This document shows positions 1 through 34,791 of a stretch of 34,791 nt of DNA, piece by piece. Below the pieces are notes generated by a model. It made no database searches and was not told where the DNA came from. It worked only from the letters and a program-made list of their open reading frames with translations. Each line of letters opens with the position of its first letter. The stretch's first letter is position 1. A program made the position numbers and the translations under genes. This DNA comes from Crenobacter intestini (GTDB taxonomy: Bacteria > Pseudomonadota > Gammaproteobacteria > Burkholderiales > Chromobacteriaceae), in assembly GCF_004919095.1 (NCBI RefSeq), contig NZ_STGJ01000025.1:1-34791 (forward strand), written 5' to 3'.

Positions 1-3000
1 AGGCAGGCTAGGTTGTCCAGGCTGGTCGCAATCTCCGGGTGCCCGGCGGGGAGCGCGGCACGATTGATCGCCAGCGCTTCCTGACACAAGGGCTCGGCGG
101 CATCGTAGCGATCCTGTTGCTGATACAGGTAGGCCAGATTGTTCAGGCTGGTCGCAATGTTCGGGTGCCCGGCGGAGAGCGCGGCACGCCGGATCGCCAG
201 CGCTTCCTGATACAAGGGCTCAGCGACATCGTAGCGGCCCTGATCGCTATACAGGGACGCCAGGTTGTTCAGGCCGGCGGCAATCTCCGGGTGCCCGGCG
301 GGGAACGCGGCACGCCGGATCGCCAGCGCCTCCTGATACAAGGGCTCGGCTACTTCGAAGCGACCCTGTTTCTGATGCAGCCCGGCCTGATTGTTCAGGA
401 CGGTGGCAATGCGCGGGTGCCCGGCGGGGAACAAGGCACTAATGCACATCCGCGCGTACTGAAACAAGGACTCAGCTTCATCGTAGCGGCCCTGTTGCTG
501 ATGAAGGCAGGCTAGGTTGTTCAGGCTCCTTCCAAAAGACTTAAACTCGGCGATATGCGCGCCATCCCGGAGCGCCAGAGCTTCCTGCTCGGCTGCATCG
601 TAGAGGCCCTGATCGTTATACTGAGAAGCCTGATTGTTCGGGCTGGTGGCAATATTCGGTTGCCCTGCGAGAAGCGCGCCACCCCGGATCGCCAGTACGT
701 CCTGAGATAATAACTCTGCTAAATCTTCGCGGTCCTGCTGTTGCAGGGCATGGTGCAGGCCGGTGACAATATTAGGGAACGCTGCAATGAATGCGGCATG
801 CCGGTTCGTCAGCACTTCCTGATACAAGGATTCGGCTGTATCGTAGCGGCCCTGTTGCTGATACAGGTTGGCCAGGCTGTCCAGACTAAGATCAACGTGC
901 GGGTGCCCGGCGGGGAGTGCGGCACGAGAAATCGCCAGCGCTTCCTGATACAAGGGCTCGGCTGCTTCGAAGCGACCCTGCTTGTCATACAGGCTGGCCA
1001 GATTGTTCAGGCTGATGGCAATATCAGGATGACCATTCGGCAAGAGTACTTTCGACAGGTCCAATACACGCTCTGTCCAGGCACAACCGATGTGGAGGTA
1101 ACTACGCTCATGACACCAAACGCCTATGGAAGACAAATCATCCAACATTTCGACACCCACAAGGGTGCGTTGCCAACTTTGCTTCAAGGCCAATAGGGCG
1201 AACTGAGGAGTCACATTGCCCGCACCAAGCCATTGCAAGGCTTGGTCGACCACCTCGGTATATTGTGACCACAGTGCATGGAACGCAAGCATGTCGCCTA
1301 ATATGTTAACCAGCGTGTCACTATCTTTTAGCAGAATAGACTGGTGGGTGCGTTCGGCCAGTGAGAAGGCATCGCTGCCGGTAAAGTAGTTTGCCAATAT
1401 GCAACGGACGTGTTTCGTTGTCTCTGGATCAGCCAGCAGGCTGTTGGTCAGAATGGCATGCATGATGCTCAATCGGCCATCCCGTGCGTAAAAAAATGGC
1501 TCCAGACGAGACATCAAAGGCACCATCACCACATCAGCCAGACGAAAGGTTTCGTGGGGTGCGTTTTCATTGCCAAGTAAAACGGCCAGATCATGTTGTG
1601 CCATGCCGGCGCGTGAGCAGGCCATCAGCCGCGCGGCACGACTTCCCAAGTCTGCACCATAGGCACTGAAGTCTTTATCCAATTGGTGTAGGCAGTTAAC
1701 AAATAAGGCACCCGCGTCGGTATGTTGCAGCAGACTCAGGGTGGTGGACCCTAGTTCTTCATGCGAGGCATGCAAGCGCAACTCTTCCAGCAGCAACCGT
1801 AGATAGAGAGGGTTGTTGCTTGAATCTTTCCCAGTAATCTGCTCGATTAGGTTTGAATCTAGTTTTTTACTGTGTTTATCAAGATATTGATGGATCACCT
1901 GACTGCGCATGCCGTTATCCAGCGGCGGTAGCGTATGTATCTGCCATCCACTTTCGTCACACAAACTGATGCTACTGACTAGCAAGACTACATGTGGAGG
2001 GAGCTTAAGCACCTGCAAGCGCCGCTCACTTACCTTTGCATCGGCAAACTGATTGATTGCATCAAGCAAGAGTATCAGTGGTTTACTGGCTTTAGCTTGT
2101 GCTTCTGCCAGAATGCTATACATACACTCCCAGCGTGCCTCCTCATCCTGAGGAATATCGGTCAACAATGGGCCAAACGATTGCGCGAATGCAATCACCC
2201 GATCACGCCAAATGTTAATGCTGGGATTTCCATCCGCACCAGTATAATGACCTAATAGCACTAGGTCTTGCTGTGCACTCAACTGCTGTTGCACACTGGC
2301 TAACAAGGCGCTTTTGCCTTGGCCGGAAGGCCCCACCACGGCAAGCTTTTGTGGCCCATTCCCTTGTGCGCCAAGCGCCACAGCCTTCAGCAAGTCATCT
2401 TGAAAAGGCTGAATCGGAACATAGGCATCCAGACGTGATCTCGCATAGATCTGATGTGCATGCTGTCGTTGGGATTCGGCATCGGGCAATTGATCGGCAG
2501 GAAAAAGCAGATCGAGCTGATCCATCAGAAAATGCATGACGGCTTTGCCGAATTCTTCTATTGACGCGTACTGATCAGCCAGGATGCAGTCTGGCCGCTT
2601 CGCTAGGATATCTGCCTTGAGTTTTTTCAACTTTTCCTGTGCCAAAGGATCCGCGTCATAGAATGACATCTCGCTTTTTGTTTCTTGACAAATTTTTGCG
2701 GTGAACGAAGGATCCCTGAGTAGCATGCCAACCCGACTCGCGAGCAGATCATCTTTTTGCTGATCGAGAAATCCAAAGCGAATCTCTAGATCAGTCACAC
2801 TGATACCATTTTTTAAGGCGAGTTCAATTGATTCACGATATTTGGATGACGAATGTGCTGTTGCATTCCAATAGTGCGACAAGTCTTGCTCGAGCGGAAT
2901 CCAGCCGTAGCGTTCTCCCAAAAAACCCAGGAAAAATGGCGGAACACCCAATGAACGGCATTTATCTATTTCCTGAAGACATATTTCGACAGTTTGGCCA

Positions 3001-3203
3001 TTTTTAGCATCCTCCTCAGTTACACCCCACCGCAGATCTATCTCGGTAAAAGTCACCTGCCGCCTTAGGCACTCTTGACGAAACACCGGAAACACATGCT
3101 GCAACAAATGATCGCGTTCCAACTCCATATCACGAAATGTAGAAGATAGAAAGATGCGGAAATGGCGTTCCGTATTTGCTACAGGGGAGGAAAGCTTAGT
3201 CAT
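1..3203 (-). CDS. DUF4062 / STAND NTPase / TPR-repeat protein, 3' end outside window
   Basis: The minus strand is open from the ATG at 3203 to the left edge (1067 codons), so the C-terminus is missing. Residues ~14-120 match the DUF4062 pattern seen in NPHP3/TEP1-like and bacterial STAND proteins (RIFLSSTFRDM, DLRWGVTEED, GERYGWIP). A P-loop GPSGQGKSALL lies near residues 292-302 and a Walker B-like LILLLDAIN near 376-384. From ~725 onward there are at least nine kinesin-light-chain-type TPR units of about 42 residues (NNLASLY..QGRYD.AEPLYQEALAI). Units 3-5 are degenerate or shortened; units 6-9 are nearly identical, suggesting recent duplication. Such sensor-NTPase-repeat proteins often act in antiphage defence or signalling; that role is inferred from architecture. 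The start is preceded by AAAGGTAG. Forward-strand frames here are shadows of the repeats. Confidence 0.88.
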   Translation of the reverse strand, partial: MTKLSSPVANTERHFRIFLSSTFRDMELERDHLLQHVFPVFRQECLRRQVTFTEIDLRWGVTEEDAKNGQTVEICLQEIDKCRSLGVPPFFLGFLGERYGWIPLEQDLSHYWNATAHSSSKYRESIELALKNGISVTDLEIRFGFLDQQKDDLLASRVGMLLRDPSFTAKICQETKSEMSFYDADPLAQEKLKKLKADILAKRPDCILADQYASIEEFGKAVMHFLMDQLDLLFPADQLPDAESQRQHAHQIYARSRLDAYVPIQPFQDDLLKAVALGAQGNGPQKLAVVGPSGQGKSALLASVQQQLSAQQDLVLLGHYTGADGNPSINIWRDRVIAFAQSFGPLLTDIPQDEEARWECMYSILAEAQAKASKPLILLLDAINQFADAKVSERRLQVLKLPPHVVLLVSSISLCDESGWQIHTLPPLDNGMRSQVIHQYLDKHSKKLDSNLIEQITGKDSSNNPLYLRLLLEELRLHASHEELGSTTLSLLQHTDAGALFVNCLHQLDKDFSAYGADLGSRAARLMACSRAGMAQHDLAVLLGNENAPHETFRLADVVMVPLMSRLEPFFYARDGRLSIMHAILTNSLLADPETTKHVRCILANYFTGSDAFSLAERTHQSILLKDSDTLVNILGDMLAFHALWSQYTEVVDQALQWLGAGNVTPQFALLALKQSWQRTLVGVEMLDDLSSIGVWCHERSYLHIGCAWTERVLDLSKVLLPNGHPDIAISLNNLASLYDKQGRFEAAEPLYQEALAISRAALPAGHPHVDLSLDSLANLYQQQGRYDTAESLYQEVLTNRHAAFIAAFPNIVTGLHHALQQQDREDLAELLSQDVLAIRGGALLAGQPNIATSPNNQASQYNDQGLYDAAEQEALALRDGAHIAEFKSFGRSLNNLACLHQQQGRYDEAESLFQYARMCISALFPAGHPRIATVLNNQAGLHQKQGRFEVAEPLYQEALAIRRAAFPAGHPEIAAGLNNLASLYSDQGRYDVAEPLYQEALAIRRAALSAGHPNIATSLNNLAYLYQQQDRYDAAEPLCQEALAINRAALPAGHPEIATSLDNLAC

Positions 3204-3372
3204 TGGTTTCTACCTTTATATACAAATGATGACATATGCAATTGGCGTTTTTTAGTTAGCCTGGTAACGTATACTTCAACGACTTGATTGATTAACTATG
3301 CATTTGATGGTGCGCTTACACGTTAGGTATGCAATGGTGCCACTCACTACAAATAATAAACATGACGAGTGA

Positions 3373-3744
3373 TTACTGCATACTTCCGAGCCCTTCCGGA
3401 ACCCTGTTGGATACGATAGAAAGGCCATCGGCTAGGATGCGCATCTCTCGATCTGCTAGATGTGGTTTTTTACCATGAATATAGTTGAACGCTTCTCTTG
3501 GGGACACCGGTGGTAATTTTGCTTTTGCTCTTTCGTTGTTCCAGCCAGCTATGAGCGCCAATCCATTTGGTACCGTTTCGATGACGGCGAGAACATTTGG
3601 ATAATATTCCTGCATGAGCAGTTGGTACATGGACAGCGTAAAATCCTGCTTCTGCTCTTGGGTGACCGCACTGACGGCGACATCCTCCGCATTAACAGTT
3701 ACACCGAAAGTAACCAATACAATAAAAATAAATATTTTTTTCAT
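3373..3744 (-). CDS. small exported protein of unknown function
   Basis: This is a 123-residue protein starting at the ATG at 3744, preceded by AGGGTGG at good spacing. A longer reading from 3825 has no such site and would bury the signal sequence. The N-terminus, MKKIFIFIVLVTFGVTVNAED, is a textbook Sec signal peptide with a likely cut after NA, so the mature protein should be periplasmic or secreted. The mature part (about 100 residues) is mixed helical, with no cysteine pair or motif I recognise. It lies downstream of the STAND gene on the same strand, 169 bp away, then abuts an IS630 element. I cannot name a function. Confidence 0.6.
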   Translation of the reverse strand: MKKIFIFIVLVTFGVTVNAEDVAVSAVTQEQKQDFTLSMYQLLMQEYYPNVLAVIETVPNGLALIAGWNNERAKAKLPPVSPREAFNYIHGKKPHLADREMRILADGLSIVSNRVPEGLGSMQ

Positions 3745-3842
3745 TTCTACCACCCTGACCTTTGCAATTACATAGCAACATGTCAAAAAATACATTGCTA
3801 CCTTTAGCTCAAAACTGCCAGTCATATAGTTTGTAAATCATA

Positions 3843-4947
3843 TACTAAGATTTTCAGAAGTATTGTCACATCGCCGCATATTGGCACTCGGGCTGGCTGA
3901 AAAATGATCTGACCGGCCTGGGTAGCTTCTGAATTCGCCGCAATGCGCCGAGCGCCATCCGCTTCATCTCGTCCATCGACTGCACAAGCTGTCTCGACAC
4001 CTGACGTTTGACGTGCGCCCAGACCTGCTCGTCAGGGTTCAGTTGCGGCGAATACGGCGGCAAATAGAACAGCCGAAGCTTTCCGCGCTGCTGCTCGACA
4101 TACTCCCGCACCAACTTGGCTTTGTGGATCGGGTGCCCATCCACCACCACGAATACTGGCATCTGCGCTCCAACCATCAGTCGCCTCAGGAAGTCTCGGA
4201 ATACGGGTGCCGTCACAGATCCTTCGTGCAACATGAAACGGAACTCTCCACGCGGGCTGACCGCCGAAATCATGTTCAGCGAAAAACGCTGGCCAGTGAC
4301 CGTGACCACCGGTGTTTCGCCAACAGGTGCCCACGTCGTGCCTGTGTGGTAATCCGAGCGGATGCCCGACTCATCCGCGAAGTAGATTGTCGCGCCCTCT
4401 GCGCGGGCCTGCGCCTTGATCGACGGATAGACCTCGGACTCCCATGCCTTGACCAGAGTGGCGTCTTGTTGCCAGGCCTGATACAGCGGCTTTTGTGCGG
4501 AGAAGCCAAGCAGCTTCATGAGCCGACTCACCGAAGCCAGCGACAGTTTCTTGCCCAGTTCACTCTCGATCAATGCCGCAATCAGTGTCAGTGTCCATAG
4601 CCCGAAGGCGAACTTGTACTGCTGGGGGCTATGATCCTTGACCGCATTCGCCAGCCAGCGCATTTCCTCCGCGCTGATCTTGGCCGGTCGGCCAGGAATC
4701 GGCTTGGCCAGCAGCGCGTTCTGTCCACCGTTGGCAAAGTCGGCCAGCCAGCGGAACACACTGCGCACATTGACACCGTACGCAGCCGCTACGCTGTGCA
4801 CATCCTGCCCTTCACGAATGGCCTTGATGGCCTGCTGCCGCATGACAGGAAGCGCTGCACGGCCATGCTTGCGGCCATCTGTTGATCGTTTGCATTTCAT
4901 GTGAGTATTTTCGCATGAAAATGACAATGTTTTATAAAAGGTTAGTA
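3843..4947 (-). mobile_element. IS630-family insertion sequence, complete
   Basis: The element is bounded by TA dinucleotides at 3843-3844 and 4946-4947, as expected for IS630/Tc1-type target duplication. The left end begins TACTAAGATTTTCAGAAG and the right end finishes AAAAGGTTAGTA, giving a short imperfect terminal inverted repeat. The left boundary is confirmed by a second copy at 32348, where the same sequence begins abruptly after a TA inside another gene. One transposase gene fills the element. Insertion was 26 bp past the glycosyltransferase stop codon. Confidence 0.85.
3866..4900 (-). CDS. IS630-family transposase
   Basis: This 344-residue transposase starts at the ATG at 4900 (MKCKRSTDGRK); the longer open frame to 5008 runs past the IS end and is not used. 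The N-terminus carries a helix-turn-helix (QQAIKAIREGQDVHSVAAAYG... SVFRWLADF). The DDE catalytic core is complete: the first Asp in IYFADESGI, the second in VVVDGHPIHKA, and the Glu in LPPYSPQLNPDEQVW. Length and layout are normal for the family, so the protein may be active. The related copy at 32371-32685 retains only the C-terminal third. Confidence 0.92.
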   Translation of the reverse strand: MKCKRSTDGRKHGRAALPVMRQQAIKAIREGQDVHSVAAAYGVNVRSVFRWLADFANGGQNALLAKPIPGRPAKISAEEMRWLANAVKDHSPQQYKFAFGLWTLTLIAALIESELGKKLSLASVSRLMKLLGFSAQKPLYQAWQQDATLVKAWESEVYPSIKAQARAEGATIYFADESGIRSDYHTGTTWAPVGETPVVTVTGQRFSLNMISAVSPRGEFRFMLHEGSVTAPVFRDFLRRLMVGAQMPVFVVVDGHPIHKAKLVREYVEQQRGKLRLFYLPPYSPQLNPDEQVWAHVKRQVSRQLVQSMDEMKRMALGALRRIQKLPRPVRSFFSQPECQYAAM

Positions 4948-4973
4948 TCTGATAACCTGAACTTCTTGTAATT

Positions 4974-5963
4974 TCAGAAATTTCGTCGTACAGGGAGATG
5001 GCGTACAAACGGTTGTTGCACTACCTGTAGCACCAAATCAATTCTATCCAACCTTTCCTGCAGTAATACAGGCGAGACAATCCGAGTTTTGTCATTGGCT
5101 GAAAATATAGTTGAGCGCCAAGCTTGCCAGTTTTTCATGTTGACTCGCTCGTGTAAATTCGACATTGGGCTACCTAGCGGATATGACCAGTACGGGGAAA
5201 CGGCAGCATGCAACGCCAATTGGTCCATTGTAGGATCATGTATCCCTAAAGCAGAAAGCACCTCTCGCCAAACATTAAATACTGCATGGTTAGTTGCGCC
5301 TTCGCTTTGCATGGTTTGGCCTGAATGAATAAGATGCTTTACCACTGGTTGTGCGATGGAGCCTATACGCCAATGTTTCGCAAGGCGAAAGGCATGAAGC
5401 CAGTCTTCTCCAATACGTAACTCGGGAGGGGGTACATCTATTAATGATGACCGACGCAACATTGTGGCACAACCCCAGATAGGGCAACAAAATATAGATT
5501 CAACTAGTAGAGCCTCATGATTACACGGAAACACCTGGACGAAAGGAGCATTCTCTCTAGCCATTAGCAAACTTCCACCAATCATTCCCAATTTCGAATC
5601 CGAAATAAAAGATTGCAATTGGTAAATGAAGCGCATTTCAAGCGCAATGTCATCTGCGTCATGGAAGGCGATAAAATCCCCGCGCGAGTGCTCAATTGCA
5701 ATACGCCGAGAAACACCAGGCCCAACATTTTTATCTAGTGATATTAGTTGTATCGAAAAGCGTGGATCATGTTGAATTGGATGTCGCCGCAGAAGTTCAA
5801 GTGTATTATCTTGCGAAGCATCATCAACCAACACCAAATCAACAACCCCTATGCTATCCAGGCAGGCCTCACGCAATGAGTTAAGAGAAGCATAGAGATA
5901 ATTCTCTACGTTATAGCAAGGCACTACGATGCTTAGTGTTGTCAATTTATTTAATTCACTCAA
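4974..5963 (-). CDS. family 2 glycosyltransferase
   Basis: This 329-residue GT-A fold enzyme opens with the nucleotide-sugar motif LSIVVPCYN (residues 10-18), then VLVDDASQDNT and a metal-binding DXD-type AFHDADD near residues 99-105. A later GEDWLHAFRLA matches the acceptor-side ED motif of GT2 enzymes. It should transfer a sugar from a nucleotide donor to a surface polysaccharide or lipid acceptor at the cytoplasmic face of the membrane; the substrate cannot be deduced. No ATG lies between an upstream TAA and the domain, so the start is probably the TTG at 5963 or another non-ATG codon. It stands alone, without a polysaccharide cluster, beside insertion sequences, and looks like a stranded cargo gene. 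Confidence 0.82.
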   Translation of the reverse strand: MSELNKLTTLSIVVPCYNVENYLYASLNSLREACLDSIGVVDLVLVDDASQDNTLELLRRHPIQHDPRFSIQLISLDKNVGPGVSRRIAIEHSRGDFIAFHDADDIALEMRFIYQLQSFISDSKLGMIGGSLLMARENAPFVQVFPCNHEALLVESIFCCPIWGCATMLRRSSLIDVPPPELRIGEDWLHAFRLAKHWRIGSIAQPVVKHLIHSGQTMQSEGATNHAVFNVWREVLSALGIHDPTMDQLALHAAVSPYWSYPLGSPMSNLHERVNMKNWQAWRSTIFSANDKTRIVSPVLLQERLDRIDLVLQVVQQPFVRHLPVRRNF

Positions 5964-6294
5964 TATTGAATTAATTTCAAATTAGTGCCAACCCTACTTG
6001 GGCGTTGCCAAGAAGCCAATCAGAGCACCATTCGCAATCAATCTAAGTATGACTATCTCTTAAATTCATTAAATCGTTGGATATTAAGCACCTGTCCAAC
6101 CCTGCTTTTTTTTCCTTCTGAATCAGCATGCGTCAAACTCAAGATGTATTTCTTGCGTTAGAACATCACCACCTAATTTTTCAGCCTCTCATCTGTTTCA
6201 AATTGCAGTACTGCATCTTGAAGTGCTGTTGCAAGATCGCGTAAATTTGAGAGAAAACGATCTCCGAACGCACAACTCTTGCGATACGGTCGCC
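5964..6294. other. intergenic, no gene seen
   Basis: This AT-rich stretch lies upstream of the glycosyltransferase. I see no convincing coding frame, hairpin or repeat in it. Confidence 0.5.
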
Positions 6295-6430
6295 ACCAGC
6301 ACTAAAGGTGACGTCGATGATCTGAGTGCTGCGGTGCGGGCGAGTAGCCCTTGTCCTGCAATCTGTGGATCACTTCGACGAACACAGCTGAGCAAGTCGC
6401 TCTCGGAACGACCTTGATGATGCACGATCG
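6295..6430 (-). pseudogene. decayed IS5-family transposase fragment
   Basis: Read on the minus strand in shifting frames, this stretch gives FRERLAQ, then FVEVIHRLQDKGYSPAPQ, then QIIDVTFSAGG. These parallel FRERLVQ, FEEVNRQLQAEGYLAR and QIIDATLVPVP in the larger IS5-type gene at 6946-7975. Several frameshifts and a stop make it a relic. Confidence 0.6.
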
Positions 6431-6945
6431 ATGTTGGTCGCCAGCGCAGCGAAATGTACAACTGACCAGGCGACTCCTTGGGAGTCTCCTTAGATGGACC
6501 ATGTGCATTCACATTTTTCGCCATGATCAGGAACCTCATCGGCGTATCCTGAAAAATTCTTGCTCAGGTCATGCCAAAGCGGCTGGCTTATGAAAGACCT
6601 GTTTACCTGCTGACGACAAGTGTAATCATGTTTAATGAATGTATTCATTATCTATTTCAGTGTCACTCTCATGGCTAACGGTTCGACATAACTATTTCGC
6701 CCACCCCATGCATATGAATGTCAAACTCTGAATCACTAGTTATACTTTATTGTCAATCAATGCATTTAGTTGATAATTTTTGAATTAAAATGATTTCCTT
6801 GCCTTCATTCGCACTTCGCAAGTGCTGTTGCAATAAAACATCATCTCGCAAAAAATCTAAAATTTTTTATTGTATTCGCAGCCACAACTCAGGCTGGTTA
6901 GCTGTCAGGTTCCGGTCAATTGAATGTTCATTCGCAGCTATTCAC
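6431..6945. other. AT-rich intergenic region, no gene seen
   Basis: No frame here resembles a protein and base composition drops sharply toward AT around 6600-6900. It separates two IS5-type remnants and may be the debris of an older insertion. Confidence 0.5.
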
Positions 6946-7975
6946 TCATCCTCGCCAGATTGGTTTTGAATAAGCTGCGGTAGTCATCTGCCAAGCCTGA
7001 TCTTGAACATGCGTCTGCATTAAAATGGCGTGCATTTGATCAGTTTGGTCAGTCCCTTGAGATGCAATTGCAAGGTTACTTATGAGCAAGCCGACGCTGC
7101 GCAGGAACTTGCCACCCAAAGCACACAGGCCTGCGAACGGATTTTCGACGCGGAGCCGGATCTTGGTGATGCTTCGGTTACGCCCGGCCTGAGTTTCGGA
7201 TAGCGCCTGCTTCGGCCTGGTGCGGCGCTGGATGTGTTGCTGCCAACCGCGCGCTTTGAGGAAGTCCAGTGCGGTGTAACCGCGGTCGGCGTACAGATCC
7301 CGGCTAGTTTTGCTCCGGTTGAGCACCTTCAACAGATGAGTCTGATCGCCTTCGTTGGCCGGGCTTACATGCACGGTGCGGATCAGCTTGTATCCGCAGG
7401 TCTGCTTGCCGTGCTTCTCGGTCCAACGTGCATCGACATCCTTGTGCGCCAGCTTCTTGGCCGACCAGTCCTCCGGCGTTTCTCCCAGCTTGATCTATGC
7501 GTTCTCGGTCCGGCCGTTGCGCTGAGTCGGTACCGGCACCAAGGTGGCGTCGATGATCTGGCCACAACGGGCCAAGTAGCCCTCGGCCTGTAGTTGGCGG
7601 TTCACTTCTTCGAACAAGCTTGCCCCCAGGCCCGCCTGCACTAGGCGCTCACGGAAGGCCCACACCGTATTGCGATTCGGCACCTTGTCGCTGTCACGGA
7701 TGCCGAGAAAACGACGAATGCTGGCCCGGTCGAGCACTTGGGACTCGAGCTGGGAATCGGACAGGTTGAACTGCTGCTGGATGACCAGCAGGCGGATCAA
7801 CAACTCGGTCGGGTATGGAGATCGACCGCAAAGTAACGGCGCGGTCTCGGCAATGTGCGGTCGATGCCGGCAGCTAACGCGGCAAAGTCGACATGGCGGC
7901 CCAGCGACTCCAGCGGGTCACCCAGCTTGGACAGCTTGCTTTCTCGTTCTTCGGCGGCGAACAGGCTCTTCATCG
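6946..7975 (-). pseudogene. IS5-family transposase, frameshifted and with an amber stop
   Basis: The gene starts at the ATG at 7975 (MKSLFAAEERESKLSKLGDP). A single-base frameshift near 7835 separates RTLPRPRR from GRSPYPTELLIRLLVIQQQ. The second frame continues through SQLESQVLDRASIRRFLGI and PTQRNGRTENA to an in-frame TAG at 7495-7497. The same frame then resumes as IKLGETPEDWSAKKLAHKDVD, KHGKQTCGYK and LYADRGYTALDFL, ending past the conserved LRVENPFAGL region. All of a normal IS5 transposase is visible, but at least two lesions prevent synthesis. It is inserted just past the 3' end of the backbone gene at 8084. Confidence 0.8.
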
Positions 7976-8083
7976 GTGCATCTCAGTCAGCGAATAGTCA
8001 GATCAGAAGGGTTCTCGGTTGTTCTTAACGCACTGACCGCTTCTGGTTAAACCTCTGTTTACTCTGGTCAGCCAAAGGCTGGA

Positions 8084-9211
8084 TTAATACTGTTCGCCAC
8101 GCGAACCACCCTCCTCGTCCAGCCAGCGGATCCGACTGCAGTTAAGGTCAGCCAGTGATCGGTAGGCCACGCGCACTTGTTGGCCCTGGCCGAATTCGAG
8201 CAGCGTGACACGTTCCCCTTCAACCAGTTCGACCTTGTACTGAATGCCTGCGCGCTCGAAGTAACGGCCTTCACTGACGTGCCGTGGCTTGTTTTCGGCA
8301 AGAATCTGGTCGGCTTCCGGCAACCGGGCGAACTGCTCGAACCAGTCTTCGGCCGCAGTAGCGACGGCTGTTTGCTCGCCTGCGTGACGGGCGTGTTCGC
8401 ACGCCCGTCGGGCGCGCTGTTCAAACCGCAAGAGATCCCCCTCGCTGACCGGCTGCGGCGCACCGCCCTGCACTTCCGGTCGACCCAGCACAAAGGTGTT
8501 GCCTTCGCTGCGCAGCGTCTCGCCGCTGGCAAGCAAGGGCAACGAGCCGTCGGCGATCCGGTGCAGCAACAGGCGCTGGCTCTGGGTTAGCTGCTTGATC
8601 GCGTTGGCAGCCTGTACATGCTGGCGGTATTTCTCCGGTTCCTTGAGGAAGCTGCGGAACACCAGGAACAGGTTCTCCCCGCTGTAACGCGTAATCAACT
8701 GGCCGAATTCTTTCAGGCGCTGCTGCAGGTTGACGCCTAGGCGCTTTGCCTCGCGCAGCAAGGTCGCGATTTGGATGGGTTGCACTCCTCTGTCGAGTAG
8801 TGACATCGACGGACGCGGCAAGGTGAAGCGGCCGACTCTGAAAAATCCTTCCGGCAAGCCGGTCTTGGCGTCGGTGGGCCTGCTTTCAATCTTTTCGGCC
8901 AGCAGCGCTGCGCCTTTGGCGGTGAAGCGCAGGGTCTTGTCATCGCCCATCGGCTCAATAATTCCTTTTTTTCTTAAATTCCCTAAAATCTTGAAAAAGC
9001 TAGTTTTTGCCAAATCGGCGAAATCCGCGATTTTCTTGCGGTGAGCCGTGATTGGACGCGTGTAGTCCGCAGAGTCCAAAAAACAGATCAATGCGGCGAC
9101 CAGGTCCTTTTCGCCGGCACCGGACAACTCGGTGTTGATGGCCAGGCGGTTCATGCGCAAGGCGGTCTGCAGTACCAGCAGCTTGTGCGGGAAGTTGGTC
9201 AATGTAGACAT
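8084..9211 (-). CDS. winged-helix plasmid backbone protein, possible replication initiator
   Basis: This is a 375-residue protein starting at the ATG at 9211, with GAGG at good spacing. I do not recognise the family. Residues ~40-105 look like a winged helix (DYTRPITAHRKKIADFADLAKT, FFKILGNLRKKGIIEP, LRFTAKGAALLAEK). The central part is helical and charged and the C-terminus is rich in beta-like segments ending DEEGGSRGEQY. It sits directly downstream of parA, parB and the palindrome array on the same strand, the usual position of a replication or copy-control gene, and no other Rep candidate is visible. That context is the only reason to suspect a replication role. Two hairpins precede the start, so expression may depend on readthrough or attenuation. 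Confidence 0.7.
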   Translation of the reverse strand: MSTLTNFPHKLLVLQTALRMNRLAINTELSGAGEKDLVAALICFLDSADYTRPITAHRKKIADFADLAKTSFFKILGNLRKKGIIEPMGDDKTLRFTAKGAALLAEKIESRPTDAKTGLPEGFFRVGRFTLPRPSMSLLDRGVQPIQIATLLREAKRLGVNLQQRLKEFGQLITRYSGENLFLVFRSFLKEPEKYRQHVQAANAIKQLTQSQRLLLHRIADGSLPLLASGETLRSEGNTFVLGRPEVQGGAPQPVSEGDLLRFEQRARRACEHARHAGEQTAVATAAEDWFEQFARLPEADQILAENKPRHVSEGRYFERAGIQYKVELVEGERVTLLEFGQGQQVRVAYRSLADLNCSRIRWLDEEGGSRGEQY

Positions 9212-10215
9212 GGTTGACCCTCATAAAAGCCGACGCCCACCTGGCTGTGCGTGTGCGAGGTGGGCGTCTTGCTGAAAATGATCCGGAATGAAAAAGGCCT
9301 CAGTCGTGTGACTGAGGCCTTTGGCTTGGTCCGCCGAGTTTGCGGCGGTCTTGGATCTCTATGTGGTGGTCTACCACCACTCGGATCATGCTTGGTTGGT
9401 GGGCAGTTCAGTTGACTGAACTGTCTGGCCAGAAGGGAGTGCTGCGGGGCAGGCGTTGTCGCCTGGTTCAGTCGACTGAACTTTGTTGCGTGCGGTGCTT
9501 CCATTGCGGAAGGCAGTGCACGGTTCAGTTGACTGAACTGACGATTGCGCACGCTTGCGTTGAACGGCCAAAGCGATAGGTTCAGTCGACTGAACCGCGT
9601 GTGAGTTTGGCATGCATATACATGCATGCAGTTCAGTTGACTGAACTTGGCTACTGCCAGTTGAACTGGTGCGTCCACGTTCACTCGGTTGAATTCGCTG
9701 ATCTGGTTTGCCGATCTCGGCAAACCGTTCAACAAATTCAGTCGGGTGGATGCGGTTGCTGCCGAGGCGTGTGCCGAAGGCAGGTTCAGTTGACTGAGCT
9801 GGTTGTTCTGCGACTCGGCATGCTGAGGGTAAGACTGTGAGTTCAGTCGACTGAACCGGGTGAGTGTCATCCGTGCGAGCGCATCAAACTGATCGCAGTT
9901 CAGTTGACTGAACTGGCGTGCGAGGTGACGGGGCAATGCTTCCACAGCCACTCGGTTGAACACGCTGTTCGTGCATGCACCTTGCGGGGCGCCGTTCAGT
10001 ATGTTCAGTCGGGTGGGGGCGGTTGTTGTCGAGGAGTGTGCTGATGCGAAGTTCAGTTGACTGAACCCGCTTGAGAGAAGGGTGAAAGCAAAGCGCAAAC
10101 CCACTGAGTTCAGTTGACTGAACTCAGTGGGGGAGGACGCGATGGCCAGTTCGGTAACTGGAAAGTTCAGTCGACTGAACTGACTGGATTTCGCCGTGCG
10201 TACGAGTGACCTCAA
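9199..10215 (-). CDS. possible 338-codon gene spanning the palindrome array
   Basis: One minus-strand frame is open across the array and beyond. Each palindrome is read in the same phase as F-S-(Q/R)-L-N, so the product would be a 19-residue-repeat protein. For coding: every site spacing is a multiple of three, 338 codons have no stop, and the start (TTG at 10215) overlaps the parB stop as TTGA. Against: the start is TTG with a weak ribosome site, the last ~70 codons run through a strong terminator, and the two 267-bp copies differ about equally at all three codon positions by my hand count (17, 16, 19). Conserved silent positions in the palindromes show DNA-level selection. Treat as unproven. 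Confidence 0.28.
   Translation of the reverse strand: MRSLVRTAKSSQFSRLNFPVTELAIASSPTEFSQLNSVGLRFAFTLLSSGFSQLNFASAHSSTTTAPTRLNILNGAPQGACTNSVFNRVAVEALPRHLARQFSQLNCDQFDALARMTLTRFSRLNSQSYPQHAESQNNQLSQLNLPSAHASAATASTRLNLLNGLPRSANQISEFNRVNVDAPVQLAVAKFSQLNCMHVYACQTHTRFSRLNLSLWPFNASVRNRQFSQLNRALPSAMEAPHATKFSRLNQATTPAPQHSLLARQFSQLNCPPTKHDPSGGRPPHRDPRPPQTRRTKPKASVTRLRPFSFRIIFSKTPTSHTHSQVGVGFYEGQPCLH
9232..9268 (-). terminator. hairpin just upstream of the backbone gene start
   Basis: Perfect 11-bp arms GACGCCCACCT (9232-9242) and AGGTGGGCGTC (9258-9268) flank a 15-nt loop. On the minus strand the stem is followed by GGCTTTTA. It lies 20 bp before the ATG at 9211 and could be an attenuator, a second terminator or a protein-binding site. 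Confidence 0.55.
9291..9322 (-). terminator. rho-independent terminator after parAB and the array
   Basis: A 13-bp perfect stem (AAAGGCCTCAGTC, loop GTGT, GACTGAGGCCTTT) is followed on the minus strand by a run of five T. This is a strong intrinsic terminator for transcripts coming from parA-parB. The stem top CAGTC...GACTG echoes the half-sites of the palindrome array. Confidence 0.8.
9406..10180. repeat. parS: array of 16-bp palindromes, probable parS centromere
   Basis: Eleven strong sites of consensus GTTCAGT(C/T)GACTGAAC begin at 9406, 9466, 9523, 9580, 9631, 9784 (one mismatch), 9841, 9898, 10051, 10108 and 10165. Four decayed sites begin at 9679, 9736, 9946 and 10003. Start-to-start distances are 60, 57, 57, 51, 48, 57, 48, 57, 57, 48, 57, 48, 57 and 57. 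Blocks 9631-9897 and 9898-10164 form a 267-bp tandem duplication with identical site layout. The form (16 bp, GTT...AAC) resembles, from memory, parS sites of Burkholderia secondary replicons. The place beside parB supports binding by this ParB. An iteron or operator role is the alternative. Confidence 0.85.
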
Positions 10216-11210
10216 TCCGTGTCTCTCATCTGGCTGAGGTGGTTGAGTAGCACGCGCTCGACTTCTTCTGCCATGCGCGCAATGCCGTCTGCCGGGAGGT
10301 TGGTCAGATCCAGTGCGACGCTGAAAGCCTTGTCGTTGAACTTGATCTTGCCAACGCCGGCGATCGGGCGGGAGTTGGACGATGCCCGCTTACGCCCCTT
10401 GCCGCTGGAGTGTTCAAGTTGCTTGGTGGCGTATTCGCGCAATTTCTGTTGCGACCAGCCTTCCGCGATTTTGGTGGCGGCAAATTTGGCCTTGTCGAGA
10501 CCTGCTCGTTCCTGTAGGGCATGAATGCGGTCGACAGCAGTGCTGCCAAACAACGTCTTGTTCGACTCGATGATTTCAAGCAGGCTGACGTCAAGCTTGG
10601 AAAATTTCAAAACCATCGAAATGAGGGATTTGTTGACACCAAGCGACTGAGCGATTTCATCCTGGCTTGCGAACACGCCTTGTTCGAGTGCCGCGTGGAA
10701 GCTCATGCCCCGGTCGTAGTCAGACATCGAGGTGCGAGCTTCGTTGGCGTCGAAGCCCATCCGGTAGGCGTCCGCAGCGCTCATCGCAGGCTTGATGACG
10801 GCCTTGATGGTGTCCGTGACCTGGATCGAGCGCATGGCTTTCAGCCGGGTCAATCCATCAATCACTTCGTAGCGGCCATCCTGTTTGGCGAACACTGTGA
10901 TCGGGGTGATCTGCCCGTTGAGCGGATTGCCGTCTCCGACACGCAGGAAGTCCAGCGCCATCCGTTCGACGTCTGTCGTGCTGTAATGCCAGCGCGGCCT
11001 GACTTTCGGTTCGTCGATCAGCGCCATCGACAGGATATCGAACGACTCTCCCTGAGTTGGCAGCTTGGCAGGCGACTCAGGGACAGGGGAGGGCGCTTGC
11101 TCGTCGAAGTTTCGCACCAGATCTTCCAGCGAGACGGACCCGCTGGGTTTGGGCAGGCGGGAAGGTCCGCGCTGGAACTGGTCGACGCCTAGAGGACGGC
11201 CGCGGGTCAT
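10212..11210 (-). CDS. parB: ParB-family partition protein
   Basis: This 332-residue centromere-binding protein begins at the ATG at 11210, overlapping the parA stop by ATGA. Residues ~68-160 form the ParB/Srx domain: ITPITVFAKQDGRYEVIDGLTR with DGLTR in place of the usual GERR, then NEARTSMSDYDRG as the second box. The helix-turn-helix is near residues 180-203 (SQDEIAQSLGVNKSLISMV). The basic stretch GKGRKRASS and a C-terminal helical dimerisation region follow. It should bind the palindromes downstream, spread, and stimulate ParA. The atypical first box means nucleotide-dependent clamping cannot be assumed. The N-terminal ~65 residues are low-complexity and probably hold the ParA-contact segment. 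Confidence 0.92.
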   Translation of the reverse strand: MTRGRPLGVDQFQRGPSRLPKPSGSVSLEDLVRNFDEQAPSPVPESPAKLPTQGESFDILSMALIDEPKVRPRWHYSTTDVERMALDFLRVGDGNPLNGQITPITVFAKQDGRYEVIDGLTRLKAMRSIQVTDTIKAVIKPAMSAADAYRMGFDANEARTSMSDYDRGMSFHAALEQGVFASQDEIAQSLGVNKSLISMVLKFSKLDVSLLEIIESNKTLFGSTAVDRIHALQERAGLDKAKFAATKIAEGWSQQKLREYATKQLEHSSGKGRKRASSNSRPIAGVGKIKFNDKAFSVALDLTNLPADGIARMAEEVERVLLNHLSQMRDTD

Positions 11211-12307
11211 TTCTTGCCTCCATCGAGTACCTTCAGTCGACTGAGGATTTCCATGCTGACCGAGCGCATCGCCTCGATGCTCAGTGGCGTCGCCTGCTTG
11301 AAGAAAGCAATCGGCACGTTTTCGTCCAGCGCCTTGTTGTAATCCTCGGTCTGGTGGAGCTGATGTTCGGTGATGTGGTTCGGGAAACGCTCAGCAAGCG
11401 TAGCCAGGTTGCGCTGCATGCGCGGACGGGTCCGGCTGAACATTGTCGGCACGGGCACGACATCAGGAGATCGGCCGGTTGCGTCCGAAAACTCGACCAG
11501 CATGTCTTCTAGTCGGCTCAGCGCGCGCAAAGAGAACTTATCGAAACGGATCGGGCAGACCAGCATGTCTGCTGCGACCATCGCGTTGCGGCTGAGTGCA
11601 GCGCTCGACGGCGAGTTGTCGAAAATGATCACATCGTAGACCGACAGGTCGACGCCCGGGATTTCGCCATTGCGTGCCTTGGCGATGAACAGGCTGTAGC
11701 GCAAGTCGCTATGCATCGAGGCATTGAGGCTGGTATTCATGTCCTCCAGTGCTTCGTAAGCCGGGATCAGATGAGGCCCGTACTGCCCAAAGGGATACTT
11801 GATCAGCTGGTCTAGCGTCATCGCTTCGTTGCGCGAATTTGGCAGCGGCAGCAGGTTGCCCCAGTGGCCCGTGATGCCAAGGTCAGCGGACAGTCCTTCC
11901 TCCTTGAGGTCCTCGGGGGAACGGTCCGGGTCGTAGCCCAGCATCGAGGTTGCATCGCCCTGAGGGTCGTTGTCGACCAGCAGGACACGCAAACCCTGCA
12001 ACTGAAGGTTGATGGCCAGGTTGACCGCCAAGGTGGTCTTCGCAACGCCACCCTTGCGGACAAAAACGGTGATGATCTTCTGGCTGGAGAGTCCCTTGAG
12101 GTCTCCCTTTGCCCGACGTCGCCACTGCAACTCGAAGACGTTGTCCGGCGAGTAGGAGCGCGCTTCGACCGAGCCGCGCATTACCCGGCCCACTTCGACA
12201 CCCAGATCTTCTTCCAGTTTACGGATGTAGCCAGGCGTCGTTCCAAGCAGGTCGGACACGAATTTCGGGCTGAAGCTCAGATTGTTGAGGGTGCCGTCAG
12301 AAGACAT
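11207..12307 (-). CDS. parA: ParA-family partition ATPase with N-terminal DNA-binding domain
   Basis: This 366-residue protein starts at the ATG at 12307. Residues ~10-45 look like a MerR/helix-turn-helix domain (SPKFVSDLLGTTPGYIRKLEEDLG), typical of large type Ia ParA proteins that also repress their own operon. The deviant Walker A is RKGGVAKTT at ~84-92, followed by VLLVDNDPQGDAT at ~107-119 and VIIFDNSPS as the Walker B region. It should form an ATP-dependent nucleoid-bound gradient that positions ParB-bound plasmid. It leads a parA-parB operon with a 4-bp overlap. A 13/16 match to the array palindrome lies within its last codons. Confidence 0.95.
   Translation of the reverse strand: MSSDGTLNNLSFSPKFVSDLLGTTPGYIRKLEEDLGVEVGRVMRGSVEARSYSPDNVFELQWRRRAKGDLKGLSSQKIITVFVRKGGVAKTTLAVNLAINLQLQGLRVLLVDNDPQGDATSMLGYDPDRSPEDLKEEGLSADLGITGHWGNLLPLPNSRNEAMTLDQLIKYPFGQYGPHLIPAYEALEDMNTSLNASMHSDLRYSLFIAKARNGEIPGVDLSVYDVIIFDNSPSSAALSRNAMVAADMLVCPIRFDKFSLRALSRLEDMLVEFSDATGRSPDVVPVPTMFSRTRPRMQRNLATLAERFPNHITEHQLHQTEDYNKALDENVPIAFFKQATPLSIEAMRSVSMEILSRLKVLDGGKK
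11231..11246. promoter_or_regulatory. partial match to the array palindrome inside parA
   Basis: CTTCAGTCGACTGAGG matches the array consensus at 13 of 16 positions and keeps the palindromic core TCAGTCGACTGA. It is read as LSRL in parA, in the same phase as FSRLN in the array. It may be an outlying ParB site or chance. Confidence 0.4.
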
Positions 12308-12318
12308 GTGAGTACACC

Positions 12319-12377
12319 ATAGGTTAGATACTGGTGACTTTATGTTGAGAACCTATCCCTAGTCAATTGGATTAGGG
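12319..12377 (-). promoter_or_regulatory. inverted repeats upstream of parA, candidate operator
   Basis: ATAGGTT (12319-12325) pairs with AACCTAT (12350-12356), and CCCTA (12357-12361) pairs with TAGGG (12373-12377). Both lie just before the parA start, where ParA autorepression would act. No clear -35/-10 pair could be fixed. Confidence 0.4.
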
Positions 12378-12495
12378 TGTGTTTTGGTATGTTTGATGCG
12401 GAATTTTGTTTGTTTTTGGTAAAAAACAGACAATCCTGCATCTTGATGGGCCGGATTTTGGATTTTTTTCCAGAAAAAACTCTGTCGAGCGCACG

Positions 12496-13794
12496 TTACG
12501 ACAGATGCTGGACGACCGATTCAGGTGGTTTCGTGCGTGGTAGTTCGGCGAAGCGGGAGGAGTAGCACGGACTGGTCTTGTCGCGGCGCATCTGCCATCC
12601 GCTAGCGATCGCCTCGGCGCCCAGCCTGAGCGTGCCGCGGCCGTAGCGGTGGTTGACGGTGTCGAGCGCGCCCAGTAGCGCCAGGCGTGCGGGCCCGGTC
12701 TTTGGCGCCAGCCAGTCAGCCTGCCGTGCGGCGCCCGTTTGCAGCTCGGCCAGCATCACGCCGACCTTCTTGTACGCGTAGCCCTTCTTGTAGAGCCGAT
12801 CGAGCAGCGCGAGCGCCGCGCGGGTGAGCGCGAGCGTGTCACAGCTTGCGACCGGCAACGGCCGCCAGTCGCACGCGTGGTGCTGCGCGTCCTGTTCGCG
12901 GAAGCGGTGGGTGTGCAGTTGCACGCCAATCAGGCCGGCGGCGCTGCCTTGCGCGCGCAGGTCGTGTGCCGCCTGCGCGGTGTGGTGGGCCAGCGCAGCG
13001 GCCAGCGCGTCGCGCTCGTAAAGCAGCGTGCCGAAGCTGCGGCTGCGCACCAGTTGCTGGCGCGGCGGCGCGACGTCCTCCAGCGCGAGGCAGGCGGCCC
13101 CGTTGAGTTCGCGGATCACCCGTTCCACCACCACGCCGAAGCGGCGGCGGATCAGCGCGGGGTCGGCGCGGGCGAGATCCAATGCGTTGTGGACGCCCAG
13201 GTCCGAGAGCTGGTCGGCAAGCCTGCGCCCGATCCCCCACACCTCGGCCGCCGGCTCGCTCTCCAGCGCCTTCGCCTGCCGTTCCGGGCTGAGGCTGCCC
13301 CAGTCGAGCACGCCGGCGAGCTTGCCGTGCCGCTTGGCCAGATGGTTGCAGAACTTGGCCAGCGTCTTGCTCGGGCCGACGCCGACGCAGGTGGGCAGAC
13401 CCACCCACTGTTCGACGCGCGCGCGCAGGCGCTGGCCAAGGTCGGTCGGGTCGTCCGGCAGGCCGGTGAGGTCGGCGAAGCATTCGTCGATCGAGTACAC
13501 CTCGAAGCGCGGCACCAGCGAGGCTATGATGTCCATCATGCGCCGGCTCATGTCGGCGTACAGCTCGTAGTTGCTGGAGAACACCGTCAGCAGCCCCTTG
13601 CGCTCCAGGTGCGCGACCTCGAAATACGGCGCGCCCATGCGGATGCCGAGCGCCTTCGCCTCGCGGGTGCGGGTCACCACGCAGCCGTCGTTGTTGGAGA
13701 GCACCACGATCGGCGTTTTGGCCAGGTCCGGGCGGAACACCCGCTCGCACGAGGCGTAGAACGAATTGCCGTCGATCAGCGCGAACGTGGGCAT
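12496..13794 (-). CDS. umuC: DNA polymerase V catalytic subunit UmuC
   Basis: This 432-residue Y-family polymerase starts at the ATG at 13794 ([20 protein letters not shown]), 19 bp inside umuD; the frame stays open to 13836 but that adds no conserved residues. Catalytic motifs are intact: [12 protein letters not shown] with the first metal-binding Asp, [12 protein letters not shown] for nucleotide contact, and [12 protein letters not shown] with the Asp-Glu pair. Helix-hairpin-helix and little-finger regions follow. With cleaved UmuD it performs error-prone translesion synthesis. A plasmid copy can raise mutation rates under stress. GC content is higher here than in the accessory right half. 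Confidence 0.95.
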
Positions 13795-14222
13795 GCGTGC
13801 TTGACGATGAAGGTGACCACGCCGATGAGCCGCCACTCCTCATCGCCGCCCGGGCGCAGCACCGGATAGGGCATCCACGCGTTTTCCGGATGCAGCTCGA
13901 GGCCGGCCGGCGTCTTGCGCAGGCGCTTGACGGTGAACTCGGTGGCAAGCTGCACGATCACGATGTTGCCGCTCACCGGCTCTCGCGCGCGGTCGACCAC
14001 CAAGAGGTCGCCGTCGTCGATGCCGGCGTCGCTCATCGAGTCGCCCGCCGCGTACAGCGCGAAGGTCGCCGGCGGGTGGGCGACCAGGTACTGGTTGAAG
14101 TCGAGCGCGCCGGCGGCGTAGCTCTCCGCCGGTGACGGGAAGCCCGCCTGCACGCGCGCGTGCATCAGCGCGGTGGTGGCGGCAGCCGGCGCGAGGGCGA
14201 CGGGGGTTAGGTGCGGTGTCAT
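13776..14222 (-). CDS. umuD: UmuD, self-cleaving polymerase V subunit
   Basis: This is a 148-residue S24 family protein. The ATG at 14222 ([13 protein letters not shown]) gives a normal UmuD length; the frame remains open to 14303 without a better start. The cleavage site is Ala-Gly in [12 protein letters not shown]. The nucleophile is Ser in AAGDSMSD and the general base is Lys in FTVKRLRK. RecA filaments should trigger self-cleavage to the active form that joins UmuC. It overlaps umuC by 19 bp, so the two are translationally linked. Confidence 0.93.
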
Positions 14223-14231
14223 CGCGGTAAT

Positions 14232-14256
14232 CTTGAAATGCGAAACATTATTCAAG
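14232..14256. promoter_or_regulatory. inverted repeat before umuD, candidate SOS operator
   Basis: CTTGAA (14232-14237) and TTCAAG (14251-14256) are separated by 13 nt, immediately upstream of the umuD start. It does not match the CTGT-N8-ACAG form of LexA boxes, so assignment to LexA is uncertain, but no better SOS box is visible. Confidence 0.3.
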
Positions 14257-14649
14257 TTTGCCGCAGCCAACGCCGCCGTGCAACGGCGCGGCGGCCTTGG
14301 CATGCATGGCCGGTAGTTTGCCTAAAAAACAGGCAGTACGTGCAAGGCAGGCGGGGCGAGGGTTGCGGGGGTGGCAGGCGCCGTGGCGGCCGGGTTTTCA
14401 ACAGAAATTGTGAATATCAGGCTTTGGTAATGCCAGAGCGAGAGTTTGCAGGTTGGTCGTGTTGAGCAGGTCTGCCACACGTCCTACGCATGCATGTAGA
14501 TTGGACGATTGGCGCTTGCTTTAAGCGGCCTCGTTCACTCGGCAGTAGGAGGCCTTCGGCCCATGGGGAAGGCCTTCGGCCGTGGAGGACGCCTACAGCG
14601 TCCGCGCTCTTGGCCTCGGGTTGAACCGCTGGGCGTAAGGATCGACAAG
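14257..14649. other. intergenic region with clustered hairpins
   Basis: No gene is convincing. GGCCTTCGGCC occurs twice (14551-14561 and 14571-14581), each able to form a tight hairpin, followed by GGACGC-ctaca-GCGTCC (14587-14603). Together they look like a termination or processing region at the end of the minus-strand gene at 14650. Confidence 0.5.
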
Positions 14650-14808
14650 TCATGGCTGGCACACGCGCTTGATCTTGTCGAACATGGGGATTGGGTCGAC
14701 CAGCACTGCCTCGCGCAAAGCCGCCCAATCGTCCCAGCGCCCACGGGCGATCAAGTCATCAATCGCAGCCAGGGTGTAGCGCTGATGGTTAAGGTGTCGG
14801 TGACGCAT
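14650..14808 (-). CDS. small conserved-looking protein (TLAAIDDLIARG type)
   Basis: The predicted 52-residue protein starts at the ATG at 14808. Its sequence includes RYTLAAIDDLIARGRWDDW and ends in FDKIKRVCQP. From memory, this pattern resembles small proteins encoded beside toxin-antitoxin or nucleotidyltransferase genes, but I cannot name the family. It diverges from the HigA-like remnant at 14828, 19 bp away, so the two start regions share a short control segment. There is no clear ribosome site. Confidence 0.5.
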   Translation of the reverse strand: MRHRHLNHQRYTLAAIDDLIARGRWDDWAALREAVLVDPIPMFDKIKRVCQP

Positions 14809-14827
14809 ACATTCGGTGGAGAAAAAC

Positions 14828-15000
14828 ATGGACACGAAAACCGATTCCGAACACATCACACCCGCCGGCGGCAACGTTTTCGTCGATCTGAGCTGGGCTT
14901 CTAGTCCGAAGAAGCGGCAGCGCTCAAGGCGGAATCGGATCGCCGCATCGAGGCGCGACAAGCGGAACCGCCGGCTGGCGACAATCAGGAAGATTAGACG
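14828..15000 (+). pseudogene. HigA/Xre-type antitoxin N-terminus, frameshifted
   Basis: ATG at 14828 follows GGTGGAGA. The product begins MDTKTDSEHITPAGGNVFVDL, which resembles the start of Xre-type HigA antitoxins. After VDL the natural continuation (GF.SEEAAALKAESDRRIEARQ) is in another frame that also holds a TAG. The DNA-binding domain is absent, so the gene is both shifted and truncated. Its tail overlaps the end of the opposing nucleotidyltransferase gene. Confidence 0.55.
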
Positions 15001-15386
15001 GGCTTAGCCCCGGCCAGCACCTTGTCTTTGATTGCGTCAGGCAGGGCTCCCGCCGTCAGCAGATCGACCTTCACGCCAAGCAAGTCGGACAGTCTGAGAC
15101 GCAAACCCGCCAGATCGAACAGCGTCGCGTCGGGCAGCGCATCCACCAGAATGTCCAGATCACTGCCCTCGTCATCCGTGCCATGCAGCACCGAACCGAA
15201 CACTTGCTGATTGGCGAAGTGGTATTGGCCGACAAGCTCGCGGATCGCCTCGCGGTAAAGCTCCAGCGCGACGGACGGCAGGCCGCTCGCGCCGAACAGC
15301 CGCTCGATTTCAGGTGCCGGTGCATCGAAATCGTCGGGCACGTCGAGCCGCCCCTTGAGCGCCCCAATGCGCTTTTTGCTCACCAT
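14994..15386 (-). CDS. MNT-type nucleotidyltransferase
   Basis: This 130-residue protein starts at the ATG at 15386, with GGAGGG upstream, and overlaps the previous gene by 7 bp. The minimal nucleotidyltransferase motif is plain near residues 63-82: FGSVLHG, then EGSDLDILVD with the paired Asp residues that bind metal. MNT proteins transfer nucleotides (often AMP) to proteins or RNA, commonly as the antitoxin of HEPN toxins. No HEPN partner is next to it. The first ~35 residues (KKRIGALKGRLDVPDDFD) look like the short N-terminal segment of antitoxins that follow ParS-like genes. It is the last gene of a six-gene overlapping operon. Confidence 0.8.
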   Translation of the reverse strand: MVSKKRIGALKGRLDVPDDFDAPAPEIERLFGASGLPSVALELYREAIRELVGQYHFANQQVFGSVLHGTDDEGSDLDILVDALPDATLFDLAGLRLRLSDLLGVKVDLLTAGALPDAIKDKVLAGAKPV

Positions 15387-15829
15387 TCCCCATCCCTCCG
15401 CGACTCGACAAACCGCACCACCTCGGCCAGCCCTTCGGGCGTGCGGATCACCTCTATCGGCTGCCCGCCCAACTCGGAATTCACGCAGCGCATCCACGCT
15501 GGCGCGGTGCCGCCGGCAATACCATCGAGCGCAACGAACAGCCGCACAAACAGCACGCCCCGCCCGCGCAGATCGTCACCCGCTGCGTCGGCCTGCACTT
15601 CGTCTGGCACACCCAACAGCCCCGCCGCCCGCGTCACGGCTTTGTCGAGCACTCGTTCTGCCACCGGCGAGCGAACTGCCGAGGAATTCTCGGTAGTTCG
15701 ACCGGCGTCATCCAGCACCTCGGCGCCCACCTCGCCCATTTCGTCCCAGCCTTCCACTCGCGGCAGACGCTCCGGCATTTCGGCCAGCAGGCCGTCCAGT
15801 CGATAGCGTTTTCGCTTACTCTGCATCAT
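15380..15829 (-). CDS. antitoxin-like protein with MazE-like start and ParS/MbcA-like C-terminus
   Basis: This is a 149-residue protein. The first ATG (15829) overlaps the previous stop as TGATG; a second ATG follows directly. Residues 3-20 (QSKRKRYRLDGLLAEMPE) resemble the linker of MazE/ChpB-type antitoxins. Residues ~55-145 (ERVLDKAVTRAAGLLGV, then SELGGQPIEVIRTPEGLAEV) resemble the toxin-binding domain of Xre/MbcA/ParS antitoxins, which normally pair with RES toxins. No RES gene is beside it; the neighbours are a metallophosphoesterase and an MNT nucleotidyltransferase. Both similarities are from memory and weak. The operon position suggests it regulates or restrains one of these enzymes. 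Confidence 0.6.
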   Translation of the reverse strand: MMQSKRKRYRLDGLLAEMPERLPRVEGWDEMGEVGAEVLDDAGRTTENSSAVRSPVAERVLDKAVTRAAGLLGVPDEVQADAAGDDLRGRGVLFVRLFVALDGIAGGTAPAWMRCVNSELGGQPIEVIRTPEGLAEVVRFVESRRDGEW

Positions 15830-16572
15830 CAAACCTCGATCACCATCCTCGGATCGAATCCCGTCGTTTCGCGCCCGTAGCCCTTGGGGTTCGAAATGAC
15901 CCGCGTGTCGCCCACAACGTAGTTCACCGCATAGTGCGTGTGGCCGTGCAGCCAGTAGTCCACGCCGTCGAAAAGCCGTTCCCAATCGTTGCAGAAGGCC
16001 GGCACGATGCCGTGGCCTTGATACTTCGGCTGCGTGGATCGCAGCGACGGCGCGTGGTGCGTTACCACCACCGTTTTGCCGTCGAACGGCTGCGCGATCT
16101 GCTCTGCCAGCCATGCCCGCGCCACCAGTGCGCGGCGGCGTACTTCTTGCGGCGAGAGGAAAGCAAACTGCTGATCGCTCTCTGCAAGAATAAAGCGGTA
16201 GTCGTTCATGCGTGGCGCTGCGAACGCCATCGCCACCTCTGGGTCGCCAGCCGATTCGAAATCCGTCCAACCGATCGCCGCGATGAAGCGCACATCGCCG
16301 ATCACGATCACGTCCTGATCGAGCACGCGCACCCGCTCGTCGCCGTCCTCCCGCATGTCGGCCAGCAGCATGTCCATCGACAGAGCCTTGTAGAACTCAT
16401 GATTGCCCGGAACGTAGAGCACGGTGCCGCTGAACGCTTCTCGCGCCCACGCAACGCCCGCACCCCGCGAGGCAATGTCGCCAGCCAGCACCGTCACGTC
16501 AGCGTCCGCCACCGCCGGTTGGTACGGCTCTCCGAACTCGTTGTGTAGGTCAGACAAAAGATGGATTCGCAT
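15829..16572 (-). CDS. calcineurin-like metallophosphoesterase
   Basis: This 247-residue enzyme carries the complete metallophosphoesterase motif set: SDLHNEF (D-x-H), AGDIAS (GD), PGNHEFY (GNHE), VVTHHAPS and LHGHTHY (GHTH). These residues bind two metal ions and hydrolyse phosphomonoesters or diesters. The compact size, without signal peptide or membrane segment, suggests a cytosolic enzyme acting on nucleotides or nucleic acid. It overlaps the previous gene by 23 bp and the next by 1 bp. In this operon it may act on the same substrate pool as the exonuclease and nucleotidyltransferase. Confidence 0.85.
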   Translation of the reverse strand: MRIHLLSDLHNEFGEPYQPAVADADVTVLAGDIASRGAGVAWAREAFSGTVLYVPGNHEFYKALSMDMLLADMREDGDERVRVLDQDVIVIGDVRFIAAIGWTDFESAGDPEVAMAFAAPRMNDYRFILAESDQQFAFLSPQEVRRRALVARAWLAEQIAQPFDGKTVVVTHHAPSLRSTQPKYQGHGIVPAFCNDWERLFDGVDYWLHGHTHYAVNYVVGDTRVISNPKGYGRETTGFDPRMVIEV

Positions 16573-17041
16573 TAATTCCGTGTTCCCGTTCGAAAATCAT
16601 CAGTTCAGCCAGAAAGGCGGCCAGCGTCGAGCGCTGGATCACGTTGACCACCTCGCCCTGGCCGTCCCGCTGCCACGCGGCCACCTGGCGGTAGATCTGG
16701 CTGGGCTTGCAGCGAATCGGTGCGTGCGACTCGCGGCCATACAGCACGAACGATTCTTCCGGCTCGCGCCACCAGCCAAACAGCGGGCGGGCAGTGCCCC
16801 GCTCGCGCTCGAACACCACGATTTCGGCCAGCAGGCTTTCGAGCGTGTCCTTGTCCACGACGCCGGAAAGCTCGCCCTTGCCCTCACGGCGCAGCACGTT
16901 CGCCGCCTCGGGTAACTCGCTCGCCTTGCAGCGTCCCGCCGTGTAGAACTGTTCGCCATCCCGCACCGTGAAAAACAGGGCGCTGACTTCCTGTTCATCG
17001 AACCCGTGCATTTTTTGCACCTGTTGCCGCCCTAGCCTCAC
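16550..17041 (-). CDS. unknown protein made of two homologous repeats
   Basis: This is a 163-residue protein starting at GTG (17041), five bases after AGGAGG and overlapping the exonuclease stop as GTGA. I recognise no family. It contains an internal duplication: the first unit has RCKASELPEAANVLRREGKG and ends LAEIVVFERERG; the second has RCKPSQIYRQVAAWQRDGQG and ends LAELMIFEREHG. Each unit is about 75 residues with a conserved Cys-Lys pair, a Gly-rich turn and a terminal FERE.G helix. Its place between an exonuclease and a phosphoesterase suggests an adaptor or substrate-recognition role; this is inference. Confidence 0.72.
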   Translation of the reverse strand: MRLGRQQVQKMHGFDEQEVSALFFTVRDGEQFYTAGRCKASELPEAANVLRREGKGELSGVVDKDTLESLLAEIVVFERERGTARPLFGWWREPEESFVLYGRESHAPIRCKPSQIYRQVAAWQRDGQGEVVNVIQRSTLAAFLAELMIFEREHGINANPSFV

Positions 17042-17532
17042 CAACTCCTCCTTGCCTTGCGGTCATTCCACGACAGCCACCCCGCACGGTGCGCCTCGGC
17101 ATCGAACAGCGCGTGATGCTCGGGCTTCCCCGTCCGGCGGCGGAACCGCGCCACGCCCAGCCGGAAAGCCTCCAGGTCGTTGATCGCGTTCAAGTCGATC
17201 CAGCCGTCCAGATTCGCCGGCCACTGGCCGTCCAGCGCGTCATAGAGCAAGTCGCGGTCATGCACCGAATCGGCGGCGATCTGCACGCTGCGCGGCAGGC
17301 TGGCGAAAAAGTCCAGCACACGCTCGCGCACCCGATCCTTGCAGGTGATCGCCTCGGGCACGCGGCCAAGCTGCGGCAGGACAGCCTCCCAGACGAAGGC
17401 GGAACACTTGGCGCGGTCGAAGTCCTGCACCTCCAGATAGAGACTGTACTGGCCGTCCTGGCTGATCGCGCCCAAGCTCAGAAGCTCGCAGTCGAGGAAG
17501 TCGGTGAACTCGGTGTCGAGGAACAGGATCAC
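17038..17532 (-). CDS. DEDD-type 3'-5' exonuclease
   Basis: This is a 164-residue protein. GTG at 17532 overlaps the previous stop as GTGA and follows AAGGAAA; no ATG fits. It begins VILFLDTEFTDF, the DxE of exonuclease motif I. DSVHDRDLL provides the motif II Asp, and HHALFDAEAHRAGW matches the H-x(4)-D of DEDDh motif III. It is the size of single-domain DnaQ-like exonucleases such as those trimming RNA or short DNA. Within the operon it is the only predicted nuclease, so it is the likely effector if this is a defence or addiction unit. Confidence 0.78.
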   Translation of the reverse strand: MILFLDTEFTDFLDCELLSLGAISQDGQYSLYLEVQDFDRAKCSAFVWEAVLPQLGRVPEAITCKDRVRERVLDFFASLPRSVQIAADSVHDRDLLYDALDGQWPANLDGWIDLNAINDLEAFRLGVARFRRRTGKPEHHALFDAEAHRAGWLSWNDRKARRSW

Positions 17533-17924
17533 GTCGTTTTCCTTGATCGAAAGGGGGCTGCCCCAAACAATGAAAACAGGGCGTCGCCATGATCCATCAC
17601 GCACACCTCGACCGGCTCGCGCAGCATCGCCTCGGCATCCTCGGCATCGAGGCCGATCAGCGCGAAGCTGGCCGCGTCGCCCTCCAGCAGCAGCACGCCG
17701 GCGGAGGGGAACACCCGCACCAGCATGTCGGGCGTCATGCCCTCTTCGATCGTCACCAGGACAAGACGGCTGTGGTCGTCGGGGTTGGTGGTCGAAAGCA
17801 GATCGTAGGCGATCCGCGTGGCGGGCGCGTAGCCCGTGAAAAGCTCCGGGCAATGCGCGAGCGCTCGCGCAAGGTCGGGCGGCGGGCGCATCAGCGCGGC
17901 GACAAGCTCGGGGTAGGTGGTCAT
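17529..17924 (-). CDS. unknown protein, first gene of the six-gene operon
   Basis: This 131-residue protein starts at the ATG at 17924 (MTTYPELVAALMRPPPDLA); the frame is open to 17957 but that adds nothing recognisable. It has no signal peptide or membrane helix. The middle (LVLVTIEEGMTPDMLVRVFPSAGVLLL) looks like an alternating beta/alpha fold. I cannot assign a family. Its stop overlaps the exonuclease start by 4 bp (GTGA), so it is probably co-translated with that enzyme and could be a partner. Confidence 0.6.
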   Translation of the reverse strand: MTTYPELVAALMRPPPDLARALAHCPELFTGYAPATRIAYDLLSTTNPDDHSRLVLVTIEEGMTPDMLVRVFPSAGVLLLEGDAASFALIGLDAEDAEAMLREPVEVCVMDHGDALFSLFGAAPFRSRKTT

Positions 17925-18007
17925 TGGCTTTTCGATGTGGCGGGGGAAATGCCCCACGTTCAGACTACCGATTCGCCGGAAGACGGCGCAAGGCGGTGGA
18001 AAGCGAA

Positions 18008-18029
18008 ACGGCGAGCCGAAGCTCGCCGT
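18008..18029 (-). terminator. strong hairpin after kfrA
   Basis: ACGGCGAGC (18008-18016), tetraloop CGAA, GCTCGCCGT (18021-18029). It lies between kfrA and the six-gene operon and likely ends transcription, though there is no long T run. A second GC hairpin (GGCGGCGtttCGCCGCC) follows near 18057-18073. Confidence 0.55.
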
Positions 18030-18150
18030 CCTGGTCGGCGCGACCTGACGCCTGCGGCGGCGTTTCGCCGCCCTTCCTACGCCGGGCGGCGAACAGCCTC
18101 AAGGCTGGCTCGCGCAGCGAGTGGGCGGGGAGGATGTCAAGCCATGGCGC

Positions 18151-19146
18151 TCATCCTACGGTTCTGCTGGCGCTATCCATTGTTTCGATTCGCTGCTCGG
18201 CCTTGGCTAGTGCCCCCTCCAGCGCCTGCACCCGCGCCGTCAGTGCCTCGTTGCCTTGCTCGGTCTTGACCAGTTGCCCGGCGCGCTCCTCCAGTCGGCC
18301 GCGCTCGACAGCAAGATCCGTGCGGTACTGGGCGGCCAGTGTGCGTGAGGCGTCCGCGTCCTTGCGTGCTTCGGCGAGTGCCTTTCCCAGTGCTTCCTTC
18401 TCGCGGGTGAGGGCCTGACGCAGTTCGTGGGTCTGCTCCATCAGGTAGGCGCGCTCGCCCTGGGCGATCTCGCGCTCGCGCGAAATCTCGGCAGCGTGCG
18501 CGGCGCCGGCGGCGTGCAGCTCGCCGGTCAACTGGCTGCGCACCTGCTCGACTTCCAGCTCACGCCGCGCGTTCAATTCGCGCTCAAGCGTGGCCATCGC
18601 GTCCTTCTGGCTGACCAGTTCTCCCATCGCGTGCTCGAGGCGGGTCTGGCTGCCGGCGAGTTCGGCACGGGCGTTCTCCAGTTCGTCCTGCAGGCCGATG
18701 TGCGCGTCGCGTAGTGACGCCAGCTGCTCAGCTTGCTGGCTTAGGGCGGCCTCCAGCTTTTCCTTGTTCTCGCCCAACTCCGCCGCGGCGTCCTCGGCCG
18801 CCTGCACGCGCTCGAGCATATCTTCGTGTTGCTCTCGCAGCGCCAGCCGCTCGCCGTCGAAGGCGGCTTGGGCGTGGGTGAGCGCCAGGTCACGCAACTG
18901 GTTCAGGAACACGTCGGCTTGCAGGTTCTCGGTTTCGCTCCAGTTCGGACGGGCATGGCGCTCGATCTGCTGGGCGCTGCCGCTTTCCTCGAAGTAGCGT
19001 GTCAGGTAGCTGGAAATCACGCGGGTCGAGCCCTTGTTGCCCAGTGCCACCGCGACGCGGGCGATGGTCGGGCGCTGGCCGCCGGCGGCGATCTGCGCGC
19101 AGATGGCGGCGACTTGCTCGTAGGCGAGGGAAGAGGTTCTGGCCAT
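18151..19146 (-). CDS. kfrA: KfrA-like plasmid DNA-binding coiled-coil protein
   Basis: This is a 331-residue protein beginning at the ATG at 19146. The N-terminal ~70 residues match the KfrA DNA-binding domain (QVAAICAQIAAGGQRPTIARVAVALG, then STRVISSYLTRYFE). The rest is an almost uninterrupted Ala/Glu/Arg-rich coiled coil with no Pro between ~90 and 320. KfrA proteins of broad-host-range plasmids autoregulate their operon and form filaments that help plasmid stability. The start lies 1 bp after the helicase stop, so the two genes are coupled. Confidence 0.88.
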   Translation of the reverse strand: MARTSSLAYEQVAAICAQIAAGGQRPTIARVAVALGNKGSTRVISSYLTRYFEESGSAQQIERHARPNWSETENLQADVFLNQLRDLALTHAQAAFDGERLALREQHEDMLERVQAAEDAAAELGENKEKLEAALSQQAEQLASLRDAHIGLQDELENARAELAGSQTRLEHAMGELVSQKDAMATLERELNARRELEVEQVRSQLTGELHAAGAAHAAEISREREIAQGERAYLMEQTHELRQALTREKEALGKALAEARKDADASRTLAAQYRTDLAVERGRLEERAGQLVKTEQGNEALTARVQALEGALAKAEQRIETMDSASRTVG

Positions 19147-19147
19147 G

Positions 19148-21382
19148 TCAGGTGCCTTGTGTGTGTTCGGTCTTGTTGGTCGAGCGCCAGCGGCGGGCGT
19201 GGTGCTTGCTGAACAGGGTCACCGCTTGTTTGGCGAAGGCCTGGGCGACGCCTTTCTCCAGCAGGTAGTGGGCGACAGCCTTCTCGTACTGCGCGCGCGA
19301 GCCGCAATCCTCGGGGCGCGGGAAGGGGTCTGCAGGTGGTGGGGCTGCCGGCGTGGTCGTTCCTTGCGCGGCCGCGTGCAGGCTCTCGTACACGAAACGG
19401 CTGGCGGTCATTTCCTTGGGGTCGGGCAGGCTGCGACGCTGGCCGCGCTGCACATCCTCCAGCGTCTTGTCGATGGGGAGGACCAGCGACAGGCGCTGGC
19501 GGGCGCGGGTGATCGCCACGTAGTAGAGGCGCCGTTCGCCTTCGAGGTCGTCGCTCTGCTCGCCGGGGAAACTGCCTTCTTCCAGTTCGCTGACGATGAC
19601 GTGCGGCCATTCCAGACCCTTGGCGCGGTGGGCCGAGGTGATCAGCACGCGGTCACCGCCGTCGTGCGGCTGCGACTGGACAGCGTTCAGCGCGTCGAGC
19701 AGGCCGGCGACGGAGAGCTTGTCCTGCTTGGCGAACGCTTCCACGTACTTGACCATCGCCCACTTGGCCAGCGCGCGCGGCTTGCTGCCGGCCGAGTTCA
19801 GGAAGAAGCGCAGCAGCGCCATGTCGTCGATCAGCCAGTCGAGCACGTCGACGGCAGACTTGCCGGGCTTGGTCTTGGCCAGCCGCTCGATGCGCTTGAC
19901 CATGTCCGGCAGTGCCTTGCCGCGCGAGTCCGCGGCGAGGCGGCCCAGCGTGTTCAGCAGCAAGGAGGCAGGGTGGGCACCCTCGGCGGTGACGGCCTGG
20001 GCGATCTGGCGTGCCGTGCTCTCCACCACTTCGCGGCGCAGGTAGAGGGTCGGCACGGTCAGCAGCGCCTCCAGGAGCGCCGTGCACTGCGCTTCGCCCA
20101 TCGCCGGCCAGCGCTCCGGCTGGCACAGGGCGAGGTGGGCGTACAGCGACAGCACTTCCTTGCGGTCAACAAACGGATCCGCGCCGGCGAGCCGGTACGG
20201 GATGCCTTCCTTGGACAGGGCGATCTCGACCGGGATGGAGTGGGCGAACTCGCGCACCAGGATTACGGTGTTGGCGCGCGGGCCGTCCCAATGGTCGAGC
20301 GCACGCAGCACCGCGTTGCCGGAGCCGCCGCCGTAGCTGTAGAGGCGAACGTCGGTGTCGAGGCCGTCGGCGCTCTGGGAGGCTTTGTCGATGCGCGCCT
20401 CGTTGTGGCGGATCGCGCCGTTGGCCAGCGTCGCCACCTGCGGCCCGTAGCGGAAGGTGGTGGTCATCGCATAACGCACCGTGCCCGGGAACAACTCGCC
20501 GAAGCGGTGCACGATGTACTCGGGCTTGGCGCCGCGCCATGCGTAGATGCACTGGTCGCCGTCGCCGACCACCATCATCTGCGCGCGGTCGCCGGCGACG
20601 ATACGCACCAGTTGCATCTGCAGCTCGTCGATGTCCTGGAACTCGTCGATCAGGCAGTGCACGTAGCGGTTACGCACCAGTTCGACCGCCGCCGGCTCGT
20701 GCTGCAACACGGTGTACGGGTCGTGCAGCATGTCGATGTAGTCCATCAGGCCGCGGCGCACCCGCAGCGATTCGTACTCGATGGCGGCGCGCACCAGCGG
20801 TGGCACGACTTGCAGGCGCTTGGCCTTGTCTTGCAGCTTGGCTTCGGTGAAGGCCGGGTCGTGGTACAGCAGCTCGGCCTTCAGGTAAGCGTCGAGATCC
20901 ACCACCGCCAGCACGGCTTCCTGATCGGTCTCCAACTGCTCCTCGGCCTTGAGGCGGCCGTTGATCGACTTGATCGCCTCGCGCACCAGCGCGTCGCGCT
21001 GGCCTTCCTTCATCAGCGTCCGGTGCGGCAACCAGCCCTGCTTGACGAAGGCCTTGCACAGCCGCAGCCCGAAGGCGTGGAAGGTGGATACGTCCGGCGT
21101 GTGCAGCACGCGCTCTGCGTCGGCGGTCTTCTGCAAGCGGCTGCTGAATTCCTCGCGCGCCTGCGCGTTGAACATCAGCACCAGGATGTGCTTGTACGAC
21201 ACGCCGCGCTCGAGCAGGGTGAAGATGCGCGCGATCAGCGTGTGCGACTTTCCGCTGCCGGCGACGGCATCGACGATGGCGTGGCCGTCGCCGTGCAGGG
21301 CGACGCGCTGTTGCTCGGGGGTGAGGGTGTCGATCAATGCAAATGCTTTTTGAATTGGATTAATCGCCCAAGGATAGCGCAA
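19148..21382 (-). CDS. UvrD/Rep-type superfamily 1 DNA helicase
   Basis: A 744-codon frame carries all SF1A motifs: AVAGSGKSHTL (Walker A), STFHAFGLRLC (Ia/Ib), LIDEFQDIDELQ (Walker B), GDGDQCIYAWRG (III), TTFRYGPQ (IV), SAHRAKGLEWPHV (V) and YYVAITRARQRL (VI). It should unwind DNA 3'-5' using ATP and may serve plasmid replication or repair. No ATG is available near the N-terminus; the TTG at 21382 opens the frame, while a TTG just before IDTLTPEQQRVAL would fit the usual family start. The C-terminal extension after motif VI (RFVYESLHAAAQ... ALFSKHHARRWRS) is not typical. Confidence 0.9.
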   Translation of the reverse strand: MRYPWAINPIQKAFALIDTLTPEQQRVALHGDGHAIVDAVAGSGKSHTLIARIFTLLERGVSYKHILVLMFNAQAREEFSSRLQKTADAERVLHTPDVSTFHAFGLRLCKAFVKQGWLPHRTLMKEGQRDALVREAIKSINGRLKAEEQLETDQEAVLAVVDLDAYLKAELLYHDPAFTEAKLQDKAKRLQVVPPLVRAAIEYESLRVRRGLMDYIDMLHDPYTVLQHEPAAVELVRNRYVHCLIDEFQDIDELQMQLVRIVAGDRAQMMVVGDGDQCIYAWRGAKPEYIVHRFGELFPGTVRYAMTTTFRYGPQVATLANGAIRHNEARIDKASQSADGLDTDVRLYSYGGGSGNAVLRALDHWDGPRANTVILVREFAHSIPVEIALSKEGIPYRLAGADPFVDRKEVLSLYAHLALCQPERWPAMGEAQCTALLEALLTVPTLYLRREVVESTARQIAQAVTAEGAHPASLLLNTLGRLAADSRGKALPDMVKRIERLAKTKPGKSAVDVLDWLIDDMALLRFFLNSAGSKPRALAKWAMVKYVEAFAKQDKLSVAGLLDALNAVQSQPHDGGDRVLITSAHRAKGLEWPHVIVSELEEGSFPGEQSDDLEGERRLYYVAITRARQRLSLVLPIDKTLEDVQRGQRRSLPDPKEMTASRFVYESLHAAAQGTTTPAAPPPADPFPRPEDCGSRAQYEKAVAHYLLEKGVAQAFAKQAVTLFSKHHARRWRSTNKTEHTQGT

Positions 21383-21385
21383 TGA

Positions 21386-21681
21386 CGTGGCGCATCAAGC
21401 GCAATGCAGTGATTGATCAAAAAGGCGGGCCGCTGTCACGCTGGGCGCAAGCACCCCCTGCTGTGGCGGGCTTATGCGTTGCACGCCGATCCGACAGCAG
21501 CAAAAGCGAGGCCGCAGGCCGGAACACGTCGGAGCGGCGCTAAAACCTCCCATGTAGTAGCCGCGCGCGAGCCGAAAAACTGGATCACTGCTTCGCAGAA
21601 AATCTGTCCGTGTCGCGCCGAAGCTGCAGTTGCTCGCCGCAGGTGCCGACGGAGATGCTTTCGTGTGGCAAATGTTAGCTC
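21386..21681. other. intergenic region before the relaxase gene
   Basis: No convincing gene lies between the divergent helicase and relaxase genes. Both promoters and the oriT candidate must be in this stretch, but apart from the repeat at 21682 I see no clear element. Confidence 0.5.
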
Positions 21682-21698
21682 ATAGTCGGTTATACTAT
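21682..21698 (+). other. oriT: candidate MobV-type origin of transfer
   Basis: ATAGTCGGTTATACTAT is an inverted repeat (ATAGT...ACTAT) 41 bp upstream of the relaxase start. It resembles the pMV158-type nick region TAGTGTG/TTATAC (recalled), with TAGTCGG/TTATAC here. The same bases include a good -10 box (TATACT). Confidence 0.5.
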
Positions 21699-21739
21699 AT
21701 AGAAACAGAAACCCGCACCAGTAAAGGATTGCAGCCACT

Positions 21740-22786
21740 ATGGGTGAATTTCAATTTGGCCACATAAACACCTACGCACGCAAGCCCAAAGCCGGCAAAA
21801 ATGGTGCGGCAAGGAGCGTGCGCGAGATCTTGGGCGAGGCTGATCGCGTGGCTGAGAACTCGCCCCACGTCACAGACCCAAAGCCACCTGTTCATCTTGC
21901 TGGGATGACTCCCAGCGAGTTGGCCGAGCGTGTCGAAGACCTGCTGGTGGAGCGAGCAATCGAGGGGAGGCGCGCACCACGGAGCGACGTTCGTGTCCTC
22001 GCTGCTGCCGTCTATTCATGGCCTGAGCACGTCGCTTACTACGACAAAGACCGACTCGACGCATGGGTCAAAGACCAAATCAAATGGCACGCCAAATACG
22101 TTGGCGCGGTCGATTGCGCCGTGTTGCATCTGGATGAGGCGCACCCGCACATCCACGTTTACACGGTCGATCCGGATGCCAGAAGGCTCACGCCTGGCTG
22201 CAAAGCCAAGCGTGAGGCGGAGGCTGAAGGGCTGGCCGCAATGCTTCCCCAGAAAGACATTTGCAAGCAAGCCAACATCGCATACAAGGCCGCGATGGTG
22301 GCATGGCAAGACGCGCTGCACGCCGAAGTCGGCCAGTTCCATGGCCTTGCTCGCCTCGGGCCGAAGCGCCAACGACTGACGCGGCCAGAGTGGCGCAAGG
22401 CGAAGGAGGAGCGCATCGCAGCGGCTGACGCGCTCAACGCGACGCGCAAGCACCTGTATGAGCTTGATATCGCTGCACGGCTTGAAGACTTTTGCTTCGA
22501 CCATCAGCGACAGGACTACGAATCAAAGCTCAAGCAGCAGCGCGGTGAACTGGACGCGCTCAAGGCGGAGAAGGACGCGCTCGAGTCCGAGCGCGCCGCG
22601 CTAGAAGGTGAGATTAAGGGGTTGGAGTTTGATGCACGCATGTCGCGTGACGCCGCCAAGCGCCTCCAGCAAGAAATCGAGCTGCTGGAGAAGCGTCGCG
22701 ACGAGCTGCGTGACAGCGGCGGTCACGCTGCGCCAGCAGGCAAGCCGACGCCGCCCAAACGCGGCGGGCCGACGTTCAATCCGTGA
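21740..22786 (+). CDS. MobV/Pre-family plasmid relaxase
   Basis: This is a 348-residue protein starting at the ATG at 21740, with AAAGGA upstream. The N-terminus (residues ~1-30, ending ARSVREILGEADR) and the histidine motif near 128-138 (VLHLDEAHPHIHVY) identify a MobV-type relaxase, which nicks oriT and forms a covalent intermediate for mobilisation. The C-terminal third is a long coiled coil (residues ~250-325, LKAEKDALESERAALEGEI). The usual N-terminal Arg/His catalytic area is present but short. It is on the opposite strand to the backbone genes and likely came with a separate mobilisation module. Confidence 0.85.
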   Translation: MGEFQFGHINTYARKPKAGKNGAARSVREILGEADRVAENSPHVTDPKPPVHLAGMTPSELAERVEDLLVERAIEGRRAPRSDVRVLAAAVYSWPEHVAYYDKDRLDAWVKDQIKWHAKYVGAVDCAVLHLDEAHPHIHVYTVDPDARRLTPGCKAKREAEAEGLAAMLPQKDICKQANIAYKAAMVAWQDALHAEVGQFHGLARLGPKRQRLTRPEWRKAKEERIAAADALNATRKHLYELDIAARLEDFCFDHQRQDYESKLKQQRGELDALKAEKDALESERAALEGEIKGLEFDARMSRDAAKRLQQEIELLEKRRDELRDSGGHAAPAGKPTPPKRGGPTFNP

Positions 22787-23021
22787 CAACGATCATCGCG
22801 CCGTCCGCAAACACCACGTGCGCGTGGATCCACACCTGTGTCTCAGCTTCGCTGTCGAACGTCACCAGCTCGCCCACGCGCCTCCATGGTGCATCAAAAG
22901 TCGCCCCAGTCGTGCTGCGCAGCGAAGCTGGCACATCGCCACGCTGCGGGGGTTGTGCAGCGCCTGAGCGCCCTTTTTGATCGCGACCATCAGCCCTCTT
23001 CGGTGGCTTGATCGCCAGCAA
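22776..23021 (-). CDS. small hypothetical protein
   Basis: A frame of up to 81 codons converges on and overlaps the end of the relaxase gene by 11 bp. The C-terminal half (WRRVGELVTFDSEAETQVWI, then VFADGAMIVVTD) looks like a small beta-rich domain. The start is a non-ATG codon or lies further inside. No family is recognised. Confidence 0.35.
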   Translation of the reverse strand: MLAIKPPKRADGRDQKGRSGAAQPPQRGDVPASLRSTTGATFDAPWRRVGELVTFDSEAETQVWIHAHVVFADGAMIVVTD

Positions 23022-23063
23022 AATCTCAGGCGCCGGCAGCTCGACGCCCCGTTTTCTTGGGCT

Positions 23064-23336
23064 TCAACCAACCCAGGGGTGCGCATCATCACCCAACAGC
23101 CCGTACTCGCGAATCAGCCACGTTGCGGTGCGTGCATCGCGCTCGTTTTCGACGATCAGATCAGGCCCGTAGTTGTGCGGCCATGCACTGGCCTGTCCAT
23201 GAGTGGAGTCGACGTGAGCAAGAGGGTGTGTGCATGGGCTGCAGCGCAATGGCGCGTAGAGGGTGTTTTTAGAGGATTTCTTGCTCGCGGGCACCCCATG
23301 CCTATCAGGGTGGCCGATCGCGCCATACGTGCGCAT
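23064..23336 (-). CDS. small hypothetical protein
   Basis: A frame of up to 90 codons ends PDLIVENERDARTATWLIREYG and DDAHPWVG, which reads like protein; the first ~40 residues do not. The start is uncertain. It lies in tandem with two other small minus-strand frames downstream of a long inverted repeat. Confidence 0.3.
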   Translation of the reverse strand: MRTYGAIGHPDRHGVPASKKSSKNTLYAPLRCSPCTHPLAHVDSTHGQASAWPHNYGPDLIVENERDARTATWLIREYGLLGDDAHPWVG

Positions 23337-23460
23337 TATGCAGCGGCAAACGCCATTGCTTGAATTGTTGGCAGGGTGGAGTTGGCTGGCGCGCGATTTC
23401 TGCTGCTTCGAGTGCGCGGATTGCGACCTCGTCCCAGGGTAAGAGGAATGCGATTGTCAT
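23305..23460 (-). CDS. small hypothetical protein
   Basis: A 51-residue frame starts at the ATG at 23460 with MTIAFLLPWDEVAIRALEAA. It is the first of three overlapping small minus-strand frames whose shared promoter would sit near the inverted repeat at 23506-23572. There is no strong ribosome site and no known family. Confidence 0.35.
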   Translation of the reverse strand: MTIAFLLPWDEVAIRALEAAEIARQPTPPCQQFKQWRLPLHNAHVWRDRPP

Positions 23461-23505
23461 TCGCGCGATATATATCTCTCTCTCTGCTGTAATCTCTGTA
23501 TATGT

Positions 23506-23572
23506 CTTTGCTAGTTTCCCGCAAAGTACTCTGCTAGTTTCTAGCAAAGTACTTTGCGGGAAACTAGCAAAG
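23506..23572. repeat. perfect 25-bp inverted repeat with internal tandem repeats
   Basis: The arm at 23506-23530 (CTTTGCTAGTTTCCCGCAAAG plus TACT) is exactly complementary to 23548-23572, with a 17-nt spacer. GCTAGTTTC and GCAAAGTAC also alternate as two direct repeats across the element. It is preceded by an ATATATATCTCTCTCTCT tract. It could be a replication start signal, a regulator binding site or a bidirectional terminator. Confidence 0.85.
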
Positions 23573-23869
23573 TCATGATTTATAAAGGAAAAATGCTGCG
23601 AGCCGCAATTTACCCCTCCCAGTAAAATTTACTAACATGATGATTCTAAAAGGGATTTAGTAGCACCCCGCGTTCGATGTGCGGGGGTGATCCACGCGCC
23701 ATCGCTGCGGCGTGACGAGATCAATGGATGGTATGTCAGCAGGGGCTTCGAAGTTGTCGGCTGTGGAGGTTTAGGCGGGGAATGCAGTGCGTGGTGCCGT
23801 GCGCAGAGAGGGTTTCAGGTTGGTGGCTTCATTCGCGCATCCGTCATGCCTGCTCTTCGGTGGGTGAGT
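23573..23869. other. intergenic region, one GC hairpin
   Basis: No gene is supported. CACCCCGC (23664-23671) pairs with GCGGGGGTG (23681-23689) in a single hairpin. Nothing else is recognised. Confidence 0.45.
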
Positions 23870-24170
23870 TCCCGTCGTCGAGATGGTGCCGCTGCAGGTG
23901 CTGCCCAAGAGCGATATCGGGGACGACCTGTGGCCTATGGTCTTGGCTGCAAGGGTGTCGATGGTCTGTCACGGGCATGCTTGCAGTGCGATTCATGTTG
24001 GCTTGTAGTGGCATGTAGGTGCCATGACGGTCGCTGGCGCGCTGGGTGATCTGCGTATTGTCGGTTCGACCGTTGCGTTGGGGTGTTGCGGGCGGTACAT
24101 CGTGGTGATGGCTGGGTTGCCGTGCGTCGTGGTTGTCAGTAGCTGAGCACGTCTTGGCGAGTGAGCCTAA
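23870..24170 (-). pseudogene. decayed IS5-family transposase fragment
   Basis: The minus strand reads PQRNGRTDNTQITQRASDRH, matching the PTQRNGRTENA segment of the IS5-type gene at 6946-7975. Flanking residues are scrambled by frameshifts and no ends can be set. It is an independent relic from the ones on the left side of the window. Confidence 0.5.
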
Positions 24171-24173
24171 GAG

Positions 24174-24240
24174 CAATGCGCCACAATGCGCCACAAAATG
24201 TGCTTTTACTGTTGATGTTTTGACATTAGACCAATAATGT
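24174..24240. promoter_or_regulatory. short direct repeat and operator-like palindrome upstream of the recombinase operon
   Basis: CAATGCGCCA is repeated in tandem at 24174-24193. Further on, ACATTA (24223-24228) pairs with TAATGT (24235-24240) across GACCAA, overlapping a TTGACA hexamer at 24220. It may control the gene at 24406 or be part of an attachment site; no core or second att copy was found. Confidence 0.35.
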
Positions 24241-24405
24241 TAAGACGTGATGCAATAGTGCTAAAATTGCCCATCAAAGGTTGCGTCAGGCCGCGTCGCA
24301 TGATCGACGATGAAAAGGTAGAATCCATATAAATCAAGCTGATCGCGGCAAAACTTTTGCATATGCGCAAACATCACCAGCATGAAAATCGAAGGGCGAC
24401 ACCCG

Positions 24406-24957
24406 ATGTCCGCAAAGAGAAACGACTTCACCCGCCCTCCCGGTGCGGCGAATCCACCCTGGCAACCGCGCACCCTGAGCAAGGCCGAGTTTCACGGGGC
24501 GCTTCGTGAGAAAGGACTGTCCTTGTCGGACGCCGCCTTCCTGTGGGGGGTGTCGGTCGCGAACGCCAGTCGGGTGGCCGCCAACCCCGGCCGGCCGGCG
24601 CACTGGCTGTTCGCGCTGGCCGCCTTGCCGAAGCTGCGCGCCGCGGAGTTGAAAGCGTTGCGGGCACAGCGAAAGCAGCAAGGTCGGCCCGGGCAGTCCC
24701 AGCCAGGGGCGGTCGTTCAGGCAGCATCCGTGGCGGCCGAACTGTATGAAAGCGTGGCGTGCCATGCGAGCTGCGGCCTGGCCGAGGAGGGGGATGCCGA
24801 TGGCTACATCAAGGCCGTACGCGGCGCGGGGGCAACGCTGCAATTTCTGGTGTGCTTCCCGGCAGGGGAAGACTGGTTTGGCGCGGTGCTGTTTGACGAC
24901 TACTTCTACACGACCGGACGGATCGTGCGGCCCGCAGCGCGCGAGGTGACGGTATGA
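24406..24957 (+). CDS. helix-turn-helix protein coupled to a tyrosine recombinase
   Basis: This is a 183-residue protein starting at the ATG at 24406, preceded by GAAGGGCG; an ATG at 24382 has no such site. Residues ~27-62 form a Cro/C1-like fold (KAEFHGALREKGLSLSDAAF, WGVSVANASRVAANPG). The C-terminal half (AELYESVACHAS, then QFLVCFPAGEDWFGAVLFDDY) is a separate domain I do not recognise. The stop overlaps the recombinase start as ATGA, so it may regulate or assist recombination, like an excisionase. That is inferred from coupling only. Confidence 0.7.
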   Translation: MSAKRNDFTRPPGAANPPWQPRTLSKAEFHGALREKGLSLSDAAFLWGVSVANASRVAANPGRPAHWLFALAALPKLRAAELKALRAQRKQQGRPGQSQPGAVVQAASVAAELYESVACHASCGLAEEGDADGYIKAVRGAGATLQFLVCFPAGEDWFGAVLFDDYFYTTGRIVRPAAREVTV

Positions 24958-26138
24958 GTGACACCGAGATCGCGCTACTCGACGCGCAGCCCTTGCCGGC
25001 CTTGCACGGCATGCTGGCGCAGGCCGTCGGCGCCAACCGCAATCTTGGCCAGAGCTGTCGCTTGCGTGCCCAGAATGACCGCGAGGCGGTGATCGCCTGG
25101 CTGGCCAATGTGGCCGAGTCCGCGCATACGCGAGAGAGCTATCTGCGCGAGGCCGACCGGCTCTACCGTTGGGCGGCCTTGCGCGGGGCGACCCTGTCCG
25201 ACCTCAGGCATGAAGATTTTGTGCTGTACCGGGCGTTCCTGGCCAACCCCCAGCCCGCCGCATTTTGGGTCTCCCCGTGCCGGCATCGGCGCAGTCACCC
25301 CGATTGGCGACCCTTCACGGGGCCGCTTGGCGAAAGCTCGATCCGCCTGTCGATGTCCGTGCTGAATGCGTTGTTCAGCTGGCTGGTCGAAGCGCGCTAT
25401 CTTTGCAGCAACCCGCTGACCTTGGCGCGCAAGCAACGACAGCGCGGCGACCGACGGATTACGCGATTGCTGAGTGAGGCGCAGATCCAGACGGTGTTTA
25501 CGGTATTGGCCGCACAGCCATGCGACACGCCCCTGACTGTGCGGGCCGTGGCCCGTAACCGCTGGCTGTTGACGCTGGCCCTGCTGACCGGGCTGCGCGT
25601 GAGCGAGATTGTGGAGACCCGGATGAGCCAGTTGTACGCCTTGCCCAACCGCAGCGGCAAGCTGTGCTGGTATGTGGATGTATTGGGCAAGGGGAGCAAG
25701 CACCGGCAGGTGCCGGTCAATAGCGAATTAATGGCGGCGCTGGCCGACTATCGGCGAGGCTTGGGTTTGCCGGATACGCCTGCGGCGAATGAGCATTTAC
25801 CCTTGGTGTGCAAGGTCAAGCCGCTCAAGGGCGGCGGACTGGATGCGGCACCGATGACCCGCCAGGCGGCGCATATTATTTTGAAGCAGCTTTTTAGGCA
25901 GGCCGCGGACTATTTGCGTGACCATGGTCGATCGGACGAGGCGGGTGCGCTCGAGGCCGCGTCTGCGCACTGGCTGCGTCATACGGCAGCCTCATGGATG
26001 GCCAGTTCTGGCCAGTCGATCCATTCGGTGAAAGACACGCTGGGCCATGCGGACTTGAGTACGACCAGCCGGTATTTGCATACGGAGCTGGATGCGCGGC
26101 ATCAGGATATGGAAAAGCTGCGGATAGGCCGGGGTTGA
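24954..26138 (+). CDS. tyrosine recombinase / integrase
   Basis: This 394-residue protein has a SAM-like N-terminal core-binding domain (residues ~45-150) and a catalytic domain with the full residue set: Arg in TGLRVSEIV (~215), Lys in LGKGSKHRQ (~249), His-x-x-Arg in HWLRHTAAS (~339-342), His in LGHADLS (~364) and the Tyr nucleophile in TTSRYLH (~374). It should cut and rejoin DNA at specific sites for integration or for plasmid multimer resolution. It follows the helix-turn-helix gene with a 4-bp overlap. No attachment repeats are obvious, so resolvase-like use on the plasmid is possible. Confidence 0.92.
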   Translation: MSDTEIALLDAQPLPALHGMLAQAVGANRNLGQSCRLRAQNDREAVIAWLANVAESAHTRESYLREADRLYRWAALRGATLSDLRHEDFVLYRAFLANPQPAAFWVSPCRHRRSHPDWRPFTGPLGESSIRLSMSVLNALFSWLVEARYLCSNPLTLARKQRQRGDRRITRLLSEAQIQTVFTVLAAQPCDTPLTVRAVARNRWLLTLALLTGLRVSEIVETRMSQLYALPNRSGKLCWYVDVLGKGSKHRQVPVNSELMAALADYRRGLGLPDTPAANEHLPLVCKVKPLKGGGLDAAPMTRQAAHIILKQLFRQAADYLRDHGRSDEAGALEAASAHWLRHTAASWMASSGQSIHSVKDTLGHADLSTTSRYLHTELDARHQDMEKLRIGRG

Positions 26139-26230
26139 GTGGGGTGGTGATGGTTGGATTTCATTGCTTATGTCCGATTTATGATGTTCTGTGTGAACGA
26201 ATAATTTCAATTCGCCTACCCATGGATTCA

Positions 26231-26259
26231 TTGCAATAAAATACGCGATGTCTTAATAT
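26231..26259 (+). promoter_or_regulatory. probable promoter of the H-NS-like gene
   Basis: TTGCAA (26231-26236) and TAATAT (26254-26259) are 17 bp apart, each matching 4 of 6 consensus positions, 57 bp upstream of the ATG. Confidence 0.4.
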
Positions 26260-26315
26260 GCAAACCTGAAACGGCATCTGCCGTGCGTGCCTAATAAATA
26301 ATCATGGGGAAAACA

Positions 26316-26645
26316 ATGTCCGAAGTCATCATCGACACCAATACCGCATCGGTAGCTGAAATCGAAGCGGCCATCGAGAAGCTGACCGCTGCACTGGAAG
26401 GCAAAAAAGAATCCGCCAAGCGCGAAGCCGCTGAAAAGATCCTGGAAATCGCCCGCGCGGCCGGCCTGACCGTCAACGTGGAAGGCCTGAAGCAAGCCGC
26501 CAGCGGCAAGGGTTCGCGTGGTCCGGTCGCGGCCAAGTACCGCGACGCCAGCGGCAACGAGTGGACCGGCCGCGGCCGCAAGCCGCGCTGGGTGGAAGAG
26601 TACCTGGCTGCAGGCGGCAATCTGGAAACCATCGAAATCAAGTAA
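26316..26645 (+). CDS. H-NS-family nucleoid-associated protein
   Basis: This is a 109-residue protein. The ATG at 26316 (MSEVIIDTNTASVAEIEAAI) has GGGGA at proper spacing; the upstream ATG at 26304 overlaps that site. The N-terminal ~55 residues are a Glu/Lys/Ala-rich helical oligomerisation region. The C-terminal domain KYRDASGNEWTGRGRKPRWV contains the betaproteobacterial H-NS core with the GRGR.P minor-groove loop. It should silence AT-rich DNA, and plasmid copies often limit the cost of carrying foreign genes. It is a single gene with its own promoter and terminator. Confidence 0.93.
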   Translation: MSEVIIDTNTASVAEIEAAIEKLTAALEGKKESAKREAAEKILEIARAAGLTVNVEGLKQAASGKGSRGPVAAKYRDASGNEWTGRGRKPRWVEEYLAAGGNLETIEIK

Positions 26646-26651
26646 TCCAGT

Positions 26652-26697
26652 ATGGCCCCAAAATGGCTCCAGACACGTCTGGGGCCATTTTTTTTTA
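26652..26697 (+). terminator. rho-independent terminator of the H-NS-like gene
   Basis: ATGGCCCCA (26652-26660) pairs with TGGGGCCAT (26680-26688), and the stem is followed by nine T. An inner CCAGAC..GTCTGG stem lies inside the loop. Confidence 0.88.
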
Positions 26698-26703
26698 TCG
26701 ATC

Positions 26704-27285
26704 ATGGAAATGTCAGTGATGACAATAGTGCGGAAAAATACCCCTAATTGGAGTGATGTCAAAACAAGACTGGCCGATCTGGATCGTGCCGGCCTCCTTG
26801 ATCTGCTCAAGGATCTCTATGCAGCAAGCAAGGATAACCAGGCCTTCCTGAATGCCCGCTTGGGACTGGGGGATGACCCGCTCAATCCCTACAAGGCCAC
26901 GATCACGCAATGGATCAACCCCGCCGATGATCGCAAACCCGTCTCGGTTTCCAAAGCCAAGAAGGCGATCAGCGATTACAAGAAGGCATTGGGACAGCCG
27001 GAAGGCTTGGCCGAGCTGACGGTGTTCTACTGCGAAGAGACATTCAATCTTCTGACGTGGCGTGGGGTGGAGGACGAAAGCTTTTACGACGCACTGGTGC
27101 GGATGTTCGAGCAGGCTTTGAAATACGTTCTTGCCCTGCCACAAGGGCAGCAGGTGCCCTATTTGGGGCGGCTCGAGCAGGTGCGTGACCAGAGCCCCAA
27201 TGTCGGTTGGGGTGTGGCTGAGGATTTTGATCAGCTTTGGGCGGATGTCGGCCTGGCGGAGGGCGCATCAACTCCACCGGTCTGA
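26704..27285 (+). CDS. hypothetical protein, DUF6155-like
   Basis: This is a protein of up to 193 residues, with candidate ATGs at 26704, 26710 and 26719; GGAA before the last favours it. WSDVKTRLADLDRAGLLDLL, LKDLYAASKDNQAFLNARLG and VSVSKAKKAISDYKKA match, from memory, the all-helical DUF6155-type proteins found near mobile elements. No catalytic motif is visible. It begins inside the shadow of the terminator after the H-NS-like gene, so it needs its own promoter. Function is unknown. Confidence 0.7.
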   Translation: MEMSVMTIVRKNTPNWSDVKTRLADLDRAGLLDLLKDLYAASKDNQAFLNARLGLGDDPLNPYKATITQWINPADDRKPVSVSKAKKAISDYKKALGQPEGLAELTVFYCEETFNLLTWRGVEDESFYDALVRMFEQALKYVLALPQGQQVPYLGRLEQVRDQSPNVGWGVAEDFDQLWADVGLAEGASTPPV

Positions 27286-27370
27286 AGGTCGCGGCTTGCT
27301 AAAGGCAGAGAACTGGCCATCCCGGAAGCTGACCCGGGCGAGCCCGCTGCCTTGATTGGTTCTAAGTGTA

Positions 27371-27399
27371 TTGACAATAGCTACACGCGCATCTACCCT
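27371..27399 (+). promoter_or_regulatory. candidate promoter of the toxin-antitoxin pair
   Basis: A perfect TTGACA (27371-27376) is followed after 17 bp by TACCCT. The palindromic GTGTAT...TATATAC stretch at 27402-27420 lies between promoter and ATG and is a likely autoregulation site. Confidence 0.45.
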
Positions 27400-27435
27400 T
27401 TGTGTATCTAATGTATATACGCTAGGGGCCTCGCC

Positions 27436-27702
27436 ATGCGTGCTGCTGCTATAAATCTACGCGCCCTGCCGGAGCAGCGCGACCTCATTGATCACGCCGC
27501 TAACTTGTTGGGCAAGAATCGTTCGGACTTCATGCTAGAGGCCGCCTGCGAGCGCGCCCAGTCGGTAGTGCTCGATCAGGTGCACTTTACGCTGGACGCC
27601 GACAAATTCCAGCAGTTTGTTGACCTGCTCGATGCGTCACCCAAGCCCAACGCGGGGCTGGAACGCCTGTTAGCGCTGAAGCCTGCATGGGACAAGGCAT
27701 GA
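27436..27702 (+). CDS. tacA: TacA-type (DUF1778) antitoxin
   Basis: This is an 88-residue protein. Residues 3-50 (AAAINLRALPEQRDLIDHAA, LLGKNRSDFMLEAACERA) form the ribbon-helix-helix DNA-binding domain of DUF1778 antitoxins. The C-terminal tail (FTLDADKFQQFVDLLDASPK) is the part that wraps the toxin. It should neutralise the acetyltransferase encoded next and repress the shared promoter. Its stop overlaps the toxin start by ATGA. Confidence 0.92.
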   Translation: MRAAAINLRALPEQRDLIDHAANLLGKNRSDFMLEAACERAQSVVLDQVHFTLDADKFQQFVDLLDASPKPNAGLERLLALKPAWDKA

Positions 27703-28193
27703 GCCTTGACCTTATCGCGCCGCAGCCACTGACATCGGATCATCATTTCGCCGATTTTTCCTGTGGCGAGCCGGTGCTGGATGAGTGGCTCAAGCGTCGG
27801 GGGATGGCCAATCAGGTAAGTGGAGCCAGTCGAACTTTTATCGTTGCTGATAAAGAACGTCGTGTTTATGGCTACTACGCAATGGCGGCTGGTGCCGTAT
27901 CGCATCAACTTGCGACAGGCGGTGTGCGTAGAAACATGCCTGATCCTGTGCCCGTGATTGTCCTGGCCAGACTTGCGGTCGACCACCGTGCCCAAGGCAT
28001 CAAGCTTGGTGGTTCACTGCTGCAGGATGCCGTCAACCGTACAGTGAACGTTGCGCAGAATACAGGCGTTCGTGCTTTACTCGTGCATGCCCTGCACGAG
28101 CGCGCCAAGCTGTTCTATGAATATTACGGATTCCAGGCCTCTCCAGCAGACCCGATGGTGTTGATGTTGCGCCTGGGACATGCCAACTTGTAA
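27699..28193 (+). CDS. tacT: TacT-type GNAT toxin
   Basis: This is a 164-residue GCN5-type acetyltransferase. ATG at 27699 overlaps the antitoxin stop and gives MSLDLIAPQPLTSDHHFADF, the usual start of the family. The acetyl-CoA region is VIVLARLAVDHRAQGIKLGG, and LFYEYYGFQASP carries the C-terminal Tyr typical of the toxins. TacT-type toxins acetylate the amino acid on charged tRNAs and stop translation. All parts appear intact, so this is probably an active addiction module. Confidence 0.92.
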   Translation: MSLDLIAPQPLTSDHHFADFSCGEPVLDEWLKRRGMANQVSGASRTFIVADKERRVYGYYAMAAGAVSHQLATGGVRRNMPDPVPVIVLARLAVDHRAQGIKLGGSLLQDAVNRTVNVAQNTGVRALLVHALHERAKLFYEYYGFQASPADPMVLMLRLGHANL

Positions 28194-28240
28194 TGTCTGG
28201 CCCGGTTTTTTGCCCTATAAAAGACTTGTATTTTTTAGGT

Positions 28241-28585
28241 TCATCGCGCTTTCCCGGGGAAGGCTGCCTTGACTTTCATGAAGAAGTAGTCGGAGTCCCG
28301 GAAGCCATAGGCCATGCGCTTGATCACCTTGATACGGTTGTTCACGCCCTCCAGCAAGCTGGTATGCATCGGGAAACGGGCTCTGGCGAGAATGCCGCGG
28401 ATATAGCGTCTGAGGTTTTTGGCGAAGCGCTGTAACGGTGCCAAACCACTATCCCGAGCTTGTCGCTGCCAAGCTCGCCAGCGCTGCCAGCCCTCCCACA
28501 CGCTCGGGGCGTACCAGACTTCCTTCAGTGCGTCCTTGAGCACATAAACCGTTGCCAAGGGCTGGTTGGCGGCGAGTAGTTCCCC
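28241..28585 (-). pseudogene. ISL3-family transposase, C-terminal fragment
   Basis: Minus strand: ELLAANQPLATVYVLKDALK through SLLEGVNNRIKVIKRMAYGF to FPGKAR is the C-terminal third of an ISL3 transposase, including the catalytic Glu (LLEGVNNR). The first two thirds are missing; the break lies next to the left end of the IS3-type element, which probably displaced them. Confidence 0.85.
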
Positions 28586-28655
28586 CCGGCTGCCAAGATA
28601 GTTGTCGCCTCTATTTGATTTGAATATTTGAGTCCGGGGTGGGCAAGGCCGAGTT

Positions 28656-29153
28656 TTGAAACCGTATTCTCCCGAGCGCAAGGAAGCCCTGTTGCGCAGG
28701 TTGCTGCCTCCCGAATGCCTGACCGTGGCCGAACTGGCCAGTGTGGCCGGCGTAAGCACACAAACCCTTTACAATTGGCGCAAGCAACTCAAGGAACAAG
28801 GAAGTCTGGTGTCACAAGCAAGTCCCCGCCCGGAGGCATGGTCCTCTGCCCAGAAGTTCGCCATCGTGCTCGAAACCGCTGCCCTGAACGAAACAGAACT
28901 GGCCGAGTTCTGCCGTCAGCGCGGCTTGCTGGTCGAGCAGGTCGGCGAATGGAAACAGGCATGTCTCGACGCCAATGCCGGGGTGCAGCACCAGTCCAAG
29001 GGTCTGCGTGAGCAGTTGGCGCAGGAGAAGAAACGCAGCAAGAAGCTGGAACGCGAACTGGTGCGTAAAGAGAAGGCGCTGGCGGAAGCGGCGGCCTTGC
29101 TGGTGCTGCGAAAAAAGTTCAACGCGATCTGGGGGGAAGGCGCGGACGACTGA
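28656..29153 (+). CDS. IS3-family transposase OrfA
   Basis: This 165-residue protein has a helix-turn-helix (LTVAELASVAGVSTQTLYNW) followed by a leucine-zipper-like helix (KKRSKKLERELVRKEKALAE). It binds the element's ends and normally joins OrfB by ribosomal frameshifting. It seems complete, but transposition would fail because orfB is broken. Confidence 0.85.
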   Translation: MKPYSPERKEALLRRLLPPECLTVAELASVAGVSTQTLYNWRKQLKEQGSLVSQASPRPEAWSSAQKFAIVLETAALNETELAEFCRQRGLLVEQVGEWKQACLDANAGVQHQSKGLREQLAQEKKRSKKLERELVRKEKALAEAAALLVLRKKFNAIWGEGADD

Positions 29154-29179
29154 TCCGCCTCCCGGATCGCCGACAAATC

Positions 29180-30075
29180 GTGACCTTGCTGGACGAGGCC
29201 GTCCATGCGGGCTGTCGGCGGGCACATGCCTGCTGGGAACTAGGGCTCAGCGAACGGACGCTGCAACGATGGCAGCGAGAGGATGGCTCGCTCAAGGAAG
29301 ATGGGCGGACATTCGGTGACCGTCCCGAACCGGCCAACAAGCTGAGCGCCGACGAGCGGCGCAGGCTGCTGGCGGTGGCCAATAGCCCCGAGTTTGCCAG
29401 CCTGCCGCCCAGCCAGATCGTGCCGACGGCCCCAACCAACTGTGGGCGTGGGACATCACCTACCTGGCCAGCACGGTGAAGGGCGAGTACTACTACTGGT
29501 ACATGATGATGGACGTGTACAGCCGCAAGATCGTGGCGCATGAGGTGCACCCGCACGAAGGGATGCAGGAGGCCAGCCGACTGCTGCTACGGGGCCGGCT
29601 GGCCGAAGGTTGCCCACTGCAGCCCTTGGTGCTGCACTCGGATAACGGCGCGGCGATGAAGGGCTCGACCATGCTGGCCACCATGCAGCAACTGGGTGTG
29701 GTCGCCTCGTTCAGCCGCCCGCGGGTAAGCAACGACAACGCTTACGCCGAGTCGCTGTTCCGCACCTGCAAGTACCGACCGGGCTACCCGCGCAAGCCGT
29801 TTGCCAGCTTGGAGGCAGCCAGGCAATGGGTGCAGGGCTTCGTGCAGTGGTACAACCACGCACACAAGCACAGCGGGCTGAAGTTCGTGACCCCGCAGCA
29901 ACGCCACCAGGGGGTTGCGGACGAGATTCTAGCGAGACGTAAAGAAGTCTAAGAGCGGGCGAAAGCTGCCAATCCTGCGCGCTGGTCGGGTGAAGTGCGC
30001 AACTGGTCGCTGGCAGAAGCGGTGTGGCTGAATCCGGAGCGGGAATTGCCGGTTTCAGCCAACGCCGCCGCATGA
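29180..30075 (+). pseudogene. IS3-family transposase OrfB, internal deletion and stop
   Basis: The N-terminal part (RTLQRWQREDGSLKEDGRTF, ending SLPPSQIVP) is followed near 29425 by a deletion of the linker and a change of frame. The DDE integrase core then resumes as QLWAWDITYLAS, LVLHSDNGAAMKG and NAYAESLFRTCKY, with all three acidic residues present. A TAA at 29950 interrupts the C-terminus; RWSGEVRNWSLAEAVWLNPE continues beyond it to a TGA at 30073. At least two lesions inactivate it. Confidence 0.85.
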
Positions 30076-30091
30076 GATGACGCGACAACTA

Positions 30092-30255
30092 CTTTGACAA
30101 ACGCCGTTGCCGTGTCTCGGTGATGGCTTGCATGCGTCTGGGGCGACGCCAAGATCCCGCCGGTCGATGCCAACGGCCGTGATTGCTTGGCATTTCGTAC
30201 AACAATTCACGACCTCACCATTCGAATACATGTGACCCATTCCGATGTCGCTCAT
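30092..30255 (-). pseudogene. small cysteine-motif protein truncated by the IS3 element
   Basis: From the ATG at 30255 the minus strand reads MSDIGMGHMYSNGEVVNCCT, then KCQAITAVGIDRRDLGVAP, before running into the IS end. The CCTKC motif suggests a small zinc-binding protein. AAGGAA lies just before the ATG. It diverges from the methyltransferase gene. The family is not recognised. Confidence 0.38.
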
Positions 30256-30302
30256 TTCCTTGGCAATCGAAGGCGCCCGCCGGGCGTCACTCCAAGGAGA
30301 GC

Positions 30303-31190
30303 ATGACCATGCAACTCGATATCTTCGCCGACCTGCCGCTGCCGGCAGCCGCCAGCGTCCCGGTCTTCCAACAACCGCCCGCGCCGGCGGACCTCGCACA
30401 GGCCACCCGCTTCCGCCCGGCGCCGGTCAGTGTCGACGAGATCCTGCTGCACCATTTGTCCGCCGCCCGCATCGAGGGCACTTGCGTGCGGCTGGTCGAG
30501 CAACTGGATCGCAAGCTGTACCTCGCGCTCGACAAGCTGCTGCAAGCATTGGGCGGCAAGTGGTCGCGCAAAGACAAGGCGCACGTATTCGACACCGACG
30601 CGGCCGAGCTGATCGACACCTTCCTGCTCACCAGGCTGATTCCCGAGAACCGTGTGCTCGATCCGCAAAAGACCTTCGGCTTTTTCCAGACGCCGCCGGC
30701 GCTGGCACGCCAGCTCGTGCGGCTGATCGACCTGAAGCCCGATATGCACATCATGGAGCCAAATGCAGGCGTCGGGCGACTGATCGACGCGGTCCTCGAG
30801 ATCACCGGCGCGCCTCACCTGCTCACCGGCGTCGAGATCCAGCCTGCGCTGGTCGAAGCACTTCGCAAGCGGTACCCGGCCTGTACGATCCACGAGGGGG
30901 ATTTCCTGAGCGTCGAACCGATGCCGATCTTCGACGCCGCCGTGCTAAACCCGCCATTTGCAGGCAGTGCCGATGTCCGGCTTGTATTGCAGGCCATGCA
31001 GTGGTTGCGCCGCAGCGGACAGTTGGCGGCAATCCTGTCGGCCGGCGTGCAGTTTCGCACCGGCAAGCTCTACGACCAGTTGCGCGCGCTGCAATCGAGC
31101 GGCAGCCTGCTGATCCCAAACCCACCGGAGTCCTTCAAAGCAGAGGGCACCGGGGTGCAAACGGTGATGCTGACGCTGCGTAAAGCCTGA
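30303..31190 (+). CDS. orphan N6-adenine DNA methyltransferase
   Basis: This is a 295-residue protein starting at the ATG at 30303, or six bases on at 30309, which is better spaced from AAGGAGA. The SAM-binding motif I is IMEPNAGVGRLID (~150-162), preceded by FGFFQTPPALARQLV, and the catalytic NPPF is at ~216-219 (AAVLNPPFAGSADV). There is no target-recognition domain of usual size and no restriction enzyme gene nearby. Plasmid and phage orphan methyltransferases of this kind protect DNA from host restriction or alter expression. A terminator follows at once. Confidence 0.85.
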   Translation: MTMQLDIFADLPLPAAASVPVFQQPPAPADLAQATRFRPAPVSVDEILLHHLSAARIEGTCVRLVEQLDRKLYLALDKLLQALGGKWSRKDKAHVFDTDAAELIDTFLLTRLIPENRVLDPQKTFGFFQTPPALARQLVRLIDLKPDMHIMEPNAGVGRLIDAVLEITGAPHLLTGVEIQPALVEALRKRYPACTIHEGDFLSVEPMPIFDAAVLNPPFAGSADVRLVLQAMQWLRRSGQLAAILSAGVQFRTGKLYDQLRALQSSGSLLIPNPPESFKAEGTGVQTVMLTLRKA

Positions 31191-31197
31191 TCCACCC

Positions 31198-31233
31198 GCC
31201 TCCACGTCTTTTCTAGACGCTGGAGGCTTTTTT
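31198..31233 (+). terminator. rho-independent terminator of the methyltransferase gene
   Basis: GCCTCCA-CGTCT pairs with AGACG-c-TGGAGGC (one bulged base), followed by six T, 8 bp after the stop codon. Confidence 0.85.
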
Positions 31234-31287
31234 CTGTCGGCAAAACAAAACCGCCAGCAATCCGAGGGATGGCTAGCGGTTGGGGAA

Positions 31288-31395
31288 TCAAGATTGTCCG
31301 GGCTTTTTCGGCCGCTCAGGACGCTTGCTGTCCACGTAGGAAAAAAACAGCATGACCAGCGCAAACAGAAGCAGGATCGACAAAGAAGCGTTCAT
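31288..31395 (-). CDS. 35-residue single-span membrane peptide
   Basis: The ATG at 31395 follows AGGAGG with 8-nt spacing, the best ribosome site in the window. The peptide starts MNASLSILLLFALVMLFFSY (a transmembrane helix) and ends with a basic, proline-rich tail VDSKRPERPKKPGQS. Size and shape resemble small regulatory membrane proteins or type I toxin peptides; I cannot choose between them. It lies convergent with the methyltransferase terminator. A weaker small frame (31457 to ~31560) lies upstream on the same strand and also holds a hydrophobic stretch (CFVAAAVGLLV). Confidence 0.65.
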   Translation of the reverse strand: MNASLSILLLFALVMLFFSYVDSKRPERPKKPGQS

Positions 31396-31769
31396 TCAGC
31401 TTCCCTCCTAAAAAACAGTGCACTCGCTACGAGTATAGCACCGATCCCGAACAGTCTTAAACTCGCCCACCACCGATCTTACCGTCGACCAGCAAGCCCA
31501 CGGCGGCAGCAACAAAACAGGCTGTGGCACAACTGTCGCACAGTTTGGCAAGCCCTTCTCGCTGAGCCAGACACCTAGCTACGTTGCCTGCTCGGCGTCG
31601 GAGCCAGCAAGGCGTCAAAGAAATACGATTGAAATCCACCTTCATGATAACGAAAAGCAGTATCATATTGGAAGAAGCTATGATTGGCACTAGCTTGAAT
31701 CCACTGCTCGAGCAGGACTTTTCTACCCCTATTTAAATTTGAGCAAAGCAAAAGTCGTGGAGAAGTAGC
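31396..31769. other. intergenic region with a possible small minus-strand frame
   Basis: Between the small peptide gene and the synthetase gene the minus strand has a frame ending EGLAKLCDSCATACFVAAAV and GGGRV at 31457. It lacks a clear start and ribosome site. No promoter or repeat is obvious. Confidence 0.35.
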
Positions 31770-32405
31770 ATGGACAAGATCGAACAAGTCAAGCAACTGG
31801 TCAGCGAGATCAATCGCTTGCATCGTGATTTTTCGAATGACTTTTTCGAGACTGACAAAATCGAAAAGATCAACCTGTCCAGAACCATCAAGCATGTGCC
31901 GCACGCGCATATTTATCGCTACCGCCTCGCCTTGCACGAGAGCGTCAATGATTACCTGATGATGGCGGAGATCGACATCAAATACTTTTACCGCGTGAAG
32001 ACGCGGGAGAGCATTGACGACAAGATCGGGCGTTTCGCCAACCGCGAAGACCAATACCCGGTCAACAACTGGCTGAATGATATTTTTGGCGCCAGAATCA
32101 TTCTGTCCGCCGCTGAAATCGAAGCTGTCATGGATTTGCTGGATGCGTGGCAGGATGAGCTAGGCCTGAAGAATTGGTATATACGCGACAAGGTCGGCTA
32201 TCGATGTCTGCATGTGCACTTCAATAACAAGAGCAATTACTATTTCCCGTGGGAGTTGCAAATATGGGATGTGGCAGACATTCAAAGCAATATCGAAAGC
32301 CACGAGAAGTTCAAGCGTAATTTCATGTGGTTGTCGGATTCAATAAGTACTAAGATTTTCAGAAGTATTTTCACATCGCCGCATATTGGCACTCTAGCTG
32401 GCTGA
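31770..32405 (+). CDS. RelA/SpoT-type nucleotide synthetase, 3' end replaced by an IS630 copy
   Basis: ATG at 31770 follows GGAGA at good spacing. The single domain carries the synthetase residues: RVKTRESIDDKI (~75-86, ATP-binding Arg and Lys), NDIFGARI with the metal-binding Asp (~104), VGYRCLHVHF (~142-151, guanine-stacking Tyr) and WELQIWD (~161-167, catalytic Glu and Gln). SHEKFKR (~177-183) matches the end of the domain. Only a synthetase is present, as in small alarmone synthetases and toxSAS toxins, which make (p)ppGpp/(pp)pApp or pyrophosphorylate tRNA. From 32348 the sequence is IS630, so the last ~18 residues are foreign and the native C-terminus is lost. The core may still fold. 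Confidence 0.78.
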   Translation: MDKIEQVKQLVSEINRLHRDFSNDFFETDKIEKINLSRTIKHVPHAHIYRYRLALHESVNDYLMMAEIDIKYFYRVKTRESIDDKIGRFANREDQYPVNNWLNDIFGARIILSAAEIEAVMDLLDAWQDELGLKNWYIRDKVGYRCLHVHFNNKSNYYFPWELQIWDVADIQSNIESHEKFKRNFMWLSDSISTKIFRSIFTSPHIGTLAG

Positions 32406-32723
32406 AAAATGATCTGATCAGCTTGGGTGGCTTCTGAATTCGCCGAAATGCACCTAGCGCCATCCGCTTCATCTCGTCTATAGACTGCACAAACTGTCTC
32501 GACGCCTGACGTTTGACGTGTGCCCAGACCTGCTCGTAATGGTTCAGTTGCGGCGAATACGGCGGAAAACAGAGCAGCCGAAGCTTTCCGCGCTGCTGCT
32601 CGACATACTCCCGCACCAACTTGGCTTTGTGGGTCGGGTGGTGGCCATCCACCACCACGAATACTGGCATCTGCGCTCCAACCATCAGCGGTTAAGGATG
32701 TCTCGGAATGTGGGTGCCGTCAC
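32348..32723 (-). mobile_element. truncated IS630-family copy
   Basis: It begins TACTAAGATTTTCAGAAG at a TA, as in the complete copy at 3843, and carries only the transposase C-terminus (MVGAQMPVFVVVDGH to CQYAAM, 32371-32685). Similarity fades around 32690-32723; the right end is missing. Scattered substitutions between the copies show that they are not recent duplicates. Confidence 0.85.
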
Positions 32724-33135
32724 CGTCACGGGAATTTCGACGAGCAATCCCCATGTCATCGCGAGCTGGTTGCCCTCGCCGTGCATGCTAGCGCATTGGT
32801 GCTGCCCGACGGGTCGACGCTGGGTCAGCGCACCGCGCGCTTCGCTCCCCCTCGAGCCGGGCACCTGCCCCTGATCTGGTACGCGCATGGGTGGAGGCCG
32901 GATAGGTAGTTCGTGTTAGGAAGCCGAGTTCCGCCTTCGCCATCTAAACGATGTACTTGTTGACCCCCTGCTACATCGCTCCTCCAATGCTTATGTCAGC
33001 GATAGGGTGAAGTTCGAGCCTGCCGTCTGACAGCTTCGCGCTATTGTTTACAGCGCCGCGGTCTAGCCTGACGTCAGAACCGCCCGCCGGTCTGGCCGCG
33101 CGGGTCCCGCTGACCGACCTGGCAAGGAGACAGAC
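32724..33135. other. region without a clear gene
   Basis: A forward frame to 32909 ends VLPDGSTLGQRTARFAPPRA and LIWYAHGWRPDR, which may be the tail of a gene cut by the IS copy; no start or family is seen. The rest holds no feature I can support. Confidence 0.35.
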
Positions 33136-33705
33136 ATGCCCAAACGCAACCAGCTTGGCGACCTTTACGAGAAGCTGCCTTTATTCGAACGAGCCGACGA
33201 CCAGCGTACGCTTGACCGGCTTCACGATGAGCTGGACCGAATCGACGCGCTGTTAATGGAAACCAGCTACCTGCTCAACGCGCTGCAGCCATTCTATGAA
33301 GGCCGAATCAGTCTCCGCCATCGCTCTAGCAAAACAAAGTGTTCTGCCTCCTGGTTTTTTTACGAGTGGATGCGAAATTCATTCAATGGTGACTGGTACC
33401 CTAAGCATGTTTCGAATGAACTGGTCATGCGTAAGCTGCACTCTTCCGGGGCATTTTACTTCACGCACAAGCGATGCAGGCGTCTTGCTGAGCAAGCACT
33501 GCAAATGGTCGATACCCGCAAAAGAATTTCCACGGTTTTATTACGTCTTCGACAAGCCAACATGATCATCGACAATTCACCCTACTCCACGCGGCAGTGG
33601 GCTCAAGTTATTAGCGAGGTCGCGCTGGAAACCAACAGCAATCCCGGCAATGGTTTCGACATTTCCGAGGACGACCACGTGCAAGACTTACTGCTTCGGC
33701 TTTAG
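33136..33705 (+). CDS. hypothetical protein
   Basis: This 189-residue protein starts at the ATG at 33136, with AAGGAGA upstream. It begins MPKRNQLGDLYEKLPLFERA and is mostly helical, with a coiled-coil-like segment (LDRLHDELDRIDALLMETSY) and a basic region around FTHKRCRRLAEQALQM. I recognise no family or catalytic motif. It has its own terminator and stands alone between the IS630 copy and the tandem repeats. Confidence 0.6.
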   Translation: MPKRNQLGDLYEKLPLFERADDQRTLDRLHDELDRIDALLMETSYLLNALQPFYEGRISLRHRSSKTKCSASWFFYEWMRNSFNGDWYPKHVSNELVMRKLHSSGAFYFTHKRCRRLAEQALQMVDTRKRISTVLLRLRQANMIIDNSPYSTRQWAQVISEVALETNSNPGNGFDISEDDHVQDLLLRL

Positions 33706-33747
33706 GGCAACCGCCCGCTGGCCAGCGACCCGGCCATCCAACACCTA

Positions 33748-33780
33748 CGCCCACGCACCCGCGCTGGGCGTTTTGCTTTT
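33748..33780 (+). terminator. rho-independent terminator of the gene at 33136
   Basis: CGCCCA (33748-33753) pairs with TGGGCG (33765-33770), followed by TTTTGCTTTTT. Confidence 0.75.
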
Positions 33781-33917
33781 TGGCGGACGGGATATTAGGC
33801 GAGGGGTGCATTGGCACGTGGCCGCCATCGATTGCGTCGCAGTTCGTGGGGCTTTTGCGAGAACAAGAAAGAAATGTCCGGCCGCCCTCCACTTCCCGCC
33901 CTCGACGCACCCATCAG

Positions 33918-34360
33918 ATCCCCCGCGCGGCAAGCCCCCTTAAATGTCTGCCCCCTGAAGCCGGGTAACCCCATCGATGGTCAAATCTAGTTTTTGATTT
34001 CCCCCGCGCGGCAAGCCCCCTTCAAATGTCTGCCCCGTGAAACGGGTGAACCCCACCGCCGACCACGACTGGATTTTCATCCCCCCACGCGTCATGCCCC
34101 CCTTAAATGTCTGCCCCGTGAAGCGGGTGAACCCCACCGACAAGCCCGGCTGGATTTTGATTTCACCCACGAGCCATACCCCCCTTGAATGTCTGCCCCT
34201 TCAAGCGGTGCCCCCACCGACAAGCCCGGCTGGATTTTGATTTCCCCCGAGCGGCAAGCCCCCTTAAATGTCTGCCCCGTGCACCCGTTGAACACCACCG
34301 GCGACCACGGCTGAATTTTCATCCCCCCGCGCGGCATCCCCTTAAATGTCTGCCCCGAAT
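33918..34360. repeat. six tandem repeats of about 80 bp
   Basis: A unit containing GCGCGGCAAGCCCCCTTAAA, TGTCTGCCCCGTGAAGCGGG and GCTGGATTTTGATTTCCCC recurs six times. The ATGTCTG landmark falls at 33944, 34026, 34107, 34189, 34268 and 34346, so periods are 82, 81, 82, 79 and 78. The last unit is partial. Periods are not multiples of three, which argues against coding. Function is unknown. Confidence 0.85.
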
Positions 34361-34443
34361 AACGCCCACCTTTTGTCTGGCCAACTGCTTTTTTCGTGAC
34401 TGGACGACGACGCACTGGAAAAAGCGGAATGGCGGATAGGGTG

Positions 34444-34680
34444 TCAGTCGGGTTGTGGAGACCCGCGATTCCAGCGCTCGTGTGTAATACACCTGGCCAG
34501 CGCTGGCGTGACGTCGCGCGCCCGATCCACATGCGTGCCCCACGCCGCCAGTATTTCGTCAGCTTCGATTTTGGGTGCGCCCTGCAGATGACGTAAGTGG
34601 CGGCAACCGTTGCATTTAGGAGGCTTATTGTCTGAAAAACGCTGGAGCAGCGTGTTGGAATGGACATGCAGCGCCTGCAC
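34444..34680 (-). CDS. small protein with a CxxC motif, possibly a fragment
   Basis: The minus strand from about 34680 (GTG) reads through HSNTLLQRFSDNKPPKCNGC to IEADEILAAWGTHVDRARDV and ends ALARCITHERWNRGSPQPD. The CNGCRH and a later Cys suggest metal binding. Sequence texture is protein-like but I recognise no family. The start is uncertain and could lie further upstream. Confidence 0.4.
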   Translation of the reverse strand: MQALHVHSNTLLQRFSDNKPPKCNGCRHLRHLQGAPKIEADEILAAWGTHVDRARDVTPALARCITHERWNRGSPQPD

Positions 34681-34791
34681 CTGCGCCGTCTGAACTATTC
34701 ACACCATCCGAATACTTCTTCAAGCGCAGCATCATACTCGCCCAGTTTGTTGTCTTGTAGCGGGCTGAGGCAGGTTTGCTCATGCCCGGAT
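34681..34791 (-). other. IS5-like N-terminal remnant or end of an off-window gene
   Basis: From the ATG at 34783 the minus strand reads MSKPASARYKTTNW, like IS5-group transposase N-termini, with EYDAALEE continuing in the next frame. The alternative frame HEQTCLSPLQDNKLGEYDAA..EVFGWCE ends at a stop near 34698 and could be the tail of a gene beyond the window. I cannot decide. Confidence 0.35.

Follow-up and report, generated by a model that had tools for sequence, protein, structure and literature searches.

The window analysed here is the whole of a 34,791-nucleotide stretch of Crenobacter intestini DNA. Its minus strand carries, in this order, parA (12307-11207), parB (11210-10212), a 338-codon open frame (10215-9199) and a rep-like gene (9211-8084), with overlaps at every junction. 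An array of palindromic sites, located by pattern scan, lies within the open frame.

11207..12307, minus strand: parA, 366 aa, Walker ATPase with N-terminal extension, type Ia-like (Pfam AAA_31, E 4e-27)
10212..11210, minus strand: parB, 332 aa, ParB/Spo0J-like, ATGA overlap with parA (TIGR00180, E 3.5e-13, below cut-off)
9199..10215, minus strand: open frame of 338 codons, TTG start within the TTGA overlap of the parB stop, 13-nt overlap with the rep-like gene
8084..9211, minus strand: rep-like gene, 375 aa, no family match above cut-off
9291..9322, minus strand: terminator-like hairpin inside the open frame, 13-bp stem and T run, in the parB direction (from the sequence; a consensus terminator scan did not report it)
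9232..9268, minus strand: hairpin just upstream of the rep-like start (RNA fold)
9406..9421, unstranded: putative parS site, exact, rep-proximal end of the array
9466..9481, unstranded: putative parS site, exact
9523..9538, unstranded: putative parS site, exact
9580..9595, unstranded: putative parS site, exact
9631..9646, unstranded: putative parS site, exact
9647..9783, unstranded: 137-nt segment with degenerate in-register half-sites, 63% identical to its paralogue 9914-10050
9784..9799, unstranded: putative parS site, one mismatch
9841..9856, unstranded: putative parS site, exact
9898..9913, unstranded: putative parS site, exact
9914..10050, unstranded: 137-nt segment with degenerate in-register half-sites, C. 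caeni copy shorter by 12 bp
10051..10066, unstranded: putative parS site, exact
10108..10123, unstranded: putative parS site, exact
10165..10180, unstranded: putative parS site, exact, parB-proximal end of the array

The partition genes and their palindromic array

The AAA_31 match of ParA spans residues 77-274 of 366, and the extension is recognized as the ~76 residues in front of it; SopA and RepA models also match ParA, with scores under the cut-offs. The Pfam and NCBIfam matches of ParB all fall under the curated cut-offs, and structure matches were obtained with Spo0J (E 2e-5) and Noc (E 3e-5). The rep-like protein, whose predicted structure has a model pLDDT of 41, shows weak similarity to genes in the corresponding position in Comamonas and Acidovorax. 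The same contig also encodes a transposase (DDE_3, window 3866-5008), a family 2 glycosyltransferase (4974-5963), a UmuC/UmuD-like pair (12496-14303), a nucleotidyltransferase-domain protein (14994-15497), a UvrD helicase (19148-21382), a phage-integrase-family recombinase (24954-26138) and a RelA/SpoT-domain protein (31770-32405).

The array is built from the 16-bp palindrome GTTCAGT(C/T)GACTGAAC, present in ten exact copies and one with a single mismatch. The initial annotation had counted fifteen sites; eleven stand, and the other four are degenerate positions in register with them, at 48/57-bp steps within two 153-bp intervals. Those near 9679, 9736 and 10003 have 4-5 mismatches to the 16-mer, and that near 9946 has six (counted by hand), above the mismatch limit of the scan. 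The site-to-site spacings are, in order, 60, 57, 57, 51, 153, 57, 57, 153, 57 and 57 bp, and all eleven site starts equal 1 modulo 3. The claim that every spacing is a multiple of three thus holds for the window, with all sites in a single codon phase. We also note a three-mismatch copy of the site at the end of parA (window 11231-11246), read as L-S-R-L-K, which is at about chance level by our own estimate.

The six 41-nt spacers are equal in length, and their 28.6% identity, against 25.9% after shuffling (P 0.07), indicates that they have no common sequence. The differences between the two 137-nt paralogues are spread evenly over the codon positions (19, 15 and 17), with no clear bias. Both paralogues keep CCACCCGACTGAA..TTCAACCGAGTG half-sites, which may be weaker sites for ParB or belong to another protein. 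Helical phasing was rejected, as the sites share no common face: 57 + 48 = 105 bp makes ten turns, and 60 and 51 bp do not fit. A hairpin role of the spacers was also dropped, because the spacer palindromes of the window are not preserved in Crenobacter caeni (alignment judged by eye).

The exact site is absent elsewhere in the 3.4-Mb host assembly and is present in two of 61 genomes of the family. The locus has three features of a type Ia ParABS system: a Walker ParA with an extension, a ParB/Spo0J protein from the same operon and a palindrome cluster adjoining that operon. The uniqueness of the site in the assembly and its position between parB and the rep-like gene make it most likely the parS of a type Ia-like plasmid. 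The array is very probably the centromere of this system, and ParB would bind the putative sites.

Genome contigs were scanned for two 14-base site cores with 30-60 bases between them (44-74 bp apart). Five loci were returned, of which C. caeni alone has this array; no family of at least four palindromes was found at three others. The fifth is a CRISPR-like array of Pelagibius sp. Alg239-R121 (locus L024, 6987-7350), the 37-nt repeat of which ends in GTTCAGTCGACTGAAC, the putative parS palindrome; this is probably a coincidence. The proteins encoded upstream of that array look like type III (Cmr) proteins. Viral contigs gave no array by pattern and no confirmed ParB or rep-like relative, and phages gave no match to the array DNA.

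The open frame in two Crenobacter species

The initial annotation described a 338-codon minus-strand frame that starts in the TTGA overlap of the parB stop and reads the sites as F-S-(Q/R)-L-N. The frame is open and reads as described, the site at 9784 being L-S-Q-L-N. When the sites were held fixed and the spacers shuffled with dinucleotides kept, this frame was open in ~1% of shuffles (0.0096 of 5000), and any of the three frames was open in 3.5% of 2000 such shuffles. The 57-bp spacing recurs, so the spacings are not 14 independent events; by our own count there are ~6 (57, 48 and 60 bp, and the 6-, 12- and 3-bp differences to C. caeni), with a chance of ~1/729. The TTG start is weak, and in our reading no clear Shine-Dalgarno sequence precedes it.

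C. caeni HX-7-9 (NZ_JAAGAA010000015.1), with a ParB 98% identical, is the only close relative found. ParB of this kind occurs in two of the four members of the genus group in the genome set, and a second, weaker match in C. caeni is a different protein. The C. caeni array comprises ten sites, of which two carry a single mismatch, and the frame there is open through to the same stop as in the window. One 57-bp unit is missing (the site at 9466 or that at 9523, ambiguously), and the four length differences of 3, 12, 6 and 57 bp are each divisible by three, so the frame-preserving indels that had been proposed as a check in related plasmids are found in all four cases. The two species differ at three of 160 aligned bases in the sites and at 97 of 546 in the spacers. 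This bears out the statement that silent positions in the sites are fixed, and supports selection on the sites at the DNA level. The tail past the array differs at 7 of 204 positions and the stretch before the first site at 16 of 32.

Substitutions in the flanking genes fall mostly at third positions, unlike those in the array spacers. The counts at codon positions 1, 2 and 3 are 6, 1 and 54 in parA (366 codons), 4, 3 and 66 in parB (332 codons), and 24, 13 and 80 in the rep-like gene (375 codons); in the spacers they are 29/185, 28/185 and 40/176. The GC content of the frame at positions 1, 2 and 3 (0.56, 0.51 and 0.60, against 0.61, 0.43 and 0.73 in parB) is not gene-like either. The frame thus shows neither the codon composition of a gene nor the purifying selection of its neighbours.

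Several tests nevertheless place this frame first of six, each weakly. For the spacers, a method without correction for transition bias gives a dN/dS of 0.58 (bootstrap 0.40-0.84), and the synonymous excess reaches P 0.05-0.07 by permutations that respect base changes and P 0.18 by codon. The 113 substitutions that fall in the spacers and ahead of the first site create no new stop (P 0.03-0.06), and none is gained either in the other minus-strand frame whose sites are stop-free (P 0.07). The frame ranks first on the BLOSUM test as well, at P 0.07 only. The TTGA/TCAA-centred sites, seven per species, are all oriented so as to avoid TGA, and, given their shared ancestry, represent few independent events. 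These comparisons suggest that the amino acids of the frame are weakly or not constrained.

A functional FSxLN repeat protein, whose gene doubles as the centromere, could account for the 338 open codons and for the dN/dS value, and the corresponding frame of Comamonas endophytica is annotated as a hypothetical protein in its record. We consider such a protein very unlikely. Against it stand the composition, the lack of a family match at the cut-offs used and of a plasmid relative at E up to 1, a site peptide that is not common to the genera and differs among them because the DNA site differs, the near-random spacers of Comamonas described below, and the course of the frame across the terminator-like hairpin. 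Of the proposal that the centromere doubles as a repeat-protein gene, the kept frame survives, in Crenobacter and as a stop-free frame in five more genera; the repeat protein is not supported.

A second alternative takes the locus to be an ordinary non-coding parS array, in which the 57-bp period, shared ancestry and stop-poor composition have by accident produced the open frame and the multiples of three. This account is possible, although we rate it below a kept frame. It is helped by the composition of the frame and by the existence of only two close copies (the window and C. caeni), owing to which single tests reach just P 0.01-0.07. It does not readily explain why several tests agree, including the starts near the parB stop and the antisense controls in other genera given below, or why unrelated spacers are still of frame-keeping length.

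Arrays beside related parB genes

ParB relatives were gathered by tblastn, DNA similarity and genome searches, with part of each match list examined. The loci inspected for arrays were 28 plasmid loci, C. caeni, G044 (a plasmid-like contig of the same family) and nine further loci, of which L080 is probably the plasmid of L043. Eighteen arrays with at least four sites downstream of parB were tested. Two loci with the array upstream of parA (L041, L042), two with repeats before parB (L057, L062) and those lacking a palindrome in at least four copies were left out; the contig of L083 stops 107 nt past parB and is outside the count. Two Delftia records (D. acidovorans and D. lacustris) have the same open-frame length and spacings and were counted once.

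The sites' own stops block every frame in six arrays: G044, C. antarctica plasmid 2 (a second Comamonas plasmid), a P. aeruginosa plasmid, two Burkholderia/Caballeronia plasmids and G214. The remaining twelve have at least one sense frame with stop-free sites, and nine of these are also without a spacer stop, where 1.0-7.9 stops per frame are expected (both Crenobacter, Thauera, two Comamonas, Delftia, Diaphorobacter, Acidovorax and A. caldus ATCC 51756). In A. caldus MTH-04, G081 and G177 the sites allow a frame, yet the spacers are closed. Antisense frames with stop-free sites carry stops near expectation (e.g. 6 vs 5.7 and 13 vs 9.7) in Crenobacter, Thauera, Comamonas, Delftia and Acidovorax; Diaphorobacter had no such frame.

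By lineage, five of eight are open (P ~4e-4), a value obtained with Crenobacter excluded, A. caldus (one of two strains open) scored as not open, Delftia hand-set at 0.02 for its tandem repeats and several others hand-rounded. The Comamonas, Delftia and A. caldus ATCC arrays had been seen before the hypothesis was formed. Among the arrays fetched afterwards as a test, those of Thauera, Diaphorobacter and Acidovorax are open and those of C. antarctica plasmid 2 and A. caldus MTH-04 are closed; D. lacustris, in the same set, matches D. acidovorans. A second expansion by eight new loci gave three arrays, none of them open. At Polaromonas, Sulfuricystis and Sphaerotilus, with ParB also close to that of Comamonas, no array of at least four palindromes was found.

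Spacings in multiples of three, with a single codon phase, are neither needed for an open frame nor universal. The sites alternate between two phases in Delftia and occupy all three in Diaphorobacter, both open, and are not all in one phase in Thauera. Sites lie out of phase in the G044, Burkholderia-type and A. caldus arrays, and the A. caldus strains differ by 1-bp indels in the array. The Acidovorax spacings (54, 60 and 60) are multiples of three; those of G081 (87 throughout) and G177 (33, 252 and 45) are too, but no frame is open. No clear bias by codon position is seen in the Delftia repeats, and gene-like codon composition was found in none of the frames examined.

The G044 contig (ParB 35%, rep 37%) has the parA-parB-array-terminator-hairpin-rep order of the window. 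Its ten TTCTATAGCTATAGAA sites differ from those of the window in being TTTCTATAGCTATAGAAA-type and spaced at 47-53 and 97 bp, with stops in every frame. The initial annotation held that homologous arrays out of phase or with stops in this frame, together with the absence of a peptide, would speak for a DNA array only. G044 goes part of the way: its homologous array is out of phase and carries stops, in an assembly that has broken genes, yet the array spacings are equal in its two near-identical copies. The par region occurs twice in one contig (C1; L053 and L054) at 99.5% identity, suggesting that the assembly went more than once around a plasmid.

The par loci of Comamonas, Delftia, Diaphorobacter, Acidovorax and Thauera resemble the window in having parA, parB and an array whose stop-free sense frame opens close to the parB stop, followed by a gene of 304-345 aa. 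They differ from it in their site sequences and in a leader that is conserved among the five and missing from Crenobacter. Because of this common leader the five genera count as a single replicon group and not as five independent cases. The open-frame ATG lies, relative to the parB stop, at +2 in Thauera, -7 in Comamonas, +11 in Delftia, +12 in Diaphorobacter and 0 in Acidovorax, and the TTG of Crenobacter at -3. An ATG within -8 to +16 nt of the parB stop is found in five of six open lineages against five of 68 other frames (Fisher P 9e-5, each genus entering once and the controls uncollapsed). All six array frames in the five genera end exactly at a conserved ATGACNT(GA/AG) element, and 179-196 nt separate this end from the next gene; the element is in frame at three loci, and at three the frame ends at its TGA.

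The leader itself (about L060 4245-4548, matched in L059, L044, L066, L067 and L063) contains a hairpin GAACCCCGC..GCGGGGTTC, AAACCCCGC-type in two. Next comes ATGACNT(GA/AG), which is preceded by a purine-rich stretch and resembles a two-codon mini-ORF; further on lie a second hairpin, preceded by an A run, and a CCGACGCCAATCGG-like sequence.

The two Comamonas loci are 81% identical in parB (last 800 nt) and 96% in the leader, whereas from site 1 to site 4 they are 49% identical, against 42% in a shuffled control. All six of their spacings (225, 132 and 78; 294, 66 and 81) are divisible by three, and the two frames are open and end at +532. The content of this array has turned over and its frame has been retained, which is the clearest single case. 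We also note that such turnover, to near-random identity (L060 3845-4265 vs L059 930-1356), is unusually fast within a centromere array.

An array was called frame-kept when a stop-free sense frame goes with in-frame length changes. C. caeni shows both. The five other genera have the stop-free frame, with length changes compared in the Comamonas pair and within Delftia. G044, A. caldus MTH-04, G081, G177 and the other five arrays with frame-forbidding sites are not frame-kept, and the non-coding account gains from the G044, Burkholderia-type, A. caldus MTH-04, G081 and G177 arrays.

A probable centromere within a readable frame

Known centromeres are likewise tandem arrays downstream of parB, which also favours the non-coding account. 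parS arrangements vary, according to the part of PMC9499535 consulted. The F plasmid, described in an excerpt of PMC8465637 as a type Ia system with twelve 43-bp repeats downstream of the operon, shares with the window a parA-parB operon (sopABC) followed by a tandem array of ParB sites. Its 43-bp repeat is not a multiple of three, so successive repeats change codon phase; in the window every spacing is divisible by three and a single open frame runs through the sites, a comparison in which F is represented by its repeat length alone. In repABC replicons, parS can sit within ORFs as in the window, but an excerpt of PMC9040568 describes one to few sites, some in following ORFs such as cas genes, where the window has the entire array in a parB-coupled frame.

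Taken on the DNA comparisons, a parS array inside a parB-coupled ORF, of which the readable frame is kept and the protein sequence is not, is the explanation we moderately favour. That selection keeps the frame in Crenobacter and in the Comamonas-type plasmids, most simply through translation, seems rather probable. Ribosomes finishing parB would reinitiate at the TTG that overlaps its stop and continue across the whole array, the stop-free frame being maintained and the encoded sequence being free to change. The eleven palindromes could fold in the array RNA, and a transcript that is kept translated may escape Rho or truncation by RNA folding. Translation of the frame, and this purpose of it, would follow from such a reading. 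Against it speak the weak TTG start and the terminator-like hairpin of the window: a transcript that ended at this hairpin, upstream of the frame's stop codon, would lack a stop.

The 3' end of the frame offers a further possibility, namely that translation through the array into the hairpins before the rep-like gene acts as an attenuator that controls rep and links the levels of parB and rep. The 13-nt overlap of the frame with the rep-like gene agrees with this, as do the strongly folded leader (z -7.8 for the RNA of 9199-9405), 97% conserved between the two Crenobacter species, and the frame ends at ATGACNT(GA/AG) in the five other genera. G044, however, has a terminator-like hairpin and a pre-rep hairpin without a frame, and the frame of the other genera stops well short of the next gene. 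Such an attenuator is a special case of a translated frame, with a probability that overlaps that of the explanation preferred here, and we regard it as unlikely.

No title or abstract opening on a frame-kept parS array was found among the matches listed in one open-access literature collection, and within this scope the novelty is provisional. Returning to a kept frame, the plasmids compared here may, tentatively, represent a betaproteobacterial class in which the centromere lies in a translated parB-coupled frame, its sequence drifts and the passage of ribosomes is the function. If so, translation would constrain a centromere in addition to protein binding, partition would be tied to gene expression in a new way, and DNA arrays could occupy reading frames without a useful product.
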